Shown here in pieces: positions 1 through 64,000 of a stretch of DNA of 64,000 nucleotides. Positions within the stretch are counted from its first letter, which is position 1; each line of letters begins with the position of its first letter. The translations under genes were made by a program, and so were the position numbers. A model generated the notes under the pieces. That model saw nothing but the letters and a program-made list of their open reading frames with translations. It searched no databases and was not told where the DNA came from. Source of the stretch: Anaerolineae bacterium (GTDB lineage: Bacteria > Chloroflexota > Anaerolineae > Promineifilales > Promineifilaceae); NCBI GenBank assembly GCA_023954475.1, contig JAMLHW010000005.1:62001-126000 (forward strand). The letters are read 5' to 3'.

Positions 1-1
1 C

Positions 2-625
2 GGCATGGGCGATGGCCCGGCAAGCATCACGCTCAATCCACCGGCGGCTCCTGTGGCTCAATCCAGCCGCATGATGAGCGATGCGTACTTCTTCTGGCGC
101 ATTTCTGAAGGGGGCCAGGGCGACCCGGTCTCTTCGGCCATGCCTGCATGGAAAGCCAGCCTCGACGAGCAACAAATCTGGGATGTCATCAATTACATGC
201 GTTCGTTGGGTTCCGGCGCAGAGCCACGCCGGGTGATGGGCGGCATGCAGTTCAACCCGGCGGCCGAACAGGTCAAGCAGGAAGCGATGTTGACCACTGC
301 CGTTGAGATGAAGCTCATCACGCCGGAAGACGTCGCGCTGTTCCAGAAAGTCCACGATCTGCTCGACGCGCAAATGGGACAAGGCAATGGTGTTGGCCAG
401 ACCAACGGGCGCGGCAACCCCAATGCGCCCGGGCGCAACGGAACAGCACCGGGTGGCGGCAATGGCTTTGGACGTGGGCAAGGCGGTCCCGGGCTGGGTC
501 AGATGGAGGCCGAGCGGATGGCCGGCATCGGCCGATTGGTGGCTGATGGACTCATCACGCAGGAAGAAGCATTGGCCTTTGAGCAGTTGCACACCCTGCT
601 GACACAAGCAGGTTTGCTCGACTAG
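2..625 (+). CDS. C-terminal part of a cytochrome c-type protein (5' end outside window)
   Basis: The frame is open at the left edge, so the gene starts upstream. The first visible residues, GMGDGPAS, are what normally follows a CxxCHG heme site, so the heme-binding cysteines probably lie just outside the window. Near residue 45 the sequence MPAW..SLDEQQIWDVINYMRSL is the typical last helix of a monoheme cytochrome c fold, with the Met as likely axial ligand. After it comes a tail unusual for the family: a helical segment (LITPEDVALFQKVHDLL), a Gly/Asn/Gln-rich linker of about 45 residues, then a second similar segment (LITQEEALAFEQLHTLL). The duplicated helical motif suggests a small internal repeat used for contacts or assembly. 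It should act outside the membrane in electron transfer. The redox partner cannot be read from this end. Confidence 0.75.
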   Translation, partial: GMGDGPASITLNPPAAPVAQSSRMMSDAYFFWRISEGGQGDPVSSAMPAWKASLDEQQIWDVINYMRSLGSGAEPRRVMGGMQFNPAAEQVKQEAMLTTAVEMKLITPEDVALFQKVHDLLDAQMGQGNGVGQTNGRGNPNAPGRNGTAPGGGNGFGRGQGGPGLGQMEAERMAGIGRLVADGLITQEEALAFEQLHTLLTQAGLLD

Positions 626-693
626 TGGTTTATTTGGGTTGCTGACGGTCATCGGTGTAGAGGCTTGCTGCAGCAAGCCTCTACATGATGCCT

Positions 694-2467
694 TTACATG
701 GCATTTTTTCGGGCGGCAATCAGGCCCGACGCGTGGTTGCCAAATTCGGCCAGCGCCACGACTCCGCGATCTTCGTTCTCACGCGTGCGAACGGAGATGC
801 TGTTTTCGGCCGATTCCCGATCCCCAACCACCAGCATGTACGGCACCTTTTGCTGCTGCGCATTGCGAATCTTCTTGTTCATCCGCTCCGGCCCGTCATC
901 CACGTCCACGCGCAATCCAACTGAGCGCAAAGCTGCTCTCACCCGGTATGCATAATCGACATGCCGATCCGCAATCGGAATGACCACCGCCTGCACCGGA
1001 GCCAGCCACAGCGGAAACGCACCGCCATAATGCTCGATCAGAAAGCCGACAAAGCGCTCGTGACTGCCCAACGGCGCACGGTGAATACACAGCGGCGTCT
1101 TCTCCGAGCCGTCACGGTCGACATACGTCAGTTCAAACCGCGCTGGTTGCACGAAATCGACCTGATTCGTCGCCAGTGAAAACTCGCGACCCACCGCACT
1201 CCACACCTGCACATCGATCTTGGGCCCGTAGAACGCCGCTTCGTCCTCCAGTTCGACAAACGGCACGTCCGCTTTGATCATCACCTCGCGTACCAATGCC
1301 TCCATCTTGAGCCACATTTCCGGCTCATCGACATATTTGTTGCCCAATTCGGCCGATGCGTGTTTACTCAACTGCATGACGTACTTGTCAATGCCAAACA
1401 GGTCGAAATAGAAGCGGTACAGGTCGATGACGCGCATGAATTCGCTCTCAAACTGCGCTTCCGTGCAGTAGATGTGGGCATCGTTTTGCTGTGCCGCTCG
1501 TACCCGCATCAGGCCAAACAGCGATCCACTCGCTTCGTAGCGGTAGACCATGCCGTATTCGGCGATGCGCATGGGCATGTCGCGATAGCTGCGCTGCCGG
1601 TCGCCGAATATCTTGTGGTGAAACGGGCAGTTCATCGGCCGAAGATAATAACTTGCCCCTTCCTGTTCACTCGGCGCATACATTTCGTCGCGATAATACG
1701 GCAGATGGCCGCTGCGCTGATACAGCTGCTCTTTGGCGATGTGCGGCGTGCTGACGCGCAGGTAGTCGTGTTCTTTTTCGAGCGCGAGTTTTTCCAGTTC
1801 TTCGCGCAGGATGTTGCCGTTGGGCAGCCACAACGGCAAACCGGGGCCAATCTCGTCGTCAAAGATGAACAGGTCGAGGTCGCGTCCTAATCGCCGGTGA
1901 TCGCGCCGACGTGCTTCTTCCATAAGCGCCAGATGGGCGTCGAGTTCGGCTTTGCCGGGAAAGACCGTGCCGTAAATGCGCTGCAACATCGGCCGAAATT
2001 CATCGCCCCGCCAATACGCACCGGCCGAGTGCAACAATTTCAACCCGCTGATTGGAATCTCGCCCGTGTGCGCGACATGCGGACCGCGACACAAATCTTC
2101 GAAGCTGTCTTGTCGGTACGTCGTAAGTGCGTCGCCGTCCGCCTCGAATTGATCGATGAGTTCTAGTTTGTAGGGTTGATCGGCGAACAGAGCGCGGGAT
2201 TCGGCCGAATCGATTTCCCGTCGCTCAAACGGAAAGTTGCGCTGGATGATTTTGCGCATCCGCTTCTCGATCCGCGCCAGATCGCGCGGCTTAAACGTCA
2301 CAGGCTTGCCATCCGCATCTTCGCCGAGATCAAAGTCGTAGTAAAAGCCATCCTCAATTGGCGGCCCGATGCCCAGTTTCGCAGCGGGATACAGTTCCAG
2401 AACTGCCTGCGCCAGCACGTGCGCCGCCGAGTGGCGCATTTTGTAGAGGTCTGATTGTTCGTAGTTA
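694..2467 (-). pseudogene. thrS: Threonyl-tRNA synthetase paralogue 1, 5' end split off by an IS
   Basis: Class II ThrRS. Visible parts are the HxxxH editing-domain motif (RHSAAHVL), LCRGPHV, the zinc Cys in MNCPFHH, the motif 2 region (YRYEASGSL), the zinc His in NDAHIYC and motif 3 (GSHERFVGFLIEHYGGAFP). There is no N-terminal TGS domain, as in the intact neighbour at 3998-5797. The IS at 2468-3457 separates the body from its first codons. Removing the IS and one copy of TAGTTA gives ATG (at 3480) encoding MSGNNNNYEQSDLYK in frame, so the original start is known. The body remains open through the IS end but I see no start codon with a ribosome site there; Met at 2439 is the first internal option. 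Motif 2 reads RVRAAQQNDAHIYC where ThrRS usually has RVRGFTxDDxH, so this was already a divergent paralogue. Expression is probably lost or reduced. Confidence 0.88.
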
Positions 2468-2489
2468 ACCTGAGTTCGGAGTTTATGTG

Positions 2490-2558
2490 TTGAAAAGAAA
2501 ACATCTCCAATGTTGATAAAATGGGTTCGCTGAAACGCATTCAAACAAAGGAGATGTT
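2490..2558 (+). promoter_or_regulatory. Transposase promoter region with RBS-sequestering inverted repeat
   Basis: A possible promoter is TTGAAA at 2490-2495 with TTGATA at 2513-2518 (17-bp spacer). A perfect 9-bp inverted repeat joins AACATCTCC (2500-2508) to GGAGATGTT (2550-2558), the latter containing the transposase ribosome site. A transcript starting from the internal promoter lacks the 5' arm, whereas read-through RNA from outside would carry both arms and could hide the ribosome site. Confidence 0.55.
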
Positions 2559-2561
2559 GAT

Positions 2562-3443
2562 ATGAGTCTACTGGAACTGTTCTGTGCTGTCGATGATTTC
2601 TGCATACGATATGAAACCGAACAAGCAAGGCAATTGGTCAGTAATCACCGCAAGCGTGGCCCGAAACCAACTCTGTCAGCTAGTGAAGTCATGACCATTG
2701 TGATCTGGTTTCATTGTTCAGGCTATCGCAATTTCAAGAGCTATTACCAAGACCATGTCTGCGTCCATTTGCGTGCTGAGTTTCCGGAGTTGGTGAGCTA
2801 CACTCGGTTTGTTGAACTGATGCCAACGACACTGCTGCCGCTGTGCATTTACCTGAAATCTCGCTTCGGTCTTTGCACTGGCGTCTCCTTTGTGGATTCA
2901 ACACCCCTGCCTGTGTGCCACAATCGGCGTATCAAACGCCACAAAGTGTTTGCTGACCAGGCTAGACGAGGAAAGACATCGATGGGCTGGTTCTACGGCT
3001 TCAAACTGCATCTGGTGGTCAATGAACACGGCGAACTGCTTGGCATCAAGATCACAGCGGGCAATGTCGATGACCGTAAGCCCGTGCCTCAATTCGCCAA
3101 AACACTGTTTGGCAAGCTGTTTGGTGACAAAGGGTATCTTTCCAAAGCATTGTTTGCTCAGCTCTATGACGATGGCGTCCAATTGATCACACCGATCCGC
3201 AAGAATATGCAAAACCGACTGATGCCGTTAATGGACAAAGTGCTCTCGCGCAAACGCGCCATCATCGAAACAATCAACGACCAATTGAAAAACATACAGC
3301 AGGTTGCTCACACGCGACACCGCAGCGAAGCTAATTTCGCTGTCAATGTCATAGCGGGCTTGATTGCTTACACACATCAAGAGAAGAAACCTGCTCTAAA
3401 CCTATCCCGCAATGAGCGGGATGTTCTTCCTGCCGTCATCTAA
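2562..3443 (+). CDS. IS982-family DDE transposase
   Basis: A 293-residue transposase of usual length for the family. The N-terminal ~90 residues form a helical DNA-binding part ([17 protein letters not shown]). The RNase-H-like DDE core follows: first Asp in [14 protein letters not shown] (about residue 112), then the [13 protein letters not shown] block, the second Asp in FGDKGYLSK, and the last acidic residue in [13 protein letters not shown] before HTRHRS. These are hallmarks of IS982 transposases. A strong ribosome site (AAAGGAG) precedes the ATG by about 8 nt. The TAA stop overlaps the inner edge of the right inverted repeat. It lies antisense to the interrupted thrS. Confidence 0.95.
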
Positions 3444-3457
3444 CTCCGAACTCAGGT

Positions 3458-3480
3458 TAGTTATTGTTATTCCCTGACAT
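3458..3480 (-). pseudogene. Detached first codons of thrS paralogue 1
   Basis: On the minus strand ATG at 3480 begins M-S-G-N-N-N-N and then runs into the right copy of the TAGTTA duplication and the IS. An AAGG ribosome-site-like sequence lies about 9 nt upstream of the ATG. Together with the body at 694-2467 it reconstitutes a ThrRS lacking a TGS domain, with the same short leader as the intact paralogue (MSDNNGVPYEQSD). Confidence 0.85.
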
Positions 3481-3483
3481 TGT

Positions 3484-3560
3484 TTATTACCTTGAGCTTT
3501 CAGCGGTCCGCCTACAGCTACAGCCAGTAAAAGCTGGTGGCTGATAGCTGACGGCTAACC
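3484..3560. repeat. Intergenic AGCTGATAGCTGACGGCT-type repeat
   Basis: A run of short, imperfectly repeated AGCT/GCTGA units (for example GGCTGATAGCTGACGGCT) in the thrS1 leader. Similar stretches occur at 5809-5885, 15526-15550 and 47526-47548. All are intergenic. No open frame is visible in them. Confidence 0.55.
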
Positions 3561-3567
3561 GCTCGAT

Positions 3568-3598
3568 CAAAAAAAGGCCGCTCATGTGAGCGACCTTT
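3568..3598 (-). terminator. Rho-independent terminator in the thrS1 leader
   Basis: On the minus strand a perfect 11-bp stem, AAAGGTCGCTC with GAGCGGCCTTT (one G-T pair), and a 4-nt loop are followed by a run of T. It sits between the upstream genes and the original thrS1 start, where an attenuator would be. Upstream, TGTGAGCG (minus strand, forward 3624-3631) is fully complementary to the 5' arm of the terminator, so an alternative anti-terminator pairing is possible. Confidence 0.75.
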
Positions 3599-3760
3599 CG
3601 ACAAAATGACAAACAGTATCGAACGCTCACAGCGTGGTAGTTCGGGTCGTGGTCCAGGTAGCAGTCAGAAAATGGTTGTTCACGGTGTTTGTGTTATTCG
3701 GCCGATAACAGCCGCAATCCCTGTTCTTACATGACGTAATGTGAGCCTGATTGTTTCCAG
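3568..3760 (-). promoter_or_regulatory. Possible degenerate T-box leader of thrS1
   Basis: The minus strand carries TGGACCACG (forward 3648-3656). This matches the T-box core TGGNACCRCG except for one missing base. It is followed by a sequence that can pair with the terminator's 5' arm and then by the terminator itself. Its position before a threonyl-tRNA synthetase fits. I cannot assign stem I or a specifier codon, so this remains a candidate; a decayed or variant T-box is the simplest reading. Confidence 0.4.
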
Positions 3761-3991
3761 TCACGTTCCAAAATCGCCGTAGATTGCTTCCAGATACTCG
3801 TCATGATTGATACTGACATCATCGAAACCCGATTTATACTTGCCAACAATTTCCAACGACCGTCGTTTCATCTCGTCCAAAGAAGGCTTTTCCTGCTGTA
3901 AGGCGGGCGTTGATTCGGCCGATTTTTCTGTCCCTAATGGATCGTTTTCCTCATTCATGGCCTCAACTTGTGTATTTTTGTCGCTCTTCAT
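3761..3991 (-). CDS. Small acidic hypothetical protein (76 aa) downstream of thrS2
   Basis: I do not recognise this protein. It is 76 residues, hydrophilic and Glu/Ser-rich in the first half, with KRRSLEIVGKYKSGFDDVSINHDEYLEAIYGDFGT at its end (given in parts: KRRSLEIVGKYKSG, then DVSINHDEYLEAIYGDFG). The second half looks helical and ordered, and resembles small proteins with a conserved ILGKYKSG-like motif whose role is not known to me. It begins 6 bp after the thrS2 stop and is probably co-transcribed under the same T-box. No signal peptide or membrane segment is visible. It contains one TCGGCCGA copy in frame as SAE. Confidence 0.6.
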   Translation of the reverse strand: MKSDKNTQVEAMNEENDPLGTEKSAESTPALQQEKPSLDEMKRRSLEIVGKYKSGFDDVSINHDEYLEAIYGDFGT

Positions 3992-3997
3992 GAAACA

Positions 3998-5797
3998 TTA
4001 CAGCGTCAGTGACCGCTCATCAATCAAGCTTGCGGCATAAGCCACAAAGTCAGCAACAGATTGCACGCCGCGATTCTCGTTGTCCCGCGTGCGCAGCGCC
4101 ACCGCGCCCGCTTCCACCTCATTGTCACCAACAACCAGTTGGAACGGAACCTTCTGCAATTGGTGATTGCGAATCTTCTTGTTCATGCGCTCATTGCCGT
4201 CGTCCACTTCCACGCGCAAGCCGGCCGCCTTCAACTGTGCCGCAACTTCTTGCGCAAACGGCACATGCCGATCCGCAATTGGAATCAACACAGCCTGCAC
4301 CGGAGATAACCACACGGGAAATGCGCCGTTGAAATGCTCGATCAAAATGCCGACAAAGCGCTCCATGCTGCCAAACGGCGCGCGGTGGATCATCACCGGC
4401 CGATGCGGCTCGCCATCTGCACCGACATATTCCAGACCAAACCGCTCCGGCAGCAGGAAATCAACCTGCACCGTGCCCAATTGCCATTCACGCTTGAGCA
4501 CATCGCGGAAGATAAAATCGAGCTTCGGCCCATAAAACGCCGCTTCGCCCTCTTCAACCACATAGTTGAGACCCAGCTTATCGGCCGCTTGCCTGATTGC
4601 CGCAATGCCGCGCGCCCACATTTGCGGCGCTCCGGCATATTTGTCGCTGGCGGGATCATTTGTGCCCAGCCGCGCGCGGAAATCGTTGAAGCCCATCGTG
4701 TTGAACACGTACTGAATTAACTCGACGACGTGGATGAACTCTTCCTCAAGTTGGTCAGGCGAGACGAATAAATGTGAATCATCGACCGTGAAGCCGCGCA
4801 CGCGCGTCAAGCCATTTAGCTCACCGCTCTTTTCGTAGCGATACACCGTACCGAACTCGGCCAGACGCACCGGCAAATCGCGGTAACTGCGCGGTTTGCT
4901 GCGGTAAATCTCGATGTGATGCGGGCAGTTCATCGGTTTGAGCATGAATTCCTCGTCATCAACCTCAATCGGCGTGTATTGGCTATCCTTGTAATATGGA
5001 TAGTGTCCGCTCGTTTTGTACAGTTCCAGATTGCCGATATGCGGCGTGATCACGGGCTGGTAGCCGCGCTCCATTTGCGCTGTGCGCAGAAAATTCTCCA
5101 GCGTTTCGCGCAAGATCGCGCCTTTCGGTAGCCAGAGCGGCAACCCGGAGCCGACCAGCGGCGACAGATGGAACAGTTCCAACTGCTTGCCGAGACGGCG
5201 ATGATCGCGCATTTTCGCTTCTTCGAGCAAATGTAGATAGTCATCCAGTTCGGCTTTGTTGTGCCACGCGGTGCCGTAGATGCGCTGCAATTGTTCGCGG
5301 TTTTCATCGCCGCGCCAATAGGCGCCGCCGCTGCGCAGCAGTTTGACCGCGTTGGCCTTGACTTGCTTGGTATAGCCGACATGCGGCCCGCGACACAGAT
5401 CGACAAATTCGCGCTGCGTGTAAATACTCACTTCCTCGACGCCTTCATTTTTGACGAGATCCTCAATTAACTCGATCTTGTAAGGTGCATCGGCGAAAAA
5501 GACAAGCGCTTCGTCGACTGTCATGGATGAATGCTCAAATCTGGCGTTTTGTTTGAGCAACTGCTTCATCCGCACTTCAATTTTTTCCAAATCTTCTTCG
5601 GAAAACGTGATGAGTTTGCCGTTTTCGTCTGCGCCGAGATCGAAGTCGTAATAAAAGCCGTCTTCAATCGGTGGGCCGATGGCGAGTTTGGCTTCGGGAT
5701 AGAATTCAAGCACCGTTTCGGCCATGACATGGGCGGCCGAATGCCGGATGCGGTACAGGTCTGATTGTTCGTATGGTACGCCGTTATTGTCTGACAT
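3998..5797 (-). CDS. thrS: Threonyl-tRNA synthetase (intact, TGS-less)
   Basis: Charges tRNA-Thr with threonine in the cytoplasm. It has 599 residues against about 640 in typical ThrRS; the difference is the missing N-terminal TGS domain. Order of parts: editing domain with HSAAH (about residues 18-22) and DLCRGPHVGYT, then the class II core with MNCPHH (zinc Cys), motif 2 YRYEKSGELNGLTRVRGFT, DDSHLF (zinc His), motif 3 HRAPFGSMERFVGILIEH, and the C-terminal anticodon-binding domain (VLIPIADRH...VEVDDGNERMNKKIRNHQ). All three zinc ligands and the editing motifs are present. The ATG follows GAGGAACC, a good ribosome site. It is preceded by a T-box and followed closely by the 76-aa gene. It is likely the sole functional ThrRS now that the neighbour is interrupted. 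Confidence 0.97.
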   Translation of the reverse strand: MSDNNGVPYEQSDLYRIRHSAAHVMAETVLEFYPEAKLAIGPPIEDGFYYDFDLGADENGKLITFSEEDLEKIEVRMKQLLKQNARFEHSSMTVDEALVFFADAPYKIELIEDLVKNEGVEEVSIYTQREFVDLCRGPHVGYTKQVKANAVKLLRSGGAYWRGDENREQLQRIYGTAWHNKAELDDYLHLLEEAKMRDHRRLGKQLELFHLSPLVGSGLPLWLPKGAILRETLENFLRTAQMERGYQPVITPHIGNLELYKTSGHYPYYKDSQYTPIEVDDEEFMLKPMNCPHHIEIYRSKPRSYRDLPVRLAEFGTVYRYEKSGELNGLTRVRGFTVDDSHLFVSPDQLEEEFIHVVELIQYVFNTMGFNDFRARLGTNDPASDKYAGAPQMWARGIAAIRQAADKLGLNYVVEEGEAAFYGPKLDFIFRDVLKREWQLGTVQVDFLLPERFGLEYVGADGEPHRPVMIHRAPFGSMERFVGILIEHFNGAFPVWLSPVQAVLIPIADRHVPFAQEVAAQLKAAGLRVEVDDGNERMNKKIRNHQLQKVPFQLVVGDNEVEAGAVALRTRDNENRGVQSVADFVAYAASLIDERSLTL

Positions 5798-5808
5798 GGT
5801 TCCTCTTT

Positions 5809-5885
5809 CAAGCTGTCAGCTTTTAGCTATTAGCTGTCAGCTTATTTTATTTTGCTGAAAGCTGTGTGCTGAAGACTGTCAGCTC
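5809..5885. repeat. Intergenic AGCTGTCAGCT-type repeat
   Basis: Successive imperfect units such as AGCTGTCAGCTTTTAGCT and GCTGAAAGCTGTGTGCTGA lie between the thrS2 ribosome site and the T-box terminator. Same family as 3484-3560, 15526-15550 and 47526-47548. Confidence 0.55.
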
Positions 5886-5892
5886 ATTCAAT

Positions 5893-5929
5893 AAAAAAAC
5901 GCCATCACCCATGTCGGGGCGATGACGTT
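5893..5929 (-). terminator. T-box intrinsic terminator
   Basis: Minus-strand stem AACGTCATCGCCC with GGGTGATGGCGTT (13 bp including two G-T pairs), loop CGACAT, followed by seven T. It lies directly downstream of the T-box core and upstream of the thrS2 ribosome site. Confidence 0.9.
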
Positions 5930-6167
5930 TGCATGCGTTCGCGGTTCCACCCAACTTCGGCCGAAAGCGGTTAGCTTTTAGCCCTCATTGTTCGGCCGAT
6001 AACGGAGCCTGCCGGGCTTTCATAGTTGCTTGTGCGTTCCGAAAGCCACTCGTGGGGGGTTTTTGCCGTCGTCGTCGCTGTCGTGATTCTCAGCCGTTGA
6101 TCACAACTCTCTGCTGCTTGAGCGACGGGTACTCGTCCCACTCAACGTGTTGCCACCTATATTTGTA
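5893..6167 (-). promoter_or_regulatory. T-box riboswitch of thrS2
   Basis: Read on the minus strand, the leader runs about 275 nt from the predicted transcription start to the terminator. It contains the diagnostic T-box sequence GGGTGGAACCGCG (forward 5940-5952), an exact match to GGGTGGNACCRCG. The terminator follows at 5893-5929. The UGGA inside would pair with the UCCA end of uncharged tRNA-Thr, stabilising the antiterminator so that ThrRS is made when threonyl-tRNA is scarce. A helix GTTGTGAT/ATCACGAC lies within a CGTCGCT/AGCGACG helix in the 5' part and may belong to stem I. I cannot place the threonine specifier codon with confidence. Two TCGGCCGA palindromes lie inside the leader. 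Confidence 0.88.
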
Positions 6168-6173
6168 CGGATC

Positions 6174-6201
6174 ATTATAAACCAGCCGTCTGTGTTGTCA
6201 A
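6174..6201 (-). promoter_or_regulatory. Promoter of the thrS2 T-box transcript
   Basis: Minus-strand TTGACA (6196-6201) and TATAAT (6174-6179) are both exact sigma-70 consensus hexamers with a 16-bp spacer. The expected start is near 6167. Confidence 0.85.
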
Positions 6202-6223
6202 GCCGGATCGCCGTGCCTATAAT
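6195..6223 (+). promoter_or_regulatory. Promoter of the LCP gene, -35 overlapping the thrS2 -35
   Basis: Plus-strand TTGTCA (6195-6200) and TATAAT (6218-6223) with a 17-bp spacer. Its -35 hexamer uses five of the same base pairs as the thrS2 -35 on the other strand, so the two promoters are back to back. The expected start near 6230 gives a leader of about 75 nt. Confidence 0.78.
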
Positions 6224-6303
6224 GCGGCGTTGCTCACAATCGGGCAATTGAAATTTCAAAGTTGGCAACTTTGGCGAAAGTTGACAACTCTATTTGTACC
6301 ATT

Positions 6304-7740
6304 ATGTCGTCACCAGAAACTCAAACTGAGCGCAAAATGCCGTTGTGGGCCAAAATGCTGATTGCCGGTCTGTTATTGGGTCTGTTTGCCGGCAGCGTGG
6401 TCTGGGTCTACTCACAGGCGCATGGATTGGCGTCAAATATCGAGATTACTGCACCGCAGTTTAACGGCGTCGTGACGGATGTTTCGGCCGAATCTGCTGC
6501 CAACCGATCCCCAGATACACTACTGCCCACACCGACACCGCAATCCGGCCTGCTTTCACCGTCCGGGCTGCAGCCGTGGCAGGGCAGCGAACGCGTCACC
6601 ATTTTGCTCATGGGCAATGACCGACGCTGCGAAGAAGAAGGGCCGACACGCAGCGACAGCTTGATGGTCGTTTCGTTGGATCCGTTGGGCAAAACCGCCA
6701 GCGCCGTTTCCCTGCCGCGCGACAGTTGGGTACAGATTCCCGGCTTTGACGTCAACCGCATCAACATGGCCCACTACGACGGCGAGGCTTACGAATACCC
6801 CGGTGGTGGCCCCGCTCTGGCCCAACGTGCGGCCGAAGCATTCCTCGGCATTCCCATCGACTATTATCTGGCGATCAATTTCGACGCCTTCGTGCAGATA
6901 GTCGACATCATCGGCGGCATCGATATTCAGATTCCCGAGACGATCAACGATCCCAACTACCCCGACGATTGCTACGGCTATGCCGGTTTTCACGTCGAAG
7001 CAGGCTGGTACGAAGGTTTTGACGGGCAGGCGACGCTCAAATATGCCCGCACCCGCGCCACCGAAGGCGGCGATGTCGACCGTGCGGCGCGTCAACAAGC
7101 GGTGCTGCTTGCCGTCCGCGACAAGGTGCTGCGTCTCAATATGCTGCCGCAACTGATCCGCCGGGCGCCGCAATTGTGGCAGGCTTTGCAGGACAACGTG
7201 ACGACCAATCTCACGGATACACAGTTGATTCAACTGGCGTTGTTGGCGCAAGAAATACCGACGGAAAATATCGAAACGGCCGTCCTCGACTTCAACTACA
7301 TGTACAACGAAGTCACGCCGGATGGACGCCAGGTACTCGTTCCCAATCGGGAGGCGATACGACAACTGCGCCGGATATTGTTCCCACCAGCCGCACAACC
7401 GTTGCCGGAAATCGGGGATTTACTGGAATTGATGCAGGCCGAAGGTGCTCGCGTGGCTGTTTACAACGGTACGGCAACGTTTGGCCTGGCAAGTTCAACG
7501 CAAGCATGGCTGATCGAACGGGGAGTAGATGTGGTTGAAATCGGCAACGCCGTTTCGGCCGAAACGCCCACCACCACCATCGTCGACCACGGCAACCATC
7601 CCTACACGCGCCAATACCTCGTGCAGCAAATGGAATTATCGCCGCTCAATGCCAGACAGAGCACCCAGCCGCCAATCGGCGATTTTGACATCCTCATCAC
7701 GCTCGGCACTGATTGGGAAACCGTTCTGCCGGTCGAGTAA
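6304..7740 (+). CDS. LytR-CpsA-Psr (LCP) family cell-wall protein
   Basis: LCP proteins attach polymers to peptidoglycan or other cell-surface acceptors, acting outside the membrane on lipid-linked substrates. A single transmembrane helix lies near residues 14-34 (MLIAGLLLGLFAGSVVWVY), followed by a P/T-rich stalk. The LCP domain starts near VTILLMGNDRR, with SDSLMVVSLDP and VSLPRDSWVQIPG holding the conserved Asp/Arg residues, then DYYLAINFDAFVQIVDIIGGIDI and LKYARTRATEGGDVDRAARQQ. A C-terminal LytR_C domain follows (RVAVYNGTATFGLASSTQAWL). ATG at 6304 gives a short basic N-terminus before the helix; 6262 is an alternative in-frame start. It is divergently transcribed from thrS2. Confidence 0.9.
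   Translation: MSSPETQTERKMPLWAKMLIAGLLLGLFAGSVVWVYSQAHGLASNIEITAPQFNGVVTDVSAESAANRSPDTLLPTPTPQSGLLSPSGLQPWQGSERVTILLMGNDRRCEEEGPTRSDSLMVVSLDPLGKTASAVSLPRDSWVQIPGFDVNRINMAHYDGEAYEYPGGGPALAQRAAEAFLGIPIDYYLAINFDAFVQIVDIIGGIDIQIPETINDPNYPDDCYGYAGFHVEAGWYEGFDGQATLKYARTRATEGGDVDRAARQQAVLLAVRDKVLRLNMLPQLIRRAPQLWQALQDNVTTNLTDTQLIQLALLAQEIPTENIETAVLDFNYMYNEVTPDGRQVLVPNREAIRQLRRILFPPAAQPLPEIGDLLELMQAEGARVAVYNGTATFGLASSTQAWLIERGVDVVEIGNAVSAETPTTTIVDHGNHPYTRQYLVQQMELSPLNARQSTQPPIGDFDILITLGTDWETVLPVE
6483..6492. repeat. Representative copy of the TCGGCCGA highly iterated palindrome (~98 copies in window)
   Basis: This entry stands for a dispersed family. By eye I counted about 98 copies of TCGGCCGA, about 40 of them extended to TTCGGCCGAA; most of the others are flanked by A or T on both sides. 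Copies occur in coding DNA in all three frames (read as SAE/SAD, FGR/IGR or RPK/RPN), in spacers and inside the T-box leader. Examples: 6483, 7556, 9597, 14103, 14223, 14343, 14463, 23859, 33586, 43430, 51659, 62428. None lies in the IS at 2468-3457. Confidence 0.9.
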
Positions 7741-7895
7741 TCACCCACACGTAACAAAGCAATACGCCATCTGTCATGGAGGCTGTTCAATCGAAAAGGG
7801 ATTGAGATTCGGCCGAGATCAGCATATACTGTAAATAACGAATTGGAGTCAGCGAAACTCCTGAGTGGAGCCGATCCGGAGTAAGGCGCGTAACC

Positions 7896-8798
7896 ATGGC
7901 AGACCTGTCGCAAGCGATTTGGAGCAACGAACTTTATCGCAAGCTCATCTTGACGATCATAATTGTGCTGGGACAAAGCTTGCTCTCCCGATTGCTAATC
8001 TGGATAGCGACCAACAAAATCCCCGAAGACAGTCCTCACATCTATACCATTCGCAAAGCGATTAGTTATTCGGTCACCATTCTGGCAGCACTGCTGATCT
8101 TCGGCATCTGGGTCGAAGGATTGAGCGATTTGTCGGTCGCGCTGGGCATCCTCGCGGCCGGGCTGGCATTTGCGCTGCAGGAAGTCATCGGCAGCTTTGC
8201 CGGGTGGCTCACCATCATCAGCGGACGCCCGTTTTCTGTCGGGGATCGCATCGAAACCAGCGACATTCGCGGCGATGTCGTCGATGTCAGCATTTTGCGT
8301 ACAACCTTGATGGAGATCGGCAACTGGCTGCAAGGCGATCACAATACGGGACGCATCGTCACCGTATCCAACGCCTTCATCTTCAAAGAACCGCTTTACA
8401 ACTATTCAGCCTATCTCCGCTTCATCTGGGACGAAATCTCTGTGCCGGTCACGTATGAATCCGATTGGCAGCAAGCGATTGTGATCATGTTGGAAACAGT
8501 GCGATCACATCCGAGCTTTCAGGATTTGCAGCCGCAAGCCGATGAGCAGCGACGATTGGCACGGCGCAAGCTGGCGGTGAAGATCACGTCACTGGAGCCG
8601 CGCGTATTTGTCAAACTGACCGACAACTGGATTGAATTGGGCATGGTTTATCCGGTAGATAATGATTTGCGGCGCACATTCCGCAGCGAGATCAGTCAAC
8701 AGATTTTGTCCCAATTCGCCGCAGCCAACATCACCATTGCATCGCAGACGGTGGCTATTACGCGTTTTCCGACCAACAAGGGGTTAACGGACGCGTAA
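7896..8798 (+). CDS. MscS-type mechanosensitive ion channel
   Basis: A small-conductance mechanosensitive channel that releases solutes on osmotic downshock. It has 300 residues. Two predicted N-terminal helices (about 12-32 and 50-68) are followed by the pore-lining TM3, rich in Gly/Ala (SVALGILAAGLAFALQEVIG), then GRPFSVGDRIE and the beta domain. The usual MscS TM3 signature and the VGDRI motif are both present. The C-terminal cytoplasmic part contains a charged insertion around residues 210-225. No gene within 90 bp on either side suggests a partner. The spacer 7741-7895 holds one TCGGCCGA copy. Confidence 0.9.
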   Translation: MADLSQAIWSNELYRKLILTIIIVLGQSLLSRLLIWIATNKIPEDSPHIYTIRKAISYSVTILAALLIFGIWVEGLSDLSVALGILAAGLAFALQEVIGSFAGWLTIISGRPFSVGDRIETSDIRGDVVDVSILRTTLMEIGNWLQGDHNTGRIVTVSNAFIFKEPLYNYSAYLRFIWDEISVPVTYESDWQQAIVIMLETVRSHPSFQDLQPQADEQRRLARRKLAVKITSLEPRVFVKLTDNWIELGMVYPVDNDLRRTFRSEISQQILSQFAAANITIASQTVAITRFPTNKGLTDA

Positions 8799-8898
8799 CA
8801 GGCACGCCCCCACGAAATGCGCCGCTTCCATTTGCAAACCTCCGCTTTGCGTTACAATCACCCTATCCAACTTATGAGATTCTGGCGGTGACAATCCG

Positions 8899-9645
8899 AT
8901 GCGCGCCCAAACAATCGACGATGTAATCAATATTCTGGACACAATTGTTGCCACTTGCGTGGACGAAAACAGCCGTGCCGGTTTTTTTGCTGCGCTGTAT
9001 CGCATGGTGACAGTTAAGGTAAAGGATGCCGTCAACGCCGGCGAATTTGAAGACGGGGATCGACTGGAACAACTCGATGTCAACTTTGCCAACCGGTATT
9101 TTGATGCTTTCTTTGCCAGGCAGCAAAACAAACCGTTGACGCTGGCATGGGATTACACCTTTCGCCTCGCTCCCAAGCCCCATCCACTGATCTTGCAGCA
9201 CCTGCTGCTGGGCACCAATGCCCACATCAATCTCGATCTGGCTGTTGCTGCGGCCGATGTCGCGCCGGGCAACGCCATCCACGGTTTGCAGCGCGACTTT
9301 GATCACATCAACACCATTCTGGCGACACAAATTGACACAGTGCAAAACAGCATCGCCGCTGTGTCCCCCCTGTTTGGGCTGATCGATCGGGTTGGCGGCG
9401 ATCTGGATGAAGCGGTGACGCGGTTCAGCATCGACAAGGCGCGGGATGCAGCCTGGGAAAAGGCAGTGATTTTGGCAGGTTTGGATGCCGCTGAACGACA
9501 GCGAACGATTGCTTTTTTTGATTTGCGGGTACGGCTGCTGGCGCGCGCGCTGTGTCCCAGTTATATTGTGTCATCGCTGCACCGGCAGGTACGTTCGGCC
9601 GAAATGGATGATGTGCCTGCTGTCATTGAGTGGCTCGGCCGATGA
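8899..9645 (+). CDS. DUF5995 family protein
   Basis: The 248-residue protein matches the pattern I know for DUF5995: FAALYRMVTVKVKDAV near residue 30, LDVNFANRYFDAFFA, WDYTFR, and the strongly conserved ILQHLLLGTNAHINLDLA near residue 100. The protein is helical, soluble and without a signal peptide. The conserved His and Asn/Asp residues in QHLLLGTNAHINLDL suggest a metal or ligand site, but no function is established to my knowledge. Its stop overlaps the next start (ATGA at 9642), so the two genes are very likely translationally coupled. Confidence 0.82.
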   Translation: MRAQTIDDVINILDTIVATCVDENSRAGFFAALYRMVTVKVKDAVNAGEFEDGDRLEQLDVNFANRYFDAFFARQQNKPLTLAWDYTFRLAPKPHPLILQHLLLGTNAHINLDLAVAAADVAPGNAIHGLQRDFDHINTILATQIDTVQNSIAAVSPLFGLIDRVGGDLDEAVTRFSIDKARDAAWEKAVILAGLDAAERQRTIAFFDLRVRLLARALCPSYIVSSLHRQVRSAEMDDVPAVIEWLGR

Positions 9646-10727
9646 AACTGACCTGGAAAAGTGCGCCACGCGATGCGAACAAAGTTGCAGCGGCCATGCG
9701 CCGTACGCAGCAGCTTGGCCCTGCCGGATTGGCGCAACTGGCGACACTGAGCATCTGGACACACCGGCTCAAGAGCCAGGAAGACGACGACGTTTATCCC
9801 GGCATTACGCTGGCTCACATGGCTTCGCTGCTGCGCAATCTGGTGGCAGTGGACAGCGGACCGCTGCCGCTGCCGTTTTTATCGTACTGGCTCGACGATC
9901 CGCTGCCGCAAATCGACGTTGAACTGACGGCTGCATCGGCCGATGACGATCAACGCCTGCAACAATTCATCCGCGAAACCGACAGGCTTTCCCCGGCCTC
10001 AGCCCGGGTGCGTGAACAACAGGCACGCCTGCTGCCGTTGCTGGCAGAAGGCAACGAGTTTCTCGTCACCGGCGCATTGACCCGGATCAAGCAAACGTAT
10101 CTGGCGCGCGATTGGAAAAACTATTTTCAATTTGGGTTGGCGCTTGACGAATTGATACGCCACCTGCAGCCGTATGCCGACGGGTATCGCGCTCCGATCT
10201 TTCAGTTTCTGTCCGATCTGCTCATCGAAAATGCGGTCGCAGCGCATTTTGACCCGCTCGTCGTCGTGAGCTGCCTCAACTGGTTCCTGGTGACCTGGTC
10301 GGGACGCGATGCCTTGTCGCAACTGGCGGAACGGGTCGAAGGGTGGCAACAGGAATGGCCGGTGGTCGTCTTTTGTGTGCACAATCGCATCGGCCGAACC
10401 ATTCGCGTCGTGCAGTTCAATTCGGCCGAAGGGCCTTTCGACAAAACCAACCGGCTGTTGCACCCGTCCGGCGGTCGCTCCATCGGCAGCCTGCTGGCAC
10501 AAAAAGATCGCATTCGCGCCAACGACGAAGCGTATTTCGTTTTCCCGCTACCGGACGGCAGCGGCACTTACCGCTTGCGCGTCGAAGCCGGCGGTATGGC
10601 GCGATTTCTCTTCCGCGCCACAACCGAAACGACAGCAGCCGTCGCCGCCAACCACGCCTATGTTTGGACCGTCTCTGCGCACGGCACCGATCAGGTTCAG
10701 CCACTCGAATTCATCGACGACGCCTAA
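9642..10727 (+). CDS. Hypothetical protein coupled to DUF5995
   Basis: I do not recognise this 361-residue protein. It is mostly helical in the first two thirds, including DWKNYFQFGLALDELIRHLQ. The last third looks like a beta-rich domain: WPVVVFCVHNRIGRTIRVV, then DEAYFVFPLPDGSGTYRLRVEAGG. That end resembles a small beta-sandwich sensing or binding domain, but I cannot name a family. There is no signal peptide or clear membrane helix. Translation starts inside the stop of the DUF5995 gene (ATGA), which argues for 9642 rather than the in-frame ATG at 9630 and for a shared function. Confidence 0.75.
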   Translation: MKLTWKSAPRDANKVAAAMRRTQQLGPAGLAQLATLSIWTHRLKSQEDDDVYPGITLAHMASLLRNLVAVDSGPLPLPFLSYWLDDPLPQIDVELTAASADDDQRLQQFIRETDRLSPASARVREQQARLLPLLAEGNEFLVTGALTRIKQTYLARDWKNYFQFGLALDELIRHLQPYADGYRAPIFQFLSDLLIENAVAAHFDPLVVVSCLNWFLVTWSGRDALSQLAERVEGWQQEWPVVVFCVHNRIGRTIRVVQFNSAEGPFDKTNRLLHPSGGRSIGSLLAQKDRIRANDEAYFVFPLPDGSGTYRLRVEAGGMARFLFRATTETTAAVAANHAYVWTVSAHGTDQVQPLEFIDDA

Positions 10728-10736
10728 CCCGGACCA

Positions 10737-10768
10737 GAAACCGGATTTTTCCTAAAAAATCCCGTTTC
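10737..10768 (+). terminator. Hairpin after the DUF5995 pair
   Basis: GAAACCGGATTTTT (10737-10750) pairs with AAAAATCCCGTTTC (10755-10768), 13 of 14 positions, with a short loop. No T-run follows the stem, so termination is only probable. Confidence 0.4.
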
Positions 10769-10951
10769 GCAGACTCGACAAACCTCACCATACGCCGTGT
10801 TCTCTGTGGTGTATGCTGCAAAATGTGAACAAGCCCGGCATTTCACCTGCCTGCTTCGATGGTATAATGTGAGACAACACGGCAGCAGCAAACGCAAACG
10901 GTCGGCGCCCCTTGCCCAAACCACCCACGCGCCATCAGAAAGGATTAGCAA

Positions 10952-11578
10952 ATGGACGCTACACAAAAACCAAGTAAATTTAACTGGCCCAATGTCCTGT
11001 CGATTTTCCGTATCTTCCTGGCGGTGCTTGTACCCATCCTCATGCTGGCTTTTGATACGATGGAAGCGCACGTGCTGGGCTTTGTCCTGTTTCTGATCGC
11101 CTCCATCACCGATTTCGTCGACGGCAAACTGGCCCGTCGTTACAACTGGATCACCGATTTTGGCAAGATTATCGATTCGATTGCAGACAAATTGCTCGTG
11201 CTGGGTACGATGGCAGCCCTGGCCGTTGTGGGGATGTTTTCAATCTGGTTTGTCGTGTTGATTGCCCTGCGCGAAATCACCATTACGGTGCTGCGCATGT
11301 ATTTCCTCACGAAAAACGTCGTCGTTCAGGCAGAAAAATCAGGCAAAATCAAGGCGTGGGCACAGGTGGGCACGATTATTTATGCGTATTTGCTCTGGCT
11401 TTATGAACAATATGTCGCTGCGGCGACGTATGACGGTTCGACATTGGAGACGGTGTTGACGGTGATTTTGTACGCTTTCCTGCTCGTCGCCCTCTATCTG
11501 ACACTGCAATCGGGCTTTGTGTTTTTCCGCAACAATTGGGGGCTGCTCACGGGTAAACAGGGAGAGGCGGCGCAGTAA
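10952..11578 (+). CDS. pgsA: CDP-diacylglycerol-glycerol-3-phosphate 3-phosphatidyltransferase
   Basis: Makes phosphatidylglycerophosphate from CDP-diacylglycerol and glycerol-3-phosphate, the committed step to phosphatidylglycerol, at the inner membrane. It has 208 residues. NVLSIFRIFLAVLVP near residue 14 is the usual first helix. The CDP-alcohol phosphotransferase signature D-x2-DG-x2-AR-x8-G-x3-D-x3-D is complete (SITDFVDGKLARRYN, then FGKIIDSIADK). Four to five further hydrophobic helices follow. RBS AAAGGA lies before the ATG. The family includes other CDP-alcohol transferases; the N-terminal sequence favours PgsA. Confidence 0.9.
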   Translation: MDATQKPSKFNWPNVLSIFRIFLAVLVPILMLAFDTMEAHVLGFVLFLIASITDFVDGKLARRYNWITDFGKIIDSIADKLLVLGTMAALAVVGMFSIWFVVLIALREITITVLRMYFLTKNVVVQAEKSGKIKAWAQVGTIIYAYLLWLYEQYVAAATYDGSTLETVLTVILYAFLLVALYLTLQSGFVFFRNNWGLLTGKQGEAAQ

Positions 11579-11604
11579 ACCGGTTGCGTGCCACCTCTCG
11601 TCGC

Positions 11605-12249
11605 TCACGCGCCGGCGATGACAAAGCCATAGACGATCAGAAATTGAGCCAGGTAATAAGTGCCCATCACCAGGTAGTCGCGCGCGGGAACCGCTCGGCC
11701 GAATTTGTGGATGGCGATCAGCGAATCGGAAACAGCAAAGAAGACGGCACCGCCAATCATGTACCAGTTGCGCGGCGCATGGAACGTCGAAGCCAGCACC
11801 ATCAGAAACAGCACAACCACATAGAGCAAAATCGGCAGCCGCATCTTGCCCAGACGCGGCCATAAGTAATAGACCAGCCCCCCGGCATACGCCAGCACCA
11901 GCAGCACGACAAGCGACGGCAAGGCGCTCACCTGCCAGACGACACCGGTCAGCAAAAAGGCGCTGATATAAAACAGGTGCGCAATCAGGAACAGCAGCAA
12001 TCCGACGACAAAGAGTGTGCTCTTGCCGGTGTGCTGCAATTCCAGCGCGATGTCACCGCCGGCCGAGAATATGAGCGCCGTCAGCACGAGCACACGCCCC
12101 AGGCCATCGACCTCGGCCAGGGTGACACCTATCAAGATGATGATCGGGATAATTTTGACGAGCGGGCTGAACCGGTACGGGCGCAGCCGGTTTGTAGCCA
12201 GAAAAGTAACGGCGGCGATCAGGTAGAGCAGGACAGGCAGAGCGAGCAT
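11605..12249 (-). CDS. YhhN family membrane protein (TMEM86/lysoplasmalogenase-like)
   Basis: The 214-residue protein has about eight hydrophobic helices and conserved motifs of the YhhN family: ALIFSAGGDIALEL near residue 65, FLIAHLFYISAFL and GAVFFAVSDSLIA. Animal TMEM86 members are lysoplasmalogenases (ether-lipid hydrolases), but bacterial members are mostly untested. The start chosen is ATG at 12249, with AAGAGG 6 nt upstream on the minus strand; the frame extends further upstream but has no better start. It is convergent with pgsA, with 26 bp between stops. Confidence 0.85.
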   Translation of the reverse strand: MLALPVLLYLIAAVTFLATNRLRPYRFSPLVKIIPIIILIGVTLAEVDGLGRVLVLTALIFSAGGDIALELQHTGKSTLFVVGLLLFLIAHLFYISAFLLTGVVWQVSALPSLVVLLVLAYAGGLVYYLWPRLGKMRLPILLYVVVLFLMVLASTFHAPRNWYMIGGAVFFAVSDSLIAIHKFGRAVPARDYLVMGTYYLAQFLIVYGFVIAGA

Positions 12250-12276
12250 AGAGACCTCTTGCTGGTTGGTGTGGCG

Positions 12277-12282
12277 ATTATA
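12277..12282 (-). promoter_or_regulatory. -10 box of the YhhN gene
   Basis: TATAAT on the minus strand, 27 bp upstream of the YhhN ATG. I see no good -35 at the right distance. Confidence 0.5.
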
Positions 12283-12293
12283 ACGGATTCTGT

Positions 12294-12323
12294 TTGACCG
12301 GGCGCGTCGAATGCGTTTACAAT
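12294..12323 (+). promoter_or_regulatory. Promoter of the STAND NTPase gene
   Basis: TTGACC (12294-12299) and TACAAT (12318-12323) with an 18-bp spacer. The expected start near 12330 leaves a leader of about 28 nt containing AGGA before ATG 12358. Confidence 0.65.
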
Positions 12324-12357
12324 GGTCGCAGCAACCAACGCCAGACAGGATGGACAC

Positions 12358-14709
12358 ATGGCTCTGACAGGACAACAATTCGAACTGCTGCATCAGGCGT
12401 TTCTCGACGCATTCAATCCATCAGGTTTTGAGCAGATGTTGTTGGCCAAGACAGGTACCAATCTGTGGTCAATAGCACGCGTAAACGGCAACTTCACCGA
12501 CATCACCTTCGATGTGCTCAACCATTTCGCCCAAAAAGGCCGCCTGCGGGAACTGCTTGACGGCGCAACGGCATTTAATCCACTCAACAAGGCTTTGACA
12601 CAGGTCGTGCGTGACGCGCAGGCGTGGGATTTGGACACACCGGTCAAAATGACGCAAACACTTTTTGCAACACCGCAGCAACTGCCGCCGGAGACGGTAC
12701 ACTTCGTGGGGCGGGAGCGGCTGGTGGCGCAGGTGCAAAGCGCCGTGCAGCCGGGCCGCGTGGTGACGCTGTGGGGGCCGGGCGGACGGGGCAAGACGGC
12801 GGTAGCGTGGCGGGCGCTGCACACATTGCAGGAGTCCGGCGCGTTGTTGCAGCGCTTTCCCGACGGCGTCCTGTTCCACACGTTTTACGGGCGGCCCCAG
12901 ACCGATGTGGCGCTGACCCATTTTGCCCAGTCGCTGGGGATCGACGACGTGCGCGACCCGCTGGGAGCGTGCCGCCGGGCGCTGAGCGGCAAATTAGCAC
13001 TGCTGATCCTCGACGGGGCAGAAGATGCCGACGACCTGCGCCGCGTCCTCGATGTGCGCGGGGGGTGCGGCGTACTGATCACGACGCGCAATCAGAGCCA
13101 GGCACCCGACCTCGATTGGCTGATCCCGGTCAATCAACTGGCGATGGACGATGCGGTGGCGCTGGTGCGCGTGTGGGCGGGCGCACGGGCCGGCGACACG
13201 GAGACAGTTGAACAAATTTGCGCCGCTGTCGACCGGCTGGCGCTGGCGGTGCGGTTGAGCGGCATTTTGCTGGGCAAGCTGGGCATGACGGCGGCCGCGT
13301 TTCTGGCGTGGCTGCGGCAAGACCCGCTGGATGTGCTGGTGGACGACGCCGGGCGGCGCAGCCGCAACGTCAACCGGCTGCTGGACAAATCGGTGGCGGA
13401 GGTGGGCGATGACAGCGCCGTGGTGCTGACGATTGCGGGGAATCTGGCGTTTGTGCCGTTTGGGGAGCACGTGTTGCAGGGGGTGCTGGGGAGTGAACCG
13501 CACACCTGGTCGCGGGGGCGGCTGGTGCGGGCGGTACAGCGGCTGGTCGACTACGGCTTGCTGACACGGCCTGAGCCGGGGTGGTTGGCGGTGAGCCATG
13601 CGTTGATCTACAGCTATGCGGGCGTACAGAAGCCAGGGTTTTTGGAAAACCCTGGCTTCTCGGCCACGGCAGCGCTGGGCGCGTACTACATCGCCATGGC
13701 AGAGCGGGAAAGCGCGCGCGGCCTGGCGGGGTACGCGGTGCTGGACGAGGAGCGGGCACACATGCTGGCGCTGCTGCCGCGACTGGCTGCGGCTGAAGCA
13801 TGGGAAATTGCCAACCGGCTCGTCTGGGCAATTGCCGGGAACAGCAGCTATCTCGATTATCGCGGCTACTGGACGGAGCGGATGGCGGCGCTGCGCCTGG
13901 GCATTGCAGCCGCCCGTGCGCTAGACATAGAGTACGATGAAAGTGCGCACCGCAACCATTTGGGACTTACCCTTGCTACTTTAGGAAGATTGGAGGAAGC
14001 AATCTCACATTACAAAGCTGCGCTGAAATTGGCTCGAAATATCAATGACAAAAAGGGGCAGGGAACAAAACTCGGTAATCTCGGGAATGCGTACTACAGT
14101 CTCGGCCGAATAGAGGAAGCGATCGACCAGTACCAGCAGGCGCTGGCGATTAGCCGGGAGATCGGCGACCGGCGCACGGAAGGGAGTCAACTCGGTAATC
14201 TCGGGAATGCGTACTACAGTCTCGGCCGAATCGAGGAGGCAATCGACCAGTACGAACAGGCGCTGGCGATTGCGCGGGAGATCGGCGATCGGCGCGGCGA
14301 AGGGAATCAACTCGGCAATCTGGGGAATGCGTACTACAGTCTCGGCCGAATCGAGGAGGCGATCGACCAGTACCAACAGGCGCTGGCGATTGCGCGCGAG
14401 ATCGGCGACCGGCGCGGCGAAGGGGCTCGCCTCGGCAATCTGGGGAATGCGTACTACAGTCTCGGCCGAATCGAGGAGGCGATCGACCAGTACCAACAGG
14501 CGCTGGCGATTGCGCGGGAGATCGGCAACCGGCGCGGTGAGGCAAATCACTGCTGGAATTTAGGATTATTATACGAAGAGTCCGATCCGGCACGTGCAGT
14601 GCAACTCATGTCAGTCTGCGTCGCGTTTGAGCAAGAGATCGGCCATCCTGATGCAATTGCAGACACACAGCGTGTCGAGGAGATCAAGCGTCGCCACAAC
14701 CTCCCCTAA
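12358..14709 (+). CDS. EAD1-STAND NTPase with C-terminal TPR array
   Basis: A 783-residue signal-transducing NTPase of the kind found in bacterial conflict and immune-like systems. The first ~85 residues (LTGQQFELLHQAFLDAF, then GNFTDITFDVLNHFAQ) fit effector-associated domain 1, an adaptor that recruits a separate EAD-bearing effector. The NB-ARC-like core has Walker A GPGGRGKTAV (about 140), Walker B ALLILDGAED (about 215) and GVLITTRNQ. A winged-helix and helical region follow. The C-terminus has one diverged and four near-identical 40-residue TPR units, the usual sensor part. The start at 12358 is preceded by AGGA; 12322 is an in-frame alternative. No EAD-bearing effector is encoded next to it, so the partner must be elsewhere. 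The central part is much richer in G+C than the ends. Confidence 0.88.
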   Translation: MALTGQQFELLHQAFLDAFNPSGFEQMLLAKTGTNLWSIARVNGNFTDITFDVLNHFAQKGRLRELLDGATAFNPLNKALTQVVRDAQAWDLDTPVKMTQTLFATPQQLPPETVHFVGRERLVAQVQSAVQPGRVVTLWGPGGRGKTAVAWRALHTLQESGALLQRFPDGVLFHTFYGRPQTDVALTHFAQSLGIDDVRDPLGACRRALSGKLALLILDGAEDADDLRRVLDVRGGCGVLITTRNQSQAPDLDWLIPVNQLAMDDAVALVRVWAGARAGDTETVEQICAAVDRLALAVRLSGILLGKLGMTAAAFLAWLRQDPLDVLVDDAGRRSRNVNRLLDKSVAEVGDDSAVVLTIAGNLAFVPFGEHVLQGVLGSEPHTWSRGRLVRAVQRLVDYGLLTRPEPGWLAVSHALIYSYAGVQKPGFLENPGFSATAALGAYYIAMAERESARGLAGYAVLDEERAHMLALLPRLAAAEAWEIANRLVWAIAGNSSYLDYRGYWTERMAALRLGIAAARALDIEYDESAHRNHLGLTLATLGRLEEAISHYKAALKLARNINDKKGQGTKLGNLGNAYYSLGRIEEAIDQYQQALAISREIGDRRTEGSQLGNLGNAYYSLGRIEEAIDQYEQALAIAREIGDRRGEGNQLGNLGNAYYSLGRIEEAIDQYQQALAIAREIGDRRGEGARLGNLGNAYYSLGRIEEAIDQYQQALAIAREIGNRRGEANHCWNLGLLYEESDPARAVQLMSVCVAFEQEIGHPDAIADTQRVEEIKRRHNLP
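14071..14550 (+). repeat. Four tandem 120-bp repeats encoding TPR units
   Basis: Units start at 14071, 14191, 14311 and 14431 and are nearly identical at DNA level. Each encodes LGNLGNAYYSLGRIEEAIDQ plus a helix (QALAIAREIGDRRGEG) of a kinesin-light-chain-type TPR. Each carries one TCGGCCGA copy at the same place (LGRIEE). Most differences sit at the unit ends. Confidence 0.95.
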
Positions 14710-14836
14710 ACGCTTCGCACCTGTTTGCGCCGCACGCGCATAACCGACCAGAACAAACGCACGCCAGGCCGCCAGGGCACCAAGTGGCCTATTTTTCTTA
14801 GCGGCTTTGCGCCTTGGCGTGCCTATCAATCCTACA

Positions 14837-15520
14837 CTAGCGGCCGAAACGATAGCCCAGGCCGTATTCGGTGATCAAGTAGTCGGGATTGGCCGGGTCC
14901 AGCTCGATTTTGCGCCGGATTCGGCCGATGTAGACCCGCAAATACTCCGCCTCCCCATCGTATTCCGGCCCCCACACATTCTTCAAAATCAGGCGGTGCG
15001 GCAGCGTCTTGCCCACATGCTGCATGAAGTAATGCAGCAGATTGAACTCCGTCTGCGTCAACTTCACCGGCTTGCCGCGACAAATCACCGTCACCGCAGC
15101 GGGATCGAGCTCCAGTTCCCGGTAGCGCATCACATCACGCACGGCATCGGCCGCAGACCAACTGCTGCGCCGCAGCATTGAGCGCACCCGCGCCAGCAGC
15201 TCCTCCACGCCGAACGGCTTCGTCAGGCAGTCATCCGCCCCCTGATCGAGCGCCCGCACCTTGTCCGACTCCTCACCCAGCGCGGTCAGCACAATGATCG
15301 GCACCGTCGACGTTTGGCGGATGCGGCGACACGTCTCCAGGCCGTCCATGTGCGGCATCATGACATCGAGCACGATCAGGTCGAGCGGTTCCGTGTTGAA
15401 CACAGCCAGCGCCTCCAGTCCGTTGGACGCCGACACAACCTGGTAGCCGCGTGCGGCGAGATTGCGGCTCACGAATTCGCGGAGCGGTTTTTCATCATCG
15501 ACAACGAGAATTTTGGGCAT
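14837..15520 (-). CDS. OmpR/PhoB-type response regulator
   Basis: The 227-residue regulator has an N-terminal receiver domain: acidic pair DD at 8-9, phospho-acceptor Asp52 in VLDVMMP, Thr in VLTALG and Lys in LTKPF. A C-terminal winged-helix DNA-binding domain follows (LTQTEFNLLHYFMQHVGK...EYLRVYIGRIRRKIE...GLGYRF). The DNA-binding end resembles KdpE/PhoB. It is 214 bp from the histidine kinase on the same strand, which is upstream in transcription order. The two almost certainly form a two-component pair. The signal is not evident. Confidence 0.93.
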   Translation of the reverse strand: MPKILVVDDEKPLREFVSRNLAARGYQVVSASNGLEALAVFNTEPLDLIVLDVMMPHMDGLETCRRIRQTSTVPIIVLTALGEESDKVRALDQGADDCLTKPFGVEELLARVRSMLRRSSWSAADAVRDVMRYRELELDPAAVTVICRGKPVKLTQTEFNLLHYFMQHVGKTLPHRLILKNVWGPEYDGEAEYLRVYIGRIRRKIELDPANPDYLITEYGLGYRFGR

Positions 15521-15525
15521 TGATA

Positions 15526-15625
15526 GCTCTCAGTTTTCAGCAGTCAGCTTGTATCTTCCCGAATTTTCGGGTAATCGTAGGGCGGAATGGTATTCCGCAC
15601 AGTCGGATTGACAATCCGACCTACG
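15526..15625. repeat. Intergenic repeat block: AGCT-type units plus GTAGGGCGG/CCTAC double hairpin
   Basis: From 15526 short AGCTCTCAG/AGCAGTCAGCT units are followed at 15577-15625 by a mobile-looking repeat with two perfect hairpins, GCGGAATGGTATTCCGC and GTCGGATTGACAATCCGAC, bounded by GTAGG and CCTAC. Related copies lie at 18177-18212 and 35496-35557. All three are intergenic. Confidence 0.65.
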
Positions 15626-15734
15626 CCTTGCCCCAGATTTTTGAGAAGATACGTCAGCTTCGTTCAAAGTCGTTGATCTGGGATTGGTGAATCCATTTTG
15701 TTTGTGAGATTCGTGCTATTCGTGACTTGCTATG

Positions 15735-18044
15735 CTAATTTTCCGGCAATTTAATGGGTAGGGAGAAGCCGAATGTCGTGCCGGGATTTTCTGCGTGCAG
15801 CCACATGCTGCCGTCGTGCGCTTCGACGAAGCCTTTGCAAATCGCCAATCCGAGGCCGACGCCGCCGGTATGCCGCGTCAGCGTATCATCCAGCCGGTAA
15901 AACCGCTCGAAGATTTGGGTTTCTCGGCCGGGCGGAATGCCGCTGCCGTAATCGCGGACGGCGAACTGAACGCTACCGTTGGCGCGGCGCGTTTGCAGTT
16001 CGATGGGCGCGGCGGCCGGTGAGTATTTGACCGCGTTCTCGACCAGATTGCGGGCGGCGGTGCTGATGCGCGGCACGTCGAGCGGCACCGGCGGCAAATC
16101 GGCATCCATCGCCAGCCGCAGACGCTCGCACACATCGGGTGCAAAACCGGCCACAATTTGCGGCACGATGTCGTTGAGCGAATACAGTTCGCGCTGGATT
16201 TCGAGCAAACCGGCTTCGATGCGCGACATGTCGAGCAGGTTTTTGACGAGCGCGGCCAGCCGGTCGGCTTCATCGCTGATGGTCTGCAAAAATTCGTGCT
16301 GCGACGCTTCGTCCCAGTGGACGTCGGGCGCGAGCAAGGTGCTGGCGTAGCCCTTGATGGTCGCCAGCGGCGTGCGCAGTTCGTGCGAAACGGTGGAGAG
16401 CAACGCCGATTTCATGCGGTCCAGTTCGCGGTCGTGGGTGATGTCCTGCCACACCTGGCCGCGCCCAAGCAGTTGGCCGCGGGTGTCGGTGACGCCGAAG
16501 CTGTGGATGCGCAAATCCTGGCGGCGTCCGTCGGCCGTTTCGCGCGTCAGGTCAAAGCTGTAGTCGTCGTCGGCAGTGAGGGCGGTGCGGTAATGGTTGA
16601 AGGTTTGTTCGGGGTCTTCGGCCGAATTGAGCAGCAGGCGCAGAATTTCGGCCGAAGCAATTTTGCCGGCATCTTCCCAATCCATGCCGACCATCGCCGC
16701 CGCCTGCCGATTGCAGAGCAGCACTTTGCCCGACACGCTTTCCAGAATCAACCCTTCCGACATGCTGTTGACGACGGCTTCCAGTCGCCGCGTCTGTTCT
16801 TGCAGACGCTCATCAGACAATGCGTAGAGGGCGGCGTTTTCCATCGCCATGGTCGCCTGATTGGCAAAACTCGACGCCAACTCCAGTTCGCTGTAGCTGT
16901 AGCTGTACGGTTCGGCTTTGTAGAGCAGCAGCACGGCGGGGCTGGCATGTACGGTGGCGAGCGGAATGGCGAGCACAGAGCGGAAGCCTTCGTTTTCAGA
17001 GCGGCTGCGAAACGGCGCGTAAGCGAGATCGGTAGCGGTGTCGGCAATCTGGATCGGCACCTGTTTGCGCAAGGCGCGCATGGAGGCGGATGCCGGTTCG
17101 GACGGTTCAATGCGCAGGTGGGTGACGTAATCGGCCGATAATCCGCGACTGGCCCGAATGCGAAACAGCTTGCTGCGCTGATCCAGAGCAACGACAGCAC
17201 AACGCTGCACGTTGAACAGCGTTTCCACCTGCGTCAGGATGTTGGCGATCACCTGGTCGACATCGAGCGACCCGGCCACCACGCGGCTCGTTTCCAGCAG
17301 CGTTGCCAGTTGCAGGTAGCGGCGGTTGGTTTCCTGCTCCATGGCCAGCAGGGATTCGGCCAATGTGCCCAACTGCGACTGCTGCTGCGCCAGTTCGCGC
17401 AACTGTGCGTACTCGTCATCGCGCAGATGACCGCGCCAGCGGATAGCTTCGCTGAAATCGACCAGCCGCGAGAGCGGATCGATGTATTTGCGCGAGAGCG
17501 CCCACCAGATGGCGATGCCGATCAGCAGTGGAATACCGACGACGAGGGCGCTGCCGAGAACGAGACGGTCGGCGGTAGCGTAGGCCGTGGCCGTTGTTCG
17601 GCCGATGAGGACGGCACTGCCGTCGGCCAGCGTTGTGCCGGTGAGCAAATGCCGTGCGCCCTGGGGATCGGTAGACGTGAACGCTGTGTCGGGATTGAGG
17701 CGTGCGGTGCGCAGGGTGGTTTGCTGCCAACGCTGCCAGGCACTGGAAACGGGCGGATTGGTTTGCCAGATGATGTCGCCGTCGGCGTCAATGGCGATGG
17801 CGTCGTAGCCGGGCGGGATTTCGGCCGAATCGCTGTCCAGTGGCAGCGCCTGCGCCAATGCCAGTTGCGCCGCAGCGACATCCTGCTGCATGCGGCTGCG
17901 CATGATGAAGGCAAAAATCAGCACGGCGGCAAACGCCAGCGCAGCCACGATCAGATAGAGGCGCAGCAGCCGCATGCGCAGATCAGGCTGGCGTGGACCC
18001 TGGAGCAGGTCAGTGTAGTTGGGATCGTCGCGCTGTGAAATCAC
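15735..18044 (-). CDS. Membrane sensor histidine kinase (2 TM, GAF, PAS, HisKA, HATPase)
   Basis: The 769-residue kinase has TM1 near 26-48 (LYLIVAALAFAAVLIFAFIM), an extracytoplasmic segment of about 110 residues with a Cache/sCache-like look, and TM2 near 165-185. A GAF domain follows at about 245-400 (LLETSRVVAGSLDVDQVIANIL), then a PAS domain at about 425-535. The phospho-acceptor His is in STVSHELRTPLATIKGY (about 553). The catalytic domain has N-box NLVENAVKYSP, G1 DYGSGIPP and G2 GVGLGLAICKGF. The domain layout suggests combined external and cytoplasmic sensing. It transcribes towards the response regulator, its probable partner. There is a 213-bp repeat-bearing gap between them, so they may have separate promoters. 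Confidence 0.94.
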   Translation of the reverse strand: MISQRDDPNYTDLLQGPRQPDLRMRLLRLYLIVAALAFAAVLIFAFIMRSRMQQDVAAAQLALAQALPLDSDSAEIPPGYDAIAIDADGDIIWQTNPPVSSAWQRWQQTTLRTARLNPDTAFTSTDPQGARHLLTGTTLADGSAVLIGRTTATAYATADRLVLGSALVVGIPLLIGIAIWWALSRKYIDPLSRLVDFSEAIRWRGHLRDDEYAQLRELAQQQSQLGTLAESLLAMEQETNRRYLQLATLLETSRVVAGSLDVDQVIANILTQVETLFNVQRCAVVALDQRSKLFRIRASRGLSADYVTHLRIEPSEPASASMRALRKQVPIQIADTATDLAYAPFRSRSENEGFRSVLAIPLATVHASPAVLLLYKAEPYSYSYSELELASSFANQATMAMENAALYALSDERLQEQTRRLEAVVNSMSEGLILESVSGKVLLCNRQAAAMVGMDWEDAGKIASAEILRLLLNSAEDPEQTFNHYRTALTADDDYSFDLTRETADGRRQDLRIHSFGVTDTRGQLLGRGQVWQDITHDRELDRMKSALLSTVSHELRTPLATIKGYASTLLAPDVHWDEASQHEFLQTISDEADRLAALVKNLLDMSRIEAGLLEIQRELYSLNDIVPQIVAGFAPDVCERLRLAMDADLPPVPLDVPRISTAARNLVENAVKYSPAAAPIELQTRRANGSVQFAVRDYGSGIPPGRETQIFERFYRLDDTLTRHTGGVGLGLAICKGFVEAHDGSMWLHAENPGTTFGFSLPIKLPEN

Positions 18045-18101
18045 TTTTCGCCGTCGCTCAATGGTCTGGTGTCATTATAGCGGAAAATACGGTCTGTCAA
18101 T

Positions 18102-18165
18102 CGGCCGAATGTGACCTTCATCACTCGTCGACGATGACAAAAGCGACTTCAACACCGTTATGCTA
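18102..18165. repeat. Degenerate ~60-bp repeat, copy A, containing a GTGA-N6-TCAC site
   Basis: Starts with TCGGCCGAAT, continues TGACCTTCATCAC and is similar over about 60 bp to 19300-19365. It lies between the kinase start and the toxin-antitoxin islet. A palindromic GTGA-N6-TCAC (18111-18124) falls inside. Confidence 0.55.
18111..18124. promoter_or_regulatory. Crp/Fnr-like palindrome GTGA-N6-TCAC
   Basis: GTGA CCTTCA TCAC has the symmetry and spacing of Crp/Fnr-family sites. It lies 67 bp upstream of the kinase start and 156 bp upstream of the antitoxin gene. Confidence 0.4.
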
Positions 18166-18176
18166 CCGGTTAAACC

Positions 18177-18212
18177 GTAGGGCGGATAGGTTATCCGCCT
18201 AGCGCGATTGAC
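18177..18212. repeat. Partial GTAGGGCGG hairpin repeat
   Basis: GTAGGGCGGATAGGTTATCCGCCT forms the first hairpin of the repeat seen at 15577-15625; the second hairpin is degraded here. Confidence 0.55.
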
Positions 18213-18279
18213 AGAGAAGCTTGAACTGCCGCGATTGAATCAGCTATAATGTAGCTATTCTGATTGACGGAGAATACAA

Positions 18280-18576
18280 ATGGCTTCCGCAGCGAGTACA
18301 TCGACTCACCAATTGATTATCGACTATCCAGATGAATTGCTGTGGGCATTGGAGCAGAACGAAGCACAGTTTGAGCAGCAAGCACGCACTTTGCTGGCGG
18401 TCAAACTGTACGAATCTGGTAAATTGACCACAGGTTTGGCCGCCCAATTGGCCGGTATGCCGCGTTCTGCATTCTATTACACGCTTTCACAACACGGTTT
18501 GTCGCCATTCGGCACGGACCCGGATGACCTCGCCGACGATCTAGCCAATGCCGCAGCCGCCAGTCATTCTCAATAA
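18280..18576 (+). CDS. UPF0175 family antitoxin-like protein
   Basis: The 98-residue protein has the UPF0175 pattern: a short N-terminal strand region, then ARTLLAVKLYESGKLTTGLAAQLAGMPRSAFYYTLSQHGLSPFG. That is a helix-turn-helix-like segment used by antitoxins that pair with DUF3368 PIN-like toxins. The next gene overlaps its end by 29 bp and encodes exactly such a toxin, although frameshifted. It would neutralise the toxin and autoregulate the operon. The antitoxin itself looks full length. Confidence 0.82.
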   Translation: MASAASTSTHQLIIDYPDELLWALEQNEAQFEQQARTLLAVKLYESGKLTTGLAAQLAGMPRSAFYYTLSQHGLSPFGTDPDDLADDLANAAAASHSQ

Positions 18577-19026
18577 CACCCCACTCGTCGCTCTCTGGCA
18601 AATTGAATGTTGGGACATTTTACGCGAGCTTTTTGGAGAGGTGCTAATTCCGGCAGCAGTTCATGCCGAGTTTCTGGCGGTCGATACCGTTTCACGAAAT
18701 GAGGCACTTGCAAGGGCCAACTGGATTCATGTGGCTACACTTGCTGATGCCAAACTTGCCCTGGTTTTTACGTCGTTGGATACAGGTGAAGCATTGCGCT
18801 TGAAACCGGAGCGCGTTTGGTGGTGCTTGACGAACGCAAGGCTCGTCGCATGGCGTACAGACTCGGCTTGCCATTGACCGGCACAATCGGCGTAATTCTG
18901 CTCGCCAAACAGCGTGGTCTTATCAACAGAATAGGCCCATTATTGGAACAACTGATCGAAAACGGTCTGTTTGTGGACTCCGAACTTGTTGCAGAGGCTT
19001 TGCGACTTGCTGATGAAATGCCATGA
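18548..19026 (+). pseudogene. DUF3368 PIN-like toxin, frameshifted
   Basis: The first frame (from 18548) gives VILNNTPLVALWQIECWDIL and FGEVLIPAAVHAEFLAV, then ..SLDTGEALRL. The second frame (through 19026) gives GARLVVLDERKARRMAYRLG and TGTIGVILLAKQRGLI. Together they make a complete DUF3368 nuclease with PIN-type acidic residues. The frames are offset by one base near 18798-18802: inserting a single G in CTTGAAACC restores ..RLETGARLVVLDERK. So the toxin is either a recent pseudogene or the site of a one-base sequence error. It overlaps the UPF0175 antitoxin gene. An intact reading would be a toxic RNase partner. Confidence 0.82.
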
Positions 19027-19115
19027 TGAAACGTAACAGCCGCAGAATCACCACCGTTTTGCTGCTATCGTCTATGAGGCGACTCAATCGGATTGTATCA
19101 ATTCGGTAAAGCAGC

Positions 19116-19268
19116 ATGTTTATCCTGCGTGCCGTTGGGGAGAAACTCGCGCTACTCGAACAGACGTTAGCAGTTGAACAAGCTGCCGGTGCATGGCAGG
19201 ATGCTGACTATCCTGAATTTAGTGACAACGACGCCATTGACTCATGGCTCGACAAACTGCGCTCGTAA
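19116..19268 (+). pseudogene. Remnant of a CopG/RHH-type antitoxin C-terminus
   Basis: A 50-codon frame reads LALLEQTLAVEQAAGAWQDA, then DYPEFSDNDAIDSWLDKLRS. The AAGAWxDxDxPEL...D...WLxxLR pattern is typical of the C-terminal half of small ribbon-helix-helix antitoxins. The DNA-binding N-terminus is missing and no toxin follows. It is probably a decayed second TA module in the same islet. Confidence 0.5.
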
Positions 19269-19299
19269 TCCCTTTTGTTTGGAAAGTGAACACTGATCT

Positions 19300-19365
19300 C
19301 GGCCGAATATGACCTTCATCACCTTACGCCGGTGACGAAAAGAACTATCAACGCCGAACGTAGCC
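19300..19365. repeat. Degenerate ~60-bp repeat, copy B
   Basis: TCGGCCGAAT, TGACCTTCATCAC and following bases match copy A at 18102-18165 at roughly 70% by eye. The two copies bracket the decayed TA islet. Confidence 0.5.
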
Positions 19366-19456
19366 GTGTACACTGCAATTATGGCGGTGCATATCAACTC
19401 GCCAGGCTGCAATACGGGCAAGCTATCCGTGCTGCAATTTTCAAAGGGGGTCTACG

Positions 19457-20971
19457 ATGACAATTCCACGCCAACCGATGTCCGGCATTGATACAGCCTG
19501 GCTACACATGGATCGCGCCACCAATCTACTCATTATCAACACATTGATGACGTTTCCGGAACCACTCGATATTGCCAAAGTGCGCGACATCATGGAAGAG
19601 CGTCTGCTCTACTACGACCGTTTTCGCCAGCGCATCACCCATTCGTGGGTGCCGCTGACGCCGCCGGTGTGGGAACCCGATCCGCACTTTGACATCAACT
19701 CGCACATCCACCACATCGCGTTGCCTGAACCCGGCACGCAAGCGCAACTGGAAATGGTGATCAGCGACTTGATCAGCCAGTCGCTCGACATGACGAAGCC
19801 GTTGTGGCAACTGTACGTGATCGACAATTATCTCGGCGGCAGCGCCACATTGACGCGCATCCACCACTGTGTCGCCGACGGCATTGCGCTGACCCGTGTG
19901 TTGTTGTCGTTGACCGATGATTCGGCCGATGCCAAATGGATGCCGCCCGATTCGGCCGAGATCGAAACTGAACGCACCACCTTCGACAAACTATTCGGCC
20001 CGACCCTGGCGCTAACCCAATCCGCGCTGCACACCACGGGCGCTGTCTGGCAGGGCGGCAAACAGATGCTGCGCCATCCGACGGAAGCGGCTGCTACGGT
20101 CAAGCTCGGCATACGTGGCGCAGCACGTCTGGCACGACTCGTGTTGTATCCGGCCGATCCGCCCAGCCTGTTCAAAGGCGATTTGGGCACGCGTAAATGG
20201 GCGACCTGGTCGCGTCCGCTGCCGCTCGAAGAAGTCAAAGAGATCGGCCACCACTATGACGCGACGATCAACGACGTGCTGCTCACGGCGATGAGTGGGG
20301 CATTGCGCCGCTATCTCGTGTCACAGGAACAGCCGGTCAGCGACATGGTGATCCGCGCCTATGTGCCGGTCAACCTGCGCCCGCTCGACGGACCACTGCG
20401 TCTGGGCAACTACTTCGGCCTCGTTTTCCTGTCGCTACCGGTCGGCATTGTCGAACCGCGTCAACGGCTGGCTGCACTTAAAAAATGCATGGATGAGATT
20501 AAGACTTCACCGGAAGCCATTGTGTCGTTGAGCGTGCTGTTTGCGATGGGATTTGTGCCGAATGTTATCGAAACGTTGGGCATCAACTTCTTCGGCATGA
20601 AGACATCGGCAGTGATGACCAACGTACCCGGTCCGCGGAAGACGATCTATTTCGCCGGTGTGCCGGTGCGAACGATTATGCCGTGGGTGCCGCAAACGGC
20701 CGATATTGGCCTCGGTGTCAGCATTTTCAGCTACAACGGCAGCGTGCGCCTCGGCGTAATCACCGATGTGAACCGTGTCCCCGATCCGCACCAGATCATC
20801 GACGGTTTCCACGACGAATTCGACATGCTGCTGGCATTGGTTGAGGAAGAAGGGCAAATTGCACCCGATCAGTGTCAGGCACTGACAAAGGCCGGAACGC
20901 GCTGCAAGCTCAAAGCACAGCCCGGTACGGAATTTTGCCATGTCCACCAGCCGGAACTGGTAGCAGCGTAG
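19457..20971 (+). CDS. Wax ester synthase/diacylglycerol acyltransferase (WS/DGAT) with C-terminal Cys/His extension
   Basis: The 504-residue enzyme transfers acyl groups from acyl-CoA to fatty alcohol or diacylglycerol, making storage or surface lipids. The catalytic motif HHxxxDG is HHCVADG at about 136-142. Later conserved blocks are NDVLLTAMSGALRRYL, VPVNLRP, LGNYFGLVFLSLPV and VMTNVPGPR. RBS AGGGGG precedes the ATG. The last ~35 residues are odd for the family: CQALTKAGTRC...EFCHVHQPE, a C-x7-C-x10-C-x2-H pattern like a small zinc-binding DUF5763-type module. It is convergent with the SnoaL-like gene. Confidence 0.9.
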   Translation: MTIPRQPMSGIDTAWLHMDRATNLLIINTLMTFPEPLDIAKVRDIMEERLLYYDRFRQRITHSWVPLTPPVWEPDPHFDINSHIHHIALPEPGTQAQLEMVISDLISQSLDMTKPLWQLYVIDNYLGGSATLTRIHHCVADGIALTRVLLSLTDDSADAKWMPPDSAEIETERTTFDKLFGPTLALTQSALHTTGAVWQGGKQMLRHPTEAAATVKLGIRGAARLARLVLYPADPPSLFKGDLGTRKWATWSRPLPLEEVKEIGHHYDATINDVLLTAMSGALRRYLVSQEQPVSDMVIRAYVPVNLRPLDGPLRLGNYFGLVFLSLPVGIVEPRQRLAALKKCMDEIKTSPEAIVSLSVLFAMGFVPNVIETLGINFFGMKTSAVMTNVPGPRKTIYFAGVPVRTIMPWVPQTADIGLGVSIFSYNGSVRLGVITDVNRVPDPHQIIDGFHDEFDMLLALVEEEGQIAPDQCQALTKAGTRCKLKAQPGTEFCHVHQPELVAA

Positions 20972-21053
20972 CAGGAGAAAACCGCGTTACATCCGGAAGA
21001 GCAATGCCCGCCGAGGCGGCGATCACTGCCGGTAACTGGTTGATAGACTTTCA

Positions 21054-21079
21054 AAGCGCACCACGGATGCGGTGCGCTT
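21054..21079. terminator. Hairpin between convergent genes
   Basis: AAGCGCACC (21054-21062) and GGTGCGCTT (21071-21079) form a perfect 9-bp stem. It lies between the ends of the WS/DGAT and SnoaL-like genes. There is no long T-run on either side, so it may terminate weakly in both directions. Confidence 0.5.
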
Positions 21080-21093
21080 GAGAAGGCTCTGCA

Positions 21094-21501
21094 TTACGGG
21101 GTCGGCACCATCCCGATTTGCTGCATCATACCCAGCATGTCGCTGACAGTCCAGTGTTCGGTTATCTGACCGTCGGTCACGGTCAAAATGTCCATGACGT
21201 CGATTGCCACCGATTGCCCGGTTCCCGGCAACCCCATGAACGGGCCTGAATGCGTGCCGTGGAAAGTTTTGAACGTCACCACCTGATCACCTTCCGCTAT
21301 CTGTTGGTGAATTGTAAAGTGCATATCCGGAAAAGCGGTAAACATCATCTTGAAGAATTGTCTAGTTCCTTCCAGGTCAGTCTTGCCTGAGTGATCATAA
21401 AACATTGGACTGAAGAGTTCATCCAAAGCATTCAGATTGTGTTGATTCTGAACCTCTACGACGAAACGACGGACCAGGTCTTTATTGTCTTGTAATGACA
21501 T
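21094..21501 (-). CDS. SnoaL-like ester cyclase family protein
   Basis: The 135-residue protein has a cystatin-like alpha+beta barrel pattern: NKDLVRRFVVEVQNQHNLNALDELF, YDHSG, AFPDMHFTIHQQIAEGDQVVTF and GLPGTGQSVAIDVMDILTVTDGQITEHW. This is the SnoaL/ester cyclase branch of the NTF2-like superfamily, with the conserved catalytic Asp region MDILTV. Substrates are diverse and cannot be predicted. ATG follows AGGAGCG at suitable distance. It stands alone between two divergent blocks. Confidence 0.85.
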   Translation of the reverse strand: MSLQDNKDLVRRFVVEVQNQHNLNALDELFSPMFYDHSGKTDLEGTRQFFKMMFTAFPDMHFTIHQQIAEGDQVVTFKTFHGTHSGPFMGLPGTGQSVAIDVMDILTVTDGQITEHWTVSDMLGMMQQIGMVPTP

Positions 21502-21586
21502 GGGTAAACGCTCCTTGCGCTGGTCGGATGAGCTTTAGTCGCACCCAACCTAATGAACAAATCGTGGTCAAAAACGTGTCAAACTC

Positions 21587-24500
21587 TCAATCGAAATGTG
21601 CCAGTGATTGCAACAGGGATTCGGCCGAAACCAATTCAGGAAAATCACCCTTTTGCTCAAACTTGTCATAAACACCAATCAACATTCGTCGGGCATCGGC
21701 GCATCGGCCGATTTGTTGCCACAACTGCGCCAAACTCGTCGCTGCCCGCAATTCCAACATGCGCGCACCTTGCTGTGAAGCTGTATGCATTGCACAGCGA
21801 AACGTCGCAGCAACCACATCCACATCTGCACACATCGCCCACTGCAACGCTCCACGCAACCTTTCAAGCTCTGCAAGCCAATAAACGCTGCCGCTGCTTT
21901 GTGCAATTTCGAGTGCAAGCGTTAGAGCCTCAACTCCCTCGCCCCATTCACCGAGCTGCAAACAGGCATCTGCTTGCCAACCAATCAATTGTGTGGCGGG
22001 ATAGGCCGCTCCGGAAGCGCGCCACTGTGCTGTGCCTTCGCGCAACTGAGATAGGCCTTCCGGCAAATCTCCCTCCAGGCATAAAGACCAGCCATGTAAC
22101 GCGGTGGCAAAAGCCGTCCAATTCGTTAATTTGAAGGAGCGGCCCAAAGACATAGCCGTCTCGGCATACCGCTTTGCAGACGCTGCGTCACCTTGCATAC
22201 ACCGGCATAATGCCTGCATGGCGTGCGCATAAACCCGGCTGACTCGATGGGTCATCGACGGCATCAATTGCGCCAGAGCATCGGACTGATTGCGTGCCAG
22301 TTCCGGATAGCCCATCAACCAGAGCGTTTTGCTCAGGTATCCGTGCAGACTGATGGCAGGATCGTGGCCAAAACGATAAGCGTGCGTCTCGTGATAGGCA
22401 GGGTCGTAAAGCGCCAGGCCTTGTTCAAAACGCAAGCGAGCTTTCTGCAGTGAGCCGGCGACAAGTAAATTGCCGCCGTTTTCGCGACATGCCTCCAGCA
22501 ACAGATCGCCATCCTCCTCCGCAAGTGCAATGGCGAGCAACTGCTCGGAAATCGCCAATCCCTTCTCTGCCTCTCCACCAGTCCCGTAGTTGCGCGCCAG
22601 GCCAAGCAATGCAGTGAACAAATCGGCCGTTTGACCGCTCTTGCGACAGTAAGCATATGCTTCGGAATAGACCCGCGCCGTTTCGGGAGCGGCATAACCG
22701 TGCACGACAGTCGCGGGTATTGTCAGATCAAGCCGCAATTCAACGCCCTTGTGCAAATGCTCTGGTGTTTCCGGCAGGCTCTGCAGGAGGCTCAAACCAC
22801 GCCGGAAATAGGCGATTGCCTCGCGATTAGCTGACTGGCGCACCGCATAGCGACCTGCTAGTTGTAAATAAGTAATTGCTTTCCAGGACAGTTCGGAATT
22901 TAGCCGGCACGCTTGCTCAAAATGAAATGCCAGATTGCCGGCATTTGCTCCAGCCACTTCGTCGGCCGATTGCTCAATTGCCAGTCCAATACAGCCGTGG
23001 AGTTGGAACCGCCGGTGGCGCGGCACATCGCGATAGATGACTTCGCGTATAAGGTGATGCGCAAATGTATAGTCGGAATCAGCGCCACTCTCTTCAATTA
23101 GCCGTTGGCGCAGCAAGTCGTCGAGGGAGACAAGCATGTCTGTTTCATCGAGTTCGGTCACCCGACTAAGCAAGTCGAAGTCGAATGTCTTGCCAGCCAC
23201 CGCGGCTACCTGCGCGACTGATTGAGCATGGCCACTCATTCGGCCGAAACGGGCCTGTATCATTGTCTCTATCGTGTCTGACAGCGGCAGATCGGCTCGA
23301 CTCAGTTGCTCGAAATCGGCCTGCCATGTACGCTGCTCCAGCCGGATTTGCCCTGTTTCAAAAAGCGATTTCACGATCTCGATCAAGAACAAGGGGTTAC
23401 CTTCCGTTTCGCGATAGAGACGTTCAGCAAATGAGCGTACGGCTTCATCACAACCAGAGATTTGTCCAACCAATTCAATCACATCTGGTTGTGTTAGCGG
23501 TTCGAGACGCACATGTTGACTCATTCGATTCCGCTCAAGACGTCGACTCAGCGTGGCTAACGGATGATCGGGTTCGATGTTTTCGACACGGTATGTGCCG
23601 ACCATGAAAACGGATTGTCCAGTCAATTGCCGGGTCAGGTAGTGGAGCAATTGCAGGGTCGAATCGGATGCCCAATGCAGATCGTCCAGAACGATCAGGA
23701 GTGGCAATTGCACGGCCAGACGAACGAGCAGCCGGCTCAAACCATCGAATAATTGGAATGGGTCTGCACCGGAAGACACGCCAAACGCCGGCACATTGAG
23801 ACCGGCATGATATTCGGGCAGAAGTCGGGCAATCTGTTGGCGTACCCACAACGGCAATTCGGCCGAAACTGACTCGATCAGTTCAGTCGGCAGTTGGCGC
23901 AGCGCTTCCACAATCGGTTGATACGGCGACAGACGCTCAAGCTCATAACAGCACCCATGCAGGATGTGTGCGCCGTTCCAGCGCATCCGGTCAGCAAATG
24001 CCCCAACGAGTCGCGATTTACCGACACCGGCCTCGCCTTCGACCAACATCAGGCTGCATTCACCTGTCATGGCGCTATGCCAACCATTTGCAAGTAGCTC
24101 TAATACTGTGTCACGACCGACCAATGGAACAGTCTGTGCAGCGTCACGCGGATCAATGCCGCGTTTGCGTCGTACCGGACGTACAACAGGCATCTGCATC
24201 TGCTCAGAAGCAACGCTTTCTGTCACAATGAGTTGCCTGAGTTGACGCGTTTCCGCCTGCGGTTCGATGCCCAGCTCATCTCTCAGAAGCTGCCGACAGC
24301 GTTCATATTGCTGCAATGCGGCACTGCGCTGTCCCATCTGCTGGTAGACGCGCATGATCATCTGGTGTGCATCTTCCCGCAGCGGATCGTGCTCCAAGAG
24401 CAGCATTGCCACAGACAAAGCGCTTTCGCAGTCTCCGGACAATTCGTATGCGTCCATAACGCGAGTCAGCACATTTGCATAGACGGTCTCCAGTCGATAT

Positions 24501-24919
24501 CGTTCAGTTACGATCCAGTCATCGAAGAAACCTTCGAGAAATTGGCCACGATACAATGCGATTGCTGCCTGCCAATCTGAAAGATGCTTGCTTGTTGCGT
24601 ACTCGACAAAGGCAAGTGTGTCCACCCAAAACGGTGCGTCGTGATTAAAGTGAACCACATCACTATCAGTCTGGATGTAGTCGAATGCTTCCGGCAGGCA
24701 GCGCCGAATGTGCCACAAGGCAGTTGACAATGAACGGCGGGCTTTGCGTTCGGGACGATCCTCCCAGAACATGTCGCTCAGCTGACCTCGCGTGTGTTGT
24801 TTGGGATGTGTTGCGAGGTAAACCAGGAGAGCCTGTGCCTTGACGGTGACCGGCTTAGGCAGTTGCTTATCGTCCTGCCACCGCAGCTCGAATCCCCCCA
24901 ACGTGTAAATCCGTAACAT
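21587..24919 (-). CDS. BTAD/AAA ATPase/TPR transcriptional regulator
   Basis: A very large regulator of about 1110 residues. The N-terminus (MLRIYTLGGFELRW, then KAQALLVYLATHPKQHTRGQLSDMFW) is an OmpR-like winged helix as in SARP/AfsR proteins. A BTAD helical domain follows to about residue 245 (SALSVAMLLLEHDPLREDAHQMIMRVY). The AAA/STAND ATPase has Walker A EGEAGVGKSRLV (about 300) and Walker B LLIVLDDLHWASDS. The C-terminal ~500 residues are TPR-like helical repeats. I chose ATG at 24919; a TTG 18 bp upstream is in frame but unlikely. It probably integrates a ligand or protein signal into transcription. No target operon is evident beside it. Confidence 0.9.
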   Translation of the reverse strand: MLRIYTLGGFELRWQDDKQLPKPVTVKAQALLVYLATHPKQHTRGQLSDMFWEDRPERKARRSLSTALWHIRRCLPEAFDYIQTDSDVVHFNHDAPFWVDTLAFVEYATSKHLSDWQAAIALYRGQFLEGFFDDWIVTERYRLETVYANVLTRVMDAYELSGDCESALSVAMLLLEHDPLREDAHQMIMRVYQQMGQRSAALQQYERCRQLLRDELGIEPQAETRQLRQLIVTESVASEQMQMPVVRPVRRKRGIDPRDAAQTVPLVGRDTVLELLANGWHSAMTGECSLMLVEGEAGVGKSRLVGAFADRMRWNGAHILHGCCYELERLSPYQPIVEALRQLPTELIESVSAELPLWVRQQIARLLPEYHAGLNVPAFGVSSGADPFQLFDGLSRLLVRLAVQLPLLIVLDDLHWASDSTLQLLHYLTRQLTGQSVFMVGTYRVENIEPDHPLATLSRRLERNRMSQHVRLEPLTQPDVIELVGQISGCDEAVRSFAERLYRETEGNPLFLIEIVKSLFETGQIRLEQRTWQADFEQLSRADLPLSDTIETMIQARFGRMSGHAQSVAQVAAVAGKTFDFDLLSRVTELDETDMLVSLDDLLRQRLIEESGADSDYTFAHHLIREVIYRDVPRHRRFQLHGCIGLAIEQSADEVAGANAGNLAFHFEQACRLNSELSWKAITYLQLAGRYAVRQSANREAIAYFRRGLSLLQSLPETPEHLHKGVELRLDLTIPATVVHGYAAPETARVYSEAYAYCRKSGQTADLFTALLGLARNYGTGGEAEKGLAISEQLLAIALAEEDGDLLLEACRENGGNLLVAGSLQKARLRFEQGLALYDPAYHETHAYRFGHDPAISLHGYLSKTLWLMGYPELARNQSDALAQLMPSMTHRVSRVYAHAMQALCRCMQGDAASAKRYAETAMSLGRSFKLTNWTAFATALHGWSLCLEGDLPEGLSQLREGTAQWRASGAAYPATQLIGWQADACLQLGEWGEGVEALTLALEIAQSSGSVYWLAELERLRGALQWAMCADVDVVAATFRCAMHTASQQGARMLELRAATSLAQLWQQIGRCADARRMLIGVYDKFEQKGDFPELVSAESLLQSLAHFD

Positions 24920-25130
24920 ATCACGTGCCCAAAACAATGATCAAAGCAGAGTGTAGCGCTTAATCGGCGTGTTGAAGCGGTGCTGGCTGCAGAAGCGACA
25001 CTAACTTAAAATGAGCATGTCATAGATTTACGACGCTGAATAGTGTAAAAACTCCTCTTCCGCTAAGACATTTGTCATACCTGGTAAGGTATGTCAGGAT
25101 GGTGGCTTGGTTTTCGGCCGAAAACCACCA

Positions 25131-26822
25131 TCACGTCGCTTGCACATGCGCCACGGCATCGCGAATCGTCGCGCAGATGTGCGCGGCACCAAGCACATCC
25201 ACAACGCCATCTGCCTCCAGCATGTTCAACGTCCGTTGTGGCACGTGAGCAAGATAAAAAGCACAGGCATGGTCAGCCAAATCGGCCTTGATCTCCTTTA
25301 GCATGTCAGCCCCCTCAATATCTACAAAAAACATTGCGCTGCAGTCAACAATCACAGCACGATAATCTGCCTGCGAACCCATTTCGCGCACGCGGCTCCG
25401 CAAAGAATAGGCCGTTGCAAAATAGAGCAACCCATCAAAGCGCAAGACGGCGATTCCAGGCAGCGGTTCTGCATCGCTTTCCTCGCCCAAATCGCGAAAT
25501 ACATCGCTGCCCGGCACGCGCCCCAGCAACGGCATACCCGGGACCGATGCCCGGTAAAGCAGCAACAAAACCGAAAGCGCAATACCGATTAAAATACCGG
25601 GAAACGCACCGACAAACACCACAATGACCGTCGTCACAATCGCCAACCAGAACTCAGAGCGATTCAAATTGTAGAGCCGCTGGAATTCACCAACTTGAAT
25701 GAGTCTAAACACACTGGCCAGGACTATTGCCCCCACAATAGCCCAGGGCAACGTACTGAAAAAGCTGGTTGCCAGCAAGAGCGTCAATATCATCAAGATC
25801 GCATGGAATATTCCGGCAAGCTGTGATTTTGCACCTGCATGGGCATTACTGGCTGTCTTACTCAAGCTGCCGTCAACGCAAAAACCACTCAACAAGCTGG
25901 ATCCGATGTTAGCCAACCCTTGAGCCAATAATTCCTGATCTACATTCAATTCTTCACGTGCATGTGCTTTGTACAATCGTTCGGAAGATATCGTTTCTGA
26001 AAAGCCAATAATTGCAACGACAAGCCCGCCGAGAATAGCTAACAGGAATTGCGCTACGTCCAGATCAGGCAAGGAAAGCGTCGGTAAGGCCGGCATAATG
26101 GGGCCGACTGTGGCAACGCCCAGTGCCTCAAAATCAATGATACGCCCCAGTACAAGCCCCGCAATCAAAATAAGCAACATTAACGGCCAGCGACCGACGC
26201 GGTTTCTGAAAAACACCAGCGATCCAATCGTGATCAGGATCAGCACACTCGAAATGACAGTGCCTGCCGGATTTTCACTGGCAGATTGCAGAAAAGCCCG
26301 TAGACCAATATCAGTCACGTCATCTGCGCGAAAAATGTTTCGCAGTTGACTGACCATGATCAAAATAGCGAGACCGGCAATAAAACCGGTTAGCACACTG
26401 TTGGCAAGGAAGTGAGTGATCCAACCCAGTCGCAGCAAACCACCCGCTAAGAGCAGGACCCCCGCAACGAAAGCAACCAGAGCGGCGATAAAGACTATTG
26501 AATTGGACGAGGTAACACCTGTCGCGGTAATCACTGAGGCAGTCAAGGCTGCAATGGTAAAACTGGGGCCTGTACTGAGGAGACGTGATTGCCCGAATAC
26601 GGCATAAATCAACAACCCCATGGCAGAGGCGTAGAAACCGTATGTGGCCGGTACACCAATCAGCGCCGCGTAGGCCAGGACATGTGGTACAGCGACGCCC
26701 CAAACAGTTAGACCAGCGAGTAAATCAGATGACAACCACATTTGGTTGTATTGAGGCAGCCATTTTAAGATCGGCACATAGGATGATCGAGGCTGGCGTG
26801 GAGGACGGTTTTGTCGGATCAT
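25131..26822 (-). CDS. SulP/SLC26-type anion transporter with STAS domain
   Basis: The ~563-residue membrane protein starts SSDLLAGLTVWGVAVPHVLAYAALIGVPATYGFY, the first conserved region of SulP carriers (quoted in parts: LLAGLTVWGVAVPHVLAYA, then LIGVPATYGFY). It also contains QSRLLSTGPSFTIAAL and about ten further helices. A cytoplasmic STAS domain follows (VLRFDGLLYFATAYSLRSRV, then VIVDCSAMFFVDIEGADML). The family carries sulfate, bicarbonate or dicarboxylates; the substrate is not resolvable here. The start at 26822 is chosen for a short hydrophilic leader; 26861 is also in frame. It is divergent from the methyltransferase gene, sharing about 140 bp. Confidence 0.9.
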   Translation of the reverse strand: MIRQNRPPRQPRSSYVPILKWLPQYNQMWLSSDLLAGLTVWGVAVPHVLAYAALIGVPATYGFYASAMGLLIYAVFGQSRLLSTGPSFTIAALTASVITATGVTSSNSIVFIAALVAFVAGVLLLAGGLLRLGWITHFLANSVLTGFIAGLAILIMVSQLRNIFRADDVTDIGLRAFLQSASENPAGTVISSVLILITIGSLVFFRNRVGRWPLMLLILIAGLVLGRIIDFEALGVATVGPIMPALPTLSLPDLDVAQFLLAILGGLVVAIIGFSETISSERLYKAHAREELNVDQELLAQGLANIGSSLLSGFCVDGSLSKTASNAHAGAKSQLAGIFHAILMILTLLLATSFFSTLPWAIVGAIVLASVFRLIQVGEFQRLYNLNRSEFWLAIVTTVIVVFVGAFPGILIGIALSVLLLLYRASVPGMPLLGRVPGSDVFRDLGEESDAEPLPGIAVLRFDGLLYFATAYSLRSRVREMGSQADYRAVIVDCSAMFFVDIEGADMLKEIKADLADHACAFYLAHVPQRTLNMLEADGVVDVLGAAHICATIRDAVAHVQAT

Positions 26823-26961
26823 GACGACATTGATTATCGTTCGCTTGGGAAACCACGGCAACAGGAAGCTGGTAACATATGCTAAACGATTTCTTTTTCA
26901 CTGGTTCCTGAATCGTGCTATAGTTGAGATCAATAGAATGCAGCAGGATTTCGGCCGAAAA

Positions 26962-27534
26962 ATGACCTTCTACAACGACCCTGAAAACACACAACAATAC
27001 ATCGAGATGGCCGCAGGTTACGACGGCGCGAAACTGATCGCCATCCTGCGCGAATACCTGCCGGACGGGGCAACCGTCCTCGAACTCGGTATGGGACCAG
27101 GTGTCGATCTGAAATTGTTGTCAAAACATTTCACGGTCACCGGCTCTGACTATGCGCGGCCTTTTTTGGAACGCTATCGCGAGATCGATCCTTCGGCCGA
27201 TTTGCTCCAACTCGACGCCATCACACTCGACACCGACCGCACCTTCGACGCTATCTACTCCAACAAAGTATTGCAACATCTGACACGCGACGAACTGCGA
27301 CAATCATTGGCACGACAACTGAAACTACTCAACGATGGCGGCATCGCCCTGCACGCGTTTTGGTACGGCGACAAACCGGACGAACTGATGCACGGCCTGC
27401 GTTTCGTCTACTACACCGAAGAAACGTTACGAGTACAGATCGACACACAGTTTGAACTGCTGCGCAGTGAACGCTTCGCAGAAATGGAAGACGGCGATTC
27501 ACTATTCGTTGTACTACGCAAACGACAACGTTAG
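26962..27534 (+). CDS. Class I SAM-dependent methyltransferase
   Basis: The 190-residue enzyme has motif I VLELGMGPGVDLKLLSK (about 36-52), an acidic end of strand 2 (VTGSDYARPFLERYRE), LLQLDAITLD, and the motif IV region FDAIYSNKVLQHLTRDELRQSL. This is a Methyltransf_11/25-type fold acting on a small molecule or unknown substrate. ATG 26962 gives the usual family N-terminus (MTFYNDPENTQQYIEMAAGYD); longer in-frame starts exist upstream. A TCGGCCGA palindrome lies in the place where a ribosome site would be. It overlaps nothing and precedes the tetR promoter. Confidence 0.82.
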   Translation: MTFYNDPENTQQYIEMAAGYDGAKLIAILREYLPDGATVLELGMGPGVDLKLLSKHFTVTGSDYARPFLERYREIDPSADLLQLDAITLDTDRTFDAIYSNKVLQHLTRDELRQSLARQLKLLNDGGIALHAFWYGDKPDELMHGLRFVYYTEETLRVQIDTQFELLRSERFAEMEDGDSLFVVLRKRQR

Positions 27535-27577
27535 CCACCATTCCAACTATCAAACAAAGTTCATACAAAATCCGATA

Positions 27578-27606
27578 TTGACTGACCAGTCAGTTTTTGT
27601 TATACT
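27578..27606 (+). promoter_or_regulatory. tetR promoter with embedded operator
   Basis: TTGACT (27578-27583) and TATACT (27601-27606) with a 17-bp spacer. An inverted repeat TGACT-GACC-AGTCA (27579-27592) overlaps the -35 and spacer, so the encoded TetR protein would block its own promoter. The -10 ends 7 nt before the ATG, implying a leaderless transcript. Confidence 0.75.
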
Positions 27607-27613
27607 GCTGCCC

Positions 27614-28180
27614 ATGAACGACAAACGCACCCAACTGCTCGAAGCATCTATCGACCTTTTTGCCGACGAAGGCTTCTGGAACACGCCTACAGCACGCATC
27701 GCCAGACACGCCGGCGTCGCGACGGGCACGTTGTTCAACTACTTCGAGTCAAAAGATGTGTTAATCGATGAGGTCTACATGCAGCTCAAGCATGAGTGGA
27801 TGCACCACATCATGCAAAACTTTCCCCAGAATGGCACGATTAAAGAGCAGATTGAGCACATTTGGTTTCGTCATATTGACTGGGGACTGGGTTTTCCGCG
27901 TCGTTATGCGCTGAAGCAGCAGTTGGCGCTCTCCGATCTGGTCAGCGACGAGGTGCAACAGCGTCAGCAAGAAGCGCTTGCGTTTGGTTTCGAGATTGTC
28001 GAGCGGGGGATGGCTGACGGGTTGTTTGTGCCGATTTCGGCCGAATATTTCGGCATGCTCATGGTTGCCAATCTCGATGCAGCCGTTCAGTACGCATCCG
28101 CTCATCACCTCAAAGACATGGCATTGACCCGCCACATTACGACCAGCTTCGAGATCTTTTGGAGAGGGGTTACTAACTAG
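27614..28180 (+). CDS. TetR/AcrR family repressor
   Basis: The 188-residue regulator has the typical helix-turn-helix: RTQLLEASIDLFADEGFWNT, ARIARHAGVATGTLFNYFESKDVLIDEVY. The C-terminal ligand-binding part is helical. The start at 27614 is fixed by homology of the first helix; the open frame extends 162 nt upstream into the methyltransferase gene and through the promoter. An operator lies inside its promoter (27579-27592), and a close match (13 of 16) lies at 28200-28215 just after its stop, in front of the SDR genes. It therefore probably represses itself and the following dehydrogenases. Inducer unknown. Confidence 0.9.
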   Translation: MNDKRTQLLEASIDLFADEGFWNTPTARIARHAGVATGTLFNYFESKDVLIDEVYMQLKHEWMHHIMQNFPQNGTIKEQIEHIWFRHIDWGLGFPRRYALKQQLALSDLVSDEVQQRQQEALAFGFEIVERGMADGLFVPISAEYFGMLMVANLDAAVQYASAHHLKDMALTRHITTSFEIFWRGVTN

Positions 28181-28199
28181 CTTTTTTTGGGAGCGAGAA

Positions 28200-28215
28200 T
28201 GACTGACCGCTCAAT
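28200..28215. promoter_or_regulatory. Second TetR operator-like site
   Basis: TGACTGACCGCTCAAT matches the tetR operator region TGACTGACCAGTCAGT at 13 of 16 positions; the left half is identical over nine bases. It lies 20 bp after tetR and 146 bp before the first SDR start. Confidence 0.5.
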
Positions 28216-28249
28216 CACAAAACCAATGATTTACTGACCCGTTTAACTA

Positions 28250-28335
28250 ACTGTAACAAAAGAAGCCTAGCTTTTTCGTCTGGTGCAAACGCTACTCATA
28301 GCAAAAGCTAGGCTTCTGAAAACTTCCGTTACAGT
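28250..28335. repeat. Large nested hairpin between tetR and the first SDR gene
   Basis: Inner arms AGAAGCCTAGCTTTT (28261-28275) and AAAAGCTAGGCTTCT (28303-28317) are perfectly complementary over 15 bp. Outer arms ACTGTAAC (28250-28257) and GTTACAGT (28328-28335) are perfectly complementary over 8 bp. It could be a terminator/attenuator, a processed RNA element or a small MITE-like insertion. Confidence 0.75.
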
Positions 28336-28360
28336 CTAACTACCAACAATGGAGACTATT

Positions 28361-29170
28361 ATGAAAACAATCGTCATCACGGGTGCCAGTTCCGGCATCG
28401 GCAAAGCAACAGCCAGGTATTTCGCAGAGCAAGGCTGGCAAGTAGCCGCGACCATGCGCAAGCCGGAAAATGAAACCGAGCTAAACCAGATCGAAAATGT
28501 ATCTGTCTATCAACTCGATGTCACTGACAACGATTCAATCGCGAATGCCGCCCAGCAGATCATAAGCGATTTTGGCACGGTCGATGTCGTGCTCAACAAC
28601 GCGGGCTATGGTTTGATCGGCCCGTTTGAGGCAGCAAGCAACGAACAGATTCGGCAACAGTTTGATACCAACGTGTTTGGCCTGATGGAAGTGACCCGTG
28701 CCTTTCTGCCCCACTTTCGCGCCAACCAGGCAGGCCTGTTTCTGAATGTGTCATCTATTGGCGGGCGGATCACCTACCCGCTAAACAGCCTGTATCACAG
28801 CAGTAAATGGGCCGTTGAGGGCTTTAGTGAATCGCTGGCCTTTGAGCTTGGAGAACTCGGCATTCAGGTCAAGCTGATCGAGCCAGGGGGCGTAGCGACC
28901 GACTTTAGTGGCCGTTCGATGACACTCGCCATGTCACCCGATTTGCCTGACTACATGCCTATGGCACAAAAAGTAGCAGCAGCCTTTCAATCACGAGGCT
29001 CTGCCAGTTCGGCCGAAATGATTGCAGCAGGCATTTACGAAGCGACGACCGATGGCAAAAACCAGTTGCGCTACCTACTCGGCGAAGACGCCAAACAGAG
29101 CTATGCCATGCGCGAACAGGTCGGTGACGACGCCTTCATAGCCGGTATGCGTGAGCGCATGTTGGGATAA
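28361..29170 (+). CDS. SDR family oxidoreductase (classical)
   Basis: The 269-residue NAD(P)-dependent dehydrogenase has a Rossmann motif TGASSGIG at residues 7-14, NNAG near 85, catalytic Ser in LNVSSIGGR and YxxxK as YHSSK near 150. The sequence after it (WAVEGFSESLAFELGELGIQVKLIEPG) is typical of the classical SDRs often labelled oxidoreductases of unknown substrate. ATG 28361 has GGAG 7 nt upstream; an in-frame ATG at 28349 lacks this. First of four consecutive SDR genes behind tetR and the hairpin. Confidence 0.92.
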   Translation: MKTIVITGASSGIGKATARYFAEQGWQVAATMRKPENETELNQIENVSVYQLDVTDNDSIANAAQQIISDFGTVDVVLNNAGYGLIGPFEAASNEQIRQQFDTNVFGLMEVTRAFLPHFRANQAGLFLNVSSIGGRITYPLNSLYHSSKWAVEGFSESLAFELGELGIQVKLIEPGGVATDFSGRSMTLAMSPDLPDYMPMAQKVAAAFQSRGSASSAEMIAAGIYEATTDGKNQLRYLLGEDAKQSYAMREQVGDDAFIAGMRERMLG

Positions 29171-29229
29171 GAGATCTGAAACAAACTGCTACGTACCAGC
29201 GTGGCGCAACCGATACAAGGGAGATCGTC

Positions 29230-30186
29230 ATGAAAACCTTAATGTGTGATCCAAAATTGTTTGAAAAAGACCTGACAGGTCGTGTTTACATCGTCACCGG
29301 GGCCAATTCTGGGGCAGGATACGCAACCAGCGCACAGTTGGTGGGTCAGGGTGCCCATGTCGTTGGCGGCTGTCGCCGCGTCGAGGCCGGCAAAGAAGCG
29401 TTTGCGGCATTGGAAAGTGAACGCGGTTCGGCCGATGTCATAGCACTCGATTTGGCTAGCCTTGACTCAGTTAGAAGCTTTGCAGAGGCGTTCACCGCTA
29501 AGTATGACCGACTTGATGGCCTCGTCAACAATGCAGGCATCATGGCGTGTCCTGAAGGGAGAACGGAAGATGGTTTTGAAACTCAATTTGGCGTCAACCA
29601 CCTTGGACACTTTCTACTGACGGAACTGCTGCTCGATATCCTGGAAGACAGCGCACCATCACGCATTGTGTGCGTCTCCAGCGTGGCCCATGTCGGGTCG
29701 CGAAAACAGATGGGCGAGATCAATTTCGACGATCTCTTCTTTGAAAAGCGACCATATGACAGGAGTGTTGCGTACACCCAATCGAAGTTAGCCAATATTC
29801 TCCATGCATCGGAATTGGCACGGCGGCTCGAAGGCAGCGGCGTTTCCGCTTTTTCGGTTCATCCAGGATGGATCCGCTCCAATCTGGCACAACACATTGG
29901 CCCAGTCTGGGTTCAAAACGTCTTGTTGCGACCGTTCAGCAGGCCGTTGGGCATCATGTCGTGGGATGAGGGCGCACAGACGACACTACATTGCTTGCTT
30001 GACGACGACGCCCCCAACCACAGCGGCGCCTACTACAGCCAGAACAGTATCCTCTATCCCGATAAAAAAGACCGCGCCGGCGGCTGGCCGATGGTATCGC
30101 CTAATCCCAATGCACGCGATCCCGAATTGGCTGAGAAACTATACGAGATCAGTCTGGAGTTGGTCGGCCTCAAAGAGACAATGTAG
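29230..30186 (+). CDS. SDR family oxidoreductase (retinol dehydrogenase-like) 2
   Basis: The 318-residue protein has cofactor motif VTGANSGAGYAT near residue 20, NNAG near 95, YTQSK at about 180 (catalytic Tyr and Lys) and the SVHPGWIRSNL block. The last Gly of the usual TGxxxGIG reads GAG, a mild deviation. RBS AAGGGAG precedes the ATG. It resembles the WWOX/retinol dehydrogenase branch, like the next two genes. The branch acts on diverse carbonyls and alcohols and the substrate is not predictable. Same strand and 59 bp from SDR 1, so probably one operon. Confidence 0.9.
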   Translation: MKTLMCDPKLFEKDLTGRVYIVTGANSGAGYATSAQLVGQGAHVVGGCRRVEAGKEAFAALESERGSADVIALDLASLDSVRSFAEAFTAKYDRLDGLVNNAGIMACPEGRTEDGFETQFGVNHLGHFLLTELLLDILEDSAPSRIVCVSSVAHVGSRKQMGEINFDDLFFEKRPYDRSVAYTQSKLANILHASELARRLEGSGVSAFSVHPGWIRSNLAQHIGPVWVQNVLLRPFSRPLGIMSWDEGAQTTLHCLLDDDAPNHSGAYYSQNSILYPDKKDRAGGWPMVSPNPNARDPELAEKLYEISLELVGLKETM

Positions 30187-30284
30187 CGAGGTCACACAAA
30201 GTAACAAATAGCCTTGCCGGTCTCATGCATGACCGAATGAGGCAGAATACGAGAAATAACAGAGTAAACACTGGAGAAAATACA

Positions 30285-31202
30285 ATGAGTTCAAAATGGA
30301 CAACTGCAAACATCCCTGATCAGAGCGGCAAAGTTGCTATCGGCACCGGTGCCAACAGTGGCATCGGCTACGAAACGGCGAAGGCATTGGCTGCAAAAGG
30401 CGCGACGGTCATCATGGCGTGTCGCAATCTGGAAAAAGCCCATGCAGCGGCTGACAAAATCAAGCGTGATGTACCCGGCGCAAAACTGGACATCATTCAA
30501 CTCGATCTGGCAGACCTGGCTGCCGTGCGCGAATTTGCAGCACAGTTTCAGGCGCGCTACGATCAACTAAACCTGCTGATCAACAATGCAGGCATCATGT
30601 TTCCGCCGTTTACGGAGACAAAAGACGGCTTCGAAGTGCAGTTCGGCGCAAATCATCTCGGGCATTTCGCGCTGACTGGCTTGCTGCTCGACACGTTGCT
30701 GGTAACGTCGGGCGCCCGTGTCGTCAATGTGAGCAGTATGGCACATCGCATGGGCAAAATTGATTTCGACAATCTGAACGCTGAGAAAGGTTACAATCCG
30801 TCAGCGGCCTATGCACAGAGCAAACTCGCCAATCTCCTGTTTTCACTTGAGTTAAATCGCCAGTTTGAGGCACACGGGCTCGACCTCATGGCAGTATCAG
30901 CGCATCCGGGTTGGACGGCGACGAATTTGCAGCGCGGACTCATGGCAACAGCAACCCGCATTGTCGGACAATCGGCGCCGATGGGGGCGTTGCCGACGCT
31001 GCGTGCAGCGACTGATCCCAATGTTCGGCCGAATGAGTACTACGGACCTGCCCGCTTCGTGGAAGTACGCGGTTATCCCAAGAAGGTCGGCACTATCGCC
31101 GCAGCTCAAGACGTCGCACTGGCGCAAAAGCTGTGGCACGTGTCGGAAGAGATGACCGGGGTGCGTTATGAATGGAATCAAGCAATAGAGGTGGCTGGAT
31201 GA
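30285..31202 (+). CDS. SDR family oxidoreductase (retinol dehydrogenase-like) 3
   Basis: The 305-residue protein begins WTTANIPDQSGKVAIGTGAN, close to SDR 4 (WTTNDIPDLTGKVFIVTGAN). The cofactor motif is TGANSGIG, with Gly instead of the usual Val just before it. NNAG, YAQSK and SAHPGWTATNL are present. Start ATG 30285 follows GGAG; an upstream in-frame ATG at 30225 is less likely. Its TGA overlaps the ATG of the next gene, so SDR 3 and 4 are translationally coupled and their similarity suggests a tandem duplication. Confidence 0.9.
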   Translation: MSSKWTTANIPDQSGKVAIGTGANSGIGYETAKALAAKGATVIMACRNLEKAHAAADKIKRDVPGAKLDIIQLDLADLAAVREFAAQFQARYDQLNLLINNAGIMFPPFTETKDGFEVQFGANHLGHFALTGLLLDTLLVTSGARVVNVSSMAHRMGKIDFDNLNAEKGYNPSAAYAQSKLANLLFSLELNRQFEAHGLDLMAVSAHPGWTATNLQRGLMATATRIVGQSAPMGALPTLRAATDPNVRPNEYYGPARFVEVRGYPKKVGTIAAAQDVALAQKLWHVSEEMTGVRYEWNQAIEVAG

Positions 31203-32215
31203 ATAAGAGAAACGTTTTGATCGGAGGCGCAGCCGCAACTGTGGCAGGCCTTACCATGTACAAATTGATAGGCGATAACGGCGAAAAAGAAGCCCCATGG
31301 ACGACAAATGACATTCCCGACCTAACTGGCAAAGTCTTCATCGTGACGGGCGCAAACAGCGGCATCGGCTACGAGGCGGCCAAAGAGTTTGCCCGCAAAG
31401 GGGCACAGGTTATTCTGGCCTGTCGCAATCAGGAAAAAGCAGATGCGGCGCTGAGCCAGATCATGGCTGAGATTCCAAATGCTTCGGCCGAAATCATGAT
31501 TCTCGATCTCGCCAGCCTGGAATCCGTGCGCCGCTTCGCTGCGGAATTCAAAGCCAATTACAACCGTCTCGATGTGCTGGTCAACAACGCCGGGATCATG
31601 ATGGTGCCCTATGGCCAGACTGAAGACGGCTTCGAACGCCAGTTTGGCACCAACCATCTGGGGCATTTTGCACTGACCGGATTGCTAATCGACGAGTTGC
31701 TTGCTACGCCGGGCGCGCGCATAGTCAACGTCAGCAGTAACGGCCACCGCATGGGCACGATGAATTTCGATAACCTGATGTTCGGCGGTGGTAAGGGTTA
31801 TTCACCGACACGCGCGTACGGACGCTCAAAATTGGCCAATCTGCTCTTCACGTATGAGTTGCAGCGTCGTTTTGACGCGATTGATGCCGATGCGATGGCG
31901 ACGGCGGCACATCCCGGCGGCTCTGACACCAATCTGAGTAATCATCTGCAAGACGGCACAATGTTCAAGCTGATGGAACCTTTAACAGATCGCATGGTGC
32001 AGAGCGCGGCGATGGGTGCACTGCCGACACTGCGCGCGGCGGTTGATCCGGCAGCTAAGGGCGGTGACTACTACGGCCCTGACGGCTTCATGCAGTTTAA
32101 TGGCTTCCCGGTCAAGGTTGGGTCGAGTAAGGCGTCACACAATTCGGCCGATATGCAGCGTTTATGGCAAGTTTCAAAAGCGTACACCGGCGTCGACTTC
32201 GCCCAACTGGATTGA
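31199..32215 (+). CDS. SDR family oxidoreductase 4 with N-terminal hydrophobic segment
   Basis: The 338-residue protein has a Rossmann motif VTGANSGIG near residue 50, NNAG near 128, YGRSK (catalytic Tyr/Lys) and TAAHPGGSDTNL. Unlike its neighbours it carries ~30 extra N-terminal residues (MNKRNVLIGGAAATVAGLTM) that look like a membrane anchor or short signal sequence. Starts inside the stop of SDR 3. Otherwise about the same length and family as SDR 3. One TCGGCCGA copy near the end reads NSADM. Confidence 0.9.
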   Translation: MNKRNVLIGGAAATVAGLTMYKLIGDNGEKEAPWTTNDIPDLTGKVFIVTGANSGIGYEAAKEFARKGAQVILACRNQEKADAALSQIMAEIPNASAEIMILDLASLESVRRFAAEFKANYNRLDVLVNNAGIMMVPYGQTEDGFERQFGTNHLGHFALTGLLIDELLATPGARIVNVSSNGHRMGTMNFDNLMFGGGKGYSPTRAYGRSKLANLLFTYELQRRFDAIDADAMATAAHPGGSDTNLSNHLQDGTMFKLMEPLTDRMVQSAAMGALPTLRAAVDPAAKGGDYYGPDGFMQFNGFPVKVGSSKASHNSADMQRLWQVSKAYTGVDFAQLD

Positions 32216-32330
32216 GTTAGAGATAGAGGCGCAGATGATGCAGATGGCGCAAATAGGATTGATTTGTCTGCGTCAATCCGTGAGTTTAGCGTTGTCCGCG
32301 CCTGCATATGATCACCAGGAGGAACAGGGT

Positions 32331-33566
32331 ATGGGCGTATTGAGGCAGAACATTCGCTTGTGGTGGCAACCACCGCGCAACATCACCGATCGCGATTTGA
32401 ATCGGAGCGTGACATTTCTGGAATTGTTCTACGATCTGGTCTACGTCGTCCTGATCGCACAAATAGCCCATTCGTTGTCCAAAAACCCCACGGTCGAAGG
32501 CGTGGCAGGGTATGTGTTTTTGTTCGTCATGGTCTGGTGGGCGTGGCTCAATGGCTCGATCTACCACGAATCGCACGGCAACAACGATGTCCGCACACGC
32601 GTTTTCACGTTTGCCCAGATGATTACAGTCGGGGCGATGGCGATTTTTGCTCACGGTGCGCTGGACGACACATCGGCCGAATTTGCGCTGGCTTTTGCCG
32701 CCTACCAGTTGATTTTGACCTATATGTGGTGGCGCACCGGCGTTTACGATCCGGCGCATCGTCCGTTTTCGCGCCCTTATGTCGCACTGTATTTGCTGAC
32801 AACGTTGCTGATGATCGGGTCGGTTTTTGTACCGGCTCCCACGCGTTTTGTCATCTGGGGCATTGCGCTGTTGATTTCGCTGTTGCTGCCGATTTTGACG
32901 TTGGGTTATCGGCCGAAAAACGAGTCAGAACGCATTCAAATGGCGAGCATCTTGACCGTCAGTCCTGCACTGGTCGAGCGGTTCGGCTTGTTTACGATTA
33001 TCGTGTTGGGCGAAGTCATCGTCGGCGTCGTCAACGGCGCTGCCGGGCATCGCGATTTGAATTGGGAAGTGGGCATCACGGCTTTGTTAGGCATGCTTGT
33101 AGCGATTGGCGTGTGGTGGATATTCTTCGATTCCATCTCACATCACAAACCAAGAGCAAACTCGGTGATGACCCGTGCCTGGTTTTATCTGCACTTGATC
33201 GTGGGGATGGGCATCGCCGCAACCGGCGCCGCCATGCTCAATGTCATCGAATCAGTCGGTGAACCGCTGCCGTCCACTGTGCAATGGCTTTTGGTGGGGG
33301 CGATCAGCGTTATCCTGTTCGGCGTTGCGCTGCTGATGAGAACGATTCAATACCCTGCTGAGTTCGAACCAATCTATCGTACTGCCGGTCTGCTCACGTT
33401 GGCCGCTGCTGTGGCCGCACTGGCTTTGGGGTTCATCAATCTGCCGGCCATTCCGCTTCTGATTGCGTTGATAGCACTGCTGCTGGCTCCGATGTTTTAC
33501 GGCATCAAGGGATGGGTCAGCATTGCGGCGGAGTATGGCCTCGAAGCTGTTGAGCACAGCGAATAA
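32331..33566 (+). CDS. LtrA family (low temperature requirement A) membrane protein
   Basis: The 411-residue polytopic protein has about ten helices. The LtrA signature is present: VTFLELFYDLVYVVLIAQIAH near residue 25, then WWAWLNGSIYHESHG, ERFGLFTIIVLGEVIVGVV and WWIFFDSISHH. The ATG has an excellent ribosome site (AGGAGGA). The long open frame upstream of it runs through SDR 4 and is not coding. Named for a Listeria cold-growth phenotype; biochemical role unknown to me. It is 115 bp from SDR 4 on the same strand and may belong to the same operon. Confidence 0.9.
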   Translation: MGVLRQNIRLWWQPPRNITDRDLNRSVTFLELFYDLVYVVLIAQIAHSLSKNPTVEGVAGYVFLFVMVWWAWLNGSIYHESHGNNDVRTRVFTFAQMITVGAMAIFAHGALDDTSAEFALAFAAYQLILTYMWWRTGVYDPAHRPFSRPYVALYLLTTLLMIGSVFVPAPTRFVIWGIALLISLLLPILTLGYRPKNESERIQMASILTVSPALVERFGLFTIIVLGEVIVGVVNGAAGHRDLNWEVGITALLGMLVAIGVWWIFFDSISHHKPRANSVMTRAWFYLHLIVGMGIAATGAAMLNVIESVGEPLPSTVQWLLVGAISVILFGVALLMRTIQYPAEFEPIYRTAGLLTLAAAVAALALGFINLPAIPLLIALIALLLAPMFYGIKGWVSIAAEYGLEAVEHSE

Positions 33567-33602
33567 GTTATTGGAGAGCGACCGTTTCGGCCGAAAACAA
33601 CC

Positions 33603-34658
33603 CTACCCAATTACCAGGTTAAACAAATAGCCGGTCACCACAATCGCCATCGCGACGATCATGATGAAAATGAGGATCAGGCGTGTATTGATCACACGCC
33701 GCAAAATCAAAATCTCCGGCAAGCTCAACGCAACGACTGACATCATGAACGCCAACACCGTTCCCAATGCGGCTCCCTTGCCCATCAAGGCATACACCAC
33801 CGGAATGATGCCCGCCGCGCTGGAATAGAGCGGAACTCCCAACAATACGGCAGCCGGAACAGCCCACCACGTATCGCTGCCCATTACGTCCGCCAGAAAA
33901 TCTTCCGGCACGTAACCGTGAATAGCCGCGCCAATACCAATACCGATGATCACAAACGGCCATACTTTACCGACAATCATGCGTGTCGCTCCTGCCGCTT
34001 CTACAATGCGATCATCCCAGGAGGGCTTGTACAGCACACCCATTTGCTGACCGCTTTGTACGTTCCACACAAAATCGGCGACAAACCGTTCGGGCCGCAT
34101 TCGGCCGATTATGACACCGCCCAGAATCGCAATTATCAGCCCGGTGACCAGATACAGCGCCGCAATCTGTGCGCCAAAGAGGCCAAACAACATCGCCAGC
34201 GCAATCTCGTTCACCACCGGCGTCGCGATCAAAAATGAAAATGTGACACCCAGCGGAATACCACTCTCGACAAAACCGATAAACAGCGGAACGGCCGAAC
34301 ACGAGCAAAACGGCGTCAACACACCCAACCCCGCAGCAATCACATTACCGACCCCTTCGCGTTTACCACCGAGCAACGCACGCGTCTTTTCGGGACTAAA
34401 AAACGAACGAATGAGCGTCACCAAAAAGATCATCCCCGCCAGCAGCATCAAAATTTTGGGCACATCGTAAAGGAAAAAGTTGACCGACTCCGCCAGATGT
34501 GTTTCCGGCGGCAAACCGATGAGATCGTACGTCAGCCAATCTGCCAGGTTTTGCAGTTGTCGCCATACCACTACCCAGACAATCGCCACTACGATGACCA
34601 GCGTCGGCAATTGCCATGCCGGGCGGGTCGGCGGCAATGTCAATTGTTCGGTACGCAT
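33603..34658 (-). CDS. DUF318/ArsP-like permease
   Basis: The 351-residue membrane protein has about eight to nine helices and the family signature GVLTPFCSCSAVPLFIGFVESGIPLGVTFSFL (in parts: VLTPFCSCSAVPLFIGF, then GIPLGVTFSFLIATPVVNE). The CSCS cysteines match those of ArsP (organoarsenical efflux) and of related metal permeases. The start ATG overlaps the ArsR stop (TTA/CAT at 34656-34660). Last gene of a three-gene operon with a thioredoxin-like protein and an ArsR repressor, so metal(loid) efflux is the likely job. Confidence 0.88.
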   Translation of the reverse strand: MRTEQLTLPPTRPAWQLPTLVIVVAIVWVVVWRQLQNLADWLTYDLIGLPPETHLAESVNFFLYDVPKILMLLAGMIFLVTLIRSFFSPEKTRALLGGKREGVGNVIAAGLGVLTPFCSCSAVPLFIGFVESGIPLGVTFSFLIATPVVNEIALAMLFGLFGAQIAALYLVTGLIIAILGGVIIGRMRPERFVADFVWNVQSGQQMGVLYKPSWDDRIVEAAGATRMIVGKVWPFVIIGIGIGAAIHGYVPEDFLADVMGSDTWWAVPAAVLLGVPLYSSAAGIIPVVYALMGKGAALGTVLAFMMSVVALSLPEILILRRVINTRLILIFIMIVAMAIVVTGYLFNLVIG

Positions 34659-35029
34659 TAGACTCCCTCTGGTTGACAAGTTATGCTCGCAAGCTGCCCT
34701 TCAGGACCGCACAAGACAGGCCGTGTTTCGACACGCTCCACATCCAGCAAGTGCAGCAGCCAATCGCGCAGCAAACTGACTTTGCTGCCGTCAATAGCAT
34801 AGTAAATCCAGCGACCGTCGACGCGGTCGCGGCGTGAGTGGATGAGACCGGCCTTGCTCAGCACATTGAGGTGATGCGAGAGCAGATTTGGTGCCAATCC
34901 GAGTTCGTCGCGCAGTTCACAGTTACAGGAATCGCCCTGCGTCAGGCGTTCGAAAATGCGCAAGCGATTGGGATCGGCAAGTGCTTTGAGACTGGTGCTG
35001 ATCTGATCGGGCGTAAGCGTTGTCGGCAT
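34658..35029 (-). CDS. ArsR family transcriptional repressor
   Basis: The 123-residue winged-helix repressor reads ISTSLKALADPNRLRIFERL, then GDSCNCELRDELGLAPNLLSHHLNVLSKAGLI and RRDRVDGRWIYYAI. The CxC in SCNCEL is where ArsR proteins hold metalloid-binding cysteines, and two more cysteines lie at the C-terminus (VLCGPEG, ITCQPEG). It should leave DNA when As/Sb or another thiophilic metal binds. Sits between the thioredoxin-like gene and the permease; two matching palindromes (35327-35342 and 35423-35438) are likely operators. Confidence 0.92.
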   Translation of the reverse strand: MPTTLTPDQISTSLKALADPNRLRIFERLTQGDSCNCELRDELGLAPNLLSHHLNVLSKAGLIHSRRDRVDGRWIYYAIDGSKVSLLRDWLLHLLDVERVETRPVLCGPEGQLASITCQPEGV

Positions 35030-35051
35030 TGTGTTTTCCGTTTGTTCTGAG

Positions 35052-35306
35052 TCAGGCCGTTGCTAACGCTGCGTCAGCCAGCCATGTGCTGATTTCGCCT
35101 TGTGACGGAATGCGGCCGTATGACACGACGCGTCCATCGACAACGAGGCCGGGCGTAGACATAATGCCGTAGGTCATAATCTCGCCATAATCCGTAACTT
35201 TCTCGATCGATACATCCAACTGCATGTCGTCCGCGACCTTGCGCGTCATTTGATCTAGTCGTTTGCAATTTGCACAACCGGGGCCTAAGACTTTGACGGT
35301 AATCAT
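35052..35306 (-). CDS. Small thioredoxin-like protein (redox-active disulfide protein 2 type)
   Basis: The 84-residue protein has the CxxC motif GPGCANCKRLDQM at about 9-16 and the later cis-Pro region GIMSTPGLVVDGRVVSYGR. This matches the MTH895/thioredoxin_3 family often found with ArsR/permease operons. It probably reduces thiols or helps with metal/metalloid handling. First gene of the operon; ATG follows AGAGGA. The gap to arsR is 22 bp. Confidence 0.9.
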   Translation of the reverse strand: MITVKVLGPGCANCKRLDQMTRKVADDMQLDVSIEKVTDYGEIMTYGIMSTPGLVVDGRVVSYGRIPSQGEISTWLADAALATA

Positions 35307-35326
35307 TGGTTCATCCTCTAATTTAG

Positions 35327-35342
35327 TTCAACAGTAGTTGAA
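35327..35342. promoter_or_regulatory. ArsR operator candidate 1
   Basis: TTCAACAGTAGTTGAA is a 16-bp inverted repeat, TTCAA-N6-TTGAA. It lies 20 bp upstream of the first gene of the thioredoxin-arsR-permease operon. Confidence 0.65.
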
Positions 35343-35384
35343 GTAATATACACAAAGCATACTGCTGACGATCTATGACGATTA

Positions 35385-35398
35385 GTGACGAATGTCAC
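35385..35398. promoter_or_regulatory. Crp/Fnr-like palindrome
   Basis: GTGA CGAATG TCAC, perfect 5-bp arms (GTGAC/GTCAC). It lies upstream of the ars-like operon, between the two ArsR-type palindromes. Confidence 0.45.
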
Positions 35399-35422
35399 AG
35401 ATTGTGCTGCCAAAGATCATAG

Positions 35423-35438
35423 TTCAATGATCATTGAA
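35423..35438. promoter_or_regulatory. ArsR operator candidate 2
   Basis: TTCAATGATCATTGAA is a perfect 16-bp palindrome with the same TTCAA-N6-TTGAA skeleton as the site at 35327, 96 bp away. Confidence 0.6.
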
Positions 35439-35495
35439 TTATTTGGCTGATGTTGGATGCGTTCCCTGACAAAAACGTCCGGGTGCACAGTTGAT

Positions 35496-35557
35496 GTAAA
35501 CCGGATTGTTAATCCGGTAGATGGCAGTGGTCTTGTCGGATTACAAATCCGACTTAC
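35496..35557. repeat. Double-hairpin intergenic repeat overlapping a gene end
   Basis: CCGGATTGTTAATCCGG and GTCGGATTACAAATCCGAC are two hairpins about 20 bp apart, bounded by GTAAA and TTAC. Related to 15577-15625. The second hairpin reaches into the last codons and stop of the GH13 gene. Confidence 0.6.
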
Positions 35558-37589
35558 CGATGATGGCGATTAGGGCGGTGTAGCTGTCGAGTCGAATAGG
35601 GAGTCGTGTTGTGTTGGTTAAGGTGGTGACCGTTTCGGCCGAAAGCACATCCACCACACGCCCACTGACCGCCTCTGGCAACAGCACCGTCTGCTCAACC
35701 GGCTCAGCACCGAAATTGATCGCCGTGATCTGATACCGGCCATCAGGTAACACATGCACCATCACCAGCAAACTGCCTTTGCCCAGCACAGCAACCTGCG
35801 TCGCTTCATAGATGCGATATCGTTCGCGTAAACGCAGCAAACGCTTTAGCTGAGAAGCAAACGAATCCGGGTCTTGCAATTGTTCCGGCAGTGGCCCATA
35901 TAACGACGGCGCAGGCGGCAGGTCAGCGCCGCCCCCCTTACCCAGCAGATCATAGCTACCGCGATTGATCCAGCGCGTATCGCCGTCTCCCATCAGATGT
36001 TGCACCTGCTCCGGCGGCAGCGGCAGTGCGCCGACCAAATCCCAACCGGACAGCGCAAACACACCGGGCTGAAATGCATTGTAGATCACGAGCAAGAGAT
36101 GCAGGCGCTTGATTTGTTCGCGCTGCGCGGCGGTCAGGTTGGTGATGTCAGTAATGCTGAGCGTGGCTGTGATCAAGCTCAAGGTTGTGCAGGCAATGCC
36201 ATTGGTCGTCGATTGCAAATTATACGGTGCGTTACTACCCATACAGCGGCTGAACATCTCGTGCCGCACGCGTTCACGAATCGCACGACCGGTGAATGTC
36301 TCATCGTCTAACTCGAATGGCGTCTCCGCGTGGCGTGTCCAGAAATGCACCAATTCGAGGGTCAATTCGTCATGGTTTTGCAGGGCGTGGATCAAGGCAT
36401 TCGGCCGAATCCCGTACTCATGCATCAGCGACAACATCAAACGCAAAAACGAAGCGTCGCCGGTGACGAGGGCGTGATGGTAAGCCGGACGTGTGACAAA
36501 ATCGTAAGACAAATCGGCGCCACCCGCACCCATCGCGGCCATATCTTCCAGCGTCAGATTCAACTCCTGAAAGCTGAAACCGCCGACTTTGCGAATCAGG
36601 CCGGCGATGAGTTGATTGCTGATGACGGCCAATGGATGGCCTTCGGAGATGACGGTGCCATCGGCCGATTTTTCTATGCCCAGAAAGCCGTTGGCGTCTA
36701 AACGCAGCATCCCCTCGCCCAAAATTTTGAGCGAATGCAGCACATCGCCCGCGATGAGCCGTTGGGCGGCAAACGTTTGGTCGAGCCAGTTGAATACCGG
36801 CTGTCCTTCTTTGAAATAATGCAAATAGACCCAGCGCCGCGTCACGCCATCCACGCCGACGACGGGCGCGGTGGCACTCCAGTTGCTTTCCTTGACACCT
36901 GGTTCGTAGAAGATAACGCGCGGCAATCGGCCGATAATGTATTCTTTGGCCGCCAATTGATCGACCACCTCCGGCTTCAGATTGACCGAATCCCGTCCTT
37001 CAGCTACATCCGGCAACAATGCCCAATCCGCCTCGTCGATGGCGACCATGTGGTACAAACCGGGATAATCGCCAACGGCGCGTTCCGCCAGCCGCCAATC
37101 GGCCCCCTTGCCGCTGTGAAGCGGCACAATGTCGCCGATAACCGTCACGCCATGCGCTGCGGCCGCTGCCACCACCGCTTTGTATTGTGCGTCACTGCCA
37201 AACTGCGGGTCGAGTTCCATGCTAATGCGGTCGAAATGGCCGTCAATAGTCGGCGTGTATGCTCTGCCGCGAATGCCGCCCGCCCGTTTGAGCGGGCCAG
37301 TGTGCATCGCAGAAATGCCAATGTCGTGAAACGTTACCCACAGATCGGGATCGGCCAATGCTTGCAGGACAGACTGGCCGGCCGGCGTCACAATCGCGGA
37401 GGGATACGCGGTAAACCAGACAGACGCGCGCGCAGCGGCCGATTCAGGCTGTGTAGCTGCATACGGACGCTGCCATTGTTCGCCGCCACCTGAATACCGG
37501 GCGTGCGAATCACGGGCACTCAACTGCTCTGCCTGCGCCAGCATGGAGCGTTCTTTCAACCAATCGATGTATGATGCTATTTCTTCCAT
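35541..37589 (-). CDS. GH13 family glucosidase, trehalose synthase-like
   Basis: The 682-residue alpha-amylase superfamily enzyme has region [19 protein letters not shown] (about residue 153), region [18 protein letters not shown] holding the nucleophile Asp (about 300) and region [14 protein letters not shown] (about 400). A C-terminal beta-domain follows. The [14 protein letters not shown] form is the one seen in trehalose-synthase-like GH13_33 enzymes, so maltose-trehalose interconversion or a related transglucosylation is likely. ATG at 37589 has AGGAAGG 6 nt upstream; the frame is open 42 nt further. No trehalose or glycogen gene lies nearby. Confidence 0.82.
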
Positions 37590-37827
37590 CTCAAACCTTC
37601 CTCGATTCAACCACGTGACGCCTTGGAGCATTGTCGTTTCAACAGTGATTATGGCTAGATTCTATCAGAAACTGATCGCGATGAATTGATGTAACGCGTA
37701 GCATCATTTCTGACATGGACGACGATGTCGTCTATGACGCGCCATATCCTCTGATGTGTGGCAATCGATTGACAAACCTGGTCTAACCTCGTCTAATGAG
37801 GCAACCTATCAGGAAGAGGCACATTGC

Positions 37828-39687
37828 ATGCACATCAAAGTAATCATCCGTGAAGCGCTGCGCGATTTCAAAACGCAATTCTCACAATTCCTCACGTTCT
37901 ACATCATCTACTCTATTGCCGTTGCCGTCCTGCTCCTGCCGGGCGCCATCTGGTTGCTCAACACCTTTGTCGCTACAACCGGCAATGCCGCGCTCAGTGA
38001 TTATGCGCTGGTCGGATTCATTCTATCACCAATCGGGATCGCGACTGTCATCATCTTTGGTGTCATCGCTCTGGCATTCGCGTTTGCGCGTGATACCGGC
38101 ACAATGTTGATTGGCTTTGGTGCAGCAGCGGGCACTCCAGTCACTTTCCGCCGCGCATTTGTCTTAATGCTGCACCGCCTGGGCTCAATATTGTGGCTCA
38201 ATACATTGGTTGTTGTCATCGTTCTCATTACCGCCGTGCCATTTCTGCTGCTTGGCTTTGCGGCTTATAAAATGATGCTACCCGGCGACATCAATTACTA
38301 TCTCGCAGAAAAACCGCCGGAATTCTATCAGGCGCTACTTGTGATCGGTGTTGTCGTGTTGGCTTTTCTGACCGTCGCTGCTTATTTGTATGTAACATGG
38401 TCATTTATACTGCCTGCACTGCTCTTTCGGGATAAACGGGGGCGTGCAATACTGGCAGAAAGTCGGCATCTCGTCAAAGGGCACTTTTTCAAGATTGCGT
38501 CGTTGCGCGTAGGGTGGCTGATCGTTGCGTTTGGCACCGTGATTGTTGTTCACTGGATTTATTGGCGCATCGGACAGGCTGTTTTTGAACTGCTGGTATC
38601 CGGTATGACCAGTTTGCTGTTTGTTTCGGCCGGTTTGATCGTTTTGGATGCGGTTTTGCTCGCCATTTTGAATTTCCTGCGCACGACATTGACGGCGTTG
38701 TTCGCCCTGCATTTGTATGAGGCTGTGGTGACGGAGAAAGGTGTGGGGATGGGGACGGTGGCGGAATTAGATTCGGCCGAAACACAAACCCAATGGCACA
38801 TTCCTCGCGTCGTTTACGTTGTAGCAGCCGTTGCCGTCATCGTGGCCATCATCGTCGTCGCCTTCGGTCTGCAAAACACAGTTGCCACCAACACCTATGC
38901 TGAAATCATCGCTCATCGCGGTGGGGCCATTGCCGCGCCGGAAAATACACTGGCTGCAGTGAGACAAGGCATACTCGACGGCACAGATGTCATCGAGATC
39001 GACGTACAGGAAACCAAAGACGGCACCGTCGTCGTCCTCCACGATGCAGATATTCGACGCGTAACTGGCTTGGCAAAAAACATCTGGGAAGTGAACTACG
39101 ATGAAATCAAAGATCTCGACGCCGGAAGTTGGTTTGATCCCGCGTTCTCAGACGAGCACATTCCCACATTGGAAGAAGTACTGGACGAGATCGGTGATCA
39201 GGCAATTGTACTCATTGAACTGAAATATTACGGACATGATCAAGCATTGGCGCAAAAGGTTGTCAACATGGTTGAAGAACGCGGTATAGAAGACCAGGTG
39301 CGCATTATGTCATTGCTGTATTCAGGCGTGCAGGAAGTAGAGCAGTTGAATCCCGATTTAGAAACAGGTTTGCTCGCCGTGGTCACGGCAGGTGATATTA
39401 CGAATCTCGATATTGATTTTTTGGCCATGTCACATGGTGAAGTCGATCGCGCTTTTGTCGATGATGCACATCGCAAGGGTATTGAAGTCGCTGTCTGGAC
39501 CATCAACGACCATGCCGACATGGTGCATTTCATCAATCTGGGAGTTGACAGCTTGATTACCGATACACCCACCACGGTACACGATGTCAGTGCAGAGCTT
39601 GCAAAGTTGACGCCATCACAACGCGCATTGATTCAGGCGAATCAATTGTTTGGATTTGATCAGGTGACTGAATCCGGGGAACAATAG
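37828..39687 (+). CDS. Membrane-anchored glycerophosphodiester phosphodiesterase
   Basis: The 619-residue protein has an N-terminal membrane domain (residues 1-350) with about eight helices, of the GDPD membrane-domain type (PF10110-like), with SFILPALLFRDKRGRAILAESRHLVKGHFFK in parts (WSFILPALLFRDKRG). The C-terminal GDPD domain follows: AHRGG near 362, APENTLAAV, IEIDVQETKDGTVVVLHD with metal ligands Glu/Asp and catalytic His, LIELKYY and VAVWTINDH. It hydrolyses glycerophosphodiesters to glycerol-3-phosphate and an alcohol. Start ATG 37828 follows AGGAAGAGG. It is convergent with the ClC gene. Confidence 0.92.
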   Translation: MHIKVIIREALRDFKTQFSQFLTFYIIYSIAVAVLLLPGAIWLLNTFVATTGNAALSDYALVGFILSPIGIATVIIFGVIALAFAFARDTGTMLIGFGAAAGTPVTFRRAFVLMLHRLGSILWLNTLVVVIVLITAVPFLLLGFAAYKMMLPGDINYYLAEKPPEFYQALLVIGVVVLAFLTVAAYLYVTWSFILPALLFRDKRGRAILAESRHLVKGHFFKIASLRVGWLIVAFGTVIVVHWIYWRIGQAVFELLVSGMTSLLFVSAGLIVLDAVLLAILNFLRTTLTALFALHLYEAVVTEKGVGMGTVAELDSAETQTQWHIPRVVYVVAAVAVIVAIIVVAFGLQNTVATNTYAEIIAHRGGAIAAPENTLAAVRQGILDGTDVIEIDVQETKDGTVVVLHDADIRRVTGLAKNIWEVNYDEIKDLDAGSWFDPAFSDEHIPTLEEVLDEIGDQAIVLIELKYYGHDQALAQKVVNMVEERGIEDQVRIMSLLYSGVQEVEQLNPDLETGLLAVVTAGDITNLDIDFLAMSHGEVDRAFVDDAHRKGIEVAVWTINDHADMVHFINLGVDSLITDTPTTVHDVSAELAKLTPSQRALIQANQLFGFDQVTESGEQ

Positions 39688-39724
39688 AACCGACTTATCT
39701 CTACCGGTCTGGCTGGAAAATTTG

Positions 39725-40987
39725 TCAAATTGCGTCTGTCTGTGCTTTTCCTTTGGCCGCATACAGCCCCAATCCATGTGCAACTGCGAACGAAACCAGT
39801 GCGGCCATAATTACAGGGACAGTATTCGTCGGTGACAAGCCGACGATCAAGATGCCGATAACCGCCAGTGCCAATGGAATGGGTACGACAGCCGCCGGAA
39901 TAGCCACAATTAAGCAACCGATAGCTAACGCAGGTGGTATCTGCGGAAAAAGAACGTTGACGGCTGCACCCAATGTGCCACCGATGAATAACATCGGAAA
40001 GATGGGGCCGCCAATGAACCCAAACGACAACGCACCACCCAACGCCAACATTTTGGCCAGGGCATACACAATCAACAGCGTAGCACCAATTTCTGCTGCC
40101 TGGCTGGTTGTGGTGCTGAGTCCGGCTGTGCCGAGGAACAGTGTGAGTGGCAGTGCCTTACCGAGCAGGCCCAATAGAATTCCACCCACCACGCCACGAA
40201 TTACAGGCCGGCTGTTCAATGGAGCGACTAATCGGCCGAGAAGCCTGGTAATCAACAGGAAAATAATGGCCAAAGGCACGGCAATGATGCCAAATACAAT
40301 GCCGGCACCAATGTGCCAGACATTTAAATCGTAAGATGGTGGCTGCACAATGCCTAACAGGCTGGAGAAGGTGTCGCCACCTACCCAGAAAAAAAGACTG
40401 AAACCGATCGCTGCCGCAAGGCCCGAAATGAGCAATGTGCCATAGTACAGCACCGTCTGCATGTGCGACGATTCCAGAATCATCATCAACAGGGCAAAGG
40501 GAGAAGAAAACAAGCCGGCGTAGGCAGAAGAAACAGCGCCAATCACATTGGTACGAGTCGTTTCAACATCGAGCTTGCGCCATTTTGAAACCCAGGATGC
40601 CAACCCCGTTGCCAGCATACCGATCGGTACCTCAGGGCCCAGGCTGAACCCACCAATCAGCGAGACAAGCGATACTGCAAGCGAGGCAGGCACCGGCGCA
40701 GGGTCTAAATAGCCATTATTGACCGCCTCAAACACATCTAGTTGCTTTGCCGATGAATATTTATGGATTAAGCCGACGATAAGACCGGTCACCGCCATGA
40801 TGATGACAATGTTCCATGAACCGGAGAACGGTTCCCATCCCGGGGGGTTGGGCCAGACCAGATCAATACTTCGATCGACAATGGTATTAAAGACGAGGGC
40901 ACCAATTGCAGCGAACAAACCAAGCGACACACCCCAGCCAAGGCGACGCCAATACACTTTTGATCGCAAGTTTAATTCATCTGACAT
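39725..40987 (-). CDS. ClC family chloride channel/transporter
   Basis: The 420-residue integral membrane protein has about ten to twelve helices. LIGGFSLGPEVPIGMLATG near residue 120 corresponds to the GREGPSV-type selectivity filter motif. Other ClC-like blocks are GAVSSAYAGLFSSPFALLMMILE and SFGFIGGPIFPMLFIGGTLGAAV. The Glu in LGPEVP is the expected gating glutamate. No cytoplasmic CBS domains. ATG 40987 follows AGAGGAA; a longer in-frame start 18 bp upstream is less good. Substrate could be Cl- or F-. Confidence 0.9.
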   Translation of the reverse strand: MSDELNLRSKVYWRRLGWGVSLGLFAAIGALVFNTIVDRSIDLVWPNPPGWEPFSGSWNIVIIMAVTGLIVGLIHKYSSAKQLDVFEAVNNGYLDPAPVPASLAVSLVSLIGGFSLGPEVPIGMLATGLASWVSKWRKLDVETTRTNVIGAVSSAYAGLFSSPFALLMMILESSHMQTVLYYGTLLISGLAAAIGFSLFFWVGGDTFSSLLGIVQPPSYDLNVWHIGAGIVFGIIAVPLAIIFLLITRLLGRLVAPLNSRPVIRGVVGGILLGLLGKALPLTLFLGTAGLSTTTSQAAEIGATLLIVYALAKMLALGGALSFGFIGGPIFPMLFIGGTLGAAVNVLFPQIPPALAIGCLIVAIPAAVVPIPLALAVIGILIVGLSPTNTVPVIMAALVSFAVAHGLGLYAAKGKAQTDAI

Positions 40988-41176
40988 AATGTTCCTCTCG
41001 CTCAAGCGTTGTCACACCATAATTGACTCGCAACCATAACGACGTTGCATGAATTATGCAACCCTATTTTGTACATTCACTCTGTTCGACAAAAGGCACG
41101 CTGACACCGAGAACACAACGCGTGAATTCCTGAATACCTTCGTCGGCGACGAAGTAACGCAAATCGAAACGATCCC

Positions 41177-41734
41177 TTACAATTCCCCGTCAGCCAATCG
41201 ACGCAACAACTCGCGTGCAAACGCAATTTCTGTAGTGAAATGCGCTTCGCTCCACGCCGCAACGATACCCTGCCAGCGTGCATCGGGATCAAGCTCTGCA
41301 TATTCGCGGACAATGGCGATTTGCGCCAATGCCTCCTCCCCATCGCTGATAAATTGTTCTAGCAGGACACCAAGTCGTGCCGGTTCGGCCGATTGTCCGA
41401 AAAAGAGGCGCAGCAGCATCGCATGTTTCATCATCGTCGGCTCAGCCGGTGTTTCGTTGAGCCAGACGCGAAATGCGGTCGTGCCAGCTTCTGTGATTTG
41501 GTAGAGTCGTTTATCGGGCTTGCCGTCCTGACGCACCAATTCGGATGTGACGTAGCCGTGTGCAGCAAGTCGGCGCAGTTCGGAGTAAATCTGGCTTTGG
41601 GCCGGACTCCAGTAGAAGTAGTGTAGGTTTTCGGCCGATTTGCGCACCTCATATCCGGACATTGGCTCTCTCGAAGTGAGAAAACCAAGCACGGCATACG
41701 CTGTGTTTGGTAGGGGCTTGGTCATCACATTCAA
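41177..41734 (-). CDS. PadR family transcriptional regulator
   Basis: The 185-residue protein reads TAYAVLGFLTSREPMSGYEV, then FYWSPAQSQIYSELRRLAAHGYV and DGKPDKRLYQITEAGTTAFRVWL: the PadR winged helix followed by a C-terminal helical dimerisation part (PadR C). Start ATG 41734 or 41725. It is divergent from the DUF6958 gene with ~100 bp between, holding a 21-bp palindrome (41797-41817) that is the probable operator. Likely a repressor of the divergent promoter and of itself. Confidence 0.9.
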   Translation of the reverse strand: MNVMTKPLPNTAYAVLGFLTSREPMSGYEVRKSAENLHYFYWSPAQSQIYSELRRLAAHGYVTSELVRQDGKPDKRLYQITEAGTTAFRVWLNETPAEPTMMKHAMLLRLFFGQSAEPARLGVLLEQFISDGEEALAQIAIVREYAELDPDARWQGIVAAWSEAHFTTEIAFARELLRRLADGEL

Positions 41735-41758
41735 CTCCAGTCACAAATATATGCCAAT

Positions 41759-41817
41759 TTGACATATGACTTTTTGTAGTATACACTTTGCCCAACCATA
41801 TGACAAATAGTCATATG
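41759..41817. promoter_or_regulatory. Divergent promoter region with PadR operator
   Basis: CATATGAC (41797-41804) and GTCATATG (41810-41817) form a perfect 8-5-8 inverted repeat. A further half site CATATGAC lies at 41763-41770, overlapping a plus-strand TTGACA (41759-41764). A -10 for the plus strand could be TACACT (41782-41787, 17-bp spacer). The layout fits repression of the DUF6958 gene and autoregulation of padR. Confidence 0.7.
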
Positions 41818-41833
41818 ATTGCGGAGAACAGCC

Positions 41834-42127
41834 ATGACTCAAGAAATGATGGAAGCCCTGCACCCCGATCCTGACAAAAAGGGAACGCGCGTTACCAAAG
41901 CGACCTATCTCATCTATAAGGCAGCATTACTGACTGTGATTCCCGATGCGGAAGAAGGGATTTATTTTTCTGACTTGCCTAAAGCGGTAGAACCATATTT
42001 GACTGAAGATGTGATCAGAAACACATCAACAGGTTGGTGGGTGACAACGGTCAAGCTCGATTTAGAGGCACGGGGATTGATCGAACGCGTGCCCGGCAAA
42101 GGCAAGCAACGGTTGCGAAGAGTGTAG
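41834..42127 (+). CDS. DUF6958-like small protein
   Basis: The 97-residue soluble protein reads LHPDPDKKGTRVTKATYLIYKAALL, then IPDAEEGIYFSDLPKAVEPYL and GWWVTTVKLDLEARGLIERV. It looks like a winged-helix-like fold and fits the pattern I associate with DUF6958; function unknown. RBS GGAG lies 8 nt before ATG 41834. Divergent from padR and under its putative operator. Confidence 0.75.
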   Translation: MTQEMMEALHPDPDKKGTRVTKATYLIYKAALLTVIPDAEEGIYFSDLPKAVEPYLTEDVIRNTSTGWWVTTVKLDLEARGLIERVPGKGKQRLRRV

Positions 42128-42141
42128 CCGAGTCAGCCACA

Positions 42142-43383
42142 TCAGGCACGTCCAAAGAGCGCAATCAGATATTGCTTGGCCTTGACCGGCTGCCCCGACA
42201 ACAACGCCTGCGCCCGGAACATACGCGCCACTGCCCGCAGAATGAAGATCGCCGTTGCCGCCTGCAGCGTAGCCGACAGCACCAGTTGCCATAACGGTAC
42301 ATCAGTAACCGTCATGCGCGAAATCATCGCCACAGGCGCGGTCAACGGAAACAGACTCAATGCGACGGCAATGACGCCATTTGGAACTTCAAAAATCAGG
42401 AACATGAACATGTAGGCGCCGATAATCGGCAGCATGATCATAAACGATGCGCCGCGCGTCTCTTTGGCGTCCGGAGCCAACGCACCCAATCCCGCCATTA
42501 ATGCGCCATACATCGCGTAGCCGCCCAGGAAGAAGATGATCGCCCAGAATAACAGGTCCAGGGGCACTTCAAACCCCTCTGGAATTGAAAATGCCTGCCC
42601 ACCCAATCGCGTCACAATCCACATCACGCTCATCCACATCGCTGCCTGCACCAGGCCGAGAATTGCCAGCGCGATAAATTTGCCGTTGAGCAACTGTTTG
42701 GGGGTAATCGACACCATCAGGACTTCCATAATGCGGTTCTTTTTCTCATCGGTAATTGCCGTAACCAGCATACCAGCCGGGATCAGGATGACCATGTAGA
42801 GAATCAGTGTCATCAACGTCGGAAACATCTCGACGAGGAAGTTGTCTGAGTCAGTGCCCGGCCCCAGTTCGAGTGACTCATCTGCGCGCTCCAAATCGGT
42901 GACAGTTACATTGAGCGGTTGCCACACGCGCTGCGACAGCGTCGGATTGTCGAGCAAATTCGCCAACAACAACATTTCAATGCCACGTGGGTTACCGCTG
43001 TTTTCGCTGAACGGGCCGAACTCGTTGACATAGTAATCGTAATGCCCGGTTTCGGCATAATCAGAACCAATGACATAGTAACTGCGAATGTCGCCGGCTT
43101 CCAATGCAGTGGCTGCACTGGCTTCATCGGGGAATTGCTCCAGCCATCCTGGCGGTATGTTGGCGGGCAACCATGCAAGCTGGTGGGCCGGATCGACGTA
43201 GCCTTCGGTAAAGGTTGCCTGTTCCGGTTCCGGCTCACTTTCGCCGGCGTTGTTATTGATGAGAATGACTGCCAACAAGATGACTGCAGACACGATTGGC
43301 AAGCCGAATGCCAGGATGAGAAAAGAGCGTCGCCGCAATGTGACACGCAATTCGTTGCGCATGATTAGCAGTGTTTTGTTCAT
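42142..43383 (-). CDS. ABC-2 type permease 1 (NatB-like)
   Basis: The 413-residue permease has an N-terminal helix at about 20-40, an extracytoplasmic domain of about 160 residues and then five to six helices, typical of NatB/ABC-2 exporters. MNKTLLIMRNELRVTLRRRS is the usual basic start; ITDEKKNRIMEVLMVSITPKQLLNGK is the conserved cytoplasmic loop. It forms an operon with a second permease and an ATPase (order of transcription: ATPase, permease 2, permease 1). Substrate may be Na+ or a drug. Confidence 0.9.
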   Translation of the reverse strand: MNKTLLIMRNELRVTLRRRSFLILAFGLPIVSAVILLAVILINNNAGESEPEPEQATFTEGYVDPAHQLAWLPANIPPGWLEQFPDEASAATALEAGDIRSYYVIGSDYAETGHYDYYVNEFGPFSENSGNPRGIEMLLLANLLDNPTLSQRVWQPLNVTVTDLERADESLELGPGTDSDNFLVEMFPTLMTLILYMVILIPAGMLVTAITDEKKNRIMEVLMVSITPKQLLNGKFIALAILGLVQAAMWMSVMWIVTRLGGQAFSIPEGFEVPLDLLFWAIIFFLGGYAMYGALMAGLGALAPDAKETRGASFMIMLPIIGAYMFMFLIFEVPNGVIAVALSLFPLTAPVAMISRMTVTDVPLWQLVLSATLQAATAIFILRAVARMFRAQALLSGQPVKAKQYLIALFGRA

Positions 43384-43392
43384 GATAACCCT

Positions 43393-44613
43393 CTATGCTG
43401 CGACTCTTTCGGCCGAATCCATCTTTTTTCGGCCGAAAATCTCACTCAACCGCACACGCTTGCCATAACGCAGCATCGTCAATCGCAACGCCCGGCCCGC
43501 CATCCACATCAAGATCAAACCACCGACAAGCCCGATCAACGCCGCTAACCCGACTTGCCACCCGGGCACGACAAACGTCAAACTGCGCAAGGCCAGTGTG
43601 ATGACTGACGTGAATGGGATCAAGCTCAAGACAACGGCCAGCGGCCCGTCCGGATTTTCGACAATCGGCACAATCAGATAGATAGGGACAAACATCGGCA
43701 GAAACACCAATCCGCCCGCCTGCTGTGCTTCCTGCGACTCGACCAGCGTCGTGCCGATCAGCGTCATAAAGGCGGCGATGAATACATACGATGTCAGCGC
43801 CACGACAATGATCATACCGAAGTCGCGCCATACCGGTTCAATATTTTGCAACCAGGACAAATCGAGAACGTTCTGACCTATCCAGATGGCAAGCAAAATA
43901 AACACGGTCCAGACGAGCAGTTGCGTCAAGCCGATCAACAAAGCGCCGATCACTTTACCTGCCATCATCAGATTAGGCGACGTCGATGTGATGATGATCT
44001 CCATAGTGCGATTCTCTTTTTCTTCAACGACAGCGTTCATCATGTAACCGGATGTAGTCAGCGCGAGAAAAGCAAAGACAATGCCGACGATCAACGGCAG
44101 GAACATGCCGATCTCCGGTCCACCGTTATCGTAATCACGGCCAGTGCTAGTGTCATAAATGGTGACATCGACACCGCTCAGAAAGCGCTCAAGCGCGGCA
44201 GGATCGCTTTGCAACAGGACGTTGGCGCGGACGAGTCGGTCAAAGTAGCTGAAGGCGCCGTAGTCGGGATCGTAGTAGACCAATTCGGCCGAACCGCTCC
44301 GAGCATAATCAGCCGCAATCACGTAATAAAGTTGGATTTGTTCGTCGTCGAGCGCCTGCTGTGCTGCTTCGGCCGAAGCGAAACGCTGCAAAATCACATC
44401 GTCCGGCGGCTCGACCACAGTCAGATCCGCCAACAAACCCGCTTGATCGACGTAGCCGACTGTCGTTCTGTCTTCTTCAATCAGCGCCACCAGATAGCCA
44501 AAACCGATTACAAACGCCACGAATAGTGGCATACTGAACAGGACGAGTAGAAAAGAGCGCTTGCGTACTTCACGCGAGAAATGGTGCGAGGCGATGAGCC
44601 ATAATTTTGACAT
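43393..44613 (-). CDS. ABC-2 type permease 2 (NatB-like)
   Basis: The 406-residue homologue of permease 1 reads MSKLWLIASHHFSREVRKRS, then a helix (LLVLFSMPLFVAFVIGFGYL), an external domain and VVEEKENRTMEIIITSTSPNLMMAGKVIG followed by helices. The two permeases probably form a heterodimer. ATG 44613 is preferred over the longer frame because it begins at the conserved N-terminus. The gap to permease 1 is 9 bp. Two TCGGCCGA copies in the last 15 codons read SFGRK and DSAER. Confidence 0.9.
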   Translation of the reverse strand: MSKLWLIASHHFSREVRKRSFLLVLFSMPLFVAFVIGFGYLVALIEEDRTTVGYVDQAGLLADLTVVEPPDDVILQRFASAEAAQQALDDEQIQLYYVIAADYARSGSAELVYYDPDYGAFSYFDRLVRANVLLQSDPAALERFLSGVDVTIYDTSTGRDYDNGGPEIGMFLPLIVGIVFAFLALTTSGYMMNAVVEEKENRTMEIIITSTSPNLMMAGKVIGALLIGLTQLLVWTVFILLAIWIGQNVLDLSWLQNIEPVWRDFGMIIVVALTSYVFIAAFMTLIGTTLVESQEAQQAGGLVFLPMFVPIYLIVPIVENPDGPLAVVLSLIPFTSVITLALRSLTFVVPGWQVGLAALIGLVGGLILMWMAGRALRLTMLRYGKRVRLSEIFGRKKMDSAERVAA

Positions 44614-44650
44614 GGTTGTTACCCGATTGCTGTATTGATCCGCGATTCTA

Positions 44651-45547
44651 TTATCCTGTCTCGTCACTTACTGCCTGAATGAAGATTTCATCCAGCGTAG
44701 GGACATCGATTTCAAATTGCTCAACCGGTATCTGCTCATGGACGAGGTAGTTGAGAATATCGGCCGGTTGTGTTTCGGCCGAAAGGGTCAGATGGTTTGC
44801 CCCGTTCTCTCGCTCCACGTTGAGCACACCCGGCATCTCCGGCAGATCGCCCACCGTCTTGACCAGCACAGCATGCCCTGAGAAAGAACGGCGAATGTCG
44901 TTTACCGGCCCGTATAGCACGTTGGTTCCCTTGTTGATTAACAGAATCCGATCACACAACGCCTCCACCTGGTGCATCATGTGCGTCGACATGATGATCG
45001 TAGTGCCTTTGGCGCGTAACTCGTGCAGCAGCGTCTTGGCCAACTGCGTGTTGACCGGATCGAGACCGCTGAACGGTTCATCGATGATCAAGAGTTCGGG
45101 CTCATGCAGCACGGTGCTGATAATTTGCGCCTTCTGCTGCATACCGCGGCTGAGTTCCTTGACCTTTTTGCGCTTGTGCTGGGCTAAATCGAATTGTTCA
45201 AGGTATGGATCAACGCGTTCGCGTGCTTCAGTTTTCGACAATCCCTTGAGTGTGCCGAGATAGACCAGGCATTGATCGAGCTGCATATCCTGATAGAGGC
45301 CGCGCTCTTCCGGCATGTACCCGATGCGATTTTTCTTTTCCTCTGTCATCGGCCCGTCGAGAATGGATACGTCGCCGGTGTCAGGCTTGAAGATGTCGAG
45401 CATGAGGCGAATGGTCGTCGTTTTGCCCGCGCCATTGGGGCCAAGCAAGCCAAAAATCTCGCCGTCGCGCACGTCAAAACTGACGTCTTGCACAGCCTGA
45501 ATTGGCCCAAAAGATTTGGCTACGTGGGAAACGGTTACGGGATTCAT
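44651..45547 (-). CDS. ABC transporter ATP-binding protein (NatA-like)
   Basis: The 298-residue ATPase has Walker A GLLGPNGAGKTTTIRLM at about 35-50, Q-loop region GYMPEERGLYQDM, signature ELSRGMQQKAQ at about 138, Walker B LLIIDEPFSGLDP at about 160 and H-loop MSTHMMHQ. PEERGLY is characteristic of NatA-like members. The C-terminal ~80 residues are an accessory domain. It powers export through the two following permeases. Promoter lies in 45548-45853. Confidence 0.95.
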   Translation of the reverse strand: MNPVTVSHVAKSFGPIQAVQDVSFDVRDGEIFGLLGPNGAGKTTTIRLMLDIFKPDTGDVSILDGPMTEEKKNRIGYMPEERGLYQDMQLDQCLVYLGTLKGLSKTEARERVDPYLEQFDLAQHKRKKVKELSRGMQQKAQIISTVLHEPELLIIDEPFSGLDPVNTQLAKTLLHELRAKGTTIIMSTHMMHQVEALCDRILLINKGTNVLYGPVNDIRRSFSGHAVLVKTVGDLPEMPGVLNVERENGANHLTLSAETQPADILNYLVHEQIPVEQFEIDVPTLDEIFIQAVSDETG

Positions 45548-45853
45548 AGTGGTTTTCCTTGTCTATGGCTATCAGCGGAGCGCATACTAATTGAAATCAG
45601 TATACAAGCCTTTACGCATAATTATACGATTTTGTTGCCGTTTTCGGCCGAATTCATACAGAAAACCAGTCTCGCCCGTGACAAAAGTCACGAAATAAAC
45701 CACATTTGAGATGATCGGCAAACTGTATTTCTCTGCAAAACCAGGTCATGGAAACCCTGGCAACACATTCCACGTCCCTATCATGGCAGAGGTGGTTGTT
45801 CGGCAATCATCATAACGTCCATTCACCAATTCTTGCAAGCTGAGGTAAAAATT
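45548..45853. promoter_or_regulatory. Intergenic region (306 bp) with Crp/Fnr-like palindrome
   Basis: No gene seen. It holds a TATACT -10-like box on the minus strand (45599-45604), one TTCGGCCGAA copy (45643-45652) and CGTGAC-AAAA-GTCACG (45677-45692), a GTGA-N6-TCAC palindrome with perfect arms. The minus-strand open frame over 45746-46024 has no family features and I do not call it. Confidence 0.45.
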
Positions 45854-46675
45854 ATGCAGATATTTGATCAACTGATAACCCACGACGGTTTTTTCGGCGG
45901 CGAAAACGGCGTTGCTGAGTACATCATTGGGGTGCCGGACGGGTACCAGTACGGAGGTTCGTATGAACTGACTGTCGAACATGGCAGCGCCGCCGTCATC
46001 ATGGAACCGCCATACGGCACGCAAGGACAGCTCTTATTCAAGGTAAAATGGAAATATGCTTTCTGGCAGAGTAAGTGTGTTTATCGACTGCACGTTTCGG
46101 CCGAAGAAATTCCCGTTGTCACACCGCCACCAAAACCAAGTTTACCATTAGTTCTTGTGCCTCCATTCCCGGTCATCAATGGTACCGATTTTACTGATGG
46201 ATTATTGTCGAGCACGAGTGCGTCGCTCGTTTTCGATTTGCTGGAAATAAAGGTCATCGATCCCGATGGGCTGGCGCGCGTAGAAGTCGAGGCCGAGATC
46301 GATATTCTTGGTGCGACATTTGGCGGCAGCGTCACGGGCAGCGGTGCAACTGTCGTTTCCGAAATAGAGCTGAACGTCGGCACACCAACTGTTCTGGGTG
46401 CAGACGACGATGATGTTTGCAATGATACGATCAATATCATCGATGAGGAGATACCCTGGTCCTGGCTGACCACACATATCGTTGTCGATCCTACTTATCC
46501 CGATTCAATCACGCTGTCGTGTGCAATCGATGTCAGTGATCCTCAACCAAACCAGGAGTTCGTCATCTGGGTCGCCCCATGGTCAACTATCTGGTATACG
46601 AATTTCTTGTCTTTGCGGGGGTTGCGCACAACTTTGAGTGTGGCAGTTAGAAGGATAACTATTCGTCCAGGTTAA
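45854..46675 (+). CDS. Hypothetical beta-rich protein
   Basis: I do not recognise this 273-residue protein. It lacks a signal peptide. The first ~75 residues (IFDQLITHDGFFGGENGVAE...YGGSYELTVEHGSAAVI) look like beta strands, followed by a proline-rich linker (VVTPPPKPSLPLVLVPPF). The remainder is again beta-rich with an acidic turn (LGADDDDVCND) and two Cys. RBS GAGG precedes ATG 45854. It stands alone between the ABC operon and the beta-helix gene. A carbohydrate- or surface-binding role is possible but not shown. Confidence 0.65.
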   Translation: MQIFDQLITHDGFFGGENGVAEYIIGVPDGYQYGGSYELTVEHGSAAVIMEPPYGTQGQLLFKVKWKYAFWQSKCVYRLHVSAEEIPVVTPPPKPSLPLVLVPPFPVINGTDFTDGLLSSTSASLVFDLLEIKVIDPDGLARVEVEAEIDILGATFGGSVTGSGATVVSEIELNVGTPTVLGADDDDVCNDTINIIDEEIPWSWLTTHIVVDPTYPDSITLSCAIDVSDPQPNQEFVIWVAPWSTIWYTNFLSLRGLRTTLSVAVRRITIRPG

Positions 46676-46808
46676 TTGTGCAACCTAGACGCAAGCGACT
46701 GTACACACTGCCTGGAGTCCAATCGCACATCATTCGCAGGCAACGATAACGGTGCAAGGGCATAGCAAACGCGGTATCATTGGCATATCGTTTCAAGAGA
46801 GAAATGCT

Positions 46809-47528
46809 ATGCTGGCTCCCGGTGACTTTTTTGACCTATCTATGCCTGCGACGGCGGCATTGTTCGAAGGCTGCACTTTCGTTTGGGAAGCAATCGGCCG
46901 AATTCCCCACCACACCGCCCGCCTTGTCGGAGACACCCAGACGATCCGCGGCACGGTGATGGACGGCGCACATATCGGCGACAAACCAATCTTTGTGGCA
47001 GAAGGCGCGCGCATCGAACCCGGTGCCTTTATCGAAGGGCCAGCCTATATCGGTCGCAACGCCGTCGTCCGTCACAGCGCCTACGTGCGTGCCAACGTGA
47101 TCTTGCTCGACGGCGCCATTCTCGGCCATGCCAGCGAGGCGAAAAACGCCCTTTTCCTGCCCAAAGCCGCCGCGCCCCATTTCAACTACGTCGGCGACAG
47201 CATCCTCGGTCACCACGTCAATCTCGGCGCAGGCACCAAGCTGAGTAATCTCGGCGTCCTCAGTGCGAAAGACCCGCGCACCGGCCAGCGTCCGACCATT
47301 AAAATCACGGTAGATGGCCGCGAATACGATACCGGATTGACCAAGTTCGGTGCTATTCTAGGCGACGATGCCCAGACCGGTTGCAACGCTGTCCTGAATC
47401 CGGGCTGTCTTATTGGGCCGCGCAGCCTGATTTATGCCAACACCAGCTTGCGCAAAGGATTCTACCCGGCAGATGCCCTGGTCAAATTACGTCAAACAAT
47501 TGAAACGGCTCCGCGCCGCACTAACTGA
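46809..47528 (+). CDS. Left-handed beta-helix (hexapeptide) sugar-nucleotide transferase-like protein
   Basis: The 239-residue protein has hexapeptide repeats across its middle: IRGTVMDGAHIGDKPIF, ARIEPGAFIEGPAYIGRNAVV, VILLDGAILGHASEAKNA and HVNLGAGTKLSNL. This is the C-terminal beta-helix seen in GlmU-like bifunctional enzymes and in related UDP-GlcNAc diphosphorylases, here without the N-terminal nucleotidyltransferase domain. It could be an acetyltransferase or a regulatory stand-alone subunit. ATG 46809 begins a natural N-terminus; earlier in-frame ATG at 46752 is weaker. It ends 36 bp before the pepF start. Confidence 0.82.
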   Translation: MLAPGDFFDLSMPATAALFEGCTFVWEAIGRIPHHTARLVGDTQTIRGTVMDGAHIGDKPIFVAEGARIEPGAFIEGPAYIGRNAVVRHSAYVRANVILLDGAILGHASEAKNALFLPKAAAPHFNYVGDSILGHHVNLGAGTKLSNLGVLSAKDPRTGQRPTIKITVDGREYDTGLTKFGAILGDDAQTGCNAVLNPGCLIGPRSLIYANTSLRKGFYPADALVKLRQTIETAPRRTN

Positions 47529-47548
47529 AAGCTGACTGCTGACAGCTA
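47526..47548. repeat. Short AGCTGACTGCTGACAGCT repeat
   Basis: Same unit type as 3484-3560 and 5809-5885, in the gap before pepF. Confidence 0.45.
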
Positions 47549-47564
47549 AATGATGAGGAAAACC

Positions 47565-49355
47565 ATGAGTAGCACAAACGGTAAAGGTTATAGTCAAGAA
47601 CGTTGGAGCCTGGACGAATTGTTTCCGGCGCTCAATGCACCGGAAGTTAACGCAACTGTCAGCGAGGTTCAGGCGACGGTACAGGCGTTTGAACAATTTC
47701 GGCCGAAATTGACGCCCGACATCGATGCAGAAGAGTTTGTCGAAATACTCGACGCCCAGGACGGCCTGGTGCGCCAGTTCAACCGACTGTACGGGTTTGG
47801 ATCGCTGAGTTTTTCGGCCGATACGCAAGACCAGCAAGCCCAGGTATTTCTCGCCCGCGTGCAAAAACTCGGCGCAGAAGCACAAAATCGCACCATGTTC
47901 TTTGAATTGTGGTGGAAAGAACTGGACGAAGAATCGGCCGAACGCCTACTTTACTACAGCGGTGACTATCGCTACTGGCTCGAAGCGCTACGCCTCGAAA
48001 CACCCTATACACTCACCGAACCCGAAGAAAAGATCGTCAACTTCAAAAACATCACCGGTCGCAGCGCCCACAACCAAACATACGCCATGCTGACGAACCG
48101 CTATACCTTCTTACTCGAAGTGAACGGCGAAACAAAAGAACTGACCCGTGAAGAATTATCCGGCTACTATCGTGACAGCAATCCGGAAATGCGTGCCGCC
48201 GCCTACCGGGAACTGTACCGCGTTTACGGTGCCGATGCCCCGATTCTGGGTCAGATTTACCAGACCCTCGTCCGCGACTGGCGTAACGAATTCGTCGATA
48301 TGCGTGGTCACGCAGCGCCAATCGCCGTGCGCAATCTGGCAAATGACATTCCCAACGACGTTGTCGATACGCTAATCGATGTCGTCAAAACCAATGTCGG
48401 CGTGTTTCATCGCTTCTTTGCGCTCAAGGCACAATGGCTCGGCGTGGAAAAATTGCGCCGCTACGACGTCTATGCACCGGTCGTGGCGACTGACAAACGC
48501 TACCCGTTCGCCGATGCCGTCAACATCGTTCTCGAAAGCTTTGACGAGTTCGAACCGCGCATCGCGCAGTTGGCACGACGCGTCTTCGATGAGCACCACA
48601 TCGATAGTGAGATTCGTCCCGGCAAACGCGGTGGCGCATTTTGTGCCACACTCGCCCCCGATTTGACGCCGTGGGTGCTGCAATCATACGAAGGACGTCC
48701 ACGCGACGTGGCGACCATGGCGCATGAACTGGGACACGCCATTCACTCGATGCTGGCCGAACACCACAGCGCATTGACGCAGCAATCGTCTTTGCCCCTG
48801 GCGGAAACCGCATCGACGTTTGGCGAAATGCTGCTCACTGACCGTTTGCTGGCACTCGACGCCGATCCTGAAGTGCAACGCGATATTTTGTTTACGCAGA
48901 TGGACGATGCGTATGCGACCATCATGCGGCAGATATTTTTCGCCATCTTTGAGGTTGATGCCCACGAAGCAATCAATAATGGCGCTTCTGTAGATGAATT
49001 ATGTGAGCTGTATCTGGACAATTTGCGCGAGCAGTTTGGCGAATCGGTCGACGTCAGCGATGATTTCAAGTATGAGTGGGTGGCCATTCCGCACATTTAC
49101 CAGGTTCCGTTTTATGTCTACGCCTATGCATTTGGGCAACTGCTGGTGCTGGCGCTGTACAAACAGTTCCTTGAGGAAGGCGCGTCGTTCAAGCCGCGTT
49201 ACATCGAGTTGTTGGCGGCCGGCGGTTCGGCATCACCGGTGGCTGTGTTGACCAAAGCGGGTGTGGATATCCATTCGGCCGATTTCTGGCAAGGCGCATT
49301 TGACGTGTTGGCCGAATATCTCGGCCGATTGGAAGAGATGCCGCTGCCAGCCTAA
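47565..49355 (+). CDS. pepF: Oligoendopeptidase F-type M3 peptidase
   Basis: The 596-residue zinc metallopeptidase cleaves oligopeptides in the cytoplasm. The HExxH motif is AHELGHAIHS at about 387-391, with the third zinc ligand in LPLAETASTFGEMLL. Other M3B blocks are RSAHNQTYAMLTNRYTF and WRNEFVDMRGH. RBS GAGGA lies before ATG 47565; the frame also opens 15 nt upstream. Six TCGGCCGA copies fall in or at the edges of this gene and the next one's start. Confidence 0.93.
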   Translation: MSSTNGKGYSQERWSLDELFPALNAPEVNATVSEVQATVQAFEQFRPKLTPDIDAEEFVEILDAQDGLVRQFNRLYGFGSLSFSADTQDQQAQVFLARVQKLGAEAQNRTMFFELWWKELDEESAERLLYYSGDYRYWLEALRLETPYTLTEPEEKIVNFKNITGRSAHNQTYAMLTNRYTFLLEVNGETKELTREELSGYYRDSNPEMRAAAYRELYRVYGADAPILGQIYQTLVRDWRNEFVDMRGHAAPIAVRNLANDIPNDVVDTLIDVVKTNVGVFHRFFALKAQWLGVEKLRRYDVYAPVVATDKRYPFADAVNIVLESFDEFEPRIAQLARRVFDEHHIDSEIRPGKRGGAFCATLAPDLTPWVLQSYEGRPRDVATMAHELGHAIHSMLAEHHSALTQQSSLPLAETASTFGEMLLTDRLLALDADPEVQRDILFTQMDDAYATIMRQIFFAIFEVDAHEAINNGASVDELCELYLDNLREQFGESVDVSDDFKYEWVAIPHIYQVPFYVYAYAFGQLLVLALYKQFLEEGASFKPRYIELLAAGGSASPVAVLTKAGVDIHSADFWQGAFDVLAEYLGRLEEMPLPA

Positions 49356-49369
49356 CCCGAAGTAACAGC

Positions 49370-50818
49370 ATGACGATTAAAATCTACAACGTTCTCACAC
49401 GCCAAAAAGAAGCATTTCGGCCGATTCAGGAAGGCCGCGTCAACATCTACGTCTGCGGCCCGACCGTCTACGACTATTCGCACATCGGCCATGCCAAAAC
49501 ATACGGCAACTTCGATGTCATCGTCCGCTACCTGCGTTATCGCGGTTACGACGTACTCTACGTGCAAAACATCACCGACGTCGGCCATCTGCTCGACTCC
49601 GGTGAAGACCGCATCTTGCGCAAGGCACGCCAGACCCAATCGACACCGATGCAAATTGTCGAGCGCTACACCAAACTGTACTTCGACAACATGGACGCCC
49701 TCGGCGTGCAGCGCCCCGACATCAGCCCACGCGCCAGCGGCCACATCCCGGAACAAATCGAGATGATTCAGCAATTGCTGCGGGAAGAACACGCCTATGT
49801 CGTCAACGGCTCAGTCTATTTTGATGTGTCATCATACCCCGAATACGGCAAGTTGAGCGGTCGCCGTGTGGAAGATCAGGAAGAAGGCACGCGGGAAGCG
49901 GTGCGATCAGAGAAAAATCATCCGGCCGATTTTGCCTTGTGGAAAAAGGCGGAACCGGAACACATCATGCGCTGGAACAGCCCGTGGGGCGAAGGATTCC
50001 CCGGCTGGCACATTGAATGTTCGGCAATGGCGCGGAAATACCTGGGCGAAACATTCGACATTCACGGCGGCGGCATTGACAATATCTTCCCGCACAACGA
50101 GTGCGAAATTGCGCAAAGCGAGTGCGCCCATCACGGCGCGACATTTGCCAATTACTGGATGCTGGTCGGGTCGCTGACGCTGGACGGCGTGAAGATGAGC
50201 AAGAGCCTCGGCAACACGCTGACGCTGGCTGAAGCGTTGGAACGTTGGCGTCCGGAAGCGATTCGCGCCTTTATTTTGTCGAGTCATTACAGCAATCCGA
50301 TTGATTTTTCGGATGTAGCCGTGGAATCGGCCGAAAAAGGGTGGCAGCGCATCTGGGGTGCCGTCAGCCTCGTGCGCAATCGCCTGCACGACGCGCCCGA
50401 CGGAGAGGTCGACGCCGATATTCTAACGTGGCTGGAAACGTACAAGGCGGCGTTTATCGAGAAAATGGATGATGATTTCAACGCACCGGCGGCCATCGGT
50501 GTGCTGCAAGAGATGACACGCAAGGTCAACAGCACGCTGGCAGAAAATGCCGCCCTGTCATCTGGCACTCTGACAGCTATTGATCAAATTTATCGCGAGT
50601 TGGGCGGCGATGTGTTGGGCATTGTGCCCGATTCGGCCGAAGCGGGCAGCGCTGACGCCGAACGGGAAGCCGGCTTGATTCGCGTATTGATTGACATCCG
50701 TGCCGCAGCGCGCGCTAACCGCGACTGGGCCACATCCGATCGCATTCGCGACCGGCTAGCCGAACTGGGTGTGACGCTCAAAGACGGCAAAGACGGCACG
50801 ACCTGGACTGTGAGTTAA
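49370..50818 (+). CDS. cysS: Cysteinyl-tRNA synthetase
   Basis: The 482-residue class I synthetase has the zinc ligand Cys and HIGH region [20 protein letters not shown] (about 27-46), [10 protein letters not shown] with another zinc Cys, and [28 protein letters not shown] lies at about 275-282. The C-terminal helical anticodon domain includes [23 protein letters not shown]-like sequence ([19 protein letters not shown]). Complete and typical length. Starts 14 bp after pepF, suggesting co-transcription. Confidence 0.97.
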
Positions 50819-50910
50819 ATGGGGCGCAGATAAACGCAGATGACGCTGACAAATTTAGTCACAATCTGCGGTTATCCAAAAAATCTGCGTCCTAATCCTC
50901 TAAAATATCC
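50819..50910. repeat. Spacer with GCGCAGATAAACGCAGATGACG-type inverted sequence
   Basis: AAACGCAGATG and TCTGCGTCC near the two ends form an imperfect inverted repeat around a short spacer. TAAAAT at 50901-50906 could serve as -10 for the rlmB-type gene. Confidence 0.35.
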
Positions 50911-51654
50911 GTGGAAACGCTTTTTCGCCGCAACGCCGTTCTCGAAGCACTGCGCAGTGAACGCCGTCAGGTGATTCATCTGTGGGTGCAGCGTGGGTTG
51001 CCGCGCAAAGAGATCGCGCCCATTCTACAGGCGGCGCGACAGCGCAACATTCCCGTTACCGAAAGCGACAAAGGCACAATCGGGCGCAAAGCCGGCGACA
51101 TTTCCCATCAAGGGGTAGCGCTGGAAGTTGGCCCGTATCCGTACGCCACGCTCGACGACATCATCACCCGCGCTGAAGCAAGCGGCGAACCGGCGTTCAT
51201 TTTGTTGCTCGATCTCGTGCAAGGGCCGCAAAACGTGGGGCAACTGCTGCGCACCGCCGAAATTTGCGGCGTCCACGGCGTCGTCGTGCAGGAGCGCCGC
51301 GCCCCCGACATCACACCGCACATCGTCGCTGCTGCTGTCGGCGCAACCGAGCATCTGCTGATTGCGCAGGTGACCAATCTCAACAGCGCCATCGATGCGC
51401 TCAAGCAGGCCGGCGTCTGGATTGTCGGTCTGGACATCGATCCGACAGCGCACAAATTTGGTCAAATCGATCTCAACATGCCGCTGGGCGTTGTGGTTGG
51501 GCATGAGGGCAGCGGCATGCGGCGGCGCGTCAAGGAAAGCTGCGACATACTGCTGCGGCTGCCGATGCGCGGCAAGGTGGATTCGCTCAATGCGTCGGTG
51601 GCGGGGTCGATTGTGCTCTACGCGGCGTGGCAGGCACGAGGGTTTGGGGAATAG
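50911..51654 (+). CDS. rlmB: TrmH/RlmB family RNA 2'-O-methyltransferase
   Basis: The 247-residue SPOUT enzyme methylates a ribose in rRNA, most likely 23S G2251. The N-terminal substrate-binding domain reads RRNAVLEALRSERRQVIHLW; motif 1 is NVGQLLRTAEICGVHGVV; motif 2 LGVVVGHEGSGMRRRVKESCD; motif 3 LRLPMRGKVDSLNASVAGSIVLY. All SPOUT trefoil-knot motifs are present. The GTG start at 50911 has no ribosome site but lies 5 nt after TAAAAT, suggesting leaderless translation. Other TrmH-family substrates cannot be excluded. Confidence 0.9.
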   Translation: METLFRRNAVLEALRSERRQVIHLWVQRGLPRKEIAPILQAARQRNIPVTESDKGTIGRKAGDISHQGVALEVGPYPYATLDDIITRAEASGEPAFILLLDLVQGPQNVGQLLRTAEICGVHGVVVQERRAPDITPHIVAAAVGATEHLLIAQVTNLNSAIDALKQAGVWIVGLDIDPTAHKFGQIDLNMPLGVVVGHEGSGMRRRVKESCDILLRLPMRGKVDSLNASVAGSIVLYAAWQARGFGE

Positions 51655-51674
51655 CGGTTTCGGCCGAAAACCTC

Positions 51675-51703
51675 TTGACTTAGTCATGCAGGTTAGCTAA
51701 CAT
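51675..51703 (+). promoter_or_regulatory. Promoter/operator of the Phd-VapC pair
   Basis: TTGACT (51675-51680) and TAACAT (51698-51703), 17-bp spacer. Two small palindromes lie within: GACTTAGTC (51677-51685) and GTTAGCTAAC (51692-51701), plausible sites for antitoxin autorepression. The -10 ends 6 nt before the antitoxin ATG, so the mRNA is probably leaderless. Confidence 0.65.
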
Positions 51704-51709
51704 ATTGTC

Positions 51710-51940
51710 ATGAAACAAGTCACCATTCACGAGGCCAAAACCCATCTCTCCAAACTGATCAGGCAAGCAATTGCCGGAGAGGAGATCATCATCGCTCGTG
51801 GCAAAGAACCGTTGGTGAAACTCGTCGCTTTGCCGGAAGCGCGTCCCGAAAGGCGTTTGGGTGGCGCAGAAGGATTGATCGTGTTCATGGCGGATGATTT
51901 CGACGCACCTTTGGAGCAATTCGAAGAGTACATGCCGTGA
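51710..51940 (+). CDS. Phd/YefM family antitoxin
   Basis: The 76-residue protein has the Phd fold pattern: VTIHEAKTHLSKLIRQAIAGEEIIIARGKEPLVKLVAL (in parts: IHEAKTHLSKLIRQAIAG, then IIIARGKEPLVKLVAL). A disordered tail (DDFDAPLEQFEEYM) would bind the toxin. The toxin gene starts inside its stop codon (GTGA). It also binds the operon promoter. Intact. Confidence 0.9.
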   Translation: MKQVTIHEAKTHLSKLIRQAIAGEEIIIARGKEPLVKLVALPEARPERRLGGAEGLIVFMADDFDAPLEQFEEYMP

Positions 51941-52320
51941 AGCTGCTGCTGGATACGCACACACTATTGTGGGGCATTGGCAATGGTCCTCTGAGTCCTA
52001 CAGCGCGACAGGCATTTCTCGATCCGGAAAACGACCTGTTTTTTAGCGCAGCCAGCTACTGGGAAATTTGTATCAAGCTCTCACTGGGCAAACTGAAATT
52101 GGTGTCTAACTGGAACCAGCTGATCGAACGTGAACTGCAAGTCAACACGATTCGCTGGTTGCCACTCGAAAAGACGCATTGCCGCGCACTGGTGACGCTG
52201 CCATTTCATCATGGCGACCCGTTTGATCGTCTCCTGGTCGCTCAGGCGAGTGTGGAAGGGATGACGCTGCTGACGGTTGATGGAAACATCGGCCGATATG
52301 CAATCCCAACGCTCTGGTAA
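51937..52320 (+). CDS. PIN-domain toxin (VapC family)
   Basis: The 127-residue PIN nuclease has acidic residues in LLLDTHTLLW (Asp6), SAASYWEICIKLSLGKL (Glu), DPFDRLLVAQA (Asp) and LLTVDGN (Asp). All catalytic acids are visible. GTG start overlaps the antitoxin stop. The usual activity is RNA cleavage, neutralised by the Phd partner. Its stop codon is immediately adjacent to the ftsK stop on the other strand. Confidence 0.92.
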   Translation: MKLLLDTHTLLWGIGNGPLSPTARQAFLDPENDLFFSAASYWEICIKLSLGKLKLVSNWNQLIERELQVNTIRWLPLEKTHCRALVTLPFHHGDPFDRLLVAQASVEGMTLLTVDGNIGRYAIPTLW

Positions 52321-54519
52321 TCAAATAGAGGGCAACTCATCACCGTTGTTCTCGATGTACGTATCCAGCGGTGTGTCGTGAACATCGACATGTGTTTGGC
52401 GCGTTTTACCGCCTGATTTCGGGTCTTCCACCAGCCCCATTTCGTACAATGTCTCCATAATCCGCGCTGCTCGCGGGAAACCGACACGCAAGCGCCGCTG
52501 CAACAATGACGTGCTGATCGTGTCATAACGCTGACACAAATTGATCGCCTGTTCGAGCAAATCGTCAGTATCTTCAATGATAGCCATGCGCTTGAGCAGA
52601 TTTTCCCACGGCGGCGGCTCCGCTTCCGTTTCCGGCCAGGCATTCTGCCAAAAGGCGGCGAGCCGGTCGATTTCATCGTCGTCGATAAAGCAGCCTTGCA
52701 CGCGCTGCGGCGCGGCGGCATCGGGACCGAGAAAGAGCATGTCGCCGCGACCGAGCAATTGTTCGGCGCCGGATGTGTCGATGATGACGCGTGAATCGGT
52801 GTTGGAAGCGACGGCAAAGGCGATGCGGGCGGGGAAATTGGCCTTGATCAAGCCGGTAATAACGTTGATCGACGGGCGCTGCGTGGCGACGACGAGATGC
52901 ATACCGGTGGCGCGGGCCATTTGTGCCAGACGACAAAGCGTGCGTTCCACTTCGGCCGAATACATTGCCATCAAATCGGCCAATTCATCGATAAACAGCA
53001 CAATGCGCGGCATGGGCGGCTGGCCTTGTTGCACCATGCGCCGATTGTAGCTCTCCAATTGCCGCGCCCCGACCTGTGCAAAAACCTCATAGCGCCGTTC
53101 CATCTCCGCCACCAGCCAGCGCAATACGCCGATAATCCGTTCCCCGTCTGTTTCCACTGCGCCGATCATGTGCGGCATTCCATTGAAACGGATCAATTCG
53201 ACCTTCTTGGGATCGATGAGTACCAGCTTGAGTTGATCAGGCGTGTTGTTGAACGTCAGGCAGGTGATCAAAGCGTTGATCGATGCCGACTTGCCCGATC
53301 CGGTCGTGCCGGCGATGAGCAAATGCGGCATTTTAGCCAGATCGACGGCTACCGGACGCCCGGAAACGGTCTTACCTAGCCCAACGGCCAGCGGTTTTTG
53401 CAGACTTTGAAATTCAGCGCTTTCCAGAATGTCGCGCAGGCGCACCAGTGATGCTTCTTGATTGGGCACTTCAATGCCGACGATACCTTTACCCGGTACG
53501 GGCGCTTCGATACGCAAACGTGGCACAGCCAGCGCAAGTGCAAAATCAGCGCGTAACCCGGCGATTTGCGAGATGCGCACTTTTTGTTCGTGAATTGTGC
53601 CGTCGGGTCGTGGACGTTCCAGATAACCGGGTTCGACGCCAAATTGGGTAATGGTCGGCCCCTGCTCGATCTGGATGACTTTGCCTTTCAATCCAAAGTC
53701 GGTCAGGGTACGTTCGATGATACGGGCTTTGTCGCGAATTTCGGCCGAACTGAGATGCTGCGTCGTGCCTTGCTTGAGTAGCGACAGGGGCGGCAACTCC
53801 GCATTGCGTACCGGCACAATGATATTCTGTACCGGCTGCGTCACGGCAGCACGCTCCAACTCACGCAATTCGCGCTCAGTGGCATCATTGGCAAAAACCA
53901 GATCGGGATCAACGTCAACCGCATCTGCCCAAGCACGCAGCCGACCCGATGCGTAGACCAGCACGCGAATGATGTCGGCCCATGTGACATTGAACACGAG
54001 CAAGACGCCCCAAGCGACGAGAATGAGAAAGAGCAAGCCGGTGAGAAATGGTCCGATCAGCGTTTGTAACGGCATCGTCAAGGCCCAGCCGGCGATACCT
54101 CCGGCACGCCCCAGATAGGCGTCGTCGAATGTCGCTGTGCTCAATTGATGCGTCAAAGCCAGCGCGGCAAACAAAACGAGTTCAAAACCGATGATTTGTT
54201 TCGGCCGAATCCAATTCGGCCGCTCCGTACGCCGGAAAAGTAAATGCAACCCAATCGCAACGCCGCTGGCAAACAGTACATACGCACCCCAGCCCAAAAG
54301 TTGACGCGACAATCCCGTCACCCATGCCAAAAAACCGGAATGCGTCAAGCCGGACAATCCCAACAACATCACTGCCGAAAAGACAAACAACAGAAAGCCG
54401 ACAATCTCGACCCGCCATTGCAGCAGGCGAGGGATCAGGTGTTCGTCCCAGGTAGGAATGGGCGAAGGGGTTGGTGTCGGCGTTTTTGCCGGACGGGATG
54501 ATGTCTTGCGGCGAGCCAT
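52321..54519 (-). CDS. ftsK: FtsK/SpoIIIE-type DNA translocase
   Basis: The 732-residue motor moves DNA through the septum during division and helps resolve chromosome dimers. Four N-terminal transmembrane helices (about 35-185) follow a P/T-rich start. The motor has Walker A LIAGTTGSGKSASIN (about 400), Walker B RIVLFIDELADLM and VVATQRPSINVITGLIKANFPARIAF. The C-terminal gamma winged helix (YDTISTSLLQRRLRVGFPRAARIMETL) recognises polar DNA motifs. ATG is 40 bp from the next gene region. Complete. Confidence 0.95.
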   Translation of the reverse strand: MARRKTSSRPAKTPTPTPSPIPTWDEHLIPRLLQWRVEIVGFLLFVFSAVMLLGLSGLTHSGFLAWVTGLSRQLLGWGAYVLFASGVAIGLHLLFRRTERPNWIRPKQIIGFELVLFAALALTHQLSTATFDDAYLGRAGGIAGWALTMPLQTLIGPFLTGLLFLILVAWGVLLVFNVTWADIIRVLVYASGRLRAWADAVDVDPDLVFANDATERELRELERAAVTQPVQNIIVPVRNAELPPLSLLKQGTTQHLSSAEIRDKARIIERTLTDFGLKGKVIQIEQGPTITQFGVEPGYLERPRPDGTIHEQKVRISQIAGLRADFALALAVPRLRIEAPVPGKGIVGIEVPNQEASLVRLRDILESAEFQSLQKPLAVGLGKTVSGRPVAVDLAKMPHLLIAGTTGSGKSASINALITCLTFNNTPDQLKLVLIDPKKVELIRFNGMPHMIGAVETDGERIIGVLRWLVAEMERRYEVFAQVGARQLESYNRRMVQQGQPPMPRIVLFIDELADLMAMYSAEVERTLCRLAQMARATGMHLVVATQRPSINVITGLIKANFPARIAFAVASNTDSRVIIDTSGAEQLLGRGDMLFLGPDAAAPQRVQGCFIDDDEIDRLAAFWQNAWPETEAEPPPWENLLKRMAIIEDTDDLLEQAINLCQRYDTISTSLLQRRLRVGFPRAARIMETLYEMGLVEDPKSGGKTRQTHVDVHDTPLDTYIENNGDELPSI

Positions 54520-54611
54520 AAGCGTGTTGTTATTATATTGTAGTGGTAGCGAACAGATGTTTCAAGTCGAGCGGTTTTGCGTCGCGCATTCTGCTCATAT
54601 GCTGGCAGGGT

Positions 54612-55886
54612 TTAGGTGACGGCAATGCCTTCGGCCGAAAACGATTCATACAAGCGCTCGTCCACCACCCGCTTCATGCGCAGCACAGCCTGATACACAT
54701 CGCCGAACGACGTGTACAACGGCGCAATGCCCAGGCGCAGATTGTCAGGTGCACGAAAGTCCGGCAGCACATTCATCGCTTCGATCAATGCCAGATCAAT
54801 GCGCAGCGCTTCTGCATGACCCAACGAGACATGCGAACCGCGCCGCGTCGCGTCCACCGGTGAGTTGAGTGTAAAACCGAGCGGTGCGAGTAGGTCGCGC
54901 CACAATGCGATCAAGAACTCGGTTTGCTGCACCGACTTGGCGCGCAGTCGTGACATGTCTGCTTCGAGCAGCAAGTCGATGCCCGGTTCGATGGCCGCCA
55001 ATGAAAGCAATGGGGGCGTGCCGGTCAAAAATCGGCCGATGCCTGCCGCCGGCGCATAGTCGAGATCAAATGCGAACATCTCCTGTTGCCCAAACCAGCC
55101 GGAAACGGGATTGCGCACGCGCTCGTGCAGCGCTTCGCGCACAAAGAGAAAAGCGGGCGCGCCCGGGCCGCCGTTGACGTATTTATACGTGCAACCGACA
55201 GCGAAATCGGCCGAAGCGCCATTCAAGTCAACGGGAATCGCACCCACCGAATGGCTCAAATCCCACAGTGCCAATGCACCGGCTGCGTGTGCCGCAGCCG
55301 TCACCTGTGCCATGTCGTAGACATAACCGCTTTTGAAAGCCGTATGTGACAAAGCAACCAAAGCCGTGCGTTCATCGATAGCAGCCACAATCGCTTCCGT
55401 CGCCCCGACCAGCAAGTCAACGGGCACGATTTTCAACGTGAAGCCGCCGAGCAAATCGAGTGCACCCTGCAAAATGTAGATGTCTGACGGAAAGTTGCCA
55501 TTGTCGGTGATGATGACTGTTTTGTCAGGCCAATTGGCTTGTTGTAAGCGCAATGCAGCCGTCACCAGTTTGAACAGATTGACCGATGTCGAGTCAGCTA
55601 TGACAATTTCTTGGGGTTGTGCGCCGATGATTCGGCCGATTTTGGCCCCCAAACGCTACGGTAACTCAATCCACCCCTCATTCCAACTGCGAATCAGTCG
55701 GTTGCCCCATTCGTTTTGCACCATCTGCGTCAAACGATCGGCCGAAGCCAGCGGCAGGCGCCCCAGCGAATTACCGTCGAGATAGATCAGGTCGGGATCA
55801 TCGATCACAAACCGCGTCCGAAAGTGAGCGAGTTCGTCCTGTCGATCCATCGCAACTGCGTACGCAGCAAAATCCGAAATGTTCAT
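54612..55886 (-). pseudogene. kynU: Kynureninase gene with one in-frame amber codon
   Basis: PLP enzyme that cleaves kynurenine to anthranilate and alanine in tryptophan breakdown. Two pieces share one frame: residues 1-76 (MNISDFAAYAVAMDRQDELA, YLDGNSLGRLP, WGNRLIRSWNEGWIELP), then TAG at 55656-55658, then RLGAKIGRIIGAQPQEIVIADSTSVNLFKL, LVALSHTAFKSGYVYDM and the PLP lysine in CTYKYVNGGPGAPAF. The stop falls in a normally conserved region, GWIxLPxRLGxKI, and CAG to TAG (Gln) is a simple cause. There is no other frameshift or deletion. It is either a recent nonsense mutation, a sequence error, or suppressed. No other kynurenine pathway gene is adjacent. Confidence 0.9.
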
Positions 55887-55966
55887 ACAAGCTCCGGCAA
55901 TGCAGCAAAAGCGAATGCCACATTGCGTAAGAAATGCTCTTGCACTCTGTGCTAAACCGGTGGGCA

Positions 55967-55975
55967 TGATACAAT
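55967..55975 (+). promoter_or_regulatory. Extended -10 promoter of the metalloenzyme gene
   Basis: TGATACAAT is a TG-N-TACAAT extended -10 box, 8 nt before ATG 55984. No clear -35, which extended -10 promoters do not need. Implies a nearly leaderless mRNA. Confidence 0.55.
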
Positions 55976-55983
55976 GCCCTGTT

Positions 55984-56916
55984 ATGCACGTCAACGACCG
56001 CCATGTTTTGCTCTTGTTCCTGGATGGTGTCGGACTCGGTTCGGCCGATCCGGAGAGCAACCCGTTTGTCACCGCTCACCTGCCCCATCTGACCAAGCTG
56101 TTCGGTTCGGCATGGTATGTCAACGGGCGCGGACGAATACAGACCAATCGCGCCACGCTTGTGCCGACCGACGCTAATCTCGACGTGCCCCATCGTCCAC
56201 AAAGCGCTACCGGGCAAGCGACCATTTTGACCGGGCGCAACGTGCCGCAGGAAGTGGGCGCACACATCGGGCCGTGGCCAACTGACGACATCTACACCAT
56301 CCTGCGTGAAGGGACAATTTTCAACGCGGTCAGCAACGCCGGCGGTCACGCTGTATTCCTCAACCCGTACCCGCAACGTTATTTTGACGCCATTGCGCGG
56401 GGACGACGCAATTATTCCGCTATCCCGTTTGCAGCCGTACAAGCCGGTTTGCCGTTGCTGACCGAACAGGATTTGCGCAATGGGGCAGCGGTCAGTCCCG
56501 GTTTCACCAATCGCGGGTGGCGCGAACAGTTAGGCGTGACTGACATGCCGCTACTAACACCGCATGAAGCCGGTGTGCGTATGGCCCACTTGGCGCAAGC
56601 GCATCACTTTGCGTTTGTTGAGCATTGGCCGACTGATTTTGCCGGGCATCGCGGCCCGTTTACGCAAGCAACGGCAACGCTGGAATTGATCGATGCCGTG
56701 ATCGGTGGGCTGCTGGCGGCTTGGGATGAGGAACGCGGTTTGCTGATTATCACCAGCGATCATGGTAATATTGAAGAAAAACAGCATGGTAAGCATACGC
56801 GTAATCCGGTTCCGACCATCCTGCTAGGCAATAATCACAGAGAATCGGCCGAAATCGTTCACAATCTAACCGACATCTCCCGAGTGATCCAATACCATTT
56901 GGGCATTGAGCCATAA
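55984..56916 (+). CDS. Alkaline phosphatase/iPGM superfamily metalloenzyme
   Basis: The 310-residue protein begins LLLFLDGVGLGSADPESNPF with the first metal-binding Asp, then QSATGQATILTGRNVPQEVG (Ser/Thr nucleophile region), EHWPTDFAGHRG and ITSDHGNIEE holding later Asp/His ligands. These blocks match the metalloenzyme superfamily of phosphoglycerate mutase and phosphopentomutase, but it is shorter than iPGM and lacks its second domain. A phosphatase or phosphomutase acting on a small substrate is likely. ATG 55984, not the upstream in-frame starts, gives the canonical N-terminus. It is divergent from kynU, 97 bp apart. Confidence 0.82.
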   Translation: MHVNDRHVLLLFLDGVGLGSADPESNPFVTAHLPHLTKLFGSAWYVNGRGRIQTNRATLVPTDANLDVPHRPQSATGQATILTGRNVPQEVGAHIGPWPTDDIYTILREGTIFNAVSNAGGHAVFLNPYPQRYFDAIARGRRNYSAIPFAAVQAGLPLLTEQDLRNGAAVSPGFTNRGWREQLGVTDMPLLTPHEAGVRMAHLAQAHHFAFVEHWPTDFAGHRGPFTQATATLELIDAVIGGLLAAWDEERGLLIITSDHGNIEEKQHGKHTRNPVPTILLGNNHRESAEIVHNLTDISRVIQYHLGIEP

Positions 56917-56921
56917 TTATC

Positions 56922-57422
56922 ATGAGCATAACATCTGAAGCATACCGCGACGCCTTGCGTCATTTTCCGGCAGGCGTCACCATCGTCACCATTCTTGCCG
57001 ACGGTGAGCGCCACGGCCTTACTGTCTCCGCATTCGCATCGGTTTCGCCAACGCCACCGTTGATCATGGTCGCCATCGACCATCGCCATCGCGCCCATGA
57101 TATTTTGCAGAAGCCGGGTGCAACGTTCGCCGTCAACATTTTGCACGCCGAGCAGGCCGAGCTTTCTAATCGATTTGCCTGGGTAAAAGACGAAGATCGT
57201 TTTGCTGAAGGAAACTGGACTGCGGCCCAAACCGGCGCGCCGGTTCTCGCCGATGCGCTAGCATGGCTCGATTGCATCATCTACGCACAATACGAAGCCG
57301 GCACACACACTATTTTCATTGGCGAAGTGCAAGCCAGCAGCACGCCGCGCCATGATGAGCCGCCATTGATTTATTGGAATCGTTCATATCGTAAACTGAA
57401 TCACAGCACACCCGCTGTTTGA
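56922..57422 (+). CDS. Flavin reductase (HpaC-like) domain protein
   Basis: The 166-residue protein reads YRDALRHFPAGVTIVTILAD, then GLTVSAFASVSPTPPLIMVAI and FAVNILHAEQAELSNRFA, with CIIYAQYEAGTHTIFIGEV and LIYWNRSYRKL at the end. This is the split-barrel FMN-binding fold of flavin reductases that supply reduced flavin to monooxygenases. No oxygenase gene is adjacent. It starts 5 bp after the metalloenzyme stop and is likely co-transcribed. Confidence 0.9.
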   Translation: MSITSEAYRDALRHFPAGVTIVTILADGERHGLTVSAFASVSPTPPLIMVAIDHRHRAHDILQKPGATFAVNILHAEQAELSNRFAWVKDEDRFAEGNWTAAQTGAPVLADALAWLDCIIYAQYEAGTHTIFIGEVQASSTPRHDEPPLIYWNRSYRKLNHSTPAV

Positions 57423-57442
57423 ATCGACCTGTTGGAGGTCAT

Positions 57443-58894
57443 GTGAGTACAAAATCTGAAGAAATAACCTTATCGGCCGAAACTGCACCCGAATTCCCCG
57501 ATGTGACCCTTGAAGAATTGACGGAACGCATGCAAACGGCCGTCGCCGATGCCGGCTGGAACACATTGATGCCGGTTCAGGCCAAATCAATCCTGCACAT
57601 CATGGCCGGTCGCGATGTCATGGCACAAGCTCGCACCGGCAGCGGCAAGACCGGAGCGTTTCTACTGCCGCTGCTCGAAAAACTCAATCTGCTCAAGAAT
57701 GAGGTACAGGCGCTCGTCCTGGTGCCGACGCGTGAACTGGCAGCACAAGTGGGTCGGGAAGCTAATGTACTGGGGCGTAGTGCCGGGATGCGTACGGCCG
57801 TTTTGTACGGCGGCGTCGGTTACGGTAATCAATTTACCGCTCTCAAATCAGGCGTACATCTGGTTGTCGGCACACCGGGCCGCGTCCTCGATCACCTCAT
57901 GCGCGGTTCGCTGACACTGGAAAAACTCCAGGTGCTCGTACTCGATGAAGCTGACCGCATGTTGTCGATTGGGTTTTACCAGGACATGAAAGAGGTACAA
58001 CGTTACCTGCCCAAGCGCCACGTCACAACCTGTCTCTTTTCAGCCACCTACCCGCCGCGTGTACGCCGGTTGGCTGAAGAATTTTTGCGCGATCCGACTG
58101 TATTGAGTCTGAGTAGCGATCACGTCCACGTCACAGATACTGAGCACGTCTATTATGAGGTGCCGGGAATGCAAAAAGACCGCGCTCTGGTGCGCATCAT
58201 CGAAGTCGAAAATCCATCCTCAGCGCTGATCTTCTGCAATACGAAAGTACGGGTCGAATATGTGGCGACCGTGCTGCGCCGCTTTGGCTATGATGCCGAC
58301 TATTTGAGCGGCGACTTGTCGCAAAAGGAACGGGAACGGGTGCTGGGACGCATTCGCCAAGGCTCGTTGCGTTTCCTGGTGGCAACCGATGTGGCGGCGC
58401 GGGGTATCGATATTCACGAATTATCACACGTATTCCAGTATGAATTGCCGGAAGATCACGAAATCTATATCCATCGCGCCGGACGGACGGGGCGCGCAGG
58501 GGCATCGGGTGTGGCGATCACGTTGGTCGATGTGCTGGAAAAACGGCATCTGAGTAAAATCGGCCGAACCTACAACATCGACTTTCAGGAAATGCCGACC
58601 CCGACAGATGACGTTGTGAACGCCATCATCGGTGAACGCGCCATTGCCCTACTCGAAGCACGGTTGCGGGGCCGCGACCGAATCCAGACTGAACGCCTGC
58701 AACGTTATGTGAATCTCGCCCGCGAACTAGCAGGCGATGAAGATGGTGTGCAAGCGCTGGCAATGTTGCTCGATGATTTTTACGAGCAGGCAGTACACGG
58801 CCCGACAGAATCGACTGCCGAGCCGAGCAAGCCACCTAAATCAAAATCGCGCCGCCGTCGGTCGCGGTCGCGCAAAAGCTCCAGGTCCAAATAA
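57443..58894 (+). CDS. DEAD-box RNA helicase
   Basis: The 483-residue helicase has Q-motif region NTLMPVQAKSI, motif I ARTGSGKTGAF (about 62), Ia PTRELAAQ, Ib TPGRVLDHL, motif II DEAD (LVLDEADRML), motif III FSATYPPR, motif V VATDVAARGIDI and motif VI HRAGRTGRAG. The C-terminus is Lys/Arg/Ser-rich (KSKSRRRRSRSRKSSRSK), an RNA-binding tail. GTG at 57443 with TTGGAGG upstream is the best start; TTG 57419 is also in frame. Typical roles are ribosome assembly or mRNA turnover. Confidence 0.93.
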   Translation: MSTKSEEITLSAETAPEFPDVTLEELTERMQTAVADAGWNTLMPVQAKSILHIMAGRDVMAQARTGSGKTGAFLLPLLEKLNLLKNEVQALVLVPTRELAAQVGREANVLGRSAGMRTAVLYGGVGYGNQFTALKSGVHLVVGTPGRVLDHLMRGSLTLEKLQVLVLDEADRMLSIGFYQDMKEVQRYLPKRHVTTCLFSATYPPRVRRLAEEFLRDPTVLSLSSDHVHVTDTEHVYYEVPGMQKDRALVRIIEVENPSSALIFCNTKVRVEYVATVLRRFGYDADYLSGDLSQKERERVLGRIRQGSLRFLVATDVAARGIDIHELSHVFQYELPEDHEIYIHRAGRTGRAGASGVAITLVDVLEKRHLSKIGRTYNIDFQEMPTPTDDVVNAIIGERAIALLEARLRGRDRIQTERLQRYVNLARELAGDEDGVQALAMLLDDFYEQAVHGPTESTAEPSKPPKSKSRRRRSRSRKSSRSK

Positions 58895-58943
58895 GCGTGA
58901 TTTGTCGGTATCGTTATTGACAATCACCCCACCACCCGCAAGC

Positions 58944-58974
58944 AAAACCCCCACCATTGACAAGGGGGTTTTTT
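58944..58974 (+). terminator. Rho-independent terminator after the helicase gene
   Basis: AAAACCCCC pairs with GGGGGTTTT around an 11-nt loop and runs into TTTTTT. Located 50 bp after the helicase stop. Confidence 0.8.
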
Positions 58975-59215
58975 GTTGCTTCCCAGCACTGTCACATTTG
59001 TTCCAGACTTCCTGCAATTCACCTCATGAAAGCTTGTCGGCAACAAGCGCTTCTCAGAAAAATTAATGTGCATTCAACCAAACTTGTTGAGCAAGACAGA
59101 TAGCTTCCAGAGGAAACGCACACATCTTAACAAGTTTGAAACAATATCTGCACAGAAACCAAATACGCGGAGACTAGACTTCGCCATGCACAAGATAAAT
59201 GCATATGAGGTGACC
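58975..59215. promoter_or_regulatory. Leader of the flavin/b-type membrane operon
   Basis: No gene seen in this stretch. Two inverted repeats share CTTG/CAAG arms: GCTTGT-CGGCA-ACAAGC (59032-59048) and CTTG-TTGAG-CAAG (59083-59095). A third CTTAACAAG occurs at 59126-59134. They may be binding sites of one regulator. No convincing -35/-10 pair was identified. Confidence 0.4.
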
Positions 59216-59770
59216 ATGACACAAAAAAGCAAAAAAACGAAACGACATAATCGCACCAAAATCAATTTCGCGCTGGATATTGTTCTGGCATTGATATTTG
59301 TCTTTGGTATGGAAGTGTATTTTACCGGCATACCGCTGCATGAATTGCTGGGTTTGTTCTTTGCAGTGGGATTGATCGTCCACCTACTTTTGCACTGGGA
59401 TTGGATCGTCGCTTTGACGCGTACGTTCTTCAAGAAGCTGCTGCACCAATCCCGTGTGAACTACGTACTCAATGCAGCGCTGCTGATCGTGGTTGTCGCC
59501 ATGACGCTGTCTGGGATTGTGATTTCGCAGACGCTGGGATTGTCACTACCTATGGCCGACAGCACCTATCTCACTTGGTCGACGGTGCACGCGCTGTCTG
59601 CCCAACTGGTGCTGGTCCTGGTAGCGCTGCACATCGCCATGCACTGGCGCTGGATAGTGACCAATTCGAAGAAGTATCTGTTCATCAGGCCCAATACGAG
59701 ACAACAACAGGTATCGTCAAAGCAGACACCATTTGGTCGTCGTGCTATCAGGGAGCAGGCTCATGAATAA
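59216..59770 (+). CDS. DUF4405 domain b-type membrane protein
   Basis: The 184-residue protein has a basic start (KSKKTKRHNRTK) and four hydrophobic helices. Paired histidines sit where a heme-binding four-helix bundle would need them: LHELLGLFFAVGLIVHLLLHWDW and VHALSAQLVLVLVALHIAMHWRW (in parts VGLIVHLLLHWDW, LVALHIAMHWRW). This is the DUF4405 pattern, related to cytochrome b/ferric reductase-like subunits. It is first of four overlapping genes with the flavin proteins. ATG 59216 follows GAGGTG; earlier frames are not needed. Probably carries electrons across the membrane to the FMN-binding lipoprotein. Confidence 0.82.
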   Translation: MTQKSKKTKRHNRTKINFALDIVLALIFVFGMEVYFTGIPLHELLGLFFAVGLIVHLLLHWDWIVALTRTFFKKLLHQSRVNYVLNAALLIVVVAMTLSGIVISQTLGLSLPMADSTYLTWSTVHALSAQLVLVLVALHIAMHWRWIVTNSKKYLFIRPNTRQQQVSSKQTPFGRRAIREQAHE

Positions 59771-60095
59771 TCGGCCGATAAGACTCACTGATGCCCTTTT
59801 CTTTCTTCTCTTCTGCGCTGTACTCATCGCAATTGGGATAATGCTGATGAACAGTGGCTATACCGAGAATCCTTTCACAAGCATGCTGGCAATTCTCGAT
59901 GTCCATCAAGCATTGCAGGCTTCGCCGGAGCTGGCTATTCCCACCGCAACTGAAAACGGCGTCAACTATTTCTCGGAAATCTATCTGGCATCATTTCCAG
60001 ACGTACTTTATGACATCTGGCTATTTTTTGTCGCAACTGCTGTAATCATCCTGATCAGTCGGCCGATTCGGTGGCTGGTCCAACGCTTTAGCTAA
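59763..60095 (+). CDS. Small two-helix membrane protein of the flavin operon
   Basis: I do not recognise a named family in this 110-residue protein. Helix 1 is about residues 10-30 (LFFLLFCAVLIAIGIMLM) and helix 2 about 82-100 (LWLFFVATAVIILI-like, given as IWLFFVATAVIILI). The loop of about 50 residues between them would face outside. It overlaps the stop of the DUF4405 gene by 8 bp, so it is translationally coupled and likely a subunit of the same complex. Confidence 0.7.
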   Translation: MNNRPIRLTDALFFLLFCAVLIAIGIMLMNSGYTENPFTSMLAILDVHQALQASPELAIPTATENGVNYFSEIYLASFPDVLYDIWLFFVATAVIILISRPIRWLVQRFS

Positions 60096-60130
60096 TTGCA
60101 ACGAAACACGCAACAAGGAGTTGATGAATC

Positions 60131-60781
60131 ATGACTATTCCCAAACAACTACGAACCAAAACCTCACGCCGCAAAGCGCAAGCTGTCGGCATGACGGCAC
60201 TTTTCGCTGCCACAACAATGGCAGGCTGCACCGTAAGCAATACCGTCACTGCACCCGACATGCCGGTGCTTGTTCCGACAACCGTGGCTGAGTCTGCGGC
60301 TGTGGTCAATACCGCAGTGCCTCAAATCGTGTTGCCAACCGCAACATCTCAGGTCGCTGTAGCGACGCAGGAAAGCGAAACCGTAGCAAATCCAACAGCA
60401 ACAGCAACGAGCTTGCCAACTGCAACACCGATACCGACTGCGACACCCATACCACCGACTGCGACACCTGTGACCAACGGCCTTTATACCGACGGTTATT
60501 ATCTCGGAGATTCGATTCGCACCGATCGCTGGGGCTACACACAGGTCGGTGTCCTGATTGAAGCCGGCAAGCTGGCCGATGTCGAGATCGTTGCTTATCC
60601 GACATCGACACATCGTTCCGCGCAGATCAGTTTGTCTGCATTTCCCAGGCTCATCTCCGAAGCGATCTCCAACCAAAGCGCCGATATCGACGCCGTGACA
60701 CGGGCAACTGATACCAGCGTGGCGTTTATTCGTTCGCTTGACACAGCTTTGGACGATGCGCAGGTTGGCAACGGATCATGA
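60131..60781 (+). CDS. FMN-binding domain lipoprotein
   Basis: The 216-residue protein begins with a basic leader and hydrophobic stretch ending in the lipobox TMAGC (Cys about 33), so it is an exported lipoprotein. A P/T/A-rich linker follows to about 116, then the FMN-binding domain (GLYTDGYYLGDSIRTDRWGY...VGVLIEAGKLADVEIV...DAVTRATDTSVAFIRSLDTAL). The site for covalent FMN is D-x2-[ST]-G-A-[ST]-x-[ST] in this family. Here it reads DAVTRATDTS, with Arg at the Gly position. It is followed by apbE, which overlaps its stop, making flavinylation likely all the same. Confidence 0.88.
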   Translation: MTIPKQLRTKTSRRKAQAVGMTALFAATTMAGCTVSNTVTAPDMPVLVPTTVAESAAVVNTAVPQIVLPTATSQVAVATQESETVANPTATATSLPTATPIPTATPIPPTATPVTNGLYTDGYYLGDSIRTDRWGYTQVGVLIEAGKLADVEIVAYPTSTHRSAQISLSAFPRLISEAISNQSADIDAVTRATDTSVAFIRSLDTALDDAQVGNGS

Positions 60782-61545
60782 AACAGACCCGATTTCACAT
60801 GGGTATGCCTATTACGGTTGAAGTTGTCGATGCCGAATTTTCGGCCGATGACTTCAACCTCATCTTCAACTATTTTGCATCCGTCGATGCACGCTACAGC
60901 CCGTTCAAAGACAGCAGTCTGGTCGGTCGCATCAACAGCGGTCAACTACATCCAAAAGATGCCGGAGAGGAAATGCAAACCATCTTGTTGCTGGCAGAAT
61001 TGACCCGGCAGCAGACAAACGGCTACTTCAACATCTATCAAGATGGACATTTCAACCCGTCAGGCATCGTCAAAGGGTGGGCCATTCAGCAGGCCGCCAA
61101 CATGCTTAGAGAGCGCGGCATGCAAAACTACTACGTCGATGCCGGTGGCGATATGGCCGTCCGTGGCACCAATTGGTGGGGGCAACCGTGGCGCATCGGC
61201 ATCCGCAACCCATTCGACACGACACAAATCATCAAAACAGTCGCCCTGACAGACGGGGGCATTGCGACATCAGGTCTTTATCAGCGCGGCAAACACATTT
61301 ACAACCCGCACGATCATACTGACGCATTTGACCACATCGCCAGTGTAACAGTCATCGGCCCTACCGTTCTCGATGCCGATCGCTTCGCGACTGCCGCTTT
61401 CGCCATGGGCACAGACGGCATCTATTTCCTCGAAGAACTGGCAGGCATAGAGGGTTACGCCGTCGATCATAATGGTCTGGCAACGATGACCAGGCAGTTT
61501 CCTCAATTTGTTGCCGTCACCGACCGTATTGCTGTGTGTGGCTGA
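60778..61545 (+). CDS. apbE: FAD:protein FMN transferase
   Basis: The 255-residue enzyme attaches FMN covalently to Ser/Thr of exported flavoproteins. Conserved parts are FHMGMPITVEVVDAEF, DARYSPFKDSSLVGRINSG, GIVKGWAIQQAANML, VDAGGDMAVRGTN and GIATSGLYQRGKHIYNPH. There is no signal peptide, so it would act in the cytoplasm unless a lipoprotein signal was lost. ATG overlaps the stop of the FMN-binding lipoprotein gene (ATGA), its evident substrate. Last gene of the operon. Confidence 0.93.
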   Translation: MKQTRFHMGMPITVEVVDAEFSADDFNLIFNYFASVDARYSPFKDSSLVGRINSGQLHPKDAGEEMQTILLLAELTRQQTNGYFNIYQDGHFNPSGIVKGWAIQQAANMLRERGMQNYYVDAGGDMAVRGTNWWGQPWRIGIRNPFDTTQIIKTVALTDGGIATSGLYQRGKHIYNPHDHTDAFDHIASVTVIGPTVLDADRFATAAFAMGTDGIYFLEELAGIEGYAVDHNGLATMTRQFPQFVAVTDRIAVCG

Positions 61546-61609
61546 ATTGGTTTGATTCTTTGCAGGATAGACGCTAGACTACTGATAAACTACCTGACAG
61601 ACAATTGCC

Positions 61610-61930
61610 ATGCCGCCTCTGACTTTTTTTCAACCCGGCGCACAACCAGACGATGCATCACAAACATGCCCGATTTGCGGCAAAGGTGTACCGGCCAGTC
61701 CGCGCTACCCCAATTACGTGTGCAGCGCATGCTTTGTAGAAGCAGCGGATGAAGACGGCTATCTGCTTGATTTTCACAACATCAGTATGACCGGTGGGTT
61801 TGAAGCTGTCTATCGTGCAACGAGACAACGACGTGACAGTCATATCTGCTACATTCGCGGCATCCAATGCTATGCCAATGAAGCGCGGTTCGGCGGCATC
61901 GTGATTCAGCCGATTAGCGATAAATCATGA
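61610..61930 (+). CDS. Small zinc-ribbon hypothetical protein
   Basis: The 106-residue protein has CPICGKGVPAS and NYVCSACFVEA near residues 20-45: a CxxC...CxxC pair fitting a treble-clef or zinc ribbon. The rest is alpha/beta with ICYIRGIQCYANEARFGGIVIQP. I know no function for it. Ribosome site absent. It stands in a string of plus-strand genes, 64 bp after apbE. Confidence 0.65.
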   Translation: MPPLTFFQPGAQPDDASQTCPICGKGVPASPRYPNYVCSACFVEAADEDGYLLDFHNISMTGGFEAVYRATRQRRDSHICYIRGIQCYANEARFGGIVIQPISDKS

Positions 61931-62006
61931 CCAGTGATGTCTGGTGTTCTCCGTTTTGCAGCGAATTACAGCCTGCCGGAGCAATCACTGCGTAAACATA
62001 TCCGTT

Positions 62007-62720
62007 ATGGCAGAAAGATTGTTTGAACCAGACCAACAGCTCATCACCAAAGCACGATCGGTTTTTGCGAAATTGGAGCAATTGTATTGGGTCATTGGAG
62101 GTGCTGCCTCCGGTAAATCGACAATTTGCGCAGCGCTGGCGGCGCGGTTCGATGTCGAATTGATCGACATGGATGCGCGGACGTACGGCTCCTTTTTCGG
62201 CCGATATGATCCCGTCCGTCATCCAGCAAGTACCGCATGGCTTTCGGCCGATAATCCGCTTGCCTTCTTGCTCAACATGACGTGGGCACAATTCGACAGC
62301 TACAACCGCACCGCGCAAACCGAATGCCTTGACCTGCTCGCTGACGAGTTGGCTGAATTGCCAACAAATCGACCATTACTCGTCGATGGCGGAATTACGC
62401 ATCCGTCGCTGTTGGTGCAATCCCTTTCGGCCGAAAAGATCGTCTGTCTCAGTGCCTCCAATGCTTTACGCATTCACGAATGGGAAACAGCCGAGAATCG
62501 TGCCGAAATGCGAAACTGGGTAACAAGCTTACCTAATGGGGATGCGATGTGGCAGAAGTTTCTGCAATTTGACCGTTTGATGACTGCAACAATGCTCCGC
62601 GAAAGTCATACAACGGGAATTGTTGTGTTTGAACGCAATGCTGCCACATCGGTAGATACCGTTTCGCATTCCGTCGCAACCCATTTCGGCCTGACACAAA
62701 CAGGCGGAGCACCAAAATGA
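62007..62720 (+). CDS. P-loop NTPase/kinase-like protein
   Basis: The 237-residue protein has a Walker A motif VIGGAASGKSTICAAL at about 30-45, VELIDMDARTYGSFFGRYD with an acidic strand end, and LLVDGGITHP as a possible Walker B region. It resembles small nucleotide or uridine kinase-like P-loop enzymes, but the substrate is not evident. ATG 62007 is chosen as the natural N-terminus; the frame opens 63 nt earlier. It overlaps the next GNAT gene by 4 bp. Three TCGGCCGA copies lie inside. Confidence 0.75.
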   Translation: MAERLFEPDQQLITKARSVFAKLEQLYWVIGGAASGKSTICAALAARFDVELIDMDARTYGSFFGRYDPVRHPASTAWLSADNPLAFLLNMTWAQFDSYNRTAQTECLDLLADELAELPTNRPLLVDGGITHPSLLVQSLSAEKIVCLSASNALRIHEWETAENRAEMRNWVTSLPNGDAMWQKFLQFDRLMTATMLRESHTTGIVVFERNAATSVDTVSHSVATHFGLTQTGGAPK

Positions 62721-63694
62721 CCCAGTACACCAGCCGCCGCTTGACACCGACCGATGCTGACTTTCAAACCCTTTCTGATGTCGAGCAGCTATTCGATCCG
62801 GACGATTTCGGTTCGGCCGAATCACAGCGCGAAGAGTACGAAGCATTCGACCATTCCTATCTCTACGAGGAATATTTCATCGAGCAAGACGGGCGTCCTG
62901 TCGCCTCCTTTCGCTTTCATGAAACGCCATCGATGCATGTGCCGGGCAAGGTTCGTATCTGGTTGATGACTGCCAAAGAAGCTTCGGCCGAATTGTGCGA
63001 GTTTCTCGTCACCGAACTAGAAAAAAAGATAGCTGAGCATCCGATCAATCGCGCAGTCGGCCCTGTCAACGAAGAATACACAGCCTTGATGGCCGCACTC
63101 GAACGGCACGGTTTCCGCAGTGTATTGTTTCAGGTCGCATCCAAACTCGATGTCACGACGTTTGATTCGTCCATCTACGCGCCCTTACTAAATAAACTGG
63201 CAGAAGAGAACATCCAGATCAAATCTTTGGACGAATTGATGAAAACTGATCCCGCCTGGGAAAGAAAACTGTACGAAATGCAATTCATCGCGCGCAGCGA
63301 CATACCGCGCAAACCGGGCGTCACCGCAACCAAAGTGCCGTTCGCAGAATGGCGCAAGCAGAGGCAGCGCAGCGATTTCAAACCGACATTGTGGATGGTC
63401 GCCGTCACTGACAACGGTGACTATGTGGGAACGGGCAATTTCTGGGTTCGCGATCCCGAGCATAGACTGGCCGACAATGGTTTCCTGGGCATTTTGCGTC
63501 CTTATCGACGGCGTGGCATTGCGCGGGCGCTCAAAGTTACCCTCATCAAACAGGCACAGCGTGAAAGGATACAGAGCGTTTATACGTCCAATGAACAGAA
63601 CAATCCGATGTTGCAGCTCAATCTCCAGTTGGGTTTTGTGCCGCAGCCCGGTTGGCACCAGATGGACAAGCGTTTCGATCACTCGGGGGTTTGA
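62717..63694 (+). CDS. GNAT family N-acetyltransferase (two-domain)
   Basis: The 325-residue protein has two GNAT-like halves. The second half carries the acetyl-CoA motif NGFLGILRPYRRRGIARALKV at about 255-275, with R-x2-G-x-A nearly standard. The N-terminal half (RRLTPTDADFQTLSDVEQLF, PVASFRFHETPSMHVPGKVRIW) is a degenerate GNAT copy. ATG overlaps the stop of the NTPase gene. Acceptor unknown. A paralogue follows directly, so the pair arose by tandem duplication. Confidence 0.85.
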   Translation: MTQYTSRRLTPTDADFQTLSDVEQLFDPDDFGSAESQREEYEAFDHSYLYEEYFIEQDGRPVASFRFHETPSMHVPGKVRIWLMTAKEASAELCEFLVTELEKKIAEHPINRAVGPVNEEYTALMAALERHGFRSVLFQVASKLDVTTFDSSIYAPLLNKLAEENIQIKSLDELMKTDPAWERKLYEMQFIARSDIPRKPGVTATKVPFAEWRKQRQRSDFKPTLWMVAVTDNGDYVGTGNFWVRDPEHRLADNGFLGILRPYRRRGIARALKVTLIKQAQRERIQSVYTSNEQNNPMLQLNLQLGFVPQPGWHQMDKRFDHSGV

Positions 63695-63731
63695 CGTGTC
63701 AAACCCGTACAAATGGATATTTGGAGACAGT

Positions 63732-64000
63732 ATGGCTGACTATGCCTTGCGCAAAATGGCGTTAATCGATGCCGATTTCCAGACGCTTTCAGATATTGAG
63801 CGGATGATGGCTCCTGAAGAATATGGTTCGGCCGAATCGTGGCGCGACTATTATGCTGACTACAATCCGAATCTGATCAACGAGACGTGGATCATCGAAG
63901 ATGGTGATCAACCTGTCGCATCGTTCCAATTTCACGAGACGCCTGCCGCCCGTGTTGCAGGCAAAGTACGCATGTGGCTGATGGTGCCGGAAGATGTTTC
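63732..64000 (+). CDS. GNAT paralogue, N-terminal part (3' end outside window)
   Basis: The visible 89 residues read LRKMALIDADFQTLSDIERM, EEYGSAESWRDYYADYN and PVASFQFHETPAARVAGKVRMWLM, clearly homologous to the start of the preceding gene. ATG at 63732 follows GGAG. The second domain lies beyond the window. Gap of 37 bp between the two paralogues. Confidence 0.85.
   Translation, partial: MADYALRKMALIDADFQTLSDIERMMAPEEYGSAESWRDYYADYNPNLINETWIIEDGDQPVASFQFHETPAARVAGKVRMWLMVPEDV

Follow-up and report, generated by a model that had tools for sequence, protein, structure and literature searches.

The window, that is, the whole stretch of 64,000 nucleotides that was analysed, carries a cassette of four genes on the + strand, on contig C22 of a host genome of 5.12 Mb that is 98% complete and belongs to an uncultured Chloroflexota bacterium. 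Gene 1 (CYT, 59216..59770) codes for a putative DUF4405 b-type cytochrome of 184 amino acids, gene 2 (TM2, 59763..60095) for a two-helix membrane protein of 110 amino acids, gene 3 (FMN, 60131..60781) for an exported FMN_bind lipoprotein of 216 amino acids and gene 4 (ApbE, 60778..61545) for an FAD:protein FMN transferase of 255 amino acids. It had been predicted that the four genes overlap. All four are present, and genes 1 and 2 overlap by 8 bp and genes 3 and 4 by 4 bp (ATGA), but genes 2 and 3 do not overlap because a gap of 35 bp separates them; a ribosome-binding-like sequence, AAGGAG (60115..60120, + strand), is read ahead of gene 3. The view that these genes form a compact transmembrane flavin electron-transfer operon is borne out by the gene families and by their order, which is the same in 11 other loci. 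Upstream of the cassette, a terminator-like sequence lies at 58948-58966, 3' of a helicase gene; the scan lists it on the - strand, and a T-run also follows the stem on the + strand. A flavin reductase gene at 56922-57422 was considered as a member of the system and was rejected because the helicase gene and the terminator-like sequence intervene and because no such neighbour is prominent among the gene families of the related loci. On the other side of the cassette, at 62717-64000, there is a tandem pair of similar GNAT-type proteins, one at 62717-63694 and one that starts at about 63740 and runs off the window.

Gene 1 matches PF14358 with 36.7 bits against a cut-off of 26.7 and has, by hydropathy, about four transmembrane (TM) helices. 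Two H-x13-H pairs, H42/H56 and H125/H139, lie on two of the helices, and H42, H56, H60, H77, H125, H139 and H143 are invariant in 9 orthologues. The H-x13-H spacing is that of classical bis-His di-haem b cytochromes. The PF14358 match and the four central histidines are those of the flavinylation-associated DUF4405 cytochromes, and we infer from these residues that gene 1 codes for a di-haem b cytochrome. Binding of haem b has been shown for a DUF4405 protein of another organism, and the family occurs in apbE clusters (PMC11334425). The published DUF4405 models have six TM helices (PMC11334425), whereas gene 1 does not hold six in one chain; two more are in gene 2 (hydropathy).

TM2, the product of gene 2, has two predicted TM helices (hydrophobic segments) and an outer loop. 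Since gene 1 has about four helices and gene 2 has two, compared to the published six, TM2 might supply the helix pair that is missing from the six-TM DUF4405 fold. The original prediction that this subunit is of an unfamiliar family was correct, as no match to TM2 was found in Pfam, NCBIfam, the PDB or a fold search. Membership in a known family was rejected on these grounds and because the AlphaFold2 model is poor (pLDDT 65) and has no fold matches. In most TM2 orthologues the loop between the helices is longer and holds a conserved segment of about 50 residues (MTLExLTAELAAAGVDVExVSAxM...ENLLAVVNSGRVTVAELAARL), which is absent from the TM2 of the window and from its nearest relative. A weak second TM2 match in the same genome (C23) is an Ala/Glu-rich lipoprotein and was discarded as a compositional match.

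Gene 3 matches PF04205 (FMN_bind) with 23.6 bits, above the cut-off of 22. It begins with a signal sequence that ends in TTMAG directly before Cys33, continues with a Pro/Thr-rich linker and has its FMN_bind domain at about residues 117-210. The AlphaFold2 model of this domain (mean pLDDT 77) has the FMN_bind fold, its best match in the PDB being 8p2a, the flavinylated domain 2 of SaFMN3, with a TM-score of 0.86 (target-normalised). The flavinylation motif (60689..60709, + strand, D187 to T193) lies in the sequence D187-A-V-T190-R191-A-T193-D-T-S, that is, DxxTRAT. When it is set against the canonical motif, Dxx[S/T]GA[S/T] (PMC12052999), the Asp, Thr, Ala and Thr fit and the Gly is replaced by Arg191. 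That an Arg stands in the place of the Gly had been noted from the sequence of this locus, and it is confirmed by the same Arg in 11 further loci. The explanation that the Arg is a sequencing error or marks a degenerate site was rejected because the same residue is found in 12 loci, in several assemblies and with silent variation of the codon.

The structure of SaFMN3 domain 2 (SaFMN3-D2) bears on what the Arg might do. In that domain the flavin is contacted by Tyr14 and Ile45, which stack on it, and bound by Ser42 and Thr74, and Gly70 contacts the FMN phosphate through its backbone amide (PMC10339131). The aromatic stack, Ser42, Ile45, Thr72 and Thr74 correspond to W134, S163, I166, T193 and T195 of gene 3, and Thr193, the predicted attachment residue, directly precedes the last helix like Thr72 in 8p2a. 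The FMN contacts are therefore conserved, or replaced aromatic for aromatic, with the exception of Gly70, which is Arg191 in gene 3. Because these contacts are kept and because the Gly contact that is replaced uses no side chain, flavinylation is favoured, and it is likely, judging from these residues, that FMN is attached to gene 3 despite Arg191. No biochemistry on a substrate with an Arg motif was found in the literature, as far as it was searched.

When a collection of 84,980 species genomes was scanned with the ApbE pair, 80 loci were found; outside Chloroflexota the scan covered Patescibacteria and Alphaproteobacteria for this ApbE subfamily only. An FMN_bind gene was recognised in 77 of the 80 loci, nearly always directly upstream of apbE, and the motif is [S/T]RAT in 10 of these 77 genes and of the Gly type ([S/T/G]GAT) in the other 67. 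One more Arg locus, L154, which has DUF4405 and TM2, came from a profile search in 396 genomes of the class, together with many Gly loci that have neither. The 10 loci from the scan, L154 and the window make up the 12 Arg-type loci that are considered here, and the close relatives of the cassette are from Anaerolineae, Chloroflexota. An orthologue of TM2 is present in 12/12 Arg-type loci and DUF4405 in 11/11 whose contigs reach that far; in L041 the contig is cut before the position of DUF4405, which is found in 9/9 of the remaining Arg loci of the scan. By contrast, neither TM2 nor DUF4405 was found in any of the 67 loci whose recognised FMN gene is of the Gly type, so that TM2 was found only with the Arg-type cassette. 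When 400 Chloroflexota genomes were searched with a TM2 profile, the sole carrier was the genome of the window, which was also the only carrier of an Arg-type cassette seen among those 400. Of the 80 loci, 65 have a gene for about 510 amino acids downstream of apbE, and none of the Arg-type loci has it; in the one member that was tested, the product joins an NqrB/RnfD domain to an NAD-binding domain, and nearly all of the 67 Gly-type loci carry this fusion. Both types can occur in one genome, as in ACE_CHL12, which has an Arg-type (L039) and a Gly-type (L056) cassette. The check that had been proposed, namely, whether the Arg variant accompanies ApbE in other genomes, was run, and in the related loci the variant is always beside apbE.

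The scan also gave several observations on loci other than the Arg-type cassettes. Cassettes of the form FMN_bind-ApbE-(NqrB/RnfD-NAD) are frequent in Patescibacteria (L047, L058, L069 and many more), and in L050 and L054 two FMN_bind genes flank apbE. Members of the same ApbE subfamily from Alphaproteobacteria (L072, L078, L086-L088, L095, L106 and L112) are nested in the tree beside the ApbEs of Patescibacteria (Adlerbacteria), which looks like transfer between the phyla, and several of the alphaproteobacterial copies have the same conserved gene surroundings, an ABC transporter among them. In one genome (G015; L033, 11766-13723) the Arg-type cassette is followed downstream by what were judged by eye to be a VTC-like domain protein, a DUF4956-like membrane protein and a lipoprotein.

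The Arg codon varies silently between CGG and CGC across the Arg-type loci, and pairwise dN/dS is 0.08-0.28 (NG86) for the pairs where it could be estimated, the method being saturated for the most distant pairs. The same gene order and the same Arg in 11 other loci, this silent codon variation and a dN/dS well below 1 together put the cassette beyond chance. Outside this group the Arg is rare. A survey of PF04205 in 400 Chloroflexota genomes found Gly in 106 motif windows, and beyond the clade of Arg-type cassettes the Arg was convincing in just three more proteins, all with SRATYSS and all of one further family (L190, L213, L231). These adjoin an apbE of a different clade, and with the profiles used no DUF4405 or TM2 was matched beside them. 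An Arg at the Gly site of the motif is, by this survey, rare, and it arose at least twice, both times beside apbE. In loci L257, L258 and L259, from a Chloroflexota family other than that of the cassette, the independent SRATYSS motif stands in an FMN_bind protein beside a different apbE, and a Gly-type FMN_bind protein is encoded elsewhere in those genomes.

These results bear on whether the Arg motif is dead, in which case the domain would bind FMN non-covalently or fail to bind it, and the ApbE would serve another protein. Such a view could draw on the prevalence of Gly at this site, which was seen in almost every match that the Chloroflexota survey gave and in 67 of the 77 FMN genes that adjoin an apbE of this subfamily, and on the Klebsiella fumarate reductase, in which a change from Gly to Ala in the motif is alone enough to cut flavinylation to about half (PMC12052999). 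But gene 3 retains Asp187, Thr190, Ala192, Thr193 and the remaining FMN contacts, and the Arg never changes while its codon varies silently. The FMN gene and apbE share 4 bp, and in the related loci, too, apbE directly follows the FMN gene. Moreover, there is no Pfam-detectable FMN_bind protein in the host genome besides gene 3, and a second lineage has gained SRAT beside another apbE. A dead or non-covalent site is for these reasons improbable. The original prediction had allowed that the Arg might abolish attachment; this is not supported because the Arg is under purifying selection in 12 loci, and it is further disfavoured by the second origin of SRAT beside apbE and by the backbone-amide role of the Gly. 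The cassette with the Arg motif appears to be a genuine and functional variant of a type of system that is already known.

A tree of 106 ApbEs groups the 12 Arg-type proteins in a single clade (SH-aLRT 99), which is nested in the NQR/RNF-like ApbE subfamily, and the Arg-type FMN domains likewise make up a single clade, also when the motif columns are removed (support 99). The simplest reading of these trees is one event, in which an ApbE/FMN_bind pair would have swapped both its membrane partner and its motif: an NQR/RNF-like pair would have left the NqrB/RnfD-NAD fusion for a DUF4405/TM2 cytochrome, and the change from Gly to Arg and matching changes in the flavin site would have occurred on the same branch. 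Because there is a single origin, the correlation alone cannot show that motif and partner swap are functionally linked. It could be that the Arg is neutral, tolerated by a promiscuous ApbE, without a function and without a link to DUF4405/TM2. The one origin in the clade, the rise of SRAT elsewhere without a detected DUF4405 and the fact that the known Gly contact is through the backbone only are all consistent with this. However, no reversion and no other residue is seen at this site in the 12 loci, although their FMN domains go down to about 50% identity with that of the window. In addition, five other positions are fixed in the same clade: R133, W134, E144, D185 (or E) and D194 are, like R191, fixed in the Arg-type FMN domains and rare or absent in the Gly-type ones, where W134 is found in 6/52 and D194 in 8/52. 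A neutral Arg is a possibility to be taken seriously, although we do not favour it.

Gene 4 matches PF02424 with 134.5 bits, and S165, H173, D201 and T205 are conserved according to PDB alignments and a conserved-residue check, as in the ApbE family; the putative counterparts of the Ser, His and Asp in the V. cholerae enzyme, Ser241, His257 and Asp285, were assigned by way of other PDB ApbEs. The gene starts MKQTRFHMGMPITVE, within the last four bases of the FMN gene, which leaves no room for a signal peptide, and hydropathy revealed no signal peptide and no hydrophobic or TM segment. Gene 4 therefore does not have the signal peptide or lipid anchor of the characterised extracytosolic ApbEs. 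This is general among its relatives, since a simple hydropathy screen of the upstream and N-terminal regions found a possible export signal in 4 of 80 ApbEs, whereas a hydrophobic segment is evident at the N-terminus of 61 of the 77 substrates and, in weaker form, of most of the others. The ApbE may itself be exported in some other way, or it may act on the preprotein while this is still in the cytosol. In the second case there would be no need for an FAD exporter such as the one that has been described in Listeria (PMC9973259).

It had also been suggested that the Arg might define a variant ApbE specificity. This is possible since the Arg-type ApbEs are one clade with conserved residues of their own, P42, F43, V49 and F92 being invariant in it and mostly T, Y, I and L/Y/I elsewhere. 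The idea can be carried further: the Arg-type cassette would be a distinct class of ApbE and substrate, in which Arg191 and the neighbours that changed with it remodel the FMN phosphate site, the cognate ApbE has a matching specificity that is linked to a DUF4405/TM2 cytochrome, and flavinylation takes place in the cytosol before export, without an FAD exporter. We consider this stronger version doubtful.

As for the source of the electrons, the host genome has menB and two complex I NADHdh genes and no match to PF03116 (NqrB/RnfD) anywhere, and the cassette has no NAD module. These findings count for the following proposal. We propose, with a probability of about two in three, that the cassette draws electrons from the quinone pool of the membrane and delivers them to an extracytosolic, covalently bound FMN, and that it arose by the swap of partners that brought DUF4405, TM2 and ApbE together. 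Menaquinol would reduce two stacked b-haems that are held in DUF4405 between the two His-bearing helices, TM2 would serve as an accessory subunit, either by completing the cytochrome or by docking the flavoprotein, and ApbE would attach FMN to Thr193 despite Arg191. From the haems the electrons would go to this FMN, and the flavolipoprotein would hand them to an external acceptor, for which an envelope reductase, a multihaem cytochrome and an iron/metal species are candidates. Counted against this proposal are the about four TM helices of gene 1 instead of six, the ApbE without an export signal beside an exported substrate, and the lack of a conserved acceptor gene adjoining the cassette, as well as the co-occurrence being from one origin and the second SRAT lineage having no DUF4405/TM2 match.

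The same components could run inward, the flavoprotein oxidising an external donor and the cytochrome passing the electrons to the quinone pool. The direction cannot be read from the sequence, and a cassette with no NAD(P)H module is compatible with such a flow. But the ApbE-flavoprotein membrane systems that have been reviewed are mostly modelled from a cytosolic donor to an extracytosolic acceptor, with reversal allowed in principle (PMC8238504), and no gene for a donor oxidoreductase is conserved near the cassette. We give inward flow little weight.

The host genome has one other apbE besides gene 4 (G000:C4:143409-144224; locus L253, about 4679-8252), which codes for 304 amino acids without an obvious signal peptide. 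Its neighbours, assigned to families by eye, are a ferric-reductase/MsrQ-like membrane protein, a CxxCH haem protein, small exported proteins and a two-component system, and this cluster has no Pfam-detectable FMN_bind substrate. At G000:C12:241000-248000 (locus L254) there is a cluster of multihaem c-type cytochromes with a second DUF4405/b561-like membrane protein of 277 amino acids, which suggests that the host has other extracytosolic electron carriers.

The Gly of the motif has been treated as consensus for ApbE substrates, and strict searches for [S/T]GA[S/T] would miss the Arg-type proteins. The cassette is in this respect a small natural test of what ApbE needs, of a change of the donor to a flavoprotein and of ApbE action before export. 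It would also extend DUF4405-type electron transfer to Chloroflexota, with TM2 as a candidate accessory subunit.

Several known systems resemble the cassette in part. MsrQ-like and PepSY-like systems (PMC8238504, PMC11334425) likewise have a membrane haem protein with FMN_bind and ApbE; the membrane protein is of another family, and many of them have a fused NAD-binding domain, which the cassette does not have. SaFMN3 domain 2 (PDB 8p2a, PMC10339131) shares with gene 3 the FMN_bind fold and the FMN contacts and differs from it in that Gly70 is Arg191, the stacking Tyr is Trp and Tyr73 is Asp194. The NQR/RNF-like systems (Meheust et al. 2021, PMC8238504), which have been published from Actinobacteria and CPR, have a homologous ApbE and FMN_bind pair, whose two genes are neighbours and follow each other as in the cassette; the Gly-type loci show this arrangement too. 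Unlike the cassette, with its DUF4405, TM2 and [S/T]RAT, the loci of this kind that were found here have the NqrB/RnfD-NAD fusion and [S/T/G]GAT; the cassette has no NqrB/RnfD membrane domain fused to an NAD-binding domain. Closest are the DUF4405/apbE clusters (Huang et al. 2024, PMC11334425), in which a DUF4405 membrane protein with conserved His is found beside apbE and a substrate. Those clusters have been reported from Proteobacteria and Firmicutes and often include Flavodoxin_4 as well as a flavin transporter, and their DUF4405 has six TM helices, whereas the cassette is from Chloroflexota and has an FMN_bind lipoprotein with the Arg motif and a DUF4405 protein of about four TM helices with a separate two-TM subunit. 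The cassette is a well-supported variant of the DUF4405/ApbE systems, ordinary in principle and not categorically new.
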